Source: Synechococcales cyanobacterium bin31.maxbin.ball.101
GTDB taxonomy: Bacteria; Cyanobacteriota; Cyanobacteriia; Leptolyngbyales; Leptolyngbyaceae
NCBI GenBank assembly: GCA_013298165.1
Contig: JAAFJU010000018.1
Span: forward strand, 1 to 54,151
Reading direction: 5' to 3'
Length of the DNA: 54,151 bases
Below, one piece after another: positions 1 to 54,151 of this stretch. Both the position numbers and the translations under genes were made by a program. How positions within the stretch are numbered: position 1 is the stretch's first letter; each line of letters begins with the position of its first letter. The notes under the pieces were generated by a model. It made no database searches. It saw only the letters and a list, made by a program, of their open reading frames with translations, and was not told the origin of the DNA.

Positions 1-103
1 TGGGTCCCATTACGATGATGAACCAAAGTCCGATCGCAAGAAAAAGGAGAACAATCCCTATTTCAAACTTCGATAGGCGACGAGAGGATTTGGTTTTGCT
101 CAT
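1..103 (-). CDS. Small membrane protein, N-terminal part only (runs off the left edge)
   Basis: An ATG at 103-101 on the minus strand opens a frame that stays open to the window edge (34 codons visible). The visible part is basic (SKTKSSRRLSKFE), then strongly hydrophobic (IGIVLLFLAIGLWFIIVMG), so it looks like a cytoplasmic N-terminus followed by one membrane helix. No family can be assigned. It lies downstream of, and on the same strand as, the HEAT-repeat gene. Confidence 0.5.
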   Translation of the reverse strand, partial: MSKTKSSRRLSKFEIGIVLLFLAIGLWFIIVMGP

Positions 104-167
104 GGTCTAAAACCTTAGGGTATTGCTTGAATGCTGTAATTGTAGTTAGTGGAGAATACTCAATAAT

Positions 168-262
168 CAAACGGGGAAGAGGTGGAGAATCGATTGTTTC
201 ATAAGGGTTCTGACCAAACTTAAAGTGCAGGACTTATTTGAGTTTAATCGAAATACATTTCC
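168..262 (-). pseudogene. Relic of a duplicated HEAT-protein gene start
   Basis: This stretch is clearly similar to 1680-1790, which holds the start codon, first codons and upstream region of the HEAT-repeat gene at 320-1717. On the minus strand it reads ATG at 202 followed by KQSILHLFPV and then a stop, against KRSILHLFPI in the intact gene. The upstream AGTTTAATCG block is also shared. It is best explained as the 5' end of a second tandem copy whose body has been deleted. Confidence 0.6.
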
Positions 263-319
263 TCCTCCGATCGGCTATGAACAACTACCCCTTGGGCTAA
301 ATGATGGGTCGGATTGAAG

Positions 320-1717
320 TTAGGGTTTGTAACCGAGTCTGTTTAGGACTACGGTAGCCGTCCGTCGGACCGACTCTTCCCGATCGTTAAGGAGTGGAAT
401 GAGTGCAGGGATAGCTAATTTTGCTGATTCTCCCATATTGATTAATGACAATACCGCTCGCAATCTCACATCCTTTTTTTGATCCTTGAAGAGTAGGACG
501 ATCGAAGGAATGGTGGATTTTGCCGATTCTCCTATATTGCCTAAAATAGATACTGCACGCGCACGCACAAATTCATCCGGATCTCTGAGGATTGGAAGCA
601 TTGAAGAGATGACAAATTCTGAACCCTCTCCCATACTACCTAACGTAAATGCGGCATTTAGTCGGATCAGTACATTTGGATGTTTGAGAAGCGGAATGAG
701 TTGAGAACTCGCAGATTTTGCCGCTTTATCATTTGTTGGGAATGCCTTCAAAACACTGAAACGAACTTGTGCATCCGAATCACGGAATAGGGGAAGGATT
801 AATGGAATAATCCTATTTGCTGATAGTCCTACACCACTGAGGGCATCTACCGCATTGGCTCGGACTTCTGCTTCTGAATCTTGAAGCAGGGAAATAAGCT
901 CCGGAATTGCCGACTCTAACAGTTCGTCTGTATTGTCAAGTTGAGATTTTGATTGAGGAGTCGGCAGTGGAAATTTCTCAAATTGCAGTGTTCGAGGGAT
1001 TCTTACCGCCTTGCCAATCTCAGCAATTGCCCCCGCTGCACGTGCGCGAACCATTGTATTGGGATCTTTGAGCAATGGAATGAGCAATGGAACTGCTAAC
1101 TTGGGAGGTTCCTGCATTAACGCTATTCTTCCAAGGGCGAAAGCTGCATTCGATCGAACTTCTGCATCATTGTCTTGGAGTAGTTTTATAAGGGCTGGAA
1201 CTGCTGAAATATCGCCGTTTGTTAGACCAAGGGCGAAGGCTGCATTCGATCGCATTCGTACATTACTGTCTTTGAGCAGTGGAATCAGGAATGGAATTGA
1301 TGCTGACATATGACCAAGCGCCGCCGCTGCACTCGATCTCACCCCTGGATGTGGATCTTTAAGTAGAGGAATCAGATATGGAATAGCTGCTGTAGCCTGT
1401 GGGCCTGCGGTGCTGTAGCCCATCTCTCCAAGGATATTTGCTGCTGTCCATCGAATCGCTGGTTTAGAGTCTTTGAGTAGTGGAATCAGTGCATTAATAG
1501 CAGGCTGACCCAATTGCTTAAGAGTTTCACATGCCAATGTTGACTCGCTTTCGTTCCCAGTCTGTAACTGTTGAATTAATGTGGCAATATTTCTCGTTTG
1601 ACTCTGATTGTCTGGTAGTGGAACTACAGACTCCGATCGTCCCACCTCCGCTAATCCTACAGTTGCAGAAATGCTCAATAACAAAATGGGAAAGAGGTGG
1701 AGAATCGATCGTTTCAT
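320..1717 (-). CDS. Secreted HEAT-repeat protein
   Basis: A 465-residue protein with a typical signal peptide (hydrophobic LFPILLLSISATVGLA, likely cleaved after Ala23). The rest is about ten HEAT/PBS-lyase-type repeats of roughly 35-40 residues, recognisable by the pattern PxLIPLLKDxxxxVRxxAAxALGxxG. Such alpha-solenoids are protein-binding scaffolds; no catalytic motif is seen. It ends LGYKP, exactly like the larger paralogue at 16437-18257, and the signal peptides are nearly the same (VGLAEVGRS), so the two are duplicates. It is transcribed away from the FkbM gene. The exported location is inferred from the signal peptide and the partner is unknown. Confidence 0.85.
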   Translation of the reverse strand: MKRSILHLFPILLLSISATVGLAEVGRSESVVPLPDNQSQTRNIATLIQQLQTGNESESTLACETLKQLGQPAINALIPLLKDSKPAIRWTAANILGEMGYSTAGPQATAAIPYLIPLLKDPHPGVRSSAAAALGHMSASIPFLIPLLKDSNVRMRSNAAFALGLTNGDISAVPALIKLLQDNDAEVRSNAAFALGRIALMQEPPKLAVPLLIPLLKDPNTMVRARAAGAIAEIGKAVRIPRTLQFEKFPLPTPQSKSQLDNTDELLESAIPELISLLQDSEAEVRANAVDALSGVGLSANRIIPLILPLFRDSDAQVRFSVLKAFPTNDKAAKSASSQLIPLLKHPNVLIRLNAAFTLGSMGEGSEFVISSMLPILRDPDEFVRARAVSILGNIGESAKSTIPSIVLLFKDQKKDVRLRAVLSLINMGESAKLAIPALIPLLNDREESVRRTATVVLNRLGYKP

Positions 1718-1978
1718 CAGGGTTCACTCCAAACTCGAAGATTCCAGTAACTATTCAAGTTTAATCGCAATAAATTTCCTACCCACAAAAGCGATCGCTG
1801 TTTCGATGTGAGCGAGAAGCAGGGCGAAAACAAAAGTAAATCTAAAATTTTGTGATTCCTCACTCGTTGGGGAGAGTTGCTGAACCCCGTTGATAAGCTA
1901 CAACTTGACCAATGAGCAAATCCCATCGGTCCACCATCGGCCAGCCTCATCGCCCCATTCTCAGGAGTTTAATAAGCT

Positions 1979-2728
1979 ATGTCTGGAATCAAGCAACTCA
2001 TCAAGCAATCGCCTGTGGGTCATTTTGCTGAAAATATTCAAGATCTCTTCACCCGAAATGGCATGTACAACCGCCAAACGGTGCAGGTCATGCGGCGAGT
2101 GTTGACCCCGGACTCGGTTTGTATTGATATTGGTGCCCATGTGGGATCGGTCCTGAGAGAGATTATTGCGATCGCCCCTCAAGGGACGCACTACGCTTTT
2201 GAACCGATTCCCGGACTTGCCCAGGGACTGCGAGAAAAGTTTCCCCATGTGGAACTTTTTGAGAATGCATTGAGTGATCAGCCAGGACAAGCCACCTTCC
2301 AGCATGTGACGAATTCTCCCGCCTACAGCGGGTTGCAAAAACGCATTTATGATGGCGATGTACAGATTCAAGAAATCACCGTAGAAGTTGTGCGTTTAGA
2401 TGATGTGATTCCATTGAATGCTCCCATTCGATTGATTAAATTGGATATTGAAGGGGGCGAATACCATGCGCTGCGGGGGGCGATCGCGACCATTCAACGC
2501 AATCGTCCTGTCATTGTGATGGAGGCTAGCATTGGGTCTACGGGGCAATATGGGGTGACACCGGAAATGTTCTATGACCTGATGGCGGATGAATTAAATT
2601 ACAAAATCTCCACCATGGGCAATTGGCTCAATGGCGCACCTGCCTACGATCGGGAATCCTTCATTCAAAACTGGCATGAAGGTCCTGAATATTACTTTAT
2701 TGCGGTGCCTTGCGATCGATCGTTCTAA
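1979..2728 (+). CDS. FkbM family SAM-dependent methyltransferase
   Basis: A 249-residue protein with the Rossmann methyltransferase signature DIGAHVG at residues 50-56, the acidic ribose-binding motif FEPIPG near residue 75, and the FkbM-type block LIKLDIEGGEYHALRGA followed by a P-x-IVMEAS strand. FkbM enzymes O-methylate sugars or other hydroxyls of glycans and natural products; the substrate cannot be told here. No signal peptide, so cytoplasmic. It stands alone: the flanking HEAT gene diverges, and a terminator-like hairpin follows at 2753. Confidence 0.85.
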   Translation: MSGIKQLIKQSPVGHFAENIQDLFTRNGMYNRQTVQVMRRVLTPDSVCIDIGAHVGSVLREIIAIAPQGTHYAFEPIPGLAQGLREKFPHVELFENALSDQPGQATFQHVTNSPAYSGLQKRIYDGDVQIQEITVEVVRLDDVIPLNAPIRLIKLDIEGGEYHALRGAIATIQRNRPVIVMEASIGSTGQYGVTPEMFYDLMADELNYKISTMGNWLNGAPAYDRESFIQNWHEGPEYYFIAVPCDRSF

Positions 2729-2752
2729 CTGATTTGAAATTCTTCTTTTACC

Positions 2753-2780
2753 CCCCAATTCCCTCAGAGTTGGGGTTTCT
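2753..2780 (+). terminator. Rho-independent-type terminator after the FkbM gene
   Basis: CCCCAATT and AGTTGGGG arms flank a short loop, followed by TTTCTATTT. It starts 24 bp after the FkbM stop codon. Confidence 0.6.
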
Positions 2781-2834
2781 ATTTGGGAGTCTGGGGTTTA
2801 TGCTTTTGAGCAGGGAGATTTTATTGAGAGTTGT

Positions 2835-3401
2835 ATGATGCCAGATGAAATTGAATCGGTCTTACAGGCGGCGATCGGCAGCGATCGGCCTGCCGCTTCT
2901 GAAGTGATTCAAGCGCTCTTACAGCAGGAAGCTTCGGTCCGTAAGAGCCGAGTTCAGTTGCCAGAGCAAGACTTGATCGGGGATTGGCGGTTGCATTTTG
3001 TGACGCTGGGAAAAGTGCGGCTGGGATCAAAACGGCTGCGCGGCTTTTTTCTCCCCGCCTTTCTGCCTGCCCAAATCGCGTTTCAGCCCGCTGAAGACCC
3101 GGTGGATTCCCCGCTCAACGTGACCAATCAAGTGACGATCGGTCTGATCCAACTCAAATTCACAGGACCCGCTCGCTACGAAGGGAAAAAGAATTTACTT
3201 GGCTTTGACTTTACCCAGCTTGCCGTCCAGGTCGCAGGTCAGCAGGTCTATTCTGGTGCAGTTCCCAGCAGCAGAGCGAATCAAAAATTTAAGGATATTT
3301 CGATCGGACGACTCCCCTTCTTTGCCTTTTTTGCCGTCACCCCTTCGTTCATTGCCGCCCGAGGTCGGGGTGGAGGATTGGCGATTTGGGTGAAACAATA
3401 G
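2835..3401 (+). CDS. PAP/fibrillin-like (plastid lipid-associated) protein
   Basis: A 188-residue soluble protein. An acidic helical N-terminus (MMPDEIESVLQAAIG) is followed by a beta-rich domain with the block LIGDWRLHFVT, then a GFDFTQLAVQVAG strand and a C-terminus RGRGGGLAIWVK. This arrangement resembles the PAP/fibrillin family, lipocalin-like proteins of thylakoids and plastoglobules that handle carotenoids or other lipids; that assignment is from family memory, not a search. The lycopene cyclase gene starts 111 bp downstream on the same strand, which fits a carotenoid context. Start chosen at the first of two adjacent ATGs. Confidence 0.65.
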   Translation: MMPDEIESVLQAAIGSDRPAASEVIQALLQQEASVRKSRVQLPEQDLIGDWRLHFVTLGKVRLGSKRLRGFFLPAFLPAQIAFQPAEDPVDSPLNVTNQVTIGLIQLKFTGPARYEGKKNLLGFDFTQLAVQVAGQQVYSGAVPSSRANQKFKDISIGRLPFFAFFAVTPSFIAARGRGGGLAIWVKQ

Positions 3402-3512
3402 CGATTTCATTCGCTAGCCCCCTAGAACTGTCCGCTAAACCGTCGAGACTAGGGCTGAGGGCCATCCTGTGGGATAATCGGGGGGACGTAGACTGGATGG
3501 GGGACTCCGAGG

Positions 3513-4778
3513 GTGTTAGATGCAAATGATGCAAGGAAATTTGATGCGTTAGTCATTGGATCTGGACCTGCGGGGATGATGATTGCATCGGCGTTGGCGG
3601 AGCAAGGGTTGCAGGTTCAGGCGCTGACGGCGACGCCCTTTCCCGCTGTCTGGCCCAATACCTATGGTGTCTGGCGCGATGAGTTGGAACCCTTGGGGTT
3701 GACCCATTTGTTAGAGCATTCTTGGAGCCATTGCACCTCCTGTTTTTCCAAGGGAGAGGTGAAACACGATCGGATCTACAGTTTCTTTGACAAAGCAAAA
3801 CTACAGCAGCATTTCTTAGACATCTGTGAGCAGTTTCAAGTGTCTTGGCTCGTCGGCACCGCCCAATCCATTCAGCATCACGCCACCCATTCCGAGGTCA
3901 AAGTCACCACTGGAGAAACCGTCCAAACTCTTAAAGCCCGAATTGTGATTGATGCGACGGGTCATCGGCCTGTGTTTGTCCAGCGGGATGACGATGGCCC
4001 GATCGCCTACCAAGCGGCCTATGGCATTGTGGGACGCTTTAGTAAGCCACCTGTTGAAGCGGGGCAAGTCGTGCTGATGGATTTCCAGAATGGTCATCTT
4101 TCCGAGGCCGATCGATTGCAAAATACACCGACTTTTTTGTATGCCATGGGCTTTGGGGATGGCGTCTATTTTGTTGAAGAAACCTCTTTGGCTTCCGCGC
4201 CAGCTTTGGGTTTTGAACTGTTGGAACGGCGGTTACTGGAGCGCCTGAATGCGAGTGGGATTGAGGTCTTGGAAGAGCATCATATTGAGCGCTGCTTGTT
4301 TCCGATGAATTCCCCTATGCCGAGATTTGATCAGCCTGTATTGGCCTTTGGTGGTGCGGCGACGATGGTGCATCCTGCGTCGGGCTATTCTGTGAGCGCA
4401 CAATTGCGACGGGCACCGGACTTGGCCCGATCGATCGCCACTGCGCTCAAAAACAAAGAAGCCTCGCCCCATGACATTGCAAAAGCGGGCTGGAAGGGGC
4501 TTTGGGATGACGATCGGTTGCGGAAGTATTACCTCTATCGATTTGGTTTAGAGAAGTTAATGCGATTTAGTGAGGCGCAACTCAATCATCATTTTGAGAC
4601 GTTCTTTGCATTGGAGACCGCGCAATGGGCCAACTTTTTGTCGGATGGTTTTACGACGATCGATTTGGTCAAAGCAATGCTACAAATGTTTGTGAAAGCG
4701 CCTAATGATGTGCGCTGGGGGTTGATGCAATTTGTCGGGAAAGAAGCGTCGCTGTTTTGGAAGTTTTTGACGGTTTGA
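3513..4778 (+). CDS. crtL: Lycopene cyclase, CrtL (plant) type
   Basis: A 421-residue flavoprotein that cyclises the ends of lycopene to beta (or epsilon) ionone rings in carotenoid synthesis. The N-terminus carries the dinucleotide-binding motif VIGSGPAGMM (residues 14-23). Further family blocks are PNTYGVWRDE, IDATGHRP, YAMGF, FVEETSLA and FGGAATMVHPASGYSV. The length matches the family. The start is a GTG at 3513, which gives the Rossmann strand its usual position near the N-terminus. Ring specificity cannot be judged from sequence. It probably shares a transcript with the PAP-like gene upstream; a palindromic repeat pair follows. Confidence 0.9.
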   Translation: MLDANDARKFDALVIGSGPAGMMIASALAEQGLQVQALTATPFPAVWPNTYGVWRDELEPLGLTHLLEHSWSHCTSCFSKGEVKHDRIYSFFDKAKLQQHFLDICEQFQVSWLVGTAQSIQHHATHSEVKVTTGETVQTLKARIVIDATGHRPVFVQRDDDGPIAYQAAYGIVGRFSKPPVEAGQVVLMDFQNGHLSEADRLQNTPTFLYAMGFGDGVYFVEETSLASAPALGFELLERRLLERLNASGIEVLEEHHIERCLFPMNSPMPRFDQPVLAFGGAATMVHPASGYSVSAQLRRAPDLARSIATALKNKEASPHDIAKAGWKGLWDDDRLRKYYLYRFGLEKLMRFSEAQLNHHFETFFALETAQWANFLSDGFTTIDLVKAMLQMFVKAPNDVRWGLMQFVGKEASLFWKFLTV

Positions 4779-4784
4779 TTGGGG

Positions 4785-4922
4785 TTCGGCTCCGCTCACC
4801 CCACGCAGTCAAGGCTTGAGGACTGAGCGGAGTTGTAGTTTACGTCCGTAAGGACTAGTCTGTTTACGGCTCCGCTCACCCCACGCAGTCAAGGCTTGAG
4901 GACTGAGCGGAGTCGAAGTCCG
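4785..4922. repeat. Two copies of the CTCCGCTCA/TGAGCGGAG palindromic repeat
   Basis: Two near-identical units (4788-4833 and 4867-4922) share the stretch from GGCTCCGCTCACCCCACG to GACTGAGCGGAGT. The ends are inverted (CTCCGCTCA / TGAGCGGAG), so each can fold into a hairpin. Relatives occur at 19613-19638, 47056-47165 and 48374-48520. The pair fills the gap between the lycopene cyclase gene and the next gene. Confidence 0.85.
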
Positions 4923-4954
4923 GTTTTATAATCTATGTAATAGGGATTTAGATT

Positions 4955-5554
4955 ATGGCGTACAGTGATTTCACAACGATCGCAAAAGTAAAAGCGCTTG
5001 GATTGACGGTTTTGGAGACTCAGTTTTTGCCGGAGATTGATCCGATCGTGCCGAGTGATTATCTTCAGGAAGCCTTACGACTTGGACTGCCTGTGATTTT
5101 GGCTCGGGGTTCTGAGAAAGCTCGATCGGAACTGTTGATTGCGCCGATTTTACTGGAGGTGAGTCGGCATTTGAGTCATCAGGTGGGACTGTTTTCGGGG
5201 GAAGATTTTACGGTAGATGCTTCGCGGGGATTGAATGGAAGCTGTGATTTTTTGATTAGCCTATCGCCTCAGCAATTGGAAATTGAACAGCCTGTGATTG
5301 TGATTGTTGAAGCGAAAAAAGTTGATCTGAACAGTGGATTAGGACAATGTCTAGCAGAAATGTTTGCGGCTCAGGAGTTTAATGCGGCTGATAGTTCTGT
5401 GGTTTATGGCTGCGTGACGACGGGGACGGGATGGAAGTTTTTGAAGCTAGAAGGGTCGATCGCGAGTATTGATGTCACCGAATATCCGATTCCTCCGGTG
5501 GATCAGGTTTTAGGGATTTTAGTTTGGATGGTCAGGCAGTTTGAGACAGTTTGA
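4955..5554 (+). CDS. Conserved cyanobacterial protein with a PD-(D/E)XK-like core
   Basis: A 199-residue cytoplasmic protein. The centre reads GSCDFLISLS, then about ten residues, then VIVIVEAKK, which resembles the D...ExK metal site of the PD-(D/E)XK nuclease fold; the preceding SEKARSELLIAPILLE is typical of type I restriction HsdR-like N-terminal domains. The fold assignment is inference. Such proteins are common in cyanobacteria and mostly uncharacterised. Its last 23 bases overlap the 3' end of the converging aspartoacylase gene. Confidence 0.7.
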   Translation: MAYSDFTTIAKVKALGLTVLETQFLPEIDPIVPSDYLQEALRLGLPVILARGSEKARSELLIAPILLEVSRHLSHQVGLFSGEDFTVDASRGLNGSCDFLISLSPQQLEIEQPVIVIVEAKKVDLNSGLGQCLAEMFAAQEFNAADSSVVYGCVTTGTGWKFLKLEGSIASIDVTEYPIPPVDQVLGILVWMVRQFETV

Positions 5555-6425
5555 TGTGCTGTTTTTCAGTTAAGGTCATCGCAATCCCTTTCTCATAGTA
5601 GGCGGCTTCATTGATAAAGACTGGAAAGACGATCGATCGTTCTTCATAGACGATCGTTTCCCCAGCAAAGGTCAAGAACATTGGATCGCCTGCTTTTAGG
5701 GGTTCATAGTCTTTACCTTGAAGCTGTGGATGAATCATCGCTTCGAGTTCTCCCATTGAATTTCGGGGATAATCGATCGACTCGATCGACTGATAAATCA
5801 TCAAACTAGAATGAGTTGTCGAGGCTATTTTTTGTTGATTGGTCGCATCCAAATAGTCCAAAATAGAATGAATTAAGGTCTCCGTTTGCTGAAACCGCTG
5901 TGCATCCAGAACGCCCTGCGCGATCGCCCCCACTTCAATGGTGCAACCCAATGGGACGATCGATCGCAACATGGGTGAGTCCTGGTTACATTGAACTCCA
6001 CAGCACACCCGAACGTCAGGATTTTGTTCACTCAGGTGAGCCATGAGCTGTAAATTAAATGGATGATAGCTAGCGGGTAATAGCGTCAGGCCCATATTGG
6101 CCGTGCTGCTGTGTAAATCAATAATAAAATCGACTTTCGAGGTATGAGTTTGCCCCAAAGCTGTTGCGATCGTTCTAGCTTGAGTGTTCTCATACCCCGT
6201 TAGAGTGGTGTCATTCAAATCATCTTGACCAAAACAACGATTGAGATCGCGATCGACATACCGTTGATTGAGTGCAATGGCTTTTGGGTTAGCGAGTAAT
6301 GTTGTCGTTTCAACGGTCGATCGTTGGATGGATTGAGGATTGTTTTGAAACTTCTTAACCAAATAAATCCCCGTCCATTCATTCCCATGGGTTCCACCCA
6401 CGATCGCCACACGCTGAATTGACAT
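5532..6425 (-). CDS. Aspartoacylase / succinylglutamate desuccinylase family amidohydrolase
   Basis: A 297-residue zinc carboxypeptidase-like enzyme. The zinc motif is seen as GGTHGNEWTG (residues 10-19), followed by NPKAIALNQRYVDRDLNRCF and the later zinc histidine in IDLHSSTANMG. These blocks match aspartoacylases, which hydrolyse N-acetylaspartate to acetate and aspartate. Many cyanobacterial members are annotated as putative aspartoacylases with the true N-acyl amino acid substrate unproven. It runs convergently with the upstream gene and lies 48 bp beyond the subtilase stop, on the same strand. Confidence 0.88.
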   Translation of the reverse strand: MSIQRVAIVGGTHGNEWTGIYLVKKFQNNPQSIQRSTVETTTLLANPKAIALNQRYVDRDLNRCFGQDDLNDTTLTGYENTQARTIATALGQTHTSKVDFIIDLHSSTANMGLTLLPASYHPFNLQLMAHLSEQNPDVRVCCGVQCNQDSPMLRSIVPLGCTIEVGAIAQGVLDAQRFQQTETLIHSILDYLDATNQQKIASTTHSSLMIYQSIESIDYPRNSMGELEAMIHPQLQGKDYEPLKAGDPMFLTFAGETIVYEERSIVFPVFINEAAYYEKGIAMTLTEKQHIKLSQTA

Positions 6426-6473
6426 ACTCGATGACCTTTGATTGCAACACCCAATCCAAATGATATCAAAGAA

Positions 6474-8621
6474 CTAAGCCGTTGCGCCTCGTCCGATCGC
6501 CAGCGCCCGTCTGACCGCTGCATCTGCATTGATCATCCCGTGACCTGTGAGATTGTCATAGCCTCTGGCTCCCAAGTCCACCGCCGTCTGGGACAGAATG
6601 GTTTGGACTTGGACTGCTGTGAGATTACGATTTGCGCTCCAGACGAGAGATGCCACGCCTGCGGCATTTGGGGCGGCGGCAGAGGTGCCGTTGAAGCCTG
6701 TCGCATAGCCAAAGGTTGCTCCATCGGTGGAACTGTAATTTGCGCGGGCTGCAACTACTTCAGAAGGAGCCATCAAGGTCAAACCCTCTCCGTAATTAGA
6801 ACCCCAACGATCGGGATAAGAAATCCGATCGCCCGGTGTCTGACCATTGCCAAACCGATCGACTCGATTCCAAGAAGCCCCCACTGCCATTACATTGCGG
6901 AATTCAATGGCGAGAGAAGCGGGATTGTCTAATCCATTGGCATCATCATTGCCAGAGGCGATCACAAATAGAGCATTCTCTTGATTATTGGCCACGAGCG
7001 ATCGGAATACCGGATTAATCGAACCGCCCCCTAGACTTAAATTAATCACTAATCGCTGACCTCGACGAGTTGCTTCCGTGATCAGGGTTTGGGTGGCGGT
7101 TGCTAGGGATTGATCATTGGCATTGCCGTCGATGACATCAATGGTGTAGGTCGGAGAATTCCAATTGATGCCGCTCAGTCCAATGCCATTGTTTGAAATG
7201 GCGCTAATGATGCTCTGAACGGCAGTTCCATGGGAGCTATCCTGGCGACCATAGCCCTCATCATTGACCTCTCTAAAGAACTCATCCGCGAAATTATTAG
7301 GATTTGAATAGGTCGGTAGTCTCAAGTCATCATGGATCTGCCCGGTCCTCGAAACCCCCAAGCCCGTATCCTCAACCCCAATCAATACATTCTCAGAACC
7401 CGTCCCAAACCGCCAAGCATTCTGAACGCCCATCATGTGGAGATTCCATTGCCGAGTAAAGTAGGGATCATTGGGCGAAATCGATAAGGTATAGGTCCGA
7501 TCGGCAAATTGAATCCGATCGATCCCTTCAAACAAAATCTCATTGCCATTGGACAACATAATCGAATCAAACAATCGACTGCCATTGCCGGAATCGTACA
7601 GCATTCCTCCGGTCGTCGCCGTCGCGAGATTCATGATTACATCCGTCGATCGTAAACTCGATAGGTCTAATAAATCCCAACGCCCTTGCCCAAAATCTAC
7701 ATTGCCATTCCCCGACACCACCGTCTGCCGCGTCTCAAAATTATTAGCCGTCAAACTAAACGTATCTGCGCCCAAGGTCCCCACTAGAGGCTGACGACTG
7801 ACGATCGGCTTACTCGGCAACCCCGAAAGTTCCAAGGTATAGGTGCTGCTGCCGATCCAAGGATAGACTCGGACGTAGTAGGTCCCGGAATTTAATGCGA
7901 GAGCAATGGTTTCGTTCTCAGTATTATATCGATTGGAAACGGCGAGGGATTGGCCATTGCGATCGTACAGAATGACATCAATATCGCTGGTTAAGCCCGT
8001 CAACTTTAAACTAAAGTTCGTCGCCTCGCTCAGTTCAAAACGGTGATAATCGATCGTATCTGCCCCGCCCACAGAATCTGTCGTTATTGACGTGACTCGA
8101 CTGATATTGCCGAGATCTCGGGCACGATCGAGACTCTGCCCCGGATCACTCAGACTCCCACCCACCGTCAGCCGCAAATCATAATTCGTGCTGGCACTGA
8201 GGAAGCTTTGGACCCTGATATAATAGGTGCCCGTATCAAGGACCCCATTGCCTAGAAACTCATCCCTTGTTCCCAAGTTTACAGAACTGGAAACCACGAC
8301 TCCTTGGCTGTTGAGAATAAAGAGATCCGCATCTGCGCTCAAGCCTTTGAGCGTCACCTCGATCGTCCCAAGGCTCTCCATTCTAAAACGGTAAAAATCA
8401 AAGGTGTCAGTCCCACTCACCGAGTCGCTAAAGGCAAAATATCTGCCGTTCATATCTCCAACATTGTGGGCTGTCTGTAAGGTATTTCCGATAAAATCAG
8501 ATGGACTAGCCGCAGGGGCGGAGATTTTTGTAAAGTCGGTCTGGAGGTCGGGTGAAGTGGACAATAGAGAATTACTCAAGGGCAAATCAGTGGAGAGTGC
8601 AGTAGGCGCGGTGATAGGCAT
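6474..8621 (-). CDS. Subtilisin-like serine protease with two N-terminal PPC domains
   Basis: A 715-residue protein. Residues about 41-155 and 160-268 are two PPC (bacterial pre-peptidase C-terminal) beta-sandwich domains, seen in DTFDFYRF...GTYYIRV and DTIDYHRFEL...GTYYVRV. Residues 280-380 are a Gly/Asp/Asn-rich, RTX-like linker (GNEILFEGIDRIQFADRTY). The peptidase S8 domain follows with Asp418 (EDTGLG), His464 (SSHGTAV), oxyanion Asn558 (ASGND) and Ser647 (NGTSAAAP), so the triad is complete. There is no classical signal peptide. PPC domains usually follow the protease domain, so this order is uncommon. Export by a type I-like route is a guess. Confidence 0.9.
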   Translation of the reverse strand: MPITAPTALSTDLPLSNSLLSTSPDLQTDFTKISAPAASPSDFIGNTLQTAHNVGDMNGRYFAFSDSVSGTDTFDFYRFRMESLGTIEVTLKGLSADADLFILNSQGVVVSSSVNLGTRDEFLGNGVLDTGTYYIRVQSFLSASTNYDLRLTVGGSLSDPGQSLDRARDLGNISRVTSITTDSVGGADTIDYHRFELSEATNFSLKLTGLTSDIDVILYDRNGQSLAVSNRYNTENETIALALNSGTYYVRVYPWIGSSTYTLELSGLPSKPIVSRQPLVGTLGADTFSLTANNFETRQTVVSGNGNVDFGQGRWDLLDLSSLRSTDVIMNLATATTGGMLYDSGNGSRLFDSIMLSNGNEILFEGIDRIQFADRTYTLSISPNDPYFTRQWNLHMMGVQNAWRFGTGSENVLIGVEDTGLGVSRTGQIHDDLRLPTYSNPNNFADEFFREVNDEGYGRQDSSHGTAVQSIISAISNNGIGLSGINWNSPTYTIDVIDGNANDQSLATATQTLITEATRRGQRLVINLSLGGGSINPVFRSLVANNQENALFVIASGNDDANGLDNPASLAIEFRNVMAVGASWNRVDRFGNGQTPGDRISYPDRWGSNYGEGLTLMAPSEVVAARANYSSTDGATFGYATGFNGTSAAAPNAAGVASLVWSANRNLTAVQVQTILSQTAVDLGARGYDNLTGHGMINADAAVRRALAIGRGATA

Positions 8622-8744
8622 AGTTTGATCCTTGTTTTATCCCTGACAGAACACACATTCAGATGCAGGGCTTGCCCTGCGATTCATCATTTAGTCTACG
8701 GATTTATCTTTCAGAAAATGGCTCACTTTTAGCTCATAAAAATT

Positions 8745-9728
8745 ATGCCAATCCCAAAAGCTCAGATTCCAGAACCCAAGCTGATTACGATCGTTCCGCA
8801 ATTGGCTAAATTTGACAAATTGATCCAACCAATCGAGACGCCGGAACTTCGTCAACTCCGCATTGATGAATTCCTCGATGCCCGATCGATCGCCCCCAAT
8901 ACTCGCAAAGCCTATAAAGAAGATTTGCTCCGGTTTATGCATTGGACGGATACAGCTTGGGCGGCAGTGACGCCTCGGCAGGTGACGCAATTTAAGGCTT
9001 ATTTATTACAAGTGGATGGCGCAACGGGAAAGCGATCGCTCTCGGATGCTTCGGCAAAACGCATCTTGCAGACGTTGAAAAACTTTTTAAATTGGATGAC
9101 ACAATCGGGCTATCTCGATCGCAATCCCACCCATGCGGTTCATTTACCCAAACTCCAAGAACCGGAGACTCAACATTTAACGTCTGAACAGGTGATGGCA
9201 ATTTTTAATGCAGCTATGGAAACCAGTTTACCGGAACGCAATATGGCCTTACTCTCGATTTTGAGTCATGGGTTACGGGCGCAGGAAGCATCTAATTTGA
9301 ACATTGAGGATTTTGATGGACAGCGTTTGAAAATTCGTCAAGCTAAGGCGGATAGTAAGGGGACGGTGCCGATCGATCTCGATGCTCAAATGTGGGTGCA
9401 GCAATATGTGCAATGGCGTCAGTCCCAAGGTGAAATCCTCAATGCTGACAGTCCCTTACTGGCCTCGCACTCGAATCGCAATTCCGGGCAACGCATGGGT
9501 TATCATGCCATTCAAAAGCTGATGAAAGCGCTTTCAAAGACGGTGGGATTTGATTTTCACGCCCATCAATTTCGCCATACCTTTGCCACGAATCTCGTCC
9601 TCAAAGGCATGAACCCCTACCACGCCATGACCCTCACCCGCCACAAGTCCGCCAACTCCTTCCGCCGCTACACCAAAGCCGCCGACGAACTCGCCGCCGA
9701 GCAAGCCTTCCGCCAACTCAATCCCTAA
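8745..9728 (+). CDS. Tyrosine recombinase (XerC/D-like integrase)
   Basis: A 327-residue site-specific recombinase. An N-terminal SAM-like DNA-binding domain (about residues 40-125, with APNTRKAYKEDLLRFMHW) precedes the catalytic domain. Catalytic residues are visible: Arg in HGLRAQEASNL, His and Arg in HQFRHTFATN, His in LTRHKSANSF and the nucleophile Tyr in FRRYTKAADE. Length and layout fit a chromosomal Xer/integrase-like enzyme. It has no phage genes around it and no obvious attachment repeats, so resolution or cassette integration rather than prophage integration is likely. Its stop overlaps the converging gene by four bases. Confidence 0.88.
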   Translation: MPIPKAQIPEPKLITIVPQLAKFDKLIQPIETPELRQLRIDEFLDARSIAPNTRKAYKEDLLRFMHWTDTAWAAVTPRQVTQFKAYLLQVDGATGKRSLSDASAKRILQTLKNFLNWMTQSGYLDRNPTHAVHLPKLQEPETQHLTSEQVMAIFNAAMETSLPERNMALLSILSHGLRAQEASNLNIEDFDGQRLKIRQAKADSKGTVPIDLDAQMWVQQYVQWRQSQGEILNADSPLLASHSNRNSGQRMGYHAIQKLMKALSKTVGFDFHAHQFRHTFATNLVLKGMNPYHAMTLTRHKSANSFRRYTKAADELAAEQAFRQLNP

Positions 9729-10237
9729 GCCATGTCTGATGATTTGGTCAGCCGATCGACCTGCTTCAACAGCACAGGAATTCGGTGTTCACCGGACATG
9801 TCTTGAATAAAGGCTTTCGCTTTCGACAGCTCAATCCCGATCGCGGTCACGTACAAGGGCCGCTTGCTATCGCCTCGATAAACTTCAGTCGATTCAGGCG
9901 TATCTTGAAATTTTGTTTTTGCCACCCCAATGACGATCGAACTTCCCTCGATCGCATCATACAACCGCTGTCCTAGTCCGGGTTTTGCATCACTGCCCAA
10001 GGTTACGTACCCGTCAATGACGATGATCTCAGGAGGACTGTCTAGCGTTTCTAAAAGTGCCAAAATGCAAGGCAGTTCACGTTTATAAAACTGCCCTGGT
10101 TCATAGTCGGAAACCCGATCGATTTGTACTTCGATGACAATCTCTTCAGCGGCAGTCGGGGCATCCCAAAAGTGAAATAGGACAGCAGCGACGATCGCCT
10201 TTTCGTCTTGGTAATACACATCGATCGCTACAATCAT
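9725..10237 (-). CDS. Short endonuclease V-like protein
   Basis: A 170-residue protein resembling endonuclease V (Nfi), which nicks DNA or RNA near deaminated adenine (inosine). Visible family features are the first acidic strand (AIDVYYQ, Asp6), the block YEPGQFYKREL corresponding to the usual P-G-F-x-x-R-E, the metal Asp in IIVIDGYV, and VIGVAKTKF matching the family's P-T-I-G-V-A-K. The usual length is about 220 residues, so this is a shortened version, and the segment between DGYV and VGVAK differs from the classic DGHG form. Activity is therefore plausible but not assured. It converges with and overlaps the recombinase gene. Confidence 0.7.
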   Translation of the reverse strand: MIVAIDVYYQDEKAIVAAVLFHFWDAPTAAEEIVIEVQIDRVSDYEPGQFYKRELPCILALLETLDSPPEIIVIDGYVTLGSDAKPGLGQRLYDAIEGSSIVIGVAKTKFQDTPESTEVYRGDSKRPLYVTAIGIELSKAKAFIQDMSGEHRIPVLLKQVDRLTKSSDMA

Positions 10238-10280
10238 CGGTCTAATCCACTGACAGTCTACTCAATTCATTATATTCGAC

Positions 10281-11423
10281 CTAACGAAGCCCTTTACGCA
10301 TGAGCACTAAATTATCACGGTGGACGACGGTGTCTTCGCCTTCGTAGCCGAGAATGGTGGAAATTTCTTCCGATTGTTTACCTCGAATTTTTTGCAATTC
10401 TTTATGGGTGTAGTTGACGAGACCACGCGCGATTTCTTGGCCGTGGATATTGCAAAGTCGCACCGTATCTTCCTTCTGAAAGTCCCCGTCTAAACCAATC
10501 AATCCGGCACTGAGGAGCGATCGGCCTCGGTTCTTCACGGCTTCCACTGCGCCATCATCTAAATACAATTTTCCAGCAGGCACCATGCCGTGGGCAATCC
10601 AGCGCTGACGGGCGGTAATCGGGTTTTCCTGCGGTTCAAATCGGGTGCCGATCGCTTCTCCCGCTAAGATCTTAATCAGGTTCTCAGGCCGATCGCTTTT
10701 CATAATTACGGTCCGCACTCCTGCTCCCATGGCAATCCGAGCCGCAGAGATCTTCGTCTCCATCCCTCCTGTGCCCCACTTCGTCCCGCCGAGCGTCGTA
10801 TCTACATTCAGTTCTTCGAGATTGCGAACCACGTCGATCGGTTTTGCGTCGGGATTGGTTCGCGGATTGGCGGTGTAGAGTTTATCCACATCTGTCATCA
10901 AAAAGAGCCAATCTGCATCGACTAAACTTGCAACCAAGGCCGATAGCGTGTCATTATCCCCGAATTTTAATTCATCTACTGCAACGGTGTCATTTTCATT
11001 GACGATCGGAATCACATTTAGATTTAATAATTCTTCAAAGGTGCGATACACATTCACGTAGCGATTCCGTTCTACTAAGTCTCCCCGTGTTAATAAAACC
11101 TGTGCGATCGGCTGTTTCATTTCCGTAAAGAAGTCGTCATACACCCGCATTAATCGCCCTTGACCCACAGCGGCGACGGCTTGCTTAATGGCGATGGATT
11201 TAGGCCGATCGGTCATGCCCAGTCTGGCACAACCCACCCCCACAGCCCCGGAAGACACCAGGACTACATGATGCCCCGATCGCTGTAGGTCGCTCAGGAC
11301 TTCGACGAGGGTGGCGATCGTGGAGAGGGCGAGGTTGCCAGTGGTGGGATTGGTGAGGCTGGAGGTGCCGACTTTGACGACGATCGTTTGGGCGTTTGTG
11401 GGGGTTTCGGGAGACTCACTCAT
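10281..11423 (-). CDS. proB: Glutamate 5-kinase
   Basis: A 380-residue enzyme that phosphorylates glutamate to gamma-glutamyl phosphate, the first step of proline synthesis. The amino acid kinase domain shows [25 protein letters not shown], a [11 protein letters not shown] block and [15 protein letters not shown]. The last roughly 95 residues form a PUA domain ([20 protein letters not shown]...). Length and domain order match the family, which is feedback-inhibited by proline. The gene reads alone on the minus strand, with the lipoprotein gene 100 bp upstream. Confidence 0.95.
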
Positions 11424-11523
11424 GGCAGAATTTCAAATAAGATCAGCACCGGACTGATCTTACCTTTAATCTGATCCACTAATGGGTCTCAGCCACTCAA
11501 GTCGGCTGCAAACGCGATCGGCC

Positions 11524-12090
11524 TTATTGGATACCGACGCTGAGGCTGTACTGACAGGTCGGATAACCCCCGTTTTGGACTTGGATGACATAATCCCCTG
11601 AGGAGGTCAGTGTTGTCTTCAGGTTTGTCCTTTCCTCGTTCATCACCAAATCGAGCCGCAGTAGACCATCCGCTTTATCCAAATAGAACACATCCAATGT
11701 CACCTTTTCACAACCTGAAACACCTGCTCGTAGGGTCTGACCTTTTGAGGCTCCTAGGACGTATTTCACTGCGCCATATTTGCCCAATTGACCGTCCAAC
11801 TTCGTAGAAGTCTTGCCTGCTGCAAAATTGACTCGCCGCAAATTGGTCGCTGCAGGTTTTGCGGCCTCTTTGCTTTTGGCAGGTATTGCTTTGGTCGTGT
11901 CTGTCGTCTCAGGTTTAGTGGCTTCAGAGCTGGCGGCTGGCTCGGACTTGGCGGTTGCTGAGGCGGCTGTAACGGGCGCAGGGGCATTCATGGTCTGTTG
12001 AGTGGGAGTCGTACAGGCTGAAAGGAATCCTAAGCTTCCGATCGCGAGGCTGAGCATGGACAATTTCCAGGGAAGACAAGTCATCATCAC
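11524..12090 (-). CDS. Lipoprotein with a C-terminal PPC-like beta domain
   Basis: A 188-residue protein. The N-terminus is a lipoprotein signal (LSLAIGSLGFLSAC) with the lipobox LSAC and the lipidated cysteine at residue 26. Residues 30-85 are a low-complexity Ala/Thr/Lys/Glu-rich linker. The C-terminal about 100 residues (RRVNFAAGKTSTKLDGQ... to SGDYVIQVQNGG.. YSLSVGIQ) resemble the PPC/beta-jelly-roll domains also present twice in the nearby subtilase. Role unknown; it is probably anchored to a membrane and exposed to periplasm. It sits between the AraC regulator gene and proB on the same strand. Confidence 0.8.
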   Translation of the reverse strand: MMMTCLPWKLSMLSLAIGSLGFLSACTTPTQQTMNAPAPVTAASATAKSEPAASSEATKPETTDTTKAIPAKSKEAAKPAATNLRRVNFAAGKTSTKLDGQLGKYGAVKYVLGASKGQTLRAGVSGCEKVTLDVFYLDKADGLLRLDLVMNEERTNLKTTLTSSGDYVIQVQNGGYPTCQYSLSVGIQ

Positions 12091-12164
12091 GTTCCTTTAT
12101 AGCTATGAAGTTGATTTAATTGAGTTTCGTGCTAGAACACAGGCTCCTAGCTTTTGACGATACC

Positions 12165-12188
12165 GAGTATCAAAAAAACTCGATACTC
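12165..12188. promoter_or_regulatory. Inverted repeat upstream of the lipoprotein gene
   Basis: GAGTATC (12165-12171) and GATACTC (12182-12188) form a perfect 7-bp inverted repeat around an A-rich loop, about 75 bp upstream of the lipoprotein start and 36 bp past the AraC stop. No U-run follows the stem, so an operator is as likely as a terminator. Confidence 0.4.
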
Positions 12189-12223
12189 CATTCTTGCGGC
12201 GTCAAATTAGCATGATCTTGCGC

Positions 12224-13135
12224 TCACGATCGCAATTCCTTAGGAGAAACGCCTAAAATTCGTTTAAAGTGCTTGGTCAAATGACTATGGCTACTAAAGC
12301 CACACTCCTGAGCAATGGTGGCGATCGTCCAGGCGCGGTTTCTCAGCAAAAACTTGGCTCGTTCGACTCGTTGTTGAATGACATACTGATGTAGCGGTAT
12401 TCCCATGGATTGTTTGAATGCACGACAGAGATGATATTCACTCAGTCCAATGAGTTGTGCAAAATCTGCGAGTCTAATTTCTTGATCTAGATAATCTTGC
12501 ACATAGCTGGTAATTTGATCTAATTGTCGTCGGGACAGTCCAGCAGTCGGTGATGGCGATCGAATGAGGCAGACGGAATGATGACTGACTAATCGCGTCG
12601 CGAGGGCCGTCGCGAGTGAGTCTCGATAGAGCTTTCCAGAAGGCTGCCCAGCGGCTAAGTCTGCGTGAAGGAGTAAGCCTAATTGCGATAAAACGGGGTC
12701 CTGTGCTTCATGTTTTGGAATGATTTCGATCGCATTCCCTTTCACCATTTCTAATCCGACTTGTTCAACGAATTTAGGATGTAAAAAAATGGCGGTGACA
12801 TCAAGGGCACGATCCCAGACGGCTCTGTGATTGACTCCTGCTGGAAGGATGCCGATCGCGCCATGCTCAAAGCCTCCCGTCCAGTGATTGCGATCGTCCA
12901 ATTTGGCTTCAAACTTTGCCTGATTGGTTTGAAGCCAAACGGGTAGGACGTGATGGAGTGTTGTGTAGTCTGGTAGTTCATGTTTCGGACATTGCTGGTA
13001 GTGCAACATCAAGAGTCCGGGATCGTTGCTACTATTGCTGACGAGGGTTGGGGTGAAGGGTAAAACCTGATTGATTTCCCCTAGGTTGTGGGGGTCAATC
13101 AGGAGGGGTTGAGGATTGAGGATTGTGCTATTCAT
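12224..13135 (-). CDS. AraC family transcriptional regulator
   Basis: A 303-residue DNA-binding protein. The C-terminal about 100 residues hold the two AraC helix-turn-helix motifs: LADFAQLIGLSEYHLCRAFKQ, then WTIATIAQECGFSSHSHLTK followed by HFKRILGVSPKELRS, the family signature. The N-terminal two thirds resemble a cupin-like effector or sensing domain (HHVLPVWLQTNQAKFEAKLDD, then GAIGILPAGVNHRAVWDRA), as in AraC regulators with a small-molecule response. Inducer and targets are unknown. It is preceded by an AT-rich non-coding stretch likely to contain its promoter. Confidence 0.9.
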   Translation of the reverse strand: MNSTILNPQPLLIDPHNLGEINQVLPFTPTLVSNSSNDPGLLMLHYQQCPKHELPDYTTLHHVLPVWLQTNQAKFEAKLDDRNHWTGGFEHGAIGILPAGVNHRAVWDRALDVTAIFLHPKFVEQVGLEMVKGNAIEIIPKHEAQDPVLSQLGLLLHADLAAGQPSGKLYRDSLATALATRLVSHHSVCLIRSPSPTAGLSRRQLDQITSYVQDYLDQEIRLADFAQLIGLSEYHLCRAFKQSMGIPLHQYVIQQRVERAKFLLRNRAWTIATIAQECGFSSHSHLTKHFKRILGVSPKELRS

Positions 13136-13912
13136 ATCAAATACATTAGATTTTCAGTCATTTGATGTTTTTTATACTGTTTGGGGTTGCGGAATGTGGG
13201 GGATATCGATCGCTCCGACTGAATGTGTCTATTTCGTGATAATAATTTTAAGCGGATCTCAATAGATTTGCTTTATTAAAAATTTTCTACTATCTAATCT
13301 TTAATAAAGTCTTTGTTTTAAGTAAAAATCAACACATCCTGAGGAATCGCCCTCCAGCGCCCTATTCTGGGGGAGCCGGAGTTTGATCGTAGCAGCTTCA
13401 ATTAACGACACGATCGTTCATGGGCGACGGGATATTGCTGCGATCGTGTATGCACAAGTCCAAATCGTCTTCGTTGCGAGTCTTTCGGCCCCCTAAATCC
13501 CCCAATTCTGGGGGACTTTGAATTTGAGTCTTTGGTTTGGCTCCCCCAGAATTGGGGGTCGGGGGGTGGTTCGCCAGGGCGATCGTAATGAATCAATGAT
13601 GTGTGTACAAGGTTGCTTTTTAAGACGATCGTGTATGCACAAGTCCAAATCATCTTCGCTGCGAGTCTTTCGGCCCCCTAAATCCCCCAATTCTGGGGGA
13701 CTTTGAATTTGAGTCTTTGGTTTGGCTCCCCCAGAATTGGGGGTCGGGGGTCGGTTCGCCAGGGCGATCGTAAATGAGTGGCAGAGATCGTTGCAATTGC
13801 TTGATTTTTGCTCAAAAATTTTGTTGGCAGCGCCTCCCGGAATGGGACTCTCGCTACGCGAAGAAGTGAAAAAGAAAGAGCGCAAAGCTTAAAAGAACAA
13901 GAGGGTAAAGGG
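13136..13912. repeat. Gene-free stretch with a tandem 147-bp repeat and CCCCCAATTCTGGGGG palindromes
   Basis: No convincing gene. 13441-13587 and 13626-13773 are near-identical direct repeats of about 147 bp (CGATCGTGTATGCACAAGTC ... GCCAGGGCGATCGTAA). Each contains an outer inverted pair (CCCCCTAAATCCCCCAATTC / AGAATTGGGGG) capable of a long hairpin. A lone fragment of the same palindrome is at 13356-13380. A relative lies at 43558-43636 and a short piece near 18750. The first 300 bp (13136-13440) are AT-rich and precede the AraC gene. Confidence 0.85.
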
Positions 13913-13957
13913 CTACGGAAGAATCCTCGAAACGGAACTGACAAGACGAAAACCGAT

Positions 13958-14734
13958 TTAGTCGCCACGGTTCTCGCGTGTATCGATGTCGCGACAAGCA
14001 GAACGACAAAGCCACGGATCGGAGGTCCAAGAACCACCCCGCAGTATTTGATCGCTTTGTGTTCCGTCGCTTGGAGCCTTACTGTAGTCGCTTTCGTAGT
14101 CATCTTGACACCATTCCCAAACGTTGCCATGCATGTCATAAAGTCCCCACGCATTTGGTTCAAACATTTTGACGGGTGTTGTCTTTTCTCGGGATTCTCC
14201 CAATCGTCCTCGCCCATATTTACCAGGGTAAACTGTCTCTTCGTACTTCCAGTTTTGAGCTTGATAATTAGCGAGTTCGGCATCGATCGTCTCGCCAAAA
14301 TGAAAAGGAGTTTCCGTTCCCGCTCGACATGCGTATTCCCATTCGGCTTCAGAGGGTAAACGATAGGTTCGTCCGGTCTTTTCAGAAAGCAGACGACAAA
14401 ATTCGATCGCATCATCCCAGGAGACATTCTCAACTGGGAGATTGTCATCGCCTTTGAAGTCTGAAGGTGATGGCTTTAGATCAGTTTTAATTTGAGAAAG
14501 CTGGACGATCGATCGCCATTGCCCTTGAGTCACAGGAGTGCATCCCATGAAAAATGTTGGAACCGTTACGGAATATGGCTTTTCGTTGCTCTGATGTTCT
14601 TCCTCCTCTTCAGGCGATCCCATTTGGAACTCTCCACCTAGGATCAGTGCCATTTCCATTTCTACACCAGGGCTGAGGGTTTCGGTGTAGGTGTGAATGG
14701 TGCTTGTGTGGGATTTGATGGTGAGGGTGGACAT
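13958..14734 (-). CDS. Formylglycine-generating enzyme (SUMF1)-like protein, C-terminus lost to a stop codon
   Basis: A 258-residue protein with the FGE/SUMF1 fold blocks: GGEFQMGSPEEEEE, TPVTQGQW, PVENVSWDDAIEFC, YRLPSEAEWEYACRAG, GLYDMHGNVWEWC and LRGGSWTSDPWLCRSACR. Of the two catalytic cysteines of true FGEs (GGSYxCxxxxC), only the second seems aligned, so copper-dependent Cys oxidation is doubtful; many bacterial relatives act in other pathways. The frame stops with TAA at 13958. The next in-frame codons (13957-13916) read IGFRLVSSVSRILP, the expected family ending N-x-GFR, before a second stop. A nonsense change has therefore removed the conserved tail. Confidence 0.8.
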   Translation of the reverse strand: MSTLTIKSHTSTIHTYTETLSPGVEMEMALILGGEFQMGSPEEEEEHQSNEKPYSVTVPTFFMGCTPVTQGQWRSIVQLSQIKTDLKPSPSDFKGDDNLPVENVSWDDAIEFCRLLSEKTGRTYRLPSEAEWEYACRAGTETPFHFGETIDAELANYQAQNWKYEETVYPGKYGRGRLGESREKTTPVKMFEPNAWGLYDMHGNVWEWCQDDYESDYSKAPSDGTQSDQILRGGSWTSDPWLCRSACRDIDTRENRGD

Positions 14735-14759
14735 GGTGAATTAGGGAATGGAGAGGTGT

Positions 14760-14881
14760 CTATTCAACTTGATGTAGTAAATCCTGAATCGATAATACTA
14801 GAGTGGGAGAACTCAAAAAGCCTTTTGCATCTCGTGTTGCGATCGCATCTGAATAATGTTTGTATCCACTAAAACTCTCAT
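14760..14881 (-). pseudogene. Remnant of a PIN-domain (VapC-like) toxin gene
   Basis: The minus strand starts ATG overlapping the antitoxin stop (TAATG) and reads MRVLVDTNII, the classic PIN-domain start with the metal Asp. The middle of the gene is missing. In another frame the sequence continues DAIATRDAKGFLSS and ends LLHQVE followed by TAG, which matches the tail of PIN toxins (A-I-A-T-R-D). About 40 codons remain of the roughly 135 expected, and the two pieces are out of frame, so no toxin can be made. Confidence 0.75.
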
Positions 14882-15081
14882 TACAGATACTTCTCCAGCC
14901 GTCGCTCATCTAGCATGGCAGTGACTTCTTCTTCAGTGGGTGCAGGTTGATCGATTTTCAATAAGCCTCTCATCCGTTGGATGGCACCCGATCGATCGGG
15001 ATAGGCGATCGGGTGATTTTGCAATGATTCAATGATGGCACTGACCAATGCAAGACGATCGTGCGGGGGCAACTTAAAGAC
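14881..15081 (-). pseudogene. 5'-truncated antitoxin gene of the PIN toxin pair
   Basis: The frame begins exactly at the edge of the insertion sequence (VFKLPPHDRLALVSAI) and runs 66 codons to EEEVTAMLDERRLEKYL. The LPPHDRLALVSAIIESL block is typical of small cyanobacterial antitoxins paired with PIN toxins. The usual first 10-15 codons and the start are gone, replaced by the IS. A TTG at 15072 could allow a shortened protein. The sequence beyond the far IS end does not contain the missing start, so a deletion accompanied or followed the insertion. Confidence 0.7.
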
Positions 15082-16113
15082 CTAAGTACAGGACAAAAAA
15101 TGAATGGCTTGCAATAACTGCTGTCTGGCGATATTGAAGTTGATCATGCCATCTCGAATATAATCACAGCCAACCTGAAAAATACTTTTTGCCTTGCGCC
15201 CGTGATTCTTAATAGGAATCGGGGTCTGAAGCGTTAGCCACTCTCCCACTCGAATCGCCCAAACCATGGCTAGCGTTAATAGCGCGACTAACTTACTCAA
15301 TCGCTTCATCTCTCTCAAATGAGTATCCTCCAGGTTAAATCCACGGGATTTGAGAATGCCAAATAGCGTCTCTATGGCCCAGCGTTTTCCATAATCAGCG
15401 ATGGACGTCTCGACCGACTGCTGGGTCACAATGAGCATCAGCTCTCCATCTAGCAATTTCAGGGCAGCCACTTGGACCCAATGGCCCCACAACCGCCGAT
15501 TGCGCTTTAAAACGCGACGTTCACCGACCTTCAACCCCTGAAACAGTTGTTTACCGTTCACGGATTCCTGTCCGTCAAACAGCAGTTCAGTCTCCCGAAT
15601 GCGGATACGGAACGGGAGCTTCAGGTCTTCTAATAGATAGCCAAATCAATCACTCCCCACAAACTCCCGGTCAGCAGTCAACGCCGCGACTTTCACGTCT
15701 GGAAACAAGTCTCGAAACTCCTCCATCAGGAGAATTCGCTCAACTTGATTGGAATTTCCCCGTTTATCCAACATCCACCAGAGTAACGGAATCGCCACAC
15801 CCTCGTGGACCACCGCTAGCATCAGAATATTGTGGTCTATTGTCCCAACTTTCCAGTTTGTCTGGTCAATCGCCAAGGTCCAAGGCTGAGGAATCGCCAT
15901 TAAATTCATCATCCCTTTAGCCCAATCACCATAATCCAATTCAAAGCCCGAGAAGAATCGTTGCAGACGTTTGTATCGAGAACTCGCTTGGGCCTTGCTC
16001 GGCATTGCGAGGGATAATTCAGAGAAGTCTACCGTCCTGACTCGAAACAGCGCAATTAGGAACAGGGTCAGAAATCGAAGTCGGGCACCATGCCATCCGA
16101 AATGTTGGTGCAA
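15082..16113 (-). pseudogene. IS4-type DDE transposase interrupted by one in-frame stop
   Basis: One continuous frame of 343 codons is broken by a single TGA at 15648-15646. Upstream (155 aa) are the first two acidic residues, in TLAIDQTNWKVG and ALTADREFVG. Downstream is the IS4 signature Y-x2-R-x3-E-x6-K, seen as YGKRWAIETLFGILK. The context around the stop (FVGSD * FGYLEDLKLPFRIRI) suggests a Trp codon TGG became TGA. Because both halves stay in frame, the damage is probably recent; readthrough is not excluded but not expected. The N-terminal start (TTG 16113) is uncertain. Confidence 0.8.
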
Positions 16114-16217
16114 GGTCTGGTGAATTAGGGTAATCTCAGTGAGGGATAATTAGGTTGAGTTGATACTCCTAGGAATCCCTCTCCTAAAGACTTTTCACCT
16201 TTTTGTCCGGTACTAAG
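15082..16217 (-). mobile_element. IS4-family-like insertion sequence (about 1.14 kb)
   Basis: Terminal inverted repeats are visible: CTAAGTACAGGACAAAAA at 15082-15099 and its inverse TTTTTGTCCGGTACTAAG at 16200-16217, 16 of 18 matching. The transposase stop codon lies inside the left repeat. No matching target-site duplication is seen in the flanks, fitting a deletion of the neighbouring antitoxin start. 16218-16436 beyond it holds nothing I can recognise. Confidence 0.8.
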
Positions 16218-16436
16218 AAAGTAGACTTATTCCTGTTTATCAATCGGTTTGAGTTTGAATTGCTAATCTGATTGCGTTCAACAGGTGTGGAACACTACCT
16301 TTCTCTCAAAGTTTCTCAAAATGTGATTGACCCATCTCACTTCTATAGTCCACTTAAGTGGGCTTTCCCTTGTAGCCCACCGTTTCACGCGCGGGTAGAT
16401 TATCGGTTGAACTTTGAATTTGGAATTACTGTTGAT

Positions 16437-18257
16437 TTAGGGTTTATAACCAAGTTTTGCTAAGGCTTGAGAGGCAGACGATTGAACTATTGCATCTGAA
16501 TCTTTGAGCAAAGGAATCAAAGCAGAAATGGACGATTCTGCCGACGGGCCTATATTACCTAGAGCATAAGCTGCACTCGATCGCACCCACTTATCTGAAT
16601 CTTTGAGCAAAGGAATCAAACTGGGTACAGCAGATTTCATTGACTCATCCCTCATTCCTAATGCTAGATTCCCCAATGCTATATTTCCCAATGCATAAGC
16701 CGCACTCGATCGGACATCTGAGTCTGAATCTTTAAGCAAAGGAATCAAATTGGGAATGGCAGATGTCCCTAGATAAAGCATATTCCCTAGCGCCGCAGAC
16801 GCACTCCAGCGCAGATTTGGGTCTGAATCCTTGAGAAAAGAAATCAAATCAGGAATAGCAGCAGATTGTGCAGACGTACCCATTCTCCCAAACGCAATAG
16901 CTGCACTATGTCGAACATCTCGATCTGAATCCTTGAGCAAAGGAAGCAGATAGGGTATTGCTGGCTCACCCATTTTCGCTAGGTTAAGAGTCGCAATGAC
17001 TCGAACGAATGGCTCTGGAGCTTTCAGTAAAGGAATCAATTCTGGGAAAGTAAATTTACCCGATTCAAACATTCTTTTGATCGCTTCAGTCGTGTTCCGT
17101 CTTACAGTTGAGTCTGCATCTTTAAGCAAAAGACTCAAATTGGGGAGAGCAGATTTTGCAGACTCGCCCATACTCGCAATCGACCAAGCAGCACTTTGTC
17201 GAACTTGCGAATCTGTATCTTTAAGCAAAGAAATCAACTTAGGGAGAGCTGACCTAGCCGACTCACCAGTTCTTCCTAACACGCTAGCCGCGCTCGATCG
17301 CACGCTTGGATCTTCATCTTTGAGCAAGAGAATCAAACGAGGGATGGCTGGTTTTGCTGAAGTGCCCATTTTCTCCAGCACGTAAAATGCCCTCGATCGC
17401 ACTTGCGGCTCTGCATCCTTGAGCAAAGGAATTAAATAAGGTAATGCCGTCTCACCAATTTTCGCTAATGCAGTAGCCACATTGTCAATTCCATATCTTG
17501 GTGCTCCGTCAATTTCACCTCTTGACTCGTTAAGCGCAGCAATCAAGTAGGGGATGGCTGGTTTAGCTGATTTCCCCATTGTCCCCAGGGCATCAACCGC
17601 CGTCACTCGCACTCGCAAATCTGAATCCTTGAGTAAAGAAATTAAATCTGGAATGACTGATTTCGCTGACTCACCCATTTGCTTGATTGCCTCAGCCACA
17701 CTTCGTCGCACTCGCGGATCTGTATCTTTGAACAAAGGAATTAAATAGGGTATGGACGACTCGCCAATTCGCCCTAGTGCATAAGCTGCACGCCACGGCA
17801 ACTCATTATTTGTTTCTTTAAGCAAAATAATTAAATGGGGAATAGCCGATTTAGCCGACGCTCCCATTTTCCCGATCGCCACAGCCGTCTTCCATCTCAC
17901 CTCTGGATCTGCATCCTTAAGTAAAGGAATCAGATCTGGGATTTCTAATTTGGCCGACTCGTCTATCGTAGAAATCATCCAAGCCAGATTTGCTCGCACT
18001 TCTGGATTTGAATTCTTGAGGAAAGGAATCAAATATGGGATAGCCGATTTGCCCATATACCTGATTTTAGACTCTGCATCCGATCGCACCTTTGAATCTC
18101 TAGATTTCAAATCCTGAACTAGCCGACCGATCTTTTCAGTCTGACTCACTTGTTGCTCAGCCGCAGTCTGCGATCGTCCCACCTCCGCCAATCCCACGAT
18201 CGAACTCAAACTCAACAAGCCAACCAATAAGACAGAGAACGACGATCGGATATTCAT
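16437..18257 (-). CDS. Secreted HEAT-repeat protein, large paralogue
   Basis: A 606-residue protein with a signal peptide (VLLVGLLSLSSIVGLA, cleaved near Ala24) followed by about 14 HEAT repeats of the form SAIPxLIPLLKDSDxxVRSSAAxALGxMG. The repeat-to-repeat identity is high, particularly in the last third, suggesting recent internal amplification. It ends LAKLGYKP, like the 465-residue paralogue at 320-1717. Likely a periplasmic or cell-surface protein-interaction scaffold; no enzyme motif is present. The IS element lies just downstream and a long gene-free stretch lies upstream. Confidence 0.85.
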   Translation of the reverse strand: MNIRSSFSVLLVGLLSLSSIVGLAEVGRSQTAAEQQVSQTEKIGRLVQDLKSRDSKVRSDAESKIRYMGKSAIPYLIPFLKNSNPEVRANLAWMISTIDESAKLEIPDLIPLLKDADPEVRWKTAVAIGKMGASAKSAIPHLIILLKETNNELPWRAAYALGRIGESSIPYLIPLFKDTDPRVRRSVAEAIKQMGESAKSVIPDLISLLKDSDLRVRVTAVDALGTMGKSAKPAIPYLIAALNESRGEIDGAPRYGIDNVATALAKIGETALPYLIPLLKDAEPQVRSRAFYVLEKMGTSAKPAIPRLILLLKDEDPSVRSSAASVLGRTGESARSALPKLISLLKDTDSQVRQSAAWSIASMGESAKSALPNLSLLLKDADSTVRRNTTEAIKRMFESGKFTFPELIPLLKAPEPFVRVIATLNLAKMGEPAIPYLLPLLKDSDRDVRHSAAIAFGRMGTSAQSAAIPDLISFLKDSDPNLRWSASAALGNMLYLGTSAIPNLIPLLKDSDSDVRSSAAYALGNIALGNLALGMRDESMKSAVPSLIPLLKDSDKWVRSSAAYALGNIGPSAESSISALIPLLKDSDAIVQSSASQALAKLGYKP

Positions 18258-18686
18258 ACAAAACCTACTGGAGTCAATATTCTGAAATATATTCTAACTT
18301 TTAACTAAAGGGTTGTGCATTAGAGAAGTGTGGGATAGGTTATGATATTTCACCAACTCCACGGCTCCAAAGCCAATCCCGCTCGTTGCGCCGCCGTATC
18401 ATGCGTCCAACTATTTTTCCAGATCCAATTGAAGTAGGTAATCGCTAATCGCACGACTCGCTCCGTTTGCTCCCAAACTTGGTAGTGCCATTAGGTAAAG
18501 GATAAAGAATAATAGGCTATTTTCAGAAGCCGCACGGTCAGTGCTTGAGCAATGACAGCTATTTTTCTCCGTCCTTTAGGAAAGGGCACTACCCTCAACC
18601 GCAAATCCAGAATCGGCTATTTTCGTCATAACCATCAAACACCAACACTCCTAAACAATGGTTATTACTCACGCGTTCCCTGACCC
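18258..18686. other. Gene-free stretch with a possible decayed reading frame
   Basis: Nothing firmly identifiable. On the minus strand 18350-18492 stays open and ends WKNSWTHDTAAQRAGLALEPWSW before a stop, vaguely like a transposase C-terminus. Preceding fragments (VVPFPKGRRKIAVIAQAL) are separated by stops. It may be an old insertion-sequence relic. Confidence 0.3.
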
Positions 18687-18784
18687 TTGACTTCGATCGG
18701 CTCCTTACCACCTGCATACTTAGGCTTCAGCTTCAGCTTCAGTTTATGCGTCAGAATTGGGGGCCGGGGGGCCTCTTCTCCGCC

Positions 18785-18990
18785 TCACACACCCAATGTC
18801 ACCCCACACATCATCGATGCAACTACGGAACATACTGAATTCACGCCTGACATTGTTAATGTCAAACCACCCATTAACAATGTCACACTCAACATTCTTA
18901 ATTCACCCTTCCACATTCTCAATGTGACTGCGGAACATACTGAATTCACGCGACACATTAACAATGTCACGCCATACATTAACAATGCGC
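18785..18990. repeat. 21-bp minisatellite encoding a heptapeptide pattern
   Basis: About nine degenerate 20-22-bp units of the form CATTAACAATGTCACNCCA. The 21-mer CGGAACATACTGAATTCACGC occurs at 18826 and again at 18931, exactly five periods apart. One adjacent pair (GACATTGTTAATG / CATTAACAATGTC) is inverted. The plus strand from 18687 to 19064 is open through it and reads as heptads (HINNVTP, PINNVTL, DIVNVKP). The minus strand is also open (heptads like LMYGVTL). I could not decide whether either is translated. Confidence 0.8.
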
Positions 18991-19097
18991 TCCGTAAATC
19001 CACGACAGTTCCACAAAAAAGTCCGATCGCACCCCAACCCCAAAACAAAAGCAGGGCAACCTAAGCACATAAAATTCATGTCTCAAGGAGCATCACC

Positions 19098-19511
19098 ATG
19101 CCAACACCCAACACCAATCGCAAACTCACCCCCCAAGTCATCCAACAAGACATCGACTCCCTCAACGGACTTGGCACCATCCCCACCTACAGCACCAACC
19201 GCAACGAAGCCACCACCAGCGCCCTAAAAATGGCCTACCAAACCCTCCAACTCCAACGCCAAACCGAAAAAGAACGCCAAGCCCTCTACCAGGACTCAGT
19301 AGACGCCACCCGCGCCGCCGAATGGGCCTTCCACAATGCAGTGCTGGCGATGAAAGAAGTCGTGCGCGGCCAGTTTGGTTCAGACAGCAACGAAGCCCGC
19401 GCCGTGGGACTCAAGAAAAAGTCCGATCGCAAACGCCCCGTCCGATCGAAAACCCCGATGACCGAAGGTCGGTCGAAGACCATCGCCAAAACACAAACCG
19501 CCCTCAACTAA
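19098..19511 (+). CDS. Small conserved cyanobacterial protein of unknown function
   Basis: A 137-residue, basic, mostly helical protein. The centre (ALKMAYQTLQLQRQTEKERQ ... DATRAAEWAFHNAVLAMKEVV) is amphipathic. The block GSDSNEARAVGLKKKSDRKRP looks like the conserved core of a family I recall from several cyanobacteria (D-S-N-E..GLKKKS). The Lys/Arg-rich tail suggests nucleic acid binding, but this is inference. No signal peptide. The tail RSKTIAKTQ lies in a short dispersed repeat also found inside valS. The minisatellite ends about 100 bp upstream. Confidence 0.7.
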   Translation: MPTPNTNRKLTPQVIQQDIDSLNGLGTIPTYSTNRNEATTSALKMAYQTLQLQRQTEKERQALYQDSVDATRAAEWAFHNAVLAMKEVVRGQFGSDSNEARAVGLKKKSDRKRPVRSKTPMTEGRSKTIAKTQTALN

Positions 19512-19541
19512 TTCCAAACAAAAACATCTTGATTCAACAAA

Positions 19542-19596
19542 AAGCGGTCCCAAAAATCCCCCACTCTGGAGGACTCAAAGGACCGCTTCTTTTTAT
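19542..19596 (+). terminator. Rho-independent-type terminator
   Basis: AAGCGGTCC (19542-19550) pairs with GGACCGCTT (19580-19588), followed by TCTTTTT. The loop contains part of a CCCCCA..TGGAGG palindrome. It terminates the 137-residue protein gene 31 bp upstream. Confidence 0.75.
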
Positions 19597-19645
19597 TCGT
19601 CCCACCCAAAATCGAGGGCTGAGCGGAGTCGAAGCCCGTCTCCCC

Positions 19646-21415
19646 CTATCTCACCTTCGGCGTCGGCAACCCGACCATTTCCGCATTGCTCTTACCCGGA
19701 GCCACCATTGGATAGCAGTTCTCGTTCTTCCGCACCTGCACATCCATCAACACCGGACCATCATGGGCCAACATCTCCGCGATCGCATCCTTCAACTGGC
19801 TCGGGTCCGTCACCCGCATTCCCTTCACCCCATAAGCCTGGGCTAACATCACCAGATCCGGCATCGAAGGCTCCATCCGCGACGACGAATAGCGCTCTTG
19901 ATAAAACGCCTCCTGCCACTGCCGCACCATGCCCTGCCAGCCGTTATTGATCACAATGGTCTTCACCGCAATCCCAAACTGCTTCAAGGTTCCGAGTTCC
20001 TGGATATTCATCTGCACACTGGCATCACCACTAATACAGATCACCTGCTCCGCATCGCCCACCGCAATCTTCGCCCCCATCGCCGCCGGAATCCCAAAGC
20101 CCATCGTCCCTAAACCCGCACTCGAAATCCAACGACGCGGTCCATTTTTTAAGAACTGCGCTGCCCACATTTGGTGCTGGCCTACGTCCGTTGTGTAGTA
20201 AGCATTGGGCGCTTGAGTTCCCACTTCGACGATCACTTCCTGAGGCGAAAGCTTGTCGGTGTAGTTTGGGGCCACCATGGGGTAGTCGTCTTTCCAGATG
20301 TCAATCTGTTGGAGCCAATCTTTGGTTTGCGTTGACTTGGCCTCTTGCTTCGACTGCGACAGCATTTCCTGAAGCACCTGCTTCACATCGCCCACGATCG
20401 CCACATTTGGCACCCGCACCTTTGCAATTTCCGCTGGATCAATATCCACATGAATAATCTTCGCATCCGGTGCAAAGCCCGAAAGCCTGCCCGTCACCCG
20501 ATCGTCAAAGCGCGCCCCGATCGCAATCAGCAAATCACACTCCGTCACCGCAAAGTTCGCATAGGCCGTCCCATGCATCCCCAGCATCCCCACCGACAAT
20601 GGATGATGCTCATCAAACGCCCCAATCCCCATCAACGTCGTCGTCGTCGGCAACCCAAAGCGCTCGGCGAACTGTTTCACCTCAGCATGGGCACCCGCTG
20701 CGATCGCGCCACCGCCCACATAGAGCAAGGGTTTATGGGCATCGCGGATGAGATCTAAGGCTTGGGAACAGAGATGCTCATCAAAGGTTTTTGCAGGGTT
20801 ATAGCCGACCAATTTGACATCGCCCGGTTTCACAGGCAGGTAGTCGCATTCCTCCGCGCCCACGTCCTTGGGAATGTCCACTAGCACCGGACCCGGACGA
20901 CCCGTATGGCAGAGGTGATAGGCTTCGGCAATGATGCGGGCCATATCGTGGGGATCGCGCACTACGTAGGAATGCTTCACGATCGGCAGCGTAATCCCCC
21001 AAATATCCGTCTCCTGAAATCCATCCGTCCCGATCATCGCCCGAGGCACCTGCCCCGTAATCACCAACAGCGGAATCGAATCCATATGCGCCGTCGCAAT
21101 CCCCGTCACCAAATTCGTCGCACCGGGTCCCGAGGTCGCAAAACACACGCCCACTGTCCCTGTGGCACGGGCATAGCCATCCGCCGCATGGGCCGCACCC
21201 TGCTCGTGACGGACCAGAATATGCTCCAGATCACCCCGCTCTTCAAACTTGTATAGCTCATCATAGATGGGCAAAATGGCCCCACCGGGATAGCCAAAAA
21301 TATGCTTCACGCCATGTTGTTTTAAGCTATCGAGCAGCGCATAGGCTCCTGTTGCCCGTTGCGTTGCCTTTTGAGTTGCGACTGGTTGCTGAACTGGCAC
21401 TGTAGACCTCACCAA
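19646..21415 (-). CDS. ilvB: Acetolactate synthase, large subunit
   Basis: A 589-residue ThDP-, FAD- and Mg-dependent enzyme that condenses pyruvate (with pyruvate or 2-oxobutyrate) in valine, leucine and isoleucine synthesis. Seen: [17 protein letters not shown], the catalytic Glu block [28 protein letters not shown], and the ThDP motif [12 protein letters not shown]...[14 protein letters not shown]. The full-length biosynthetic form needs a small regulatory subunit (IlvN/IlvH), not present in this window. The start is TTG 21415 or GTG 21412; no clear ribosome-binding site decides. A perfect hairpin at 21452-21477 lies in its upstream spacer. Confidence 0.95.
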
Positions 21416-21451
21416 ATGCGTCGTGGATTGCGAGACAAACGAATGTAATTT

Positions 21452-21477
21452 AACTCTTTAAGAAAAATTAAAGAGTT
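21452..21477. terminator. Perfect hairpin between dacB-like gene and ilvB
   Basis: AACTCTTTAA and TTAAAGAGTT form a 10-bp stem with a 6-base loop. It lies after the D-Ala-D-Ala carboxypeptidase gene and before ilvB, both on the minus strand. The stem is AU-rich and not followed by a long U-run on that strand, so it may be a weak terminator or a leader element of ilvB. Confidence 0.4.
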
Positions 21478-21582
21478 GTTTTGTGATAGGTGATGCAATT
21501 TTAAATCAAAGTGTTAACTCTAAGGCGATCGAAGGTCCGCTGTCGAGTTATTTTTTACGATTTGTATTAGAAACCCTGCGCA

Positions 21583-22932
21583 CTAGGGCGTCGCGACACT
21601 GACATTCCGTCCCGGTGCCCCCAGAAGGCTATCTGCGGTATTAATCGCAGGCGTCGGCGTAATGCTGGCCGATCGGCCCTTGGGAACGCCCCAGTGGGTC
21701 TGTAGACGATTGAGCAAGACATCCTGCTGTTGACGGAGTCCATCGAGGTTGGTGCCGCGATTGATGATGGAAAACCAGACCAGACCCCGATCGCGCGTGG
21801 GAAGCACCCCCGACAGCGCACTCACTTCATTCAACGTTCCCGTCTTGACCACTGCATGTTTAGGGATATTGCGATCGATCAACGTCCCAATGTCCGTCCC
21901 CGAGATGGGAAACAGATCGGCAATGGTAAATCCATTCCGTTCTGCATAGCGAGCGATCGCGGTAAACATTGTCATGGCAGCATGGGGCGCAATGCGATTT
22001 TCAGTCCCCAGCCCCGACCCATTCACAATCAAAATCTCCTCGCTTGGCAGACCCGCCGCTGCTGCCGCTTTTTGGCGAGTCGCCTCAGCCCCCCCGAGCA
22101 ACTGCGAGAGCGCCTCGGACATGACATTGTTGCTGTAGACATTGAGCCGCTTGACCAGATGGAGAACCGAAAGCGACTTGTGTTGAATAATCGCTCTCCC
22201 ATTCGCCATCTCCCCGACCCGAACCTTGCCGTTAATGGCGATCGTCGGTTTCATCGGCGGCTTCGGTTTCATTTGGCCATATTGCTCTGCAATCTCACCG
22301 GACCAGTTTTTGGTATTGAGCGCTTGGTAGAGTAGGCCACCCGCTTTAGCCGGATTGACCTCAAAGTTCATAATAAAGGGACCCACAATCACCAAGTCCC
22401 CCGTCACCTGCTGAATCCCCATCTCATTGAGCTTATTGCCCAGCGCGATCGCCTCCTCCCATACAAACATCGGATCGCCACTGCCCTGAATCACCAAATC
22501 CCCCTGCAAGACCCCATTTTGAATCGGTCCTGTCACGGCGATCGTCGTATCAAATTGATGCTGAGGTCCCCAGGTCTCCAGCGCGGCTAAGGTGGTGGCG
22601 ACTTTGGTCAAGGAAGCGGCGGAGAGAGGGGTTTTGCCTTGATTTTCGGTGAGAAGTGAAGCCCCGGACTGGAGCCAGATGCCTTGCTCGGTGGGGCTAA
22701 GTCCTTGACTCTTAAGGGTGTTGAGGTAGTCGCGAACAAAGGTTTCGGCAGCGGGATCGGTGTCGCCTGCTAGAGCGGTCCAGGGCGTATTTTGGAGAAC
22801 GGAGAGACCGATCGACTCGGGTAAGCGCATGTCCTGCATGACTATGGGTTCAGACTTGCCAAAACCATGGAGGAGTAGGACCGCTGGAAGCAGTAAAAAA
22901 CGTAAATTCGATCGCAAAGTGAAACGAGGCAT
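21583..22932 (-). CDS. dacB: D-alanyl-D-alanine carboxypeptidase / endopeptidase (PBP4, peptidase S13)
   Basis: A 449-residue penicillin-binding protein acting on peptidoglycan stem peptides in the periplasm. The three active-site motifs are present: SxxK in LSAASLTKVAT, SxN in NVYSNNVMSEAL, and KTG in AVVKTGTLNEVSALSG. I chose ATG 22932, which gives a signal peptide (LRFLLLPAVLLLHGFG). An in-frame TTG at 22971 would add 13 residues and leave only 35 bp to the divergent gene. The sequence is somewhat shorter than Escherichia coli DacB in the inserted domains. Confidence 0.9.
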   Translation of the reverse strand: MPRFTLRSNLRFLLLPAVLLLHGFGKSEPIVMQDMRLPESIGLSVLQNTPWTALAGDTDPAAETFVRDYLNTLKSQGLSPTEQGIWLQSGASLLTENQGKTPLSAASLTKVATTLAALETWGPQHQFDTTIAVTGPIQNGVLQGDLVIQGSGDPMFVWEEAIALGNKLNEMGIQQVTGDLVIVGPFIMNFEVNPAKAGGLLYQALNTKNWSGEIAEQYGQMKPKPPMKPTIAINGKVRVGEMANGRAIIQHKSLSVLHLVKRLNVYSNNVMSEALSQLLGGAEATRQKAAAAAGLPSEEILIVNGSGLGTENRIAPHAAMTMFTAIARYAERNGFTIADLFPISGTDIGTLIDRNIPKHAVVKTGTLNEVSALSGVLPTRDRGLVWFSIINRGTNLDGLRQQQDVLLNRLQTHWGVPKGRSASITPTPAINTADSLLGAPGRNVSVATP

Positions 22933-23006
22933 CGTTAAGGGTGTAAAAAGAATAGGGATTCGCAACTTCAATTTCGCAGCTTACTTTCACTACTGGGACA
23001 AAGGGT

Positions 23007-23654
23007 ATGGCAAAGCCTGATCAGAATCAAGTTATTCGGCAACTGCCGATCGCAGCGGGGATGCTGGCGGGCCTGTTGCTCTTCGCGAATCGGGTGCTGA
23101 CGCCAGAGTTGACGGAAAACCAATCGCGATCGGATGCGCTAGGCGTGATTGTCTGTGCGGTGTTGATCTTAGTGGGGCTGTTGTGGGAGCGAGTGCAGCC
23201 GGAGATGCGGGATAGCGTGGAGTTGATAGGGACGGAGGTTTTTGTGATGAAGCCGGACTTACCCGAGGGCTTGCGGGCGGAAATGGCCTGGTCGTCTCAT
23301 ATTTTGTTGACGAATACCCTGACGCGATCGATCGTGGTGCTGTGGGAGGGTGAAGTCTTGCTACGTCGCGGAATAATGTCAGATGTGACCGAGGTGGGAA
23401 TTGGCAAGATTCTGACGCGGGTGATTGAGACGCAAAAGCCCGTCTATCTTGTGGATTCTAATAAATATCCCGGCAAGATTGAGTTTAACTATTTTCCAGA
23501 AAATGCTCAGGCAATTATCTGTCAGCCGATCGCGCCCAAAGGAGTATTGATTTTGGGATCAAATACGCCTCGATGTTACACACAGCAGGACGAGAATTGG
23601 ATTACTGCGATCGCTGAGAAGCTGAGCTATGCCTTGAGTCAGGAGACTCAGTGA
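23007..23654 (+). CDS. Cofactor assembly of complex C subunit B (CCB2/CCB4-like)
   Basis: A 215-residue membrane protein. Two N-terminal membrane helices (IAAGMLAGLLLFANRVL and LGVIVCAVLILVGLLW) are followed by a soluble domain with SVELIGTEVFVM, the LLTNTLTRSIVVLW stretch and GVLILGSNTPRCYTQQDENWI. This matches the cyanobacterial relatives of plant CCB2/CCB4, which help attach haem ci covalently to cytochrome b6 on the stromal (cytoplasmic) side of the thylakoid. The assignment is from remembered family features. It is transcribed divergently from the carboxypeptidase gene. Confidence 0.8.
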   Translation: MAKPDQNQVIRQLPIAAGMLAGLLLFANRVLTPELTENQSRSDALGVIVCAVLILVGLLWERVQPEMRDSVELIGTEVFVMKPDLPEGLRAEMAWSSHILLTNTLTRSIVVLWEGEVLLRRGIMSDVTEVGIGKILTRVIETQKPVYLVDSNKYPGKIEFNYFPENAQAIICQPIAPKGVLILGSNTPRCYTQQDENWITAIAEKLSYALSQETQ

Positions 23655-23698
23655 ACCCGCGATCGTGCCTACATTAGTGGTTGTAGGCACGATCGATT

Positions 23699-24469
23699 TT
23701 AGGCGGCTGATGCCGTATTAAGGTCTTGCTGAAGGAGTTCGACTTCTTCGATTGAAAGTCCCGTGCTAGAAGCGATGAGTGAAACGGCTAATCCTGCTTG
23801 TAAGAGGTTGACCGCAATCTCGCGTTTTGCTTTAGCAGCACCTTCAGCAACGATCGATCGGTATACAGAGGATTCTTCCATGATGTCTCTCCGAAGGATT
23901 TGATAAACGACATTATCATCTAATTTTAACCCAGCAAGTATCGCTGAAGCCGCAGATATACTAACTTGGGCTGTTGGATCTGGAATTCGATCGATCGCGA
24001 TAGCAACTTGACGCAACATTGCTTCTGAGTCTGGAGTATCACTCAAGGTTGCAAAGGGAATCAGGCCGGGATATTGCAGGAAAAGACTGGCGGGTTGCTC
24101 CCAAAGACGAATTACGTCAAATTCATGATGGGTCCGTTCTAGGGTGAACTCGGTCTGGTACACAAGGTCTGAAGTGGTGCGCTGGAGATAGATGACGGCT
24201 TGTCTCATGGATTTGTCGGGATAGCGCCGATGACCTCGACATCGATAATCCAACATTCGGAACGGAATTTTCTTTTGTGGTTCAGTCTGAAACTCGATAT
24301 GTAAAATTGAATCTTCAGATTGCAATAGGATCAGGGCGTCGGCACGAATGGGATCGAGAGATAGTTCGGAGGGTTCGATTTCAGTCAGCGCAATCGCTTC
24401 TCCCATCAGCCAACTGGCAAAGTCAGCAGAGAAATTTTCGGCGAGAAATCGACAGGTGTTATCGTACAT
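23699..24469 (-). CDS. Rpn family recombination-promoting nuclease / putative transposase-type protein
   Basis: A 256-residue protein beginning MYDNTCRFLAENFSADFASWL, a start shared by many cyanobacterial members, so I prefer ATG 24469 over an upstream in-frame ATG at 24550. The PD-(D/E)XK-like core is in IRADALILL...SILHIEFQTE, then YRCRGHRRY. The C-terminus has the usual predicted helical tail (LLQAGLAVSLIASSTGLSIEEVELLQQ). Rpn proteins show DNA nuclease activity promoting RecA-independent recombination, and many copies per genome are usual in cyanobacteria. Related in kind, not closely in sequence, to the gene at 30582-31409. Confidence 0.8.
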   Translation of the reverse strand: MYDNTCRFLAENFSADFASWLMGEAIALTEIEPSELSLDPIRADALILLQSEDSILHIEFQTEPQKKIPFRMLDYRCRGHRRYPDKSMRQAVIYLQRTTSDLVYQTEFTLERTHHEFDVIRLWEQPASLFLQYPGLIPFATLSDTPDSEAMLRQVAIAIDRIPDPTAQVSISAASAILAGLKLDDNVVYQILRRDIMEESSVYRSIVAEGAAKAKREIAVNLLQAGLAVSLIASSTGLSIEEVELLQQDLNTASAA

Positions 24470-24607
24470 GGCTACGTTGTTGCTAGTTGAAAGAGGATCG
24501 ATCGCGATCGTTTGAAACGAAAAAATTGTACAACTTTGCAATGCACCCAAAACCCGATCGTCCCTAGAGCAACCGCTAATGTAGGGACGATCGGTTTTTC
24601 CAATCTC

Positions 24608-24730
24608 TCAATTTTCGTACTCCACGACCAATGCGATCGCCGCTGCAATTCGTCTCATTTTCTCGTCTTCAAGTTGTCCCAAGTGCCGAATGAATCGCTG
24701 TTCATCCAAGGCTCGCCGCGTTGAGGGGAC
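24608..24730 (-). pseudogene. C-terminal remnant of a toxin gene (MazF/PemK-like)
   Basis: Directly after the antitoxin stop, and in the same frame, the minus strand reads about 40 codons (ALDEQRFIRHLGQLEDEKMR.. then ALVVEYEN and TGA). This resembles the last helix of PemK/MazF-type toxins (R-x-LD...R-x-x-x-LG-x-L). The catalytic N-terminal two thirds are missing, so the toxin is gone. The family call is tentative. Confidence 0.5.
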
Positions 24731-25018
24731 TTAGGAATACTCAACGATGTCTCCTGCTGTGAACTCCCGCCAGCCCATATCCTGCTCGTAATGTTCCACC
24801 ATATTCGCGGCCTGCATTTCTAAAACTCGTCGTCGTTCTGCCAAAGGGAGTTGCATGAGAACGGTCGGATCTGTTAGGTCAACTTCAGCTTGTTCCAGAC
24901 GAGTTTGTTCCCGCATAATTAAATGGTGAATGTAGTCATTGACTGTGGTGAACCCCGCAGCCATGGATTGTTGCTCAACAAAGGGTTGAACTTGGTCTGC
25001 GATCGAAATACTAAGCAT
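24731..25018 (-). CDS. Antitoxin, ribbon-helix-helix type with MazE-like tail
   Basis: A 95-residue protein. The N-terminus (SISIADQVQPFVEQQSMAAGFTTVNDYIHHLIM) looks like a ParD-type ribbon-helix-helix DNA-binding domain. The C-terminal half (LPLAERRRVLEMQAANMVEHYEQD, then GDIVEYS) is the acidic toxin-binding tail common to cyanobacterial antitoxins. Its toxin partner seems deleted apart from a short relic downstream, so it is probably an orphan that may still repress its promoter or neutralise a related toxin elsewhere. Confidence 0.7.
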   Translation of the reverse strand: MLSISIADQVQPFVEQQSMAAGFTTVNDYIHHLIMREQTRLEQAEVDLTDPTVLMQLPLAERRRVLEMQAANMVEHYEQDMGWREFTAGDIVEYS

Positions 25019-25137
25019 GATGTCTCGACTACTGCGACATTCTCATTTTAACCTACGGACTGAAATCTTTGCGAATTCATTAGGGAGAGGTAGATGGTAC
25101 GATCGTTAAACCCACAAGTCTCCGATCGCACCCCATA

Positions 25138-27042
25138 ATGTCATCCAATCTAACGTTGATCATTGCAACAATACTCGTCGGTCTCAGCGCTGCCCGAATC
25201 GCTCACCGGACATTTCCCTATCAGCCGTTACAATCTCTGCTGAGTTTTCTGAGTCTGTTTTGGGTTATTGTTACTGTGTTGCAGCTTTTCATGGGCGCGG
25301 CAGGATTTCTTGCGCCGATCGCGATGCTCGGTTCCTGCATTGCATTTTGTATTGGAGAATGGTTGTGGTCCCGTCGTCGTCCCGTCTTTGAGCGGGAGTC
25401 GCAAAAGGAACCGATCGTCATGCTCAGTTCCCTGGGTATCGGTGTCACGATCGCCCTCGTATTTCTGAGCTTATTACCCTTGAGTGGCTTGCTGGGGGAG
25501 ATTTGGGGGCAGGTGCGATCGGTGCAGCCTTTGAGTTGGGATGTAGTCAGCTATCATTTGCCCAATGCTGTGACCTATTTACAAGCGCAGAGTTGGTGGT
25601 TGATTCAGGGGACCTATGGTCATTATCCCGGTGGGAATGAATTGCTGAATTTGTGGAGCATGATATTCCTGAGAAATGAGAGCTTACTCGGTTTAACAAC
25701 CTTGGCGTTAGTCTTGGGTTCATTGTTGGCTACAGTGGTTATTTTTAATCTCGTTGTTCCAGTCCGATCGGCCTTCTGGCGTGGCATCTTTTCGATCGGT
25801 TTAATCCTGGGATTGCTGAATCTTCCAGACTTTCAAAATCTTTTCTTTGATGTTGCTAGAAATGATGCCACGATGTTGTTTTGGGAATTGATTGCACTGT
25901 GGGCGTTCTTGAAATCTAAAACTAGAGTTGAGAATTGGTCTATTGTGACAGGTATTTCTCTTGGAATGCTGATTGGAACAAAACCGAATGGATTGTATTT
26001 TCTAGTTGCAGCGTTGATTTTAAACTTAGTCTTTAGCAATTCTGAATTAGAAGAATCTCTGGCCGATCGGATCAAAGGCTCGCTGTTTAAAATTCTTCTG
26101 CCTAGTCTCGCGATCGGTGGTGGCTGGTATCTCCGAAATTTAATCCAAACGGGACAATTGACACCATCGGATCAACTCAAGGCTGCAGCCGATTTGAGCA
26201 TTGTTCAAAATCTAATGAATCCGGCACTCTATGCATTGAACTTACCCTTTACGATCGTGGCTATCAGTACGATCGTTTCGCTCATCCCCCCAGTCATCGC
26301 AATCGCTCAGCGTAGCAAATCCTCTAAGTCTCAAACCACGACTCCAACCGGATCGGTTCCCTTAGGTATTCAAATGGTTGCTGCTTGGAACCTGAGTGCG
26401 ATCGGGGCTTTGATGTGTACGCCTAGCGGTGCGGGCTATTTGGCAGGAGCAGGTAAGGTCCTTTTGATTCAGGTGCGATATAGTGCGGTGATTATGCCGT
26501 TGAGCTTAATCCTGGTGGGTTATGCAGTAGCGTTACTGCTGGAACCGCTACTGCAACCGAAGCCTTGGCTAGAGAAGTTGGAGCGGCGATCGACGCCTTT
26601 GAAGTCTCAGTTTGGATTATTGCTTGCGGGTAGTCTGGCGTTAATGCTGATGCTCTTACAATCGACGACCTACCGATCGCCCCAGGGATTGCCCAGTCAC
26701 GATGGCATTCTATTTCCCATGGGACCGCAGCAAAGTCAGGTCTACGGCTGGGTTCAGGAAAATATTAAAAATTCAGTGATTTATTCGGTGGGGTTACGGC
26801 CCTATGGTTTGGTCGGTGAGAACTTGAGTAATCGGGTGATCGATCGGTTGGGTTCATCCGGTTGGACGTTGGCGGAAGGCTTACCGATTATTCAGGCCAA
26901 TAGTGTCAAATATTTAGCGCTTTGTGTTGATCCCTTTGAACGATCGGTCCCGCCCGGATTGCAAGACCTGTTGCGTCAAGGGAATCGGTTCCAACGGGTC
27001 TTTCAGGATGACTTGGCGATCGTTTTTCGGGTGAATGAGTGA
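25138..27042 (+). CDS. Polytopic membrane protein, GT-C glycosyltransferase-like
   Basis: A 634-residue integral membrane protein with roughly ten to twelve hydrophobic helices spread over residues 1-530 and a C-terminal soluble segment (GLRPYGLVGENLSNRVIDRL ... LAIVFRVNE). An early loop contains WDVVSYHLPNAVTYLQAQSWW, which resembles the first extracytoplasmic loop (acidic residue plus aromatic cluster) of GT39/PMT-like GT-C enzymes, which use lipid-linked sugars. Function is inferred from topology only. It precedes dnaB, with a palindromic repeat between. Confidence 0.65.
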   Translation: MSSNLTLIIATILVGLSAARIAHRTFPYQPLQSLLSFLSLFWVIVTVLQLFMGAAGFLAPIAMLGSCIAFCIGEWLWSRRRPVFERESQKEPIVMLSSLGIGVTIALVFLSLLPLSGLLGEIWGQVRSVQPLSWDVVSYHLPNAVTYLQAQSWWLIQGTYGHYPGGNELLNLWSMIFLRNESLLGLTTLALVLGSLLATVVIFNLVVPVRSAFWRGIFSIGLILGLLNLPDFQNLFFDVARNDATMLFWELIALWAFLKSKTRVENWSIVTGISLGMLIGTKPNGLYFLVAALILNLVFSNSELEESLADRIKGSLFKILLPSLAIGGGWYLRNLIQTGQLTPSDQLKAAADLSIVQNLMNPALYALNLPFTIVAISTIVSLIPPVIAIAQRSKSSKSQTTTPTGSVPLGIQMVAAWNLSAIGALMCTPSGAGYLAGAGKVLLIQVRYSAVIMPLSLILVGYAVALLLEPLLQPKPWLEKLERRSTPLKSQFGLLLAGSLALMLMLLQSTTYRSPQGLPSHDGILFPMGPQQSQVYGWVQENIKNSVIYSVGLRPYGLVGENLSNRVIDRLGSSGWTLAEGLPIIQANSVKYLALCVDPFERSVPPGLQDLLRQGNRFQRVFQDDLAIVFRVNE

Positions 27043-27062
27043 TTGCACTCACTTTAATCTTG

Positions 27063-27096
27063 TCCCCCCTTTTTAAGGGGGCTAGGGGGATCGGGC
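27063..27096. repeat. CCCCCTTTTTAAGGGGG-type dispersed palindrome
   Basis: CCCCCTTTTTAAGGGGG followed by GCTAGGGGGATCGGG. The same family occurs, in pairs of inverted copies, at 41207-41332 and 50675-50786. It lies 21 bp after the membrane protein stop and may serve as its terminator. Confidence 0.8.
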
Positions 27097-27178
27097 ATTT
27101 GTAAATTTGCTTTGGATGTCACGATCGCCCGATCGCGTCCTAAAATAGGAAACGATCGCCCCTAAATCGTAATTCCTT

Positions 27179-28567
27179 ATGATCTCTGAGCCGACTCCTG
27201 AGAAGTCCGAAACCCTAAAATCTGAAACGCTGAGCTTTCAATCGGTCGCCGATCGCGTTCCACCCCAAAACCTAGAGGCTGAAGAAGCGATTCTGGGTGG
27301 GATTTTGGTGGATGCGGAGGCGATCGGACGGATTACGGACATCCTAGAGGGCGATGCGTTTTATCTAGCGGCCCATCGCAGTATTTATGAGGCGGCGCTG
27401 ACGTTGCACCAAAGTGGAAAGCCTGCGGACTTGATGACGGTGGCGACTTGGTTGGGCGATCGGGGGATTTTGGATAAGGTGGGCGGGCAGAGTCGGTTGG
27501 TGGAGCTGTACGATCGGACGCCGAGTGCGGTGAATATTGATCTGTACGCACAGTTGGTGATGGACAAGTATTTGCGGCGGCGATTGATTCGCGTGGGGAA
27601 TGAGATTTCGGATTTGGGTCACGATACGGCGCAGGAGTTACCGGAAGTGCTCGATACGGCGGAACAAAAGGTTTTTAATATTACGCAAGCTCGGCCCCAG
27701 GACGGGTTAGTTTCGACGGCGGAGGTGTTGACGCAGACGTTTGCGGATATTGAAAGTCGGGCGATCGGGCAGACGTTACCAGGTTTAGCTTGTGGGTTTT
27801 ATGATCTCGATGCCATGACTCAAGGCTTTCAGCGTGGTGATTTAATCATCGTTGCAGGTCGGCCTTCAATGGGAAAAACGAGTGTTGTACTCAATATTGC
27901 CCGCAACGTTGCGTCTTACCATAAGCTTCCCGTTGCTGTTTTTAGTTTAGAAATGTCTCGTGACCAACTGGTGCAGCGTTTGCTTTCGAGTGAAGTTAGG
28001 ATTGAAAGTAGTCGTTTAAGAGCGGGTCGCATTAGCGCTCAGGAGTGGGAACCGTTGGCCCATGAGATTAGCAAGCTTTCACAACTCCCGCTCTACATTG
28101 ACGATACGCCGAACTTGACTGTGACCGAAATGCGATCGCGCTGCCGTAGACTGCAAGCCGAAAGCGGTGGAGCCTTGGGATTAGTGGTTGTGGACTATCT
28201 CCAACTCATGGGCGGCAACAGCGAAAACCGCGTCCAAATGCTCTCACAAATTACCCGTGGACTCAAGGCACTAGCCCGCGAACTCTCCGTCCCAGTGATT
28301 GCTCTATCGCAGCTCAGCCGGGGCGTGGAAGCCAGGACAGATAAGCGTCCGATGATGTCAGATTTGAGGGAATCGGGGGCCATAGAACAGGACGCAGATT
28401 TGATTATGATGATTTATCGAGATGAGTATTACAACAAGGATACGGTCGATCGGGGGATTGCTGAATTGATTATTAATAAACATCGAAATGGACCCACCGG
28501 AACCGTCAAATTGCTCTTTGAACCGCAGTACACTCAATTTAGAAATCTCTCCCCTTCTAATATGTAA
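27179..28567 (+). CDS. dnaB: Replicative DNA helicase DnaB
   Basis: A 462-residue hexameric 5'-3' helicase of the replication fork. The N-terminal domain (RVPPQNLEAEEAILGGILVD) and linker precede the RecA-like core with Walker A in AGRPSMGKTSVVLNIA (about residue 228), Walker B in LVVVDYLQLM, and the DnaB signature LSQLSRGVEARTDKRPMMSD and IEQDADLIMMIYRDEYY. No intein interrupts it, unlike some cyanobacterial dnaB genes. The length matches the family. Confidence 0.97.
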   Translation: MISEPTPEKSETLKSETLSFQSVADRVPPQNLEAEEAILGGILVDAEAIGRITDILEGDAFYLAAHRSIYEAALTLHQSGKPADLMTVATWLGDRGILDKVGGQSRLVELYDRTPSAVNIDLYAQLVMDKYLRRRLIRVGNEISDLGHDTAQELPEVLDTAEQKVFNITQARPQDGLVSTAEVLTQTFADIESRAIGQTLPGLACGFYDLDAMTQGFQRGDLIIVAGRPSMGKTSVVLNIARNVASYHKLPVAVFSLEMSRDQLVQRLLSSEVRIESSRLRAGRISAQEWEPLAHEISKLSQLPLYIDDTPNLTVTEMRSRCRRLQAESGGALGLVVVDYLQLMGGNSENRVQMLSQITRGLKALARELSVPVIALSQLSRGVEARTDKRPMMSDLRESGAIEQDADLIMMIYRDEYYNKDTVDRGIAELIINKHRNGPTGTVKLLFEPQYTQFRNLSPSNM

Positions 28568-28639
28568 GCTTTAAAATACCCTGAGAATCCGCTAAGCTTA
28601 AGACAGCAGGCTAAGGTTGTCGATTTATTAGGGTTACAG

Positions 28640-29818
28640 ATGCAGTACGAAGTCTCTTGGGTCAATAGTCTTGCAGACGTCTCACCAGACGAGTGGGACG
28701 ACATGGCGCTGAAATTAAAAACGCCATTCTTTCAGTGGGCTTGGCTACGAAACATGGAAACCTCCGGCAGTACGACAAATCGGACAGGATGGTTGCCAAA
28801 TCATTTATTAGTCCGATCGGCAGGTCGGCTCGTCGCCGCTGCACCCATGTATGTCAAAGGTCACAGCTACGGAGAATTTGTCTTTGATAACCAATGGGCC
28901 GAAGTCTCAGAACGCCTAGGCCGAGAGTATTATCCAAAACTGTTAGGCATGTCGCCCTTCACCCCGGCAGAAGGCTATCGCTTTTTGATTCAGGACTCCG
29001 AAAATGAAGCCGTGATGACAGAACTGATGATCAAAATGATCGATCAATTCTGTAAGCGCAATCAACTTTCCGGCTGTAATTTCCTATATGTTGATCCCGC
29101 TTGGCGATCGCAACTCGAATCCCTAGGCTTCAGCATCTGGCAACACCACGGCTACATCTGGAGCAATCAAAACTACAAAACCTTCGACGACTATCTCAAA
29201 TCCTTCAACGCCAATCAACGCCGCAATATCAAACGCGAACGCAAATCAGTCGCCGAAGCCGGACTCAGCTTCAAAGTCTGGACTGGGCAAGCAACTCCGG
29301 CGCACCTATTCCCCTTGATGTATGAGTTTTATGCAGACACCTGCGACAAATTTGGCTGGTGGGGTAGTAAATATTTAACCCCCGAATTCTTTGAGAAACT
29401 GGAACGAATTTGGCGCGATAAGGTTGTCTTCTTTGCGGCCTATCGAAATCCTGAAGATCACCATCCTGTGGGCATGTCCTTTTGCTTGAGAGATGACGAT
29501 CGGCTCTACGGTCGCTACTGGGGGTCATCCGTGGAAGTCGATGCCCTGCACTTTGAAGCTTGTTACTATCAGCCGATCGAATGGGCCATTCAAAATGGAA
29601 TTCGGATTTTCGATCCGGGGGCAGGCGGTAGACATAAAAAACGACGAGGGTTTCCGGCGATGGTCAACTATTCACTCCATCGCTTTTATGATCCTCAAAT
29701 GTCCCATCTACTGCGGACCAATATCGATCGGATCAACATCATGGAACAGCGAGAAATCGATGCGATTAATGATGATTTACCCTTCACGCCTGCACCCACC
29801 ACAATAGTTGGAGAGTGA
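28640..29818 (+). CDS. FemAB-like / GNAT family acyltransferase
   Basis: A 392-residue cytoplasmic protein of the FemAB_like (peptidogalycan-type) acyltransferase family. Recognisable parts are TPFFQWAWLRNMETSGS, AAPMYVKGHSYGEFVFD, the stretch around FNANQRRNIKRERKSV, then FYADTCDKFGWWGSKYLT, GRYWGSSVEVDALHFEACYYQ and FDPGAGGRHKKRRGF. It consists of two GNAT-like folds and is widely conserved in cyanobacteria and proteobacteria without a proven substrate. It follows dnaB at 72 bp on the same strand. Confidence 0.85.
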   Translation: MQYEVSWVNSLADVSPDEWDDMALKLKTPFFQWAWLRNMETSGSTTNRTGWLPNHLLVRSAGRLVAAAPMYVKGHSYGEFVFDNQWAEVSERLGREYYPKLLGMSPFTPAEGYRFLIQDSENEAVMTELMIKMIDQFCKRNQLSGCNFLYVDPAWRSQLESLGFSIWQHHGYIWSNQNYKTFDDYLKSFNANQRRNIKRERKSVAEAGLSFKVWTGQATPAHLFPLMYEFYADTCDKFGWWGSKYLTPEFFEKLERIWRDKVVFFAAYRNPEDHHPVGMSFCLRDDDRLYGRYWGSSVEVDALHFEACYYQPIEWAIQNGIRIFDPGAGGRHKKRRGFPAMVNYSLHRFYDPQMSHLLRTNIDRINIMEQREIDAINDDLPFTPAPTTIVGE

Positions 29819-30093
29819 GGCGTAAATATGGGAATGGGGCTGTTTTGTATAGAGCACAGGCTAGAAGGCAACCCAGCAACTGAGACAGTTGCCAGACCTA
29901 CCGTCTAATGCCATTAATGTAGTCTGTTAAATTCATATTCCTATCATTTTTAGAGATAGATTGATGTTTTCTTGATAAAGCGCTGTAGTTTGAATTGACT
30001 CGATCTCTGCAATGCTTTGCCTAGTCAGGGTTTTGACAAAAGGAGGGAAAAGTTCTAAGAAAGCGGGATTAGTCATTAGAAGGCGTTTTCAAC
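29819..30093. other. Spacer with a short hairpin
   Basis: No gene seen. GGCAAC (29867-29872) and GTTGCC (29888-29893) can form a 6-bp hairpin about 50 bp after the acyltransferase stop, with no U-run. Confidence 0.4.
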
Positions 30094-30381
30094 TCACTCT
30101 CCTTGCATCTGATAACACCGCCGATCGCTCACCCGAAAGACCTCATGGGGTTGGCAATCGTTGGATTGAGTATCACGTTGGCCGATCGCAGTGAGCGTTA
30201 GTTTGGCATCAGAGTTTTGGGGCAGATTGTGAGGTTTGGAAGACAGTCTGGCGAGGCTCAATGCTGAGATCAGCAGACTACTCAAAACGACAATTCCCAA
30301 CCATTGACGACTCCATTGAAAGTCCTGAAAGCGATTTTGAATGGGAACAGGAGGAACGCTGAAAGGGATAAAACGCAGCAT
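30094..30381 (-). CDS. Small single-pass membrane protein
   Basis: A 95-residue frame. One hydrophobic segment (WLGIVVLSSLLISALSLARL, residues about 27-46) follows a short Pro-rich cytoplasmic N-terminus. The outside part has two cysteines (SNDCQPHEVF.. DRRCYQMQ). The layout of signal anchor plus small cysteine-containing tail is plausible for a real protein, but there is no recognised family and the start is unsupported by a ribosome-binding site. Confidence 0.5.
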   Translation of the reverse strand: MLRFIPFSVPPVPIQNRFQDFQWSRQWLGIVVLSSLLISALSLARLSSKPHNLPQNSDAKLTLTAIGQRDTQSNDCQPHEVFRVSDRRCYQMQGE

Positions 30382-30520
30382 AGGCCGTAGAAATACGTAA
30401 GGTGAAACTCAACATTTGATCTAGTTATAGTCAAAATTACGTAGAGATTCACACTGCCTTTAGGTAGAGGATGCAGCGAATTCATCCCCATCTATTTTCA
30501 ACATGTTCTGCGGTTGCTGC

Positions 30521-30572
30521 GTCAGTTCGATCGGCCCCGAATGGATGCTGTTGCTCAGGCGATCGAACGGGC
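30521..30572. repeat. Copy A of a 45-bp dispersed element
   Basis: TTCGATCGGCCCCGAATGGATGCTGTTGCTCAGGCGATCGA-like sequence. Related copies are at 31473-31516 and 33891-33933. It follows the DUF2887 gene. Confidence 0.65.
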
Positions 30573-30581
30573 ATCCCGATC

Positions 30582-31409
30582 CTATGGCGAGAAGCGATCG
30601 AGAATTTCTTCCCGCGATCGTTCCAAAATAAGATCTAGGGCTTGAGATAAGGGTAACATCGCCAGCTTTGGCACCGTGGATTGTAAGGCTGGATCAAGCT
30701 CACCGAACTGCCGCTGGAGCAGTGCGGCGATCGTCTCCTCGCGTCCTTCCTCGCGTCCTTCTTGATAAACCCGCGTTTTCTTTAGCTCACTTAGTCCAAA
30801 CATGGCTTCCAACTCCGGTGTGCTCAGGGTTCCGAACTTATATAACAGTATAGTCTCGATTAAATCCAAGAGCTTCTCTCGTGGTAGATCTCGTGATTCT
30901 TCTTGTTGGACTCGATCGATCACTTGCCGCGCAAACCCCTTCGCACGACGTTTCGGTTCGATCACGAGTCGAATGATTTCTAAACCGATCGGTAGGTTGG
31001 GGCGATCGGCTAAATCCTCCAAATACACGCAACTGACTTGTCCACCTTGAAATTGCGATCGATACAAATGCCAATACTTTTGGGGCGGCAAGAGACTGCG
31101 CCGAGGAAAAATTAAGATCCCATGCCAATCGAGCGTCTCGGGATATTGCTTGAGGTAGGTAAAGATTTCAGCAAAGAAGCGATGATAAATTTGGACATCT
31201 TTTTGGAATTGGATTTCGCTGAAATAGACTGGGGTATTGAGTCGATCGCGTTTTGGAATCAGTAATCCGTCAATGCGATAGGCGATTTGTTTGAGTTCGA
31301 CCGATCGAAAATCATAGTGGTCGATTTCAGCACCTTCCTGTCCCAGCAATTCCAATAAGAGTCGGGGCTGAGTTTGGAAGATTTCGTAAAAGAGCGTGTC
31401 AGTTTTCAT
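30582..31409 (-). CDS. DUF2887 / Rpn-type nuclease-like protein
   Basis: A 275-residue protein starting MKTDTLFYEIFQTQPRLLLELLG, the conserved start of DUF2887 proteins. The PD-(D/E)XK core is seen as AYRIDGLLIPK ... VYFSEIQFQKD (D...E-x-Q). The LDWHGILIFPRRSLLP and LGLSELKKTRVYQEGREEGRE blocks, plus the C-terminal helical DUF4351-like tail (LLQRQFGELDPAL...LDLILERS), complete the family pattern. Likely a DNA nuclease with a recombination role. It lies 99 bp downstream of the small DGET-motif gene on the same strand, so co-transcription is likely. Confidence 0.8.
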   Translation of the reverse strand: MKTDTLFYEIFQTQPRLLLELLGQEGAEIDHYDFRSVELKQIAYRIDGLLIPKRDRLNTPVYFSEIQFQKDVQIYHRFFAEIFTYLKQYPETLDWHGILIFPRRSLLPPQKYWHLYRSQFQGGQVSCVYLEDLADRPNLPIGLEIIRLVIEPKRRAKGFARQVIDRVQQEESRDLPREKLLDLIETILLYKFGTLSTPELEAMFGLSELKKTRVYQEGREEGREETIAALLQRQFGELDPALQSTVPKLAMLPLSQALDLILERSREEILDRFSP

Positions 31410-31472
31410 CCTGTTATTTTGCCAGAATTCTCAAAAACTAGAGCGATCGATCGTTGACGTTTTGAGGTTGCT

Positions 31473-31516
31473 GTGTCAGTTCGATCGCCCCCGAAGGAAT
31501 CTGGTTGCTCAATCAA
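31473..31516. repeat. Copy B of the 45-bp dispersed element
   Basis: A more diverged copy (GATCGCCCCCGAAGGAATCT ..). It overlaps the stop codon of the small DGET-motif gene at 31509. On the minus strand copies A and B read the same peptide pattern IELTQQPQN, so the element may descend from coding sequence. Confidence 0.6.
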
Positions 31517-31832
31517 TCGAATCCGCATCATCCGCATAAACCATCTCCCACAACCGATCGATTGGAAAGACCTCACCCGCTCGGGTCGATCGCATGGCTT
31601 CCGTGAGATCCGCCAAAATGCTCTCCTTTGAATCCTCCTCATCCACGGCAGACAAGTGACTTTCCTTCGCAATCCGAAAGCGTTCCAAAAGTTGATTCAC
31701 GATCGTTTCGCCATCCAAGGCTTCTCCGCTTGCGACCTCGGCTCGTGCGATCGTTACTTTCTCTCGAACCGCCTTGACCCATTCTGGATCGAGAGATTCA
31801 TCTTCGTCATTCGATGTCAGATTGTCACTCAT
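31509..31832 (-). CDS. Small DGET-motif protein, copy 1 (107 aa)
   Basis: I chose the ATG at 31832 (MSDNLTSNDEDESLDP) because the same start and about 45 bp of upstream sequence are repeated at the paralogue at 36736. The protein is acidic at both ends. Its core is VKAVREKVTIARAEVASGE, then LDGETIVNQLLERFRIAKE, which is shared by the small proteins at 36560-36736 and 37509-37700. It has an extra C-terminal half (LADLTEAMRS.. DRLWEMVYADD). No known function; antitoxin-like size. The DUF2887 nuclease gene follows on the same strand. Confidence 0.7.
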   Translation of the reverse strand: MSDNLTSNDEDESLDPEWVKAVREKVTIARAEVASGEALDGETIVNQLLERFRIAKESHLSAVDEEDSKESILADLTEAMRSTRAGEVFPIDRLWEMVYADDADSID

Positions 31833-32050
31833 GGGTGAATGCCTCAGCGATCGCGAATCTATCGATAATTTAACACGAGTAACCGATCGCACCTCTCCAT
31901 CGCTAAGATAGATCAGCCGGAGAGGTTCAATATTTGGGCAGTTTCGCGGAATATGCCGATATTGACATTGATGACTGAGAAGGGATTGTCGATCGATTTC
32001 AACTTTTAGGATGCGATCGATCCTCTATCGTCGGGTAATCAGTTAAAATA

Positions 32051-32350
32051 ATGGGTATGGAGTATGTTTTTCAGTGGGATCCCAATAAAGCGCGATCGAA
32101 CCAAAGTAAGCATGACATCAGTTTTCGACAGGCATCGCAAGTCTTCAAAGATCCAGCGATGATGACGGTGTTTGATGATGAGCATAGCTTTGATGAAGAT
32201 CGGTGGATTACCGTTGGGTTAGTCGGACGGGGACTCTACCTGCTGGTTGTTCATACGTTTGATGAGATTAATCCTGAAAAATCGAATGTTCGGATTATCT
32301 CGGCGCGTCGGGCAACTCGGTCTGAAATTGATCAATATCAAGGAGGTTGA
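32051..32350 (+). CDS. brnT: BrnT family toxin
   Basis: A 99-residue ribonuclease toxin of a type II toxin-antitoxin system. The family pattern is clear: FQWDPNKARSNQSKHDISF, then FDDEHSFDEDRWITVGLVG, a central hydrophobic strand LYLLVVHTF, and VRIISARRATRSEI. BrnT folds like RelE and cleaves RNA to halt translation. It is the first gene of the pair, as usual, and the antitoxin start lies right at its stop. Met3 is an alternative start. Confidence 0.88.
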   Translation: MGMEYVFQWDPNKARSNQSKHDISFRQASQVFKDPAMMTVFDDEHSFDEDRWITVGLVGRGLYLLVVHTFDEINPEKSNVRIISARRATRSEIDQYQGG

Positions 32351-32352
32351 TG

Positions 32353-32553
32353 ATGAAGCCTGAATATGATTTTTCTAATGCGGTTAGAGGGAAGTTCTAT
32401 CGTCCCAATGCAAAGTTTACGATGCCTGTTTATTTGGATGATCAGATTTTAGAGTTTTTTACGGTTCAGGCAGAGTTACGGGGTGTTGAGTTGAGTGATT
32501 TGCTCAATGATGTTTTGCGGGAAGATATGGTGCAGTTGGAGGCGCAGAGGTAG
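32353..32553 (+). CDS. BrnA-type antitoxin
   Basis: A 66-residue ribbon-helix-helix protein (KFTMPVYLDDQILEFFTVQAELRGVELSDLLNDVLREDM) that should bind the toxin and repress the operon. A perfect AGGAGG at 32341-32346, unusual for cyanobacteria, stands 6 nt before the ATG at 32353, so I prefer it over ATG 32350 or TTG 32347. The Shine-Dalgarno sequence lies inside the end of brnT, indicating tight coupling. Confidence 0.8.
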   Translation: MKPEYDFSNAVRGKFYRPNAKFTMPVYLDDQILEFFTVQAELRGVELSDLLNDVLREDMVQLEAQR

Positions 32554-32668
32554 GCGATCGATCGCAATCTTATTAAAGGCGCGATTGCGTGACTGATCGC
32601 TACATGCGCCACTTGGTCCAGATGCAAGAATGTATCCATGAGATATGGAGTAGCGGATTCGTTTACCG

Positions 32669-32799
32669 TTTTTAAGCTCGGTGATAGAGAATTCGGGGCG
32701 ATCGATCCGGCAATTGAAGTGGGATTTACGGCAAATCGATCGGATGGATCAGCAATTGGAGAGGGAAATAGGGGAAAGGCGATCGCAATAGGTGCTTTT
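32669..32799 (+). repeat. Direct repeat, left copy (gene fragment)
   Basis: About 131 bp nearly identical to 33675-33806 (core AGAGAATTCGGGGCGATCGA). Read in the right frame it encodes VIENSGRSIRQLKWDLRQID then an early stop, against AIENSGRSIRQLRWDLLQID in the right copy. These look like fragments of one coiled-coil-rich protein gene. A fainter third piece is at about 35760-35850. Confidence 0.75.
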
Positions 32800-32918
32800 T
32801 TGTCTCCCAATGAAGGGTTTGCCAGTGGGTTTGCGGCTTTTGGAGTGGGGAAAGGTCGATGGATTGATCAATATCTAGAAACATGCGTTAATAGTATCTT
32901 ATAAGTTACTGCCAACGC

Positions 32919-33308
32919 ATGAATGTCCAAGAATATATCCGAGAAGATGGCTCGAATCCTTACCAAACTTGGCTTGACGGATTAAATGCCATGGCTGCTG
33001 TGAAAGTGACGATCGCCCGATCGCGATTGGAGTTAGGCAATACCTCTAATGTGAAATGGTTTGATGGGATTGGGGAGTACCGGATTGATTGGGGTCCAGG
33101 GTATCGGATTTATTTAGTTCAGGATGGTCAAGACTTAATTATGTTGTTTGGAGGCGGAACCAAGAAGCGGCAGCAGGCAGATATTGCCCAAGCATTACGG
33201 CTCAATCAGGAGTATCAGCAGCGCAAACAGCAATTAAGTAAGGAATCCTCCCAGACTGTGCCAGAAGAGAAATCTCAAAGCATTAAACAGCGTAAAAAAC
33301 GGAGTTAA
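32919..33308 (+). CDS. RelE/HigB-type toxin
   Basis: A 129-residue protein. MNVQEYIREDGSNPYQTWLDGL is the start typical of the addiction-module killer (phage-derived Gp49/HigB-like) group, followed by NTSNVKWFDGIGEYRIDWGPGYRIYLVQDGQDLIMLFGGGTKKRQQADI, which carries the RelE-fold basic residues. These toxins cleave mRNA at the ribosome. A lysine-rich 30-residue tail (EEKSQSIKQRKKRS) extends the normal length of about 100. The partner antitoxin starts 2 bp downstream. Confidence 0.85.
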   Translation: MNVQEYIREDGSNPYQTWLDGLNAMAAVKVTIARSRLELGNTSNVKWFDGIGEYRIDWGPGYRIYLVQDGQDLIMLFGGGTKKRQQADIAQALRLNQEYQQRKQQLSKESSQTVPEEKSQSIKQRKKRS

Positions 33309-33310
33309 AA

Positions 33311-33634
33311 ATGGTTTTAAGTAGAGATTCGTCAGTGACCGTCGTCGATCGAATTCGACGAGATCCCGCTTTTGCGATCGGGTTATTGGATGAAGCGGTG
33401 TCGCTGTTTCTGAACGGTGAACCGGATGTGGCGAGATTAGTGCTGCGAGATTTAGTCAATGGGACGATCGGGTTTGAGGGATTAGCGATCGCCACCTCAA
33501 AGCCCAGTAAGAGCTTGCATCGAATGCTATCCGCAAAGGGCAATCCAACGATGGATAATCTGACATTGATTTTAGGTGTGTTACGTCGGGAATTGCAGGT
33601 GGAGATTCAGGTCAATATGATTGCCTGTGCGTAA
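33311..33634 (+). CDS. HigA-like helix-turn-helix antitoxin
   Basis: A 107-residue protein with a DNA-binding helix-turn-helix of the addiction-module antidote family: EGLAIATSKPSKSLHRMLSAKGNPTMDNLTLILGVLRRELQVEIQV. Toxin-first gene order and 2-bp spacing fit higBA operons, where the antitoxin represses its own promoter. The whole pair lies between two 131-bp direct repeats. Confidence 0.85.
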   Translation: MVLSRDSSVTVVDRIRRDPAFAIGLLDEAVSLFLNGEPDVARLVLRDLVNGTIGFEGLAIATSKPSKSLHRMLSAKGNPTMDNLTLILGVLRRELQVEIQVNMIACA

Positions 33635-33674
33635 TTTCGATTCCCGAGAAGGGAGCCGATCGGTCTTCGGGTGC

Positions 33675-33806
33675 GTTTTCAAGCTTGGCGATAGAGAATT
33701 CGGGGCGATCGATCCGGCAATTGAGGTGGGATTTACTGCAAATCGATCGGCTGGATAAGCAATTGGAGACGGAAATAGGGGAAAGTCGATCGGCAGAGGT
33801 GCTTTT
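33675..33806 (+). repeat. Direct repeat, right copy (gene fragment)
   Basis: Second copy of the 131-bp repeat, about 1,006 bp from the left copy. Here the frame stays open from 33685 to 33924 (AIENSGRSIRQLRWDLLQID ... LRSEEWLRQLRVGKVDRPW), a charged coiled-coil-like tail without a plausible full gene. Copy C of the 45-bp element (33891-33933) ends it. The rest of the spacer to 34181 is AT-rich and holds no gene. Confidence 0.75.
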
Positions 33807-34025
33807 GCGATCGGCTTTGCTGCGATCGGAGGAGTGGTTGCGGCAATTGAGGGTGGGGAAGGTCGATCGACCCTGGAACCCCAACCCTGAACACCGATCG
33901 CCCCCGAATGAATGCTGTTGCTGAGGCGATCGAGGGTTTAACTTGTTTGATCGCTCTCGTTGATATAGATGAAACTTTAGAGTGCGATTTACGCATTTCT
34001 TCCTATAATGAGAGGAAATGTCGAA

Positions 34026-34155
34026 AAATCTACATCCCCTAGAGGATCTGTGGATTTTCTACCTGTCAGTCCTGACTTAGGTAGACATCTGAAACCTGCT
34101 GCACTGACTAATTGATGTCCATATGGATTTCTTAAAGCCACGATAATGTAGATTT
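34026..34155. promoter_or_regulatory. Inverted repeats in the leader of the TIGR04141-like gene
   Basis: AAATCTACA at 34026 is matched perfectly by TGTAGATTT at 34147 and imperfectly by TGTGGATTT near 34049. The set lies within the 155 bp before the 503-aa gene and may be operator half-sites or RNA structure. Confidence 0.35.
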
Positions 34156-34181
34156 CCGAAAATTTATTCTTAGTTGAAACA

Positions 34182-35693
34182 ATGCCGAAATACAATCTTT
34201 ATAGAATTCCTAAAGACAAAGAGAAAGGTTTACTTGAAAAGCTGAAACTGTCTGGATTAGAGCAGATAGGAACACAAGACTCCGACGGATTCCATATGAG
34301 TTTTTTCTTTTCTAACCAGCCAGATGAAATCAATATTTGGTGGTTTGAAACATACAAAGATTTCTGGGGAGATTTAGAAAATTTAGAAACTCCCAAAAAT
34401 TTAATGCACTTTGGAGTCTTGCTAATTTCAGGGGATAGAATTTGCTATGCGGTCAGTTTAGGAAAAGCACATTTTTACTTAAGTCAATTCTGCGATACCG
34501 AATTCGGATTAAATTTAGCAGAAAGAATTATTGATGAGAATAATCTCAAGATGAAAAACTCTAAGTATTATAAAAGTGCTAAGAGCAAGATGATAACAAC
34601 CTATCAAGAAGGCAACCCACTCGCATTTGATAGTGGAGAGTCGATGCACTACATTAAAGCTAAAACTATCGACCCAATCACATGGGGGAAAACAGTAAGT
34701 TTTGGAACTTCAGTACATTTGAGTCTAGTACAAGAGCCACTAAAAATTGCAAGCTTGATACACCATATTGAAAATGTTCTTCAACAACCAATTCTGGTAA
34801 AGCTGCCAAAAGTAGATGTTATCAAAGATAGTCGTGAAATTCAACGTCTAGATAGATTTTTAGCTAAGGAAATTTTGAGAAATCAAGAAGATTCTGGAAT
34901 GACGATTGAAGAATTTACCATGTCTGGCGTAGATTTTATTTTTTCAGACAACTGTGAGTACAGCATCTATTTAAAGGGAAAGAACAATGAAGCCACTCGC
35001 CTCAATGAACTAAACCTAACATCTTTAATTAATTTCTTGAAAAACCAGAATATAAATCTTGAAGATAGACTCAATGACTTAAAAATAAAAGTTCACAGTG
35101 AGTCTGGGCGTGACCATACAAAACCAATGAAATTTTATCTAGATTGTATCGAGGAAGATGGACGATGTTGCCTTATTAATGGAGTATGGCACAAATTCAA
35201 TCAATCATATGTAGATTTTTTGAAGGAAGAAGTTGACAAAATAAGTTTCGATTATACGCCTACTTTTGATATGAGTCATGGAGATATTGAAAACCAATTC
35301 AACAGAAATCGTATACACGATGGATACCGATATTATGACAAAAGTTTAGTCAGTCTCGATGGTCGCTACAGGGTTGAAAAAATGGATTTATATAAAGATA
35401 ATGTATTGTACATTGTCAAAAAAGGTACTCCCCAAAAACTTGCGTATGCGATCGATCAGGCTATCAACACTGTAAAAATACTTCAAAACAATGCTGATTG
35501 CATTGAGATAGATGATAACGTGGTTAATATTACAGGAATCTGCTTGTGGTTAATTCTTGATCGAAAGACAGATATTGAAAAAATCTCAGACATTAATTCT
35601 ATTATTTTTCACATGAAGCTTGTGGAATGGAAAAAGACTATTGTAGATGCTAAATTGACTCCTTTAATTAATATTAATTATATTAGAGAATAG
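34182..35693 (+). CDS. TIGR04141/DUF6119-like sporadically distributed protein
   Basis: A 503-residue protein starting MPKYNLYRIPKDKEKGLLEKL, the start I associate with the TIGR04141 family (about 500 aa, DUF6119). Other parts fitting the family are LMHFGVLLISGDRICYAVSLGKAHFYL, YQEGNPLAFDSGESMHYI, WGKTVSFGTSVHLSL, CEEDGRCCL-like DCIEEDGRCCLINGVWHKF and VEKMDLYKDNVLYIVKKGTPQKLAYAIDQA. No signal peptide or membrane helix. Base composition is much richer in A+T than its neighbours and HIP1 sites are nearly absent, which points to recent horizontal transfer. The function is unknown; a defence role is suggested only by context. Confidence 0.75.
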   Translation: MPKYNLYRIPKDKEKGLLEKLKLSGLEQIGTQDSDGFHMSFFFSNQPDEINIWWFETYKDFWGDLENLETPKNLMHFGVLLISGDRICYAVSLGKAHFYLSQFCDTEFGLNLAERIIDENNLKMKNSKYYKSAKSKMITTYQEGNPLAFDSGESMHYIKAKTIDPITWGKTVSFGTSVHLSLVQEPLKIASLIHHIENVLQQPILVKLPKVDVIKDSREIQRLDRFLAKEILRNQEDSGMTIEEFTMSGVDFIFSDNCEYSIYLKGKNNEATRLNELNLTSLINFLKNQNINLEDRLNDLKIKVHSESGRDHTKPMKFYLDCIEEDGRCCLINGVWHKFNQSYVDFLKEEVDKISFDYTPTFDMSHGDIENQFNRNRIHDGYRYYDKSLVSLDGRYRVEKMDLYKDNVLYIVKKGTPQKLAYAIDQAINTVKILQNNADCIEIDDNVVNITGICLWLILDRKTDIEKISDINSIIFHMKLVEWKKTIVDAKLTPLININYIRE

Positions 35694-35883
35694 TTGCATG
35701 GCTATGAAATATAAATCTTGTTCACGTCTGAATTGAAACGCTGCCGATCGCCTCTGCTTCCAGATAGCTTTAGATAGGCGATCGATTGCCTTTGCAGCAA
35801 TGGGAGGAGGACGGCTTTTCGGCTTTTGGTGTGGGAGAAGGGTGATCGCTCTTTCAGTAGAAGTAAGATCGCTCCTCACTTTC

Positions 35884-36222
35884 CTATGCAGAGATCGCCG
35901 ATTGTCCAACATCCTGATTCAAAAATGCCAATGCCTTCGCCTGCATCTGTTCCAAACTTTTGCCCAACCGATCGGGAATCAGGCTTTGAACATCCTCTAA
36001 TTCAGTCCCCAAATGAACAATCTCAATCAATGCTTCCGGCAACCCTAATTCCGTCAACCGCGCCAAAACCTGCGGATTAAACAATCGTCGCTCTGCATCC
36101 TCGATGCTTAAACTTCCTGCGACAATTGCTGTACACATTCCCAAGCTCATCACCGCTACCATCTGAGACACCTCAGCCGGATCATCCATCTTAAAAATCA
36201 TTGGAACGGAAGTCATCGCCAT
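35884..36222 (-). CDS. Small protein of a two-gene module (112 aa, DUF3969/immunity-like)
   Basis: An acidic, helical 112-residue protein (VSQMVAVMSLGMCTAIVAGSLSIEDAERRLFNPQVLARL, then LPEALIEIVHLGTELEDVQSL). The block G-x-C-x-A-I..SIEDAE..LF-P resembles, from memory, the DUF3969 family of small immunity-type proteins. It starts 2 bp after the stop of the 90-aa gene upstream, so the two are surely translated together. Its role is unknown; a chaperone or immunity partner of the 90-aa protein is a reasonable guess. Confidence 0.6.
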   Translation of the reverse strand: MAMTSVPMIFKMDDPAEVSQMVAVMSLGMCTAIVAGSLSIEDAERRLFNPQVLARLTELGLPEALIEIVHLGTELEDVQSLIPDRLGKSLEQMQAKALAFLNQDVGQSAISA

Positions 36223-36224
36223 TG

Positions 36225-36497
36225 TTAATTACTCCATCCAGACTTAACTTTTAAATCAAACACTTGTCCCGTCGGACTCTCAAAGTAGTGAATCGAAACC
36301 TGCTCACGTCCTTGATAGCCGTCTTGATAAACCTTTCGCCATTCACCCGGTTCGATTGCTCTCAACTCATCCAACAAAAATTGGTTTTTTACCTTTAATT
36401 TTTGTAGCCCATCTTGAACAGGATAAAAATCATTCGGATAGTTAGGCGCATCCTCCGGGAAATCATAAATGTACTGAAGCGACATGTGCTTTTCCAA
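36225..36497 (-). CDS. Small protein of a two-gene module (90 aa, toxin-domain-like)
   Basis: A 90-residue protein (start at 36497, with MSLQYIYDF at Met5 an alternative). The C-terminal half, EWRKVYQDGYQGREQVSIHYFESPTGQVFDLKVKSGWSN, resembles the small beta-rich C-terminal modules seen at the end of some polymorphic-toxin and pre-toxin proteins. I could not place it in a named family. A small DGET-motif gene lies 62 bp upstream on the same strand and the 112-aa gene follows at 2 bp. Confidence 0.6.
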   Translation of the reverse strand: MEKHMSLQYIYDFPEDAPNYPNDFYPVQDGLQKLKVKNQFLLDELRAIEPGEWRKVYQDGYQGREQVSIHYFESPTGQVFDLKVKSGWSN

Positions 36498-36559
36498 CTC
36501 AAACAGTTTCTACAATTAACTTATCATACACACACATCGTTAGCGATGACTCATGGATG

Positions 36560-36736
36560 TTACGCCTCTCTCGCTTGGCGGAACCGTTCGAGTAGCTCAT
36601 TCACGATCGTCTCGCCATCCAAGCCTTCTCCGCGTGCGATCTCGGCTCGTGCGATCGTTACTTTTTCTCGAATGCGATTTACCGATTCTGGATCGAGCGG
36701 TTCATTCTCGTCGTTTGATTTCAGATTGTCACTCAT
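36560..36736 (-). CDS. Small DGET-motif protein, copy 2 (58 aa)
   Basis: The minus strand reads MSDNLKSNDENEPLDPESVN, then IREKVTIARAEIARGEGLDG and ETIVNELLERFRQAREA before a TAA. It is closely related to the first 58 residues of the protein at 31509-31832. The shared upstream block (ATTATCGATA .. CGATCGCTGAGG) directly before both ATGs shows that promoter and gene were duplicated together. The 90-aa/112-aa module follows on the same strand. Confidence 0.65.
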   Translation of the reverse strand: MSDNLKSNDENEPLDPESVNRIREKVTIARAEIARGEGLDGETIVNELLERFRQAREA

Positions 36737-36860
36737 GGGCGAAAGTCCTCAGCGATCGTTGATTTATCGATAATTGAATATGTCAAACTTCTGTTGCATG
36801 TCTTGAATGAAATCTACGATTGGTTTTTCTTGTCTGTGATTGAGTTCTTGGAAACCCAAA

Positions 36861-37487
36861 TCATGTAAACATCTGAGCCATCTGATCGCTGAAATCTGGG
36901 AATTCAAATAGCTTAAATGAAGTACATCCACTGATTGTCAAGTGAAGAGCATAAATTTCCCCACCGATGTATACGCGCTTATCTTTAGGTAATCTACTTT
37001 GCCTATCCCGCTGCTCTTGCATCATTGAGGGAATTGAGTCAATTAGAACATCAGGATTAGGAATTCGACATTCAGGTTTCACGGCTACACCATATTGTAA
37101 CTCCTCTGACATAAAGTTATTTGTCGATCGATAAGCGAAAGATACAACTTGTTGAGTTTCTTCTGATATTCCAAATTGGTAAACAGTAGTGGTAAAAGAC
37201 TCTGTTATTGAAGTTTTTTCCCTATATTGATTCCATAACTCCAACAACATCTTTGGCGTATGGTAATCCAGATTATGTATTCCTCTAACTACCATTCGAT
37301 TATTTACATACATAGCCCATTCGTGCGAAAAACCACCAATTCCTGTACCTGCAATAATAGTTTTCAAATGTGGAATGTGTATAGCTTTAGAAGTAAGAAG
37401 AAATGGCTTCCCATCACTGGATACTCCTAATGTATCGGTTGCTACTAAAACTTGGTCTTTATCCGTAAAAAATATCAGAGATGACAT
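36861..37487 (-). CDS. Proteasome-like (Ntn-hydrolase-like) protein of unknown function
   Basis: A 208-residue protein. The first 60 residues (SSLIFFTDKDQVLVATDTLG, then FLLTSKAIHIPHLKTIIAGTG) have the look of the N-terminal beta-hairpin and strand pattern of 20S proteasome-type Ntn hydrolases (V-A-x-D-T-x..K-I..IAGTG). A Ser follows the initiator Met and could become an N-terminal nucleophile, but this is inference. The remainder (ISGCTSFKLFEFPDFSDQM at the end) is unassigned. It is AT-rich, and the third DGET-motif gene precedes it by 21 bp on the same strand. Confidence 0.6.
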   Translation of the reverse strand: MSSLIFFTDKDQVLVATDTLGVSSDGKPFLLTSKAIHIPHLKTIIAGTGIGGFSHEWAMYVNNRMVVRGIHNLDYHTPKMLLELWNQYREKTSITESFTTTVYQFGISEETQQVVSFAYRSTNNFMSEELQYGVAVKPECRIPNPDVLIDSIPSMMQEQRDRQSRLPKDKRVYIGGEIYALHLTISGCTSFKLFEFPDFSDQMAQMFT

Positions 37488-37508
37488 GTAATTAGTATGG
37501 AATGTAAT

Positions 37509-37700
37509 TTAATGTTGGACTAAGCAAGATTCTGGATTATCAGGAAAACATCGATCGGACATCTGAAAGCGTTCCAAGATTTGATTAATAAACGTTTCAC
37601 CATCGATCGGTGGCGTATGTTTCGATGCCTCGATCGCTTCCTCAACTTTGGTCCGAACCTCTTTTACCCATGCATCAGCAGACTCAGGCGTAATACTCAT
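37509..37700 (-). CDS. Small DGET-motif protein, copy 3 (63 aa)
   Basis: Starting at ATG 37700 (MSITPESADAWVKEVRTKV), this 63-residue protein carries the core PIDGETFINQILERFQMSD, matching LDGETIVNQLLERF of the copies at 31509 and 36560. It is more diverged and its upstream region is not shared. An earlier in-frame ATG (37745) gives a Cys/Arg-rich, unlikely extension. It is followed after 21 bp by the proteasome-like gene. Confidence 0.65.
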   Translation of the reverse strand: MSITPESADAWVKEVRTKVEEAIEASKHTPPIDGETFINQILERFQMSDRCFPDNPESCLVQH

Positions 37701-37860
37701 GAGATCGAATCTCCTACGATCGCACATCTCCCCACAATCTAACACAACCCTCTACCCCCAGCCGCTGTATGCCCTACTCGAACCCTCACTCCCATCGCCC
37801 CAAAAACCGCTATCATAAATACCCTAACGACCCATAAGCGAACGATCGCCCCCAGTCATC

Positions 37861-40800
37861 ATGACCGCAAAGCTCCCCACCCTTTCCAGCCAGTACGAAG
37901 CCAAGACCACCGAAACCAAGTGGCAAACCTTCTGGGAAGCAAACGAAGTCTTCAAGGCTGACCCGAAGCAAGCAGGTGACTACTTCTCGATCGTCACCCC
38001 GCCGCCGAACGTCACCGGAAGCCTGCACATGGGGCACGCCTTTAATACGGCACTGATTGACACGATCGTCCGCTACCAACGGATGCTCGGCAAAAACGTC
38101 CTCTGCCTCCCCGGCACCGACCACGCCAGCATCGCAGTCCAAACGATCGTCGAGAAGCAACTGAAAGCCGAAGGCAAAACCCGCGCAGATTTGGGTCGCG
38201 AGAAGTTTTTGGAACGGACTTGGGAATGGAAGAAGGAGTCGGGCGGCACGATTACGGGACAGTTGCGGCGGTTGGGATTGTCGGCGGATTGGTCTCGTGA
38301 GCGCTTTACCTTGGACCCGAAACTGTCGGAGTCAGTGTTGGAAGCGTTTGTGCAGCTTCATAGTGAAGGCTTGATCTATCGCGGAAACTATCTGGTGAAC
38401 TGGTGTCCGGCGAGTCAGTCTGCCGTTTCGGATTTGGAAGTGGACAACCGCGAGATCGACGGGAATCTGTGGCATTTCCGCTATCCGATTACGGGGACGA
38501 AGGATTTTATTGAAGTGGCGACGACGCGACCGGAGACGATGTTGGGCGATACGGCGGTGGCGGTGAATCCGACGGACGATCGCTACAAAGCACTGGTTGG
38601 CAAAACCGTGACGCTGCCGTTGCAGAATCGGGAGATTCCGATCATTGCCGATGAGTATGTGGATGCGAGTTTTGGGACCGGATGCGTGAAAATCACGCCC
38701 GCCCATGACACCAATGACTTTGAGATGGGCAAACGCCATGACCTGCCGTTCATTAATGTGATGAACAAAGACGGCAGCATGAACGAAAACGCTGGGGAGT
38801 TCGAGGGACTCGATCGCTTTGACGCCCGAAAAGCCGTGGTTGTCGCCTTAGAAGCCGCCGGAAACCTCGTCAAAATCGAACCCTACAAAACCACCCTGCC
38901 CTACAGCGAACGCGGCGGCGTCCCGATCGAACCGCTCCTCTCGACCCAATGGTTTGTCAATACCGCTCCGTTGGCGCAGAAGGCATTGGCAGACTTGGAT
39001 GAGCGCAATTCGCCGGAGTATGTGCCCGATCGGTGGAAGAAGGTGTATCGCGATTGGTTGGTGAACTTGAAGGACTGGTGTATTTCGCGGCAGTTGTGGT
39101 GGGGACATCAGATTCCTGCTTGGTATGCCGTGGAGGAGACGGGCGGCGTGATTACGGATTCAACGCCGTTTGTGGTGGCAAAGAATTCAAAAGAAGCTGC
39201 GAAACTGGCTGAGGCAAAGTTTGGGAAAGTCGTGAAACTGGAACAGGATCCGGATGTGTTGGATACCTGGTTTTCGTCGGGGTTATGGCCGTTCTCGACC
39301 TTGGGTTGGGGCACGGAAGAGCAGTCGGATTACGATCGCTACTACCCCACGAGCACACTCGTCACAGGCTTCGACATCATCTTCTTCTGGGTTGCCCGGA
39401 TGACCATGATGGGACGACATTTCACCGAAGCGATGCCGTTTGATCAGGTGTATATTCACGGCTTGGTGCGCGATGAAAATGGCGCGAAGATGTCCAAGTC
39501 GAAAAATAACGGCGTGGACCCGTTGGTGCTGATTGATGAATACAGTACCGACGCGCTGCGATATACGCTGATCCGCGAAGTCGCAGGTGCCGGGCAAGAT
39601 ATTAGCCTGCAACTCAACCGCAAACTCTATAACCAACGGGTGAAAGATCGCGCCGCTGGCAAAGAACCGCCCGCCCCGACTCCCGGCAGCAAAGACAACT
39701 CCCTCTCCGAATCCGTGGAAGCCTCGCGGAATTTCACCAACAAACTCTGGAACGCCTCGCGCTTCGTCCTGATGAACCTCGAAGGTCAGACGCCCGAACA
39801 ATTGGGAACCCCCGACACGGCAAAGCTGGAGCTGTGCGATCGTTGGATCCTGTCGCGCTACCACCAAGTCACCAAAGCCCTGCGCGAAAACCTAGACCAA
39901 TACTCTCTCGGTGAAGCCGCCAAACAACTGTACGAATTCATCTGGGGTGATTTCTGCGACCTGTACATTGAATTGGTGAAATACCGACTTCAAGGCGAAG
40001 AAGGCGAATCAAAACTCGTCGCTCAACAGACCTTGGCGCTAGTCCTCGAAGGCACCCTAAAACTCCTCCATCCCTTCATGCCCCACATCACCGAAGAGAT
40101 TTGGCACACTGTGGTTCAGAAAGAAGCAACAGGCCAGGTCAGTCTCGCGCTGGAATCCTATCCTGAGTCAAATCCGGCCCTCATTGATGCGGATTTAGAA
40201 TCGCAGTTTGAGTTGTTGATTGGGACGATTCGGACGATTCGCAACCTGCGTACGGAAGCGGGGATTAAACCGGGAGAGAAAATCGAAGCCTTGTTGCAAT
40301 CGGAAAACGATCGCGAACGCACCACCCTGGAATCCGGCCAGATCTACATCCAAAACCTCGCCCGCGTCAAAAAGCTCTCCATCACCAACCCCTCTGCGTC
40401 CAAACCCTTGGATCCCCCAGCCACCAAACCTGCGACGACCCCAAGCCCGGATTTGACGGCTGGCACACTCAAAGATCGCAAAGCCTGGGCCGATCGCACC
40501 TGGCTCGAAAAACTCGACCTTCGCGATCTCGCCGATGATTTGCTTGACTACCTCGCCAATTATCAAAAACTGGCCATCACACTGTGGGGTATAACCCTAA
40601 CCATCCTTGCCTTCAATGTCCTGAAGGCGGCCTTCAATGGCGTTCATCGTGTGGCGATCGTCTCTGATCTGCTAGAAGACATTGGCTTCTTCTACACGAT
40701 TTTCTTTGTCAAGGACAATCTCCTGAAAAGCACCGATCGTCAACGCACCTTCGGCAACCTGAAGAAACTCAAGGGCGATCTCTTCGGGGAAGCCGCCCCC

Positions 40801-41172
40801 GCCGTTGAAGCCGTCGCTGAAACGGTTGCTGCTCCGATCGTCACCCCATCACCCACTACCCCATCACCCACCCACCCTGAACCCGATGACCTCCGGTCGG
40901 TCGGAGACCATAGACAAACCTTCGCAGGCGTCGTCGGCACCGTTCAAGTCCTGATTCCCCTCGACGGCCTCGTGGACATCACCGCCCTCAAAGCCAAACT
41001 CGAAAAAGACCTAACCCGCGCCCAAAACGAAGCCCAGTCGGTCCGAGGCCGTCTGAGCAACCAAAAGTTTGTGGCGCAGGCTCCAGAAGAGGTGGTCCAA
41101 GGCGCGAAAAATGCCTTAGCGGAAGCTGAAAAACAAGCTGAACTGATTCAAGCTAGACTTTCAATGCTTTAG
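37861..41172 (+). CDS. valS: Valyl-tRNA synthetase with an inserted membrane CAAD domain
   Basis: An 1,103-residue class I synthetase (about 880 is usual). The catalytic core shows the HIGH-type motif GSLHMGHAF (residues 53-61) and KMSKS at 543-547, with the editing domain ([18 protein letters not shown]) between. The anticodon-binding domain ends near residue 840. Residues about 881-975 are an inserted CAAD domain with an amphipathic start ([16 protein letters not shown]), two membrane helices (about 902-927 and 930-950) and the tail [13 protein letters not shown], bordered by Pro-rich linkers. The usual ValRS C-terminal coiled coil follows (1025-1103). CAAD is known to bring cyanobacterial synthetases to thylakoid membranes. 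Confidence 0.95.
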
Positions 41173-41206
41173 ACAAGGTTTAAGAAGTCTTTTCGTTGGG
41201 ATCGAT

Positions 41207-41332
41207 TCCCCGATCCCCCTAAATCCCCCTTAAAAAGGGGGACTATGAGTTGGGTTTTGGTTTATAACTCAGGTTCTAGTCTATGAATCAGGTTCTGGTT
41301 CCCCCTTTTTAAGGGGGCTAGGGGGATCGGGC
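41207..41332. repeat. Inverted pair of CCCCCTTTTTAAGGGGG-type repeats after valS
   Basis: CGATCCCCCTAAATCCCCCT (41211) and AAGGGGGCTAGGGGGATCGG (41311) are inverted copies about 100 bp apart, each itself palindromic. The pair can fold into a long double hairpin and probably acts as the valS terminator. Confidence 0.8.
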
Positions 41333-41382
41333 TGGAATCTATAAAAATCTGTAAACTTCACTTAAATTGGCGAGCGATCGGA

Positions 41383-41847
41383 ATGCGTTACCTAGCTCAG
41401 GTCTATACAGACGAACATCTCCCCCCTCCAGCGGGAGAACCCCCAGCTTCTTTTATGCTCATCGCGGCTCAGTCCTCAGATGACCTGTGGGAGCTGGTGG
41501 GCGACAAGTCGATCGTCAAGAGCGATCGGGCTGCGACCTATTTTCCCAATAGCTGGGTCCTGATTACTCTGAGCGATCGTCAAGAGGTGCTGCAAGTCGA
41601 AGATGCCAAACCTTGGTTGTTGGATATCATCAAGACCTATCTTTCCCTCGGCGTCAGTCCAGACTTCCTCCGCCAAGAAACCGAGCGGGCCGAGCAGTGG
41701 CGGCAGTCCCTGACTTTACAAAGTCAAGAACTCGATCGGCGCGCCCTCGAACTGGAAGCCCGCCGGGAACAACTTCAGTCGCTAGAGGCCGATCTCAAGC
41801 GCGAAAAACAAGAACTAGAAGAGCCAGAAACTTCAGAAGAGACCTAA
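41383..41847 (+). CDS. Conserved cyanobacterial protein with a C-terminal coiled coil
   Basis: A 154-residue soluble protein. The N-terminal two thirds (MRYLAQVYTDEHLPPPAGEP, then FMLIAAQSSDDLWELVGD, VLITLSDRQEVLQVEDAKPWL) form a compact alpha/beta domain, and the last 55 residues (ERAEQWRQSLTLQSQELDRR ... LKREKQELEEPETSEET) are a highly charged coiled coil. I recognise it only as a cyanobacterial conserved protein without a known role. It lies between valS and glgC, all on the plus strand, but with long spacers, so a separate transcript is likely. Confidence 0.7.
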   Translation: MRYLAQVYTDEHLPPPAGEPPASFMLIAAQSSDDLWELVGDKSIVKSDRAATYFPNSWVLITLSDRQEVLQVEDAKPWLLDIIKTYLSLGVSPDFLRQETERAEQWRQSLTLQSQELDRRALELEARREQLQSLEADLKREKQELEEPETSEET

Positions 41848-42252
41848 GGCGATTTCCAAGACAGCTTGTACCAGAACAATCTGGTCGATCGCTGCCTTGA
41901 TCCACGCCGAACTAGAAGTTGGCGCTCTAGAGTGCGAAGTCTACTGGGCGTAGACTGGAGGAGTTATTCAGGATTCTTGAGTCAGTGCCCACTGACTTCG
42001 CTCTAAGAGTGCCGAATTTATTCCGGCACGGGTTGGAACGGGGACTGGAAGCATCTGAAAGGTAAAACGTTTTATAGAAATCACCTAAGGTTTAGCCGAT
42101 CGGATCCCCATCCAAACCGAGGGAATCTTCCCAACGTCAAAAAATTCTCATAAATGTAGTTCATACCTCTTGCACAGTGATCCCTGTACACTCAAACTAG
42201 TATCCAAGTTGATAAATCATTCAGCATCAAAATCGGCAAGAGGTTGCGCGTT
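41848..42252 (+). promoter_or_regulatory. Long structured leader/promoter region of glgC
   Basis: 405 bp without a gene. Two GC-containing hairpins stand close together: AGTCAGTG (41980) with CACTGACT (41990), a perfect 8-bp stem with a 2-base loop, and GTGCCG (42009) with CGGCAC (42024). Neither has a U-run, so they may be operator or RNA-structure elements. The last 100 bp are AT-rich and probably hold the glgC promoter. Confidence 0.4.
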
Positions 42253-43539
42253 GTGAAAAGAGTTTTAGGAATCATTCTGGGTGGCGGTGCAGGCACAAGA
42301 CTTTACCCCCTGACCAAGCAGCGGGCTAAACCTGCCGTCCCACTGGCAGGCAAGTATCGGTTAATTGATATCCCCGTGAGTAACTGCATCAACTCCGAGA
42401 TCTACAAGATCTACGTGTTGACCCAGTTCAACTCCGCCTCCCTGAACCGCCACATCTCGCGCACCTACAATGGCACCGGACTGGGAGCCAACGACAACTT
42501 CGTCGAAGTCCTCGCCGCCCAGCAGACCCCAGAAAATCCCGACTGGTTCCAAGGAACAGCCGATGCCGTACGTCAGTACATTTGGATGCTGCAAGAGTGG
42601 GACGTTGATGAGTACGTCATCCTTTCAGGCGACCACCTCTACCGCATGGACTACCGGAAATTCGTCGAGCGCCACCGCGAAACCGGAGCCGACATCACCC
42701 TGTCCGTCGTTCCCATGGACGAAAAACGTGCCTCTGACTTCGGCTTGATGAAGATCGATGCCTCCGGTCGCGTTGTGGACTTCTGTGAAAAACCCAAGGG
42801 TGATGCCTTGGCCGCGATGCAAGTGGATACGACGATTTTGGGTTTGAATGCTGAAGAAGCAAAAGCCTCGCCCTACATCGCCTCGATGGGGATCTATGTC
42901 TTCAAAAAAGAAGCGCTGATCAAGCTCCTGCGTCAAAATCCGGACTACACCGATTTCGGTAAAGAAATCATCCCGAATGCTGCGAAAGAAAACAATATTC
43001 AGGCGTACCTCTTCAAAGGCTACTGGGAGGACATCGGAACGATCGAATCCTTCTACGACGCCAACCTGGCCCTTACTCACCAGCCCCACCCGGCCTTCAG
43101 CTTCTACGAAGAAGATGCGCCGATTTACACCCGTCACCGTTTCTTGCCGCCCAGTAAGTTCCTGGATGCCCAAGTGACTGAATCGATCGTCGGCGAAGGC
43201 TGCATCCTGAAAAAATGCCGCGTTCACCACTCGGTGCTGGGGGTGCGGAGCCGAATTGAAGAAGGCTGCATTATTGAGGACAGTCTGTTGATGGGGGCTG
43301 ATTATTACCAAAATGCAGGGGATGCCTTCAGTGCAGAGTATGTGCCGATCGGCATTGGCAAAAACAGCACCATCCGTCGTGCGATCATCGACAAAAACGC
43401 CCACATTGGCAGTGATGTCCAAATCGTCAACAAAGATCGCATCGAAGATGCCGATCGGGAAAACCTCGGTTTCATCATTCGCAACGGCATTGTGGTCGTC
43501 GTGAAAAATGCCATCATCCCCGACGGCATGATCATCTAG
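42253..43539 (+). CDS. glgC: Glucose-1-phosphate adenylyltransferase (ADP-glucose pyrophosphorylase)
   Basis: A 428-residue allosteric enzyme making ADP-glucose from glucose 1-phosphate and ATP, the committed step of glycogen synthesis. Seen: [41 protein letters not shown], the [12 protein letters not shown] block, [18 protein letters not shown], and the C-terminal left-handed beta helix ([24 protein letters not shown]). An AAGAGG at 42237-42242 is spaced about 10 nt from GTG 42253 but only 1 nt from the in-frame TTG 42244, so I chose the GTG, which also matches the family's usual start (MKxVLxIILGGG). Confidence 0.95.
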
Positions 43540-43557
43540 CCTCGCTGAGACCTCGGG

Positions 43558-43636
43558 CGAACCGCCCCCCGGCCCCCAATTCTGGGGGAGAAAGAAAATC
43601 CGGTCCCCCCAGAATTGGGGGTTAGGGGGCGGTTCG
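43558..43636. repeat. CCCCCAATTCTGGGGG-type palindromic repeat between convergent glgC and DAHP synthase genes
   Basis: GCGAACCGCCCCCCGGCCCC and, inverted, AGGGGGCGGTTCG enclose two copies of CCCCCAATTCTGGGGG-like arms. The whole can fold as one long hairpin and likely terminates both genes. Related to the copies at 13495-13773. Confidence 0.8.
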
Positions 43637-43644
43637 TCAGGATC

Positions 43645-44514
43645 TTATAGAGCAACCACTAGTTCTTTGGGGAGTGGAATATCCGCCGCTTTGGGCATCG
43701 ATCGTCCCACCCCCAAAGCGATCGGTTTCAAGCTCTCAACTAACGCCTTCATCTCGGGTAAAGAGAGCGTCTGCTGAGCATCGGAGATTGCTTTGTCGGG
43801 TTCTGGATGGCATTCGATGATCAGGCCGTCGGCCCCGCAAGCGATCGCCGCCCGCGATAGTCCCGCAATTAATTCTCGTCGTCCCGCTGCATGGCTCGGA
43901 TCCACGATTACAGGTAAATGGGTTAATTGTTTCAACGCGACCACAACGCCCAGGTCCAAAACATTTCGCGTGTAGGAATCGAAGCTACGAATGCCCCGTT
44001 CACAGAGCACCACATTGGGGTTGCCGTGGGCCATGATGTATTCCGCCGCCATGATGAATTCTTCTAGGGTTGCTGACAGTCCGCGTTTGAGGAGGACTGG
44101 CGTTTGGGTTTCGCCGAGGGCTTTGAGGAGGTCGAAGTTTTGCATGTTGCGACTGCCGACTTGGAGCATGTCTACGCCCGCCGCCACCATGCCCTCGATT
44201 TGGGAAATGGCCATGACCTCCGTGACAACCGGAAGCCCCGTCCGATCACGCACAGCCGTCAAGGTTTTCAGTCCCTCATTGCCAACGCCCTGGAAGCTGT
44301 AAGGCGAAGTCCGAGGCTTGTACACGCCGCCCCGCAAAGCTTGGATATTGCCTTGAAGGTGAGCCGCGATCGTCTCCAGTTGAGCCTGATTTTCAACGGC
44401 ACAGGGACCGCCAATGACGATGATGTCCCGATCGCCGATCGTAACCTGTGAATTGAGCCGAACGATACTTTGATGATCCGGCGTACGTTTGAGCGTAAGT
44501 TTAGCGTCTTTCAT
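43645..44514 (-). CDS. aroF: 3-deoxy-7-phosphoheptulonate (DAHP) synthase
   Basis: A 289-residue enzyme condensing phosphoenolpyruvate and erythrose 4-phosphate, the first step to the aromatic amino acids. Motifs of the I-beta/KDO8PS-like type are clear: IIVIGGPCAVEN, LRGGVYKPRTSPYSFQG, QVGSRNMQNFDLLK, VLLKRGLSATLEEF, VLCERGIRSF, VIVDPSHAAGRR and IIECHPEPDKA. No fused ACT or chorismate mutase domain is present. I chose ATG 44514 (MKDAKLTLKR); an in-frame TTG at 44574 would translate the AT-rich spacer after the attenuator hairpin. Expression is probably controlled by the leader at 44571-44704. Confidence 0.93.
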   Translation of the reverse strand: MKDAKLTLKRTPDHQSIVRLNSQVTIGDRDIIVIGGPCAVENQAQLETIAAHLQGNIQALRGGVYKPRTSPYSFQGVGNEGLKTLTAVRDRTGLPVVTEVMAISQIEGMVAAGVDMLQVGSRNMQNFDLLKALGETQTPVLLKRGLSATLEEFIMAAEYIMAHGNPNVVLCERGIRSFDSYTRNVLDLGVVVALKQLTHLPVIVDPSHAAGRRELIAGLSRAAIACGADGLIIECHPEPDKAISDAQQTLSLPEMKALVESLKPIALGVGRSMPKAADIPLPKELVVAL

Positions 44515-44570
44515 GGGAAGAGTCCTGTAATGAATGGGGAAATGGTTTTGTAAAATCCAAAATCCAAAAT

Positions 44571-44619
44571 CCAAAATAAAAAGACCCCGGAACCTCTAAA
44601 AAGAGCATTCCGGGGTCTT
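44571..44619 (-). terminator. Attenuator terminator upstream of the DAHP synthase gene
   Basis: On the minus strand AAGACCCCGGAA (44619-44608) pairs perfectly with TTCCGGGGTCTT (44592-44581); CTCT and AGAG inside the loop extend the stem. It runs straight into TTTTTATTTT. It ends about 57 bp before the DAHP synthase start and about 120 bp past the previous gene's likely leader promoter, so it terminates within the leader. Its 5' arm (CCGGAATGC, 44613-44605) can alternatively pair with GCGTTCCGG (44654-44646) at the end of the leader peptide frame. Confidence 0.8.
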
Positions 44620-44641
44620 GCAAGCACGATCGCAACAGACT

Positions 44642-44704
44642 CTAACCGGAACGCCTTAAGCGCCAGTAAAAGAAGCCGTTAAAATAAAATGCTGCGAAGG
44701 TCAT
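44642..44704 (-). CDS. Aromatic-rich leader peptide of the DAHP synthase attenuator
   Basis: ATG at 44704 opens a 20-codon frame, MTFAAFYFNGFFYWRLRRSG, ended by TAG at 44644-44642. It holds five Phe, two Tyr and one Trp, with the run FFYW at codons 11-14. Codons 17-19 overlap the segment able to pair with the terminator's 5' arm. A ribosome stalled on the aromatic codons would leave that segment free to form the antiterminator; a ribosome reaching the stop would cover it. A perfect 12-bp inverted repeat (TTGCGATCGTGC at 44704-44715 and GCACGATCGCAA at 44624-44635) brackets the frame. An AAGG lies about 10 nt before the ATG. Confidence 0.75.
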   Translation of the reverse strand: MTFAAFYFNGFFYWRLRRSG

Positions 44705-44765
44705 TGCGATCGTGCCTTAAGTAAAAAATCGACAAGCCCTAAATTTGGCCCGTCACTTGCATCAG

Positions 44766-44795
44766 AAGCTAACAAACTAATTCTAAATCTGTCAA
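44766..44795 (-). promoter_or_regulatory. Candidate promoter of the DAHP synthase leader
   Basis: On the minus strand TTGACA (44795-44790), a consensus -35, is followed after 18 nt by TAGCTT (44771-44766), a weak -10. Transcription would begin near 44758, about 54 nt before the leader peptide ATG. Confidence 0.45.
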
Positions 44796-44826
44796 GTCGA
44801 GTTTTGAGATCGGTTGGGGATCACTG

Positions 44827-45195
44827 CTAGAGGCTTGATTTGGCGATCGCCTCATAATGTCCAATCACATCCGCCACCGTCAAATCCTCGATTAGACCCT
44901 CCTTGGTCTGTGCAATTTCTCGCAAAGGCCGCAAGGCTCCCAACACAATTTGAGAAAAGAAATTTCTAAAACTCCCGTCCTGGGTTTCTTGTAGGCTCGG
45001 ATCCTGATGAATCCAGGCCGTGATGGTTTCCGCAGAGAGTTCGTTAATGGGACAGGCTTGCTCAAGGGCGATCGTCTTGAGCGATCGCAGCGCATAGATC
45101 GCCACCCTTGCGGTGAACTTTTCCCGTGACGTCAACAGCGCCCCATCCACCTGATGACATTCCTCAACCGTCAAAAATTCAGTCGTACTTTCCAT
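44827..45195 (-). CDS. Conserved cyanobacterial protein of unknown function
   Basis: A 122-residue, all-helical, mildly acidic protein (FLTVEECHQVDGALLTSREKFTARVAIYALRSLKTIALEQ, later FFSQIVLGALRPLREIA, then LTVADVIGHYEAIAKSSL). It has no signal peptide, membrane helix or metal motif. I recognise only the general type of small conserved cyanobacterial protein. The DAHP synthase leader begins after it; a separate promoter there means the two need not be co-expressed. Confidence 0.65.
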   Translation of the reverse strand: MESTTEFLTVEECHQVDGALLTSREKFTARVAIYALRSLKTIALEQACPINELSAETITAWIHQDPSLQETQDGSFRNFFSQIVLGALRPLREIAQTKEGLIEDLTVADVIGHYEAIAKSSL

Positions 45196-45271
45196 AGATT
45201 TTTCAGGAGCTTAAGGCGTAGGCTGTAAAATTTAACACATCTTCGCCCAATCCCACTGCAAGTCCATCGTT

Positions 45272-45499
45272 ATGAAACGCACTTCAAACAAAACGCTATC
45301 CGATCTCACCGATGCGCCCGATTTAACTCGTCTAGTGCAGGATAAGCGCGATCAAAAACGGGCCACCCAAGCCAAAGGCCGTCGCCGTAATCGTCGCTAT
45401 GAAAATCGGCTCCTCAATTCTCAGGCGGATCAGGCTCTGGATCCGGGTTTAGACGAATTTGAGGTTGAAGATCTGGAGACTGAAGCCTTGGACGACTGA
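45272..45499 (+). CDS. Small basic-acidic conserved protein
   Basis: A 75-residue protein with a very basic centre (QDKRDQKRATQAKGRRRNRRYENRL) and an acidic tail (LDEFEVEDLETEALDD). Such a split charge is typical of small nucleic-acid- or ribosome-associated proteins, but no family is recognised. It diverges from the 122-aa gene with a 76-bp spacer. Confidence 0.6.
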   Translation: MKRTSNKTLSDLTDAPDLTRLVQDKRDQKRATQAKGRRRNRRYENRLLNSQADQALDPGLDEFEVEDLETEALDD

Positions 45500-45723
45500 A
45501 TCGCCGATCGTCGCCTTAACCGCCCCAGATTTGCTCAATCTTGCCTAAAAACAACCGTCTAAACACCCGCTAAAACTGGGTCTGGGCGTAAAGAATTCTT
45601 AAGCTATTTGGAAGCAAACGGACTCTCTAGGTTTGGGCAAGGTGGAATAGGATAATGTGTTAGATGAGGCAGGTTCTGACTCAAGTTCTCACTGATTAGT
45701 TGGTAGTTCATCCGTTCGAGCCT

Positions 45724-46131
45724 ATGCACGTTTTCGTTTTACTTTTCAATGCCGGAACTGACAATGAAGGCATTCACACGATCGAAATTGGCGATCGGAA
45801 CATTGTTCTCATGTTTGAGGATGAGGATGATGCATTGCGCTATGCCATGTTGCTAGAGGCGCAAGACTTCCCAGAGCCTTCGGTCGAATCCCTCGATCGC
45901 ACTGAAATCGAGGAATTTTGTGATGAGTCTGGCTACGACTGTGAGCTGATTCCATTAAATTTTCGACCCGAGACCGATTACGATCGGCTGCTCATTTCAC
46001 CCCCAGAGTCCAACCGCGAATCCTTCGACTGGGACAAGTCCGGCAAGCGCCCCGAGCCGCCTGATGAAGACTCCGACATGTCTTCCTCGGAACTCGATGC
46101 CATGCGGCGAAAATTGGAGGGTCTGCTGTGA
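45724..46131 (+). CDS. DUF3110 domain protein
   Basis: A 135-residue protein with the cyanobacterial/plastid DUF3110 domain (MHVFVLLFNAGTDNEGIHTI, VLMFEDEDDALRYAMLLEAQDFPEPSVE, EEFCDESGYDCELIP). The remainder is an acidic linker ending SSSELDAMRRKLEGLL. Start chosen at ATG 45724 to match the family; an upstream in-frame GTG at 45700 would add eight residues. Its stop overlaps the murQ start (GTGA), so the two are translationally coupled. Confidence 0.85.
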   Translation: MHVFVLLFNAGTDNEGIHTIEIGDRNIVLMFEDEDDALRYAMLLEAQDFPEPSVESLDRTEIEEFCDESGYDCELIPLNFRPETDYDRLLISPPESNRESFDWDKSGKRPEPPDEDSDMSSSELDAMRRKLEGLL

Positions 46132-47048
46132 GCCTGTCTAACGGGGAGAGCCTGTCTAGAGGCTATCTCACCACCGAGCAAAACAATCCCAAAAGTGCCA
46201 ATCTCGATCGTCTCTCCAGTCTAGAGATTGTCGATGTCTTTAACCAAGAAGATGAGCGGACGATCGAGGCGATCGCCGGGGCGCGGGAGGATTTGGCGTT
46301 GGCGATCGATCGGATCACGGCGGCGCTGCGATCGGGTGGACGGCTGTTTTACATTGGCGCGGGGACGTCCGGGCGTTTAGGAGTACTCGATGCCTCGGAA
46401 TGCCCGCCGACTTTTTGTACGCCACCGGAACTCGTTCAGGGGATTATCGCCGGGGGACTTCCGGCGCTGGTGAAAAGCTCTGAAGGGCTGGAAGACAGTG
46501 CCGAGGGCGGTGCGGCGGCGGTTCAGGACTATGGCATTACGGCCAAGGATGTGTTGGTCGGCATTGCAGCAGGCGGGACGACGCCCTACGTCCATGGAGC
46601 GCTGGCGGAAGCTGGGCAAATCGGTGCCGTGACGATCTTTATGGCTTGCGTACCCAAGGAGCAGGTGACGATCGAGGTGGACGTGGATATTCGTCTTCCG
46701 GTCGGCCCTGAGATTTTGGCGGGGTCTACTCGGCTTAAGTCGGGGACGGTGACGAAAATGGCGCTGAATATTTTGTCCACTGGCAGCATGGTGCGGCTGG
46801 GCAAGGTCTACGGAAACCGCATGGTGGATGTGGCGGTGACGAATATTAAGCTGCACGATCGGGCCTTGCGAATTTTGAGTGATTTGACTGGGTTGGACCG
46901 ATCGGACTCAGACGAGTTGCTGAAGCAAAGCGGACAGAGTGTAAAACTGGCGCTGGCGATGCATTGGAGCGGGAAAAGTTCGGTGGATTGCGAGGCTTTG
47001 TTGGCGCAGCATGATGGGAACTTGCGATCGGCGATCGATTCGTTGTGA
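46128..47048 (+). CDS. murQ: N-acetylmuramic acid 6-phosphate etherase
   Basis: A 306-residue SIS-domain enzyme that removes the lactyl ether from MurNAc 6-phosphate during recycling of peptidoglycan sugars. Blocks: LVSIEI-like LSSLEIVDVFNQEDERT, LFYIGAGTSGRLGVLDASECPPTF, VLVGIAAGGTTPYVHGAL, and LKSGTVTKMALNILSTGSMVRLGKVYGNRMVD. The start is GTG 46128, overlapping the DUF3110 stop. No MurNAc phosphotransferase gene is nearby, so its substrate must come from elsewhere in the genome (for example an AnmK route). Confidence 0.93.
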   Translation: MSLSNGESLSRGYLTTEQNNPKSANLDRLSSLEIVDVFNQEDERTIEAIAGAREDLALAIDRITAALRSGGRLFYIGAGTSGRLGVLDASECPPTFCTPPELVQGIIAGGLPALVKSSEGLEDSAEGGAAAVQDYGITAKDVLVGIAAGGTTPYVHGALAEAGQIGAVTIFMACVPKEQVTIEVDVDIRLPVGPEILAGSTRLKSGTVTKMALNILSTGSMVRLGKVYGNRMVDVAVTNIKLHDRALRILSDLTGLDRSDSDELLKQSGQSVKLALAMHWSGKSSVDCEALLAQHDGNLRSAIDSL

Positions 47049-47055
47049 GATTACC

Positions 47056-47165
47056 GGGCTTCGACTCCGCTCAGCCCTCGGTTGTTGAAGGTCGAGGGGT
47101 GAGCGGAGCCGAACCCCGATCCAATCAAAGTCGAGGGGTGAGCGGAGCCGAACCCCGATCCAACC
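47056..47165. repeat. CTCCGCTCA-type palindromic repeats, partly inside a coding frame
   Basis: GGGCTTCGACTCCGCTCAGC and two copies of GGGTGAGCGGAGCCGAACCC. The second copy contains the stop codon and last residues of the converging exonuclease gene. Same family as 4785-4922 and 48374-48520. Confidence 0.85.
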
Positions 47166-47712
47166 GCCGATGTCCCAAACAAAACGGCAACAGTTTGGCA
47201 ATATTCCGAGCGTCGTCAATGCCTCGATGATGAACCCCCGTAAACTCTAAATTCGCCATCTTCAACGACTCATTCAAATTAAACAACCCCGGCAAATCCT
47301 GAGACCGCCCAAACATCGTCCTCAAATTCAGACAAGTGGTTTGAATCGGATTGCTCAACCCATGACGCTTGCATTCATAGCGAATTTGCCTCCGATCGAA
47401 ATCCCCCCAAGCACAAAACACAAATTTGGGATAGTCCGCCACCCATTGGGAAAAGTCGCCGATCGCCTCTCCATAGCTCGGAGCTTTGTCCACCATCTCC
47501 TGGGTAATACTCGTCAACGCAGTACAAAACGGTGTGAGTTGAGGATAAACAACAGGCTTTACAAACCGTTGAAACTCGCTCACCACTTCAAGTTCACGGT
47601 TGAGCATCACGGCCCCAATTTCGATAATCTCGCGTTTCACCGAGGGAATGGTCTTCCGATCGCAGCAAGTCGCCTCCAAGTCCACCACCAAATAGAAATC
47701 AAAAGAGAGCAT
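47125..47712 (-). CDS. DEDDh 3'-5' exonuclease (ERI1/KapD-like)
   Basis: A 195-residue nuclease. ExoI motif FYLVVDLEATCC (Asp and Glu metal ligands), ExoII FCAWGDFDRRQIRYEC and ExoIII HHRGIDDARNIAKLL (His and Asp) are complete, which defines the DEDDh superfamily; the EIIEIGAVML block is typical of ERI1-like RNA/DNA exonucleases. The C-terminal tail RGSAPLTPRL is encoded by the dispersed palindromic repeat, so the original end has been replaced or extended. It lies convergent to murQ. Confidence 0.88.
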   Translation of the reverse strand: MLSFDFYLVVDLEATCCDRKTIPSVKREIIEIGAVMLNRELEVVSEFQRFVKPVVYPQLTPFCTALTSITQEMVDKAPSYGEAIGDFSQWVADYPKFVFCAWGDFDRRQIRYECKRHGLSNPIQTTCLNLRTMFGRSQDLPGLFNLNESLKMANLEFTGVHHRGIDDARNIAKLLPFCLGHRRLDRGSAPLTPRL

Positions 47713-47762
47713 TAATTCTCCTATACTGTTTACTCTACTGATTCAGAACTGAGAGCAAGTAT

Positions 47763-48368
47763 ATGTTGAGTGAAGTCAAAATGCTGTCTGGTCGTGCGGT
47801 TCCCGTCATCGGAAATGACATCGACACCGATCGGATTATTCCGGCCCGCTTTTTGAAATGCGTCACCTTCGATGGACTCGGAGAGCATGTCTTCGCCGAC
47901 GATCGCCTCGCACTAAAAGGCCAGCATCCCTTTGACTTACCGCAGTACCAAGGCTCCAGCATTCTCGTCTCGAACAATAATTTCGGCTGCGGCTCCTCCC
48001 GTGAACATGCCCCCCAAGCGATCGCCAAATGGGGCATCAAAGGCATCATCGGAGAAAGTTTTGCAGAAATCTTCTTTGGTAATTGTATTGCGTTAGGCAT
48101 TCCCTGCGCGATCGTCACCCCAGAGGTTTCAACCCAAATTCAAGAACTCGTCACTGAAAATCCAAAGCTCGCCGTGACATTGGATTTGACATCGATGACG
48201 GTGACTTGCGGGCCATTGTCAGCGGCGATCGTCATGAACGAAGGTGCCCGCCAAATGTTTCTCACAGGCCAATGGGATGCCACAGGACAACTGATCGCCC
48301 AAGCGGATCAAACCCGCGAAACGGCAAAAACACTGCCCTATGTGAACTGGCAAAAACGATCGGCTTAA
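47763..48368 (+). CDS. leuD: 3-isopropylmalate dehydratase, small subunit
   Basis: A 201-residue swivelling-domain subunit that, with LeuC, isomerises 2- to 3-isopropylmalate in leucine synthesis. Typical blocks: PVIGNDIDTDRIIPARFLKC, FDLPQYQGSSILVSNNNFGCGSSREHAPQAI and FGNCIALGIPCAIV. The large subunit is not in the window. It is divergent from the exonuclease gene with a 50-bp spacer, and a palindromic repeat pair follows. Confidence 0.92.
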   Translation: MLSEVKMLSGRAVPVIGNDIDTDRIIPARFLKCVTFDGLGEHVFADDRLALKGQHPFDLPQYQGSSILVSNNNFGCGSSREHAPQAIAKWGIKGIIGESFAEIFFGNCIALGIPCAIVTPEVSTQIQELVTENPKLAVTLDLTSMTVTCGPLSAAIVMNEGARQMFLTGQWDATGQLIAQADQTRETAKTLPYVNWQKRSA

Positions 48369-48373
48369 AACTC

Positions 48374-48520
48374 TGCCGGACTTCGACTCCGCTCAGTCCT
48401 CTACTTTCCGTTGGGTGAGCGGAGCCGTTCGCGTAGCGTTGCGTCAGCAAAAACCCAACCCGGACTTCGACTCCGCTCAGTCCTCTACTCTTCGTGGGGT
48501 GAGCGGAGCCGAACTCCTCT
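48374..48520. repeat. Two tandem CTCCGCTCA-type palindromic repeats
   Basis: CGGACTTCGACTCCGCTCAG at 48378 and 48460, each with an inverted GGTGAGCGGAGCCG arm (48413 and 48497). The first is extended by GTTCGCGTAGCGTTGCG, a fragment of a different dispersed cyanobacterial repeat. The frame of the following oxidase is open through them, so a naive start would include repeat-coded residues. Confidence 0.85.
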
Positions 48521-48581
48521 TCCTTCCGAACTAACTCCGTTATCAGATGTCATCTCGATCGCCCCGGCCTATGCTTGCACC

Positions 48582-50228
48582 ATGAAGCAAATGTCAGGGC
48601 TTCTTAGTTTTGATGCATTTACCGTCCAGGAATTCATTCATCTGTGGGACGGCGTTATGAACGGGAATCGGATTACAGAGGCGATCGCAGGATGGCTCAA
48701 GTCTGTCTGGAATTTTTTTAAAACGAGTTTACAACTACGGTGGCGTAATGTTGGCCTTTTGGTTCTTGTAATGGGATTGCTGGTGCCCGCGATCGGCATT
48801 GGCACCATGCTCACCGCCAAAGCCCAAACCGCCAGTAAAGGCCAATGGAGCAGCAAAATCACGTTTCCCTCGGTTCCCGTTGCAGCAGCGGTATTGCCCA
48901 CGGGGAAAGTCCTCACTTGGTCGTCTTGGGACCGCCTACAGTTCGGCGGCAACTCCCCAAACCAAACCTTCACCGCACTCTTTGATCCCAAGACCAACCA
49001 AATCAGTGAATCCTTAGTCACGAATACTCAGCACGACATGTTCTGTCCAGGAACTGCAATGCTGAGCGATGGGCGAGTTCTCGTCAATGGCGGGGGTCCC
49101 TATGTGCCAACGACCAGTATCTTCAACGCGAATAGCAATAGCTGGACGAAGTCCGGGGATATGAATCAAAAACGCTGGTATAACGTAACGACCATGCTGC
49201 CGAATGGTGACGCATTCACCTTAGGAGGCAACCGAGTCACCAACTTGGATGGCAGAGGCGAACGCTGGAATGGCAGTGCTTGGCGGACCTTGAGTGGTGC
49301 GGTGATGGACCCATTGCTCACCAGTGATCCGAAAAACCGATCGGCAGAACATCCCCATTTGTTTGTTGCACCCAATGGCAAAGTGTTTATTCCAGGACCC
49401 ACGCAGAAAATGCAATGGTACGACGTAAATGGCAATGGCTCCATTCAAGCGGCGGGCGATCGGGGCGGCGATGTTAGCCAAAACGGAACCTTCACGATGT
49501 TTGATGTGGGGAAACTTTTAATCGCAGGCGGCAACCCTAATTATGACGGCGGTGGTTCTGCAACAACGCCCTCCACGACTGCATCCTATGAGGTCGATCT
49601 CAACAGTGGTCAATCCCAGCCCACTACGCCCATGCGAAATCCCAGAGCCTATGCCAATAGTGTGGTGTTGCCAGATGGCAAAGTTTTGGTGGTGGGTGGT
49701 TTGAATAACGGCAAAGCGTTTAGCGATGCGGGGTCTATTTTGACGCCGGAACTCTACGATCCTCAGAATCGAAGCTGGACGGAACTTGCGCCCATGAGTA
49801 CGCCGCGTAATTACCATTCTGTGGCATTGCTTTTACCGGATGGTCGTGTGATGGCGGCTGGTGGTGGACTTTGTAGTGATACCTGCACGGTGAATCATCC
49901 TGACGCCGAAATCTTTAGTCCGCCCTATTTATTTAATGGTTCCCGTCCGCGTATTACGAGTGCGCCCCGATCGGTCGGCTACAATCAAGCCTTTACCGTT
50001 CAAGGCAGTAACGGTATTTCCAAATTCACGCTCATTCGCCTGTCGTCCGTAACCCACAGCGTCAATACCGATCAGCGATTTAAACAAATCAACTTTACCC
50101 GAAGTAATGGTAACTATCGCTTAAACCTAGAATCCAATGCCAACATTACGCCTCCTGGCTATTACATGTTGTTTGCATTGAATAATCAGGGGTCCCCTAG
50201 CGTTTCAAGAATCTTGAAGGTTGGGTAA
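48582..50228 (+). CDS. Galactose oxidase-like copper radical oxidase
   Basis: A 548-residue secreted protein. All active-site residues of fungal galactose oxidase are matched: the cross-linking Cys in HDMFCPGTAM (residue 155 from this start), the radical Tyr in RWYNVTTM (200), Tyr-His in RNYHSVALLLPDGRV (411-412) and the copper His in VTHSVNTDQR (492). Kelch repeats form the beta-propeller and a DUF1929-like domain ends it. The N-terminus has a long positively charged lead and a membrane segment (VGLLVLVMGLLVPAIGIG), then AKAQTAS, a likely cleavage site. Start is ATG 48582; ATG 48657 is an alternative. Substrate unknown (primary alcohols, sugars or aldehydes). Confidence 0.88.
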   Translation: MKQMSGLLSFDAFTVQEFIHLWDGVMNGNRITEAIAGWLKSVWNFFKTSLQLRWRNVGLLVLVMGLLVPAIGIGTMLTAKAQTASKGQWSSKITFPSVPVAAAVLPTGKVLTWSSWDRLQFGGNSPNQTFTALFDPKTNQISESLVTNTQHDMFCPGTAMLSDGRVLVNGGGPYVPTTSIFNANSNSWTKSGDMNQKRWYNVTTMLPNGDAFTLGGNRVTNLDGRGERWNGSAWRTLSGAVMDPLLTSDPKNRSAEHPHLFVAPNGKVFIPGPTQKMQWYDVNGNGSIQAAGDRGGDVSQNGTFTMFDVGKLLIAGGNPNYDGGGSATTPSTTASYEVDLNSGQSQPTTPMRNPRAYANSVVLPDGKVLVVGGLNNGKAFSDAGSILTPELYDPQNRSWTELAPMSTPRNYHSVALLLPDGRVMAAGGGLCSDTCTVNHPDAEIFSPPYLFNGSRPRITSAPRSVGYNQAFTVQGSNGISKFTLIRLSSVTHSVNTDQRFKQINFTRSNGNYRLNLESNANITPPGYYMLFALNNQGSPSVSRILKVG

Positions 50229-50277
50229 TGTTCTAGATTGCTTTCTGATTTCAACTCTTTACATTTATGAGGTCAAT

Positions 50278-50667
50278 ATGCCAAAACTAAACCGTTTTAA
50301 TTTCTTTGCATTAACGATCGTCTCTCTATTCCTAACCCTTCTCATCACTGCTTCCCCCGGCGTTGCAAACAAACCTCCTGTCCCACAACCTAGAGACATT
50401 ACCTTCCGGGCACCTCGGCCTTTACCGACCGCCCCCATCCCCCAAACCTACCCATCTCAACCCTTTCAACAGCAGCCCTTTCAGCAACAGCCCTTCCAAC
50501 AACCCATCCAAAAAATTCCTGGCACCGCAGGCTGCATGATGACTCGATCGGATGGCTCAACGGTGAACCTCGATCGGATCTGTGGTAGCAATGTGAATCT
50601 GCCTACTGGGAGCGATCCGGGTGCAATTCGAGCTAGCGAACTAGAATGGGGACCCGATCGGCGTTAA
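50278..50667 (+). CDS. Secreted Pro/Gln-rich protein
   Basis: A 129-residue protein with a signal peptide (FFALTIVSLFLTLLITASPGVA). The mature part has a Pro-rich lead and the tandem pattern QPFQQQPFQQQPFQQP, then a small domain with two cysteines (GTAGCMMTRSDGSTVNLDRI, then CGSN), probably disulfide-linked. This DGSxxNLxxxCG motif recurs in small cyanobacterial secreted proteins of unknown role. Start ATG 50278 follows GAGG. It directly follows the oxidase gene (49-bp gap) and may share its transcript. Confidence 0.7.
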   Translation: MPKLNRFNFFALTIVSLFLTLLITASPGVANKPPVPQPRDITFRAPRPLPTAPIPQTYPSQPFQQQPFQQQPFQQPIQKIPGTAGCMMTRSDGSTVNLDRICGSNVNLPTGSDPGAIRASELEWGPDRR

Positions 50668-50674
50668 CATAGGC

Positions 50675-50786
50675 TCGATCCCCCTAACCCCCTTAAAAAG
50701 GGGGAACTAGAAAAAAGGGGAATTTCTATTCAAACTCGGATCAGATTCAAAGTCCCCCTTATTAAGGGGGATTTAGGGGGATCGCA
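50675..50786. repeat. Inverted pair of CCCCCTTTTTAAGGGGG-type repeats
   Basis: CGATCCCCCTAACCCCCTTA (50677) and AAGGGGGATTTAGGGGGATC (50764) are inverted copies, like those after valS. They separate the secreted protein gene from the converging transporter gene and probably terminate both. Confidence 0.8.
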
Positions 50787-50807
50787 CCTACGCCAATCAC
50801 GATCGAC

Positions 50808-51176
50808 CTATTTCTTATAAATCACCAACACCACTCCACCAATAATCATCCCCAACCCAAACCACCGATACCCCGGAATCGCATCGCCAAAAGCATATTT
50901 TCCCACCATCACCGCAATCACATATTGCAACGCCACCGACGGTGCCAGCACGCTCAATGGCACCCGCGTCAAAATTAAAATATACAAAACTGCCGCTCCC
51001 GCATAGCAGGCCAAGCCCACCAGCAACTCTGGAATCGTCGCAATTCCTAGAATATGCGTTACAAAATTACTCCCCGTCACAGCCCCTAATTTGTTCGCTC
51101 CCATCTTCAGGAAGTACTGCCCCACGCTGCCCGTTAGCACCGTAATGATCAGCATGACAACATCCCCAAATCCCAT
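50808..51176 (-). CDS. Small four-helix transporter of the SMR/EamA type
   Basis: A 122-residue protein with four membrane helices (VVMLIITVLTGSVGQYFLKMG; ELLVGLACYAGAAVLYILIL; VALQYVIAVMVGKYAF; WFGLGMIIGGVVLVIY). The pattern of GSVGQYFLKMGAN and LAPSVALQYV is that of half-size drug/metabolite transporters. The membrane-embedded Glu of EmrE drug pumps (helix 1) is a Gln here, so an ArnE/F-like flippase or other small EamA role is more likely than multidrug export. Confidence 0.75.
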   Translation of the reverse strand: MGFGDVVMLIITVLTGSVGQYFLKMGANKLGAVTGSNFVTHILGIATIPELLVGLACYAGAAVLYILILTRVPLSVLAPSVALQYVIAVMVGKYAFGDAIPGYRWFGLGMIIGGVVLVIYKK

Positions 51177-51284
51177 TCTGCAACCTCAAAATTCTCTCAG
51201 CTATTCGGTATACAACACTATCACGCCACAGATCCATCCCATAACCCTCCCCTTGCATAAGCCGATCGAACCAAAAGGTACGTA

Positions 51285-51300
51285 ATAATACTGGTATTAT
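51285..51300. promoter_or_regulatory. Palindromic operator-like site before the SH3 protein gene
   Basis: ATAATAC-TG-GTATTAT, a perfect 7-bp inverted repeat 26 bp before the ATG at 51327. Its right arm could double as a -10 box (TATTAT), so a repressor binding here would block transcription. An AGGAG at 51311 is the ribosome-binding site. Confidence 0.45.
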
Positions 51301-51326
51301 CCCTAGCCCTTTTAGGAGAATCTGAA

Positions 51327-51839
51327 ATGAGCTTCCGTCCGATCGTCACCCTTACCACTGCTCTCACCACTGCTCTCACGACTGCCCTCACGACCCTCAC
51401 CGTCGTCGCCAGCCTGACCAGCCCTGCCACCGCAGGCACCGCCTCCTGCTTCAAAATCCAAGACTCCGACGGCTGGGCCAACCTTCGCCGCACCAGTAAC
51501 AACAGTATCCTTGGCAAACTCTACAACGGCACCACCTTCGTCAGCGCCTACACCACCGATGACTCTCGCATTCTAGGTGGACTCGGCAACAACAGCCTCA
51601 AGGTCGCCATCAGTCGTACCCGCCTCGTGGACATGAGCGCCTGCGATGGCCGCTACTGGACCGTCTCCGATCGCGACGGCTATGCCAACCTCCGATCGAC
51701 CCCCGGCGGCAACGTATCAGGTCGTGTCGAAACCGGAACTGGAGTCATGATTTTAGACAAATCTGGCGAATGGACAAGGATCCTCACGCCGGACAACCGC
51801 CTCGGCTACATCCATTCCTCTCGCCTTTACCGCGACTAA
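51327..51839 (+). CDS. Secreted protein with two bacterial SH3 domains
   Basis: A 170-residue protein. The signal peptide is built from an imperfect 12-bp tandem repeat, giving TALT-TALT-TALT-TLT before VVASLTSPATAG. Two SH3b domains follow: about residues 38-100 (DGWANLRRTSNNSILGKLYNGT) and 108-168 (DGYANLRSTPGGNVSGRVETGT.. WTRILTPDNRLGYIHSSRL). SH3b domains bind cell-wall peptides or other proteins in the periplasm. Role unknown. The stop is 2 bp from the converging response regulator's stop. Confidence 0.85.
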   Translation: MSFRPIVTLTTALTTALTTALTTLTVVASLTSPATAGTASCFKIQDSDGWANLRRTSNNSILGKLYNGTTFVSAYTTDDSRILGGLGNNSLKVAISRTRLVDMSACDGRYWTVSDRDGYANLRSTPGGNVSGRVETGTGVMILDKSGEWTRILTPDNRLGYIHSSRLYRD

Positions 51840-51841
51840 CG

Positions 51842-52624
51842 CTACTTTCCCAGCCGATACCCAAACCCGCGAATCGTAATTAAATATTGCGGTTCGCTCG
51901 GGTCCAACTCCAATTTTTCGCGCAGCCAGCGAATATGGACATCCACGGTCTTACTTTCCCCCACAAAATCAGAACCCCACACCTGCTCAATCAACTGTTC
52001 CCGCGACCATACCCGCTTCGGGAACCGCATAAACACTTCCAACAGTCGAAACTCCTTGGGTGACAGCATCGCTTCAACATTGCGGACGATCACTCGACAT
52101 TCCTGAGGATACAAAATTAAATCTTGAAAGACTAGCGGTTTTTCCACGGTCTGATCATCTGTCGTCGGTTCACTTCCGATTTGATTACGACGTAATAAGG
52201 CCCGCACCCGCGCCACTAATTCTCGCATCCCAAAGGGCTTCACTAAATAGTCATCCGCCCCAACTTCCAGTCCTACAACCCGATCGGTTTCACTACTCCT
52301 AGCACTCAAAATCAAAATTAAAATATTCACCCCTTCCCGTCTCAACAACCGACAAATATCTAATCCATTCACCCCCGGTAACATCAAATCTAAAATTAAA
52401 AGATCAAATGATTTTGGTTTTAGGGATGATTCTGAACTTTGAGCATTGGGAATCAATAATGAAAGTGCCGATCGGCCATCTTGAATTGTCGTTACGTCAT
52501 AACCTTCTTCAGTTAAGGCTAAAGAAACGGTCTCTGAAATTAATGCTTCATCATCTACGACTAGAATCCGAGATGGGGCTGGAAAAGAACTCTGTTCGGG
52601 AGTTTTGAAATCGAAGCTGGACAT
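51842..52624 (-). CDS. OmpR/PhoB family response regulator
   Basis: A 260-residue two-component regulator. The receiver domain has the acidic pair Asp24-Asp25 (LVVDDEAL), phosphoacceptor Asp79 (LLILDLMLPG), Thr/Ser switch LSARSSETD and Lys in DDYLVKPFG. The winged-helix domain shows LSPKEFRLLEVFMRF, SREQLIEQVWG and VDVHIRWLREKLELDP ... TIRGFGYRLG. A stretch of about a dozen residues (PNAQSSESSLKPKS) lengthens the loop before the phosphorylation site compared with usual members. The C-terminal sequence is like cyanobacterial SphR/RpaB-type regulators; which one is uncertain. No histidine kinase gene is adjacent. Confidence 0.9.
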   Translation of the reverse strand: MSSFDFKTPEQSSFPAPSRILVVDDEALISETVSLALTEEGYDVTTIQDGRSALSLLIPNAQSSESSLKPKSFDLLILDLMLPGVNGLDICRLLRREGVNILILILSARSSETDRVVGLEVGADDYLVKPFGMRELVARVRALLRRNQIGSEPTTDDQTVEKPLVFQDLILYPQECRVIVRNVEAMLSPKEFRLLEVFMRFPKRVWSREQLIEQVWGSDFVGESKTVDVHIRWLREKLELDPSEPQYLITIRGFGYRLGK

Positions 52625-52827
52625 ATTCGAGCGCTTTCCACGTCGCGATACACCCTTTATATAGCATTCATTTCAAGGCTTTATTACGCCACCACACCTT
52701 AAATTTCCCTTATTAATTTTAATTTATTCCACCCATTACCTAGCGTTAACCAAACCTTCTTGTTCTATTTAAATGCACCCGAAAAATACCCGATTTCTCA
52801 GGCAAAATTATTTTGAGATCGGGGAAA

Positions 52828-53625
52828 TTAATTGGGTAACTGGTTTGGGTCAATGCCTTGCGATCGGAGATAGGCTTCAAGGCGTTCTTTCGCTTGTCGC
52901 TCCTGTTCTGCCATTTCTTCAGCTTGCAATCTGGCCTGTCGTTCGCTTTCTTCAGGTAGTGGAATCAAGGTTCCGTCAGTGGTAAACCAACGCAATTTAT
53001 TCTCGTGAATTCCCAACTCTAGATCTAATTCTTCACTTCTTAGTCTGCCTTGATTATTGAGGGCTATTTCCCGATATTGGCCCTCATTCAGACGAAATCC
53101 CATAAATTCCAGACTGTAGGGGTCAAACCAAAAATATTCCGGTAAACGCCAAATGTTTTGGTAGAGCGCTTTTTTCGTCGTTCGATCGACTTCAGCCGTA
53201 GAAGGTGAGAGGAGTTCGATCACGACATTGGGATATTTGCCATCCTCTTCCCAAATGGTCCAACTACGCCTGTCGCGCTTTTCCACATCTAGGACAATAA
53301 AGATATCTGGCCCACGAAAGTCGCGCTTTTTGGTTTGGCTCGCACTGTAGTAGACCGTTAGGTTCCCAGAAATATAGAAATTTTCCCGGTCGCGCCACCA
53401 ATACTGTAGAAGCCGAATCAAAAGTTCAATATGCTGGCGGTGTAAATCGGTTTCCAAGGTCGGTTCGTCGCTGTAGAGATGGGTGGGCGGAGAGGGTGGG
53501 CGATCGACGCCCGCCCAATGCGTCTCGACTGGGAAGCATTCAGACGTTTCGGCCGTTTCAGTGGGTTCTAGGGTTAGGATCCCTGCTGTCTCTAAAATAT
53601 TTTGTTCCAAGGTGTCTTGCTCCAA
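52828..53625 (-). CDS. Uma2 family (DUF820) endonuclease-like protein
   Basis: A 265-residue protein of the very abundant cyanobacterial Uma2 family with a restriction-endonuclease-like fold. Seen: LTVYYSASQTKKRDFRGPDIFIVLDVE, the active-site strand YPNVVIELLSPSTAEVD, then KKALYQNIWRLPEYFWFDPYSLEFMGFRL. The C-terminus is a charged coiled coil (EESERQARLQAEEMAEQERQAKERLEAYLRSQGI DPNQL pattern), usual for this subgroup. Physiological role unknown. Confidence 0.88.
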   Translation of the reverse strand: MEQDTLEQNILETAGILTLEPTETAETSECFPVETHWAGVDRPPSPPTHLYSDEPTLETDLHRQHIELLIRLLQYWWRDRENFYISGNLTVYYSASQTKKRDFRGPDIFIVLDVEKRDRRSWTIWEEDGKYPNVVIELLSPSTAEVDRTTKKALYQNIWRLPEYFWFDPYSLEFMGFRLNEGQYREIALNNQGRLRSEELDLELGIHENKLRWFTTDGTLIPLPEESERQARLQAEEMAEQERQAKERLEAYLRSQGIDPNQLPN

Positions 53626-53690
53626 ATGGTTTGGGCTTCTTCAGTATAGAACTTGTCCATCAGGGTCGTTGAGTTTCATGCAAACCTGGT

Positions 53691-54074
53691 TTAGTGGCAC
53701 ATTACGTATTCCCCTGTTTCGGTAAAGGGAATCGATCGGCCCATCACCTGGGTAAACTTTCGATCGGTTTCGTCTAACAATGCCTGAGGAATGCCCTTCC
53801 ACTCCGCCCGTGATCGCCACTGAGTAATAATCATTACATCACCGGGTGTTTTCGTACTGCACATCACCTGCTTATTTAGAAATCCAGGTTGTTTTGACAA
53901 AAACTCGGTCCAGACTTCACGATCGGCCTGCACAAAGCGATCGACTTCCTCCGGCAACACCTTCACCCGCAAATATTCGATTTCCACTAAACTCTCCACC
54001 ACAGGATGCGCCGCCACTTGATCTGCCGCCACTTGATCTGCCATCTGGTCTTTCCAAAACGCTACAGTTGGCAT
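53691..54074 (-). CDS. TIGR03792-like protein (ABM-type alpha/beta barrel monooxygenase fold)
   Basis: A 127-residue protein whose core (VEIEYLRVKVLPEEVDRFVQADREVWTEFLSKQPGFLNKQVM, then VMIITQWRSRAEWKGIPQALLDETDRKF) fits the cyanobacterial TIGR03792 family, small dimeric ferredoxin-like proteins related to antibiotic-synthesis monooxygenases. Cofactor and substrate unknown. The N-terminus carries a tandem duplication (ADQVA-ADQVA, from an 18-bp DNA repeat at about 54009-54045). Start ATG 54074 is followed in frame by Met11, an alternative. Confidence 0.75.
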   Translation of the reverse strand: MPTVAFWKDQMADQVAADQVAAHPVVESLVEIEYLRVKVLPEEVDRFVQADREVWTEFLSKQPGFLNKQVMCSTKTPGDVMIITQWRSRAEWKGIPQALLDETDRKFTQVMGRSIPFTETGEYVMCH

Positions 54075-54151
54075 TTTACCGTCAAACTCTCGTCATCTAG
54101 GTACGGGATTCGCGACGAACCGACCGAACGTGCCAATTCAAAAACCTTTGC

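Follow-up and report, generated by a model that had tools for sequence, protein, structure and literature searches.

Upstream of aroF, the gene encoding a DAHP synthase, the enzyme that opens aromatic amino-acid synthesis, we found leader peptides rich in aromatic residues together with terminators and antiterminators that show compensatory changes, and these elements are conserved among related loci and specific to aroF. It is very likely that they constitute a ribosome-mediated transcription attenuator of aroF which senses the charging of tRNA-Phe, tRNA-Tyr and tRNA-Trp; no transcript, ribosome-profiling or reporter data are available for it. An attenuator of DAHP synthase had been proposed, from sequence alone, in a preliminary description of the window (the whole stretch of 54,151 nt that was analysed). 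This proposal is supported here and needs an extension: most relatives carry two such units in series, of which the window retains only the second.

Tandem leader peptides upstream of aroF

For comparison, we read the DNA upstream of aroF orthologues in 58 related genomes and at 80 named cyanobacterial loci. Among 110 related loci, 108 had upstream DNA and two did not. Nearly all loci, in two samples, showed a tandem arrangement of two aromatic leader peptides, and a separate terminator follows each of them. The first leader peptide (LP1) resembles MLNTNSYFYFWFKVVHRE and precedes terminator 1 (GTGAACCGCAGA..TCTGCGGTTT), and the second (LP2) resembles MTYFSSWFYGFYFWPRVSSG and precedes terminator 2 (CCCGGAAC..GTTCCGGG). 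Both leaders were detected by automatic filters in 95 of 107 loci. The exceptions remaining after inspection were the window and L058, with LP2 only, and L090 and L094, with LP1 only; at L023 there was too little upstream DNA for judging LP1. An additional orthologue, L158, also had LP1 only. With fixed criteria applied to held-out loci, two leaders were found in 20 of the 22 usable loci and one leader in 2/22. All three aromatic residues were present in most leaders (97/103 for LP1, 92/98 for LP2). The stop codon of LP2 lies mostly about 75-150 nt upstream of the aroF start, and terminator 1 and its pairing partner are strongly conserved in sequence (GTGAACCGCAGA..TCTGCGGTT). The LP2 frames of two related Calothrix loci (L093 and L098) lack a stop codon behind the S-G codons and apparently read on through the terminator region.

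Aromatic columns of the leader peptides retained F, Y or W despite codon change, with column 11 of LP1 being aromatic in 77 of 78 sequences (TTT/TTC/TAC/TAT). The dN/dS ratio was 0.33 for LP2 and only 0.69 for LP1, probably because the 5' codons of LP1 drift and its 3' codons follow RNA pairing. The N-terminal residues of the leader peptides were poorly conserved.

Helices were counted in alignments of 76 LP1 and 78 LP2 sequences and compared with 500 shuffles per helix, which kept the column make-up and were not corrected for relatedness. The LP1 antiterminator (GGTTCACCNGG x CCNGGTGAACC) was paired at 94.3%, with 66 cells changed on both sides (21.4 in shuffles), and terminator 1 at 97.1%, with 20 such cells (3.1 in shuffles). 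For the second unit the values were 91.0% and 28 cells (9.8 in shuffles) in the antiterminator (GTTCCGGGT x [AG]CCCGGAAC), and 91.9% and 60 cells (19.5 in shuffles) in terminator 2. For each of the four helices 0/500 shuffles reached the observed number, and pairing fell to 12%-64% when the partner was shifted by 1-3 columns. A partner-swap test likewise favoured own over swapped partners for both antiterminators (z -11.7 for LP1, -8.1 for LP2) and for a further helix, in which the start-codon region of LP2 pairs with the spacer that follows the LP2 stop (z -8.9). In the same test this start-codon:spacer helix was not found for LP1, and a local 1:2 hairpin between the middle of the leader and the antiterminator 5' strand (segment 2) gave no own-partner signal. 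The preliminary description had named missing conservation of the short frame or of the alternative pairing in relatives as grounds for rejecting its proposal. This refutation failed, as the frame was conserved at the amino-acid level and covariation was present in both the antiterminator and the terminator.

Elements of the window locus

All elements of the window lie on the minus strand. The aroF gene (43645..44514, ATG at 44514) encodes a DAHP synthase of 289 aa that lacks the regulatory, ferredoxin-like domain at the N-terminus. Upstream of it, LP2 (44642..44704) reads MTFAAFYFNGFFYWRLRRSG and ends with TAG; it comprises 20 codons, 8/20 of its residues are aromatic, and a homologous leader is present in essentially all relatives. 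No other frame of 14-30 aa in the 54-kb window had six or more aromatic residues making up 35% or more of its length. The last leader codons (R-S-G; segment 2, GCGTTCCGG, 44646..44654) form the 5' strand of the antiterminator and pair, with one G-U pair, with segment 3 (CCGGAATGC, 44605..44613), which is common to the antiterminator and to the terminator, where it pairs with segment 4. The intrinsic terminator hairpin (44581..44619) has a perfect 12-bp stem (AAGACCCCGGAA/TTCCGGGGTCTT, arms 44619-44608 and 44592-44581) followed by TTTATTTT, with an energy of -27.0 kcal/mol, and its stem covaries in relatives. Directly after the stem lies the U-tract (TTTATTTTGG, 44571..44580), which runs on into a dispersed GGATTTT repeat. 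This repeat adjoins the terminator at 44552-44580 and has about 28 other matches in the genome.

A perfect 12-bp inverted repeat (44715-44704 and 44635-44624) encloses the leader. Its 5' arm (GCACGATCGCAA, 44704..44715) abuts the LP2 start codon and its 3' arm (TTGCGATCGTGC, 44624..44635) lies between the LP2 stop and the terminator. It is the strongest start-codon:spacer helix among the examples inspected. Folding of the whole leader region was far more stable than that of shuffled sequences (z -5.6, with 0/200 shuffles as good).

These results bear out the main elements previously proposed, namely the 20-codon frame with its TAG and eight aromatic residues, the 12-bp GC-rich terminator hairpin before the DAHP synthase gene, and the inverted repeat bracketing the leader, which we now recognize as an extreme form of the conserved helix of the second unit. 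The proposed pairing of codons 17-19 with the 5' arm of the terminator held as well, with the codons corrected to 17-20. The merging of the T-tract into the GGATTTT repeat had been overlooked, as had a second terminator-like hairpin upstream of LP2 (44730..44755; 9 pairs, then ATTTTTT). This hairpin could be the end of the upstream gene or a substitute for a lost terminator 1; neither LP1 nor the GAACCGC motif was found in the upstream region of the window. Of the consensus -35 with a weak -10 that had been described, TTGACA is present (44790..44795) without a good -10, and a promoter scan did not report it; its promoter role is putative. The terminator-like hairpin sits between TTGACA and LP2 and would fall inside a transcript from such a promoter. 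The weak promoter and the intervening hairpin are evidence against attenuation in the window. Further upstream a protein of 122 aa is encoded on the same strand (44827-45195); it matched neither Pfam nor NCBIfam and had no homologue at any other aroF locus.

Proposed mechanism and rival explanations

In the proposed mechanism a ribosome would trail RNA polymerase through the leader. Shortage of any one of Phe, Tyr and Trp would stall it in the FYF..FFYW run, which would leave segment 2 free to pair with segment 3, so that the terminator would be blocked and aroF transcribed. With all three amino acids plentiful, the ribosome would reach the stop codon and hide segment 2; segment 3 would then pair with segment 4 and transcription would stop near 44575. 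Most relatives would pass through two such units serially before aroF, the window only through the second. The start-codon:spacer helix of the second unit is inferred to be probably a pause or anti-antiterminator element, comparable to the trp hairpin 1:2. Since aroF lies behind aromatic-rich leaders, each with an RNA switch, the enzyme is probably made only when Phe, Tyr or Trp is short. Stalling, the sensing of tRNA charging, the direction of the response, the role of the enclosing helix and the promoter are all inferred.

Ribosome-constrained folding was carried out for 103 LP1 and 98 LP2 units. With a ribosome footprint at the stop codon, antiterminator pairing was 0.00 in both mean and median. 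It was 0.64 (LP1) and 0.54 (LP2) with the ribosome at a middle aromatic codon, and on average 0.64 (LP1) and 0.39 (LP2) without a ribosome. Folding therefore predicts read-through for a ribosome stalled at an aromatic codon and termination once the leader has been completed. In the clearest relatives the antiterminator was permitted as long as the A-site had not passed the last aromatic codon, and not thereafter, as codon-by-codon folds of L010, L013 and L016 showed; in L050 and L084 the dips came sooner, at points where it has the enclosing helix as a competitor. At equilibrium the 12-bp enclosing helix of the window beats the antiterminator, except with a ribosome at codons 1-5 or with the upstream arm covered. 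Because of this competition the switch of the window works in these folds only with a very early stall or a covered upstream arm. It is possible, as an inference, that the cotranscriptional order, with the ribosome loaded before the 3' arm exists, removes this conflict.

The hairpins might instead merely terminate upstream genes or small RNAs in the ordinary way, with aromatic peptides beside them by chance. In favour of this, the window region is intergenic and behind a same-strand gene, terminators are common, and the T-tract of the window overlaps a dispersed repeat. However, the leaders and terminators stay with aroF, whereas the upstream neighbour has no homologue at other loci, and the frames are conserved in amino acids with last codons that covary with the terminator arm, which matched controls do not show. 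This explanation is very unlikely and already contradicted; a chance frame beside a stray terminator is ruled out by the conservation, the held-out test and the controls. The leader was also considered as an already named Nostoc sRNA; this was rejected, as the one relevant publication mentions neither aroF nor leaders nor attenuation.

We consider it equally improbable that a ligand-binding riboswitch or a protein-responsive leader acts on the same terminators with the frames being incidental. The strong sequence conservation of terminator 1 and its partner could reflect a binding site, but what is conserved consists of codons and of helices that exclude each other, and neither the window nor 12 related loci reached the gathering score of any Rfam family, so that no T-box or other known RNA family was identified there. 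Between the LP1 stop and terminator 1 there is a median of about 30 nt, mostly poorly conserved, and therefore little room for an aptamer. It is also very unlikely that the leaders mainly affect translation of aroF or mRNA stability, through a regulatory peptide or re-initiation, and not termination. Such a role would fit the frequent position of LP2 near aroF and the sequestration of its start codon by a covarying helix; however, the conserved pairings involve terminator arms with U-tracts and not the aroF start, and the peptides vary at their N-terminal residues. Attenuation at the terminators remains the preferred reading.

Specificity, known systems and distribution

Leaders were absent from all 51 loci before pheA, trpE and tyrA under the criteria used for the held-out set, and from all 19 loci before a leaderless DAHP synthase paralogue in a looser scan. 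The idea that aromatic genes in these organisms are generally attenuated was thus rejected, there being no leader-plus-terminator before pheA, trpE, tyrA or this 50%-identical paralogue. A scan of 244 genomes found the terminator-1 motif in 20, once in each, and 19 of these 20 have this aroF; a reversed control pattern was never found in the same scan. The motif was also absent from viral contigs in one scan. The AroF protein matches the 338-residue profile NF006421 from position 68 onward only, and we therefore conclude that its N-terminal domain is absent. The leaderless paralogue carries the ferredoxin-like domain PF18152. Because AroF has no such regulatory domain, the attenuator may replace feedback control of the enzyme, which is a possible inference.

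The attenuators of E. coli pheA, pheST and trp are alike in having, upstream of a biosynthetic gene, a short leader rich in the regulating amino acids and then an antiterminator and a terminator that exclude each other. They differ from the cyanobacterial system in that here the gene is aroF, three aromatic amino acids are combined in one peptide, the units are mostly two in series, and the 5' strand of the antiterminator lies within the last leader codons. The enteric aroF, aroG and aroH genes are under TyrR/TrpR control. The ilvGMEDA leader also senses several related end products with a single peptide; it contains branched-chain residues and forms a single unit. T-box leaders, too, sense tRNA charging and switch between terminator and antiterminator, but bind tRNA directly without translation. 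In the uORFC-13-1 motif, a possible attenuator of Acholeplasma aroF, the consensus includes an upstream frame containing one or more Phe codons just before a terminator (PMC8632094); unlike the leaders described here, the motif is a single unit known only from Acholeplasma and environmental sequences. According to a 2016 study of leader genes, reliable data on cyanobacterial attenuation did not exist (PMC4833913). In line with the preliminary description, which knew of no cyanobacterial case for this gene, no precedent was found in the open-access literature searched; subscription papers including Lopatovskaya et al. 2010 were outside its scope, and novelty and priority are unproven. We probably describe a known mechanism, ribosome-mediated transcription attenuation, in a form apparently unreported for cyanobacteria. 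Conserved tandem attenuators would mean that cyanobacteria use translation-coupled termination, which requires that a ribosome keep close to RNA polymerase, and would account for the control of entry into aromatic synthesis where the enzyme has no regulatory domain. They would also offer a natural case for asking why attenuators are serial and how amino-acid specificity evolves.

The distribution of this aroF was patchy, with 37 of 386 sampled genomes of the phylum encoding it at E <= 1e-100. The other three genomes of the genus of the window (G001-G003), two of them 99% complete, lacked DAHP synthases of this family at a cut-off of E <= 1e-60. The aroF genes of Vampirovibrionia (Melainabacteria; L088, L083, L102, L105, L113 and L117), which have leaders, nest among cyanobacterial aroF genes with support of 95/91. 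This nesting makes transfer likelier than descent, and Vampirovibrionia probably acquired aroF together with its leaders. A great age of the system, as might be inferred from its presence in Vampirovibrionia, is thereby unsupported.

In two Obscuribacterales loci tyrosine was the only aromatic residue in both leaders (MSARRYYYYYPNEVHPQ and MTQSYYYYRRMLRGSPR in L113; MTRKYYYYHNDEVHQM and a frame reading MSQQRTYYYYQSRTLRGSPR in L117). In L117 the last codons pair perfectly with an altered terminator arm (GGAAGTCC/GGACTTCC). We interpret these loci as a natural switch of amino-acid specificity. Taken jointly, a bolder reading would be a two-gate device, in which unit 1 would pass the polymerase unless its leader is fully translated and unit 2, with its start-codon helix, would stop the polymerase unless a ribosome stalls. 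This device would replace allosteric feedback on an AroF without a regulatory domain, would have been handed with the gene to the non-photosynthetic Vampirovibrionia, and would have been retuned in Obscuribacterales from Phe/Tyr/Trp to Tyr only. We advance this combination tentatively, with the balance leaning against its holding in full. Among the orthologues, one aroF (L219, G397:C40:657-1517) contained a single in-frame TAG and could be a pseudogene or the product of an assembly error.
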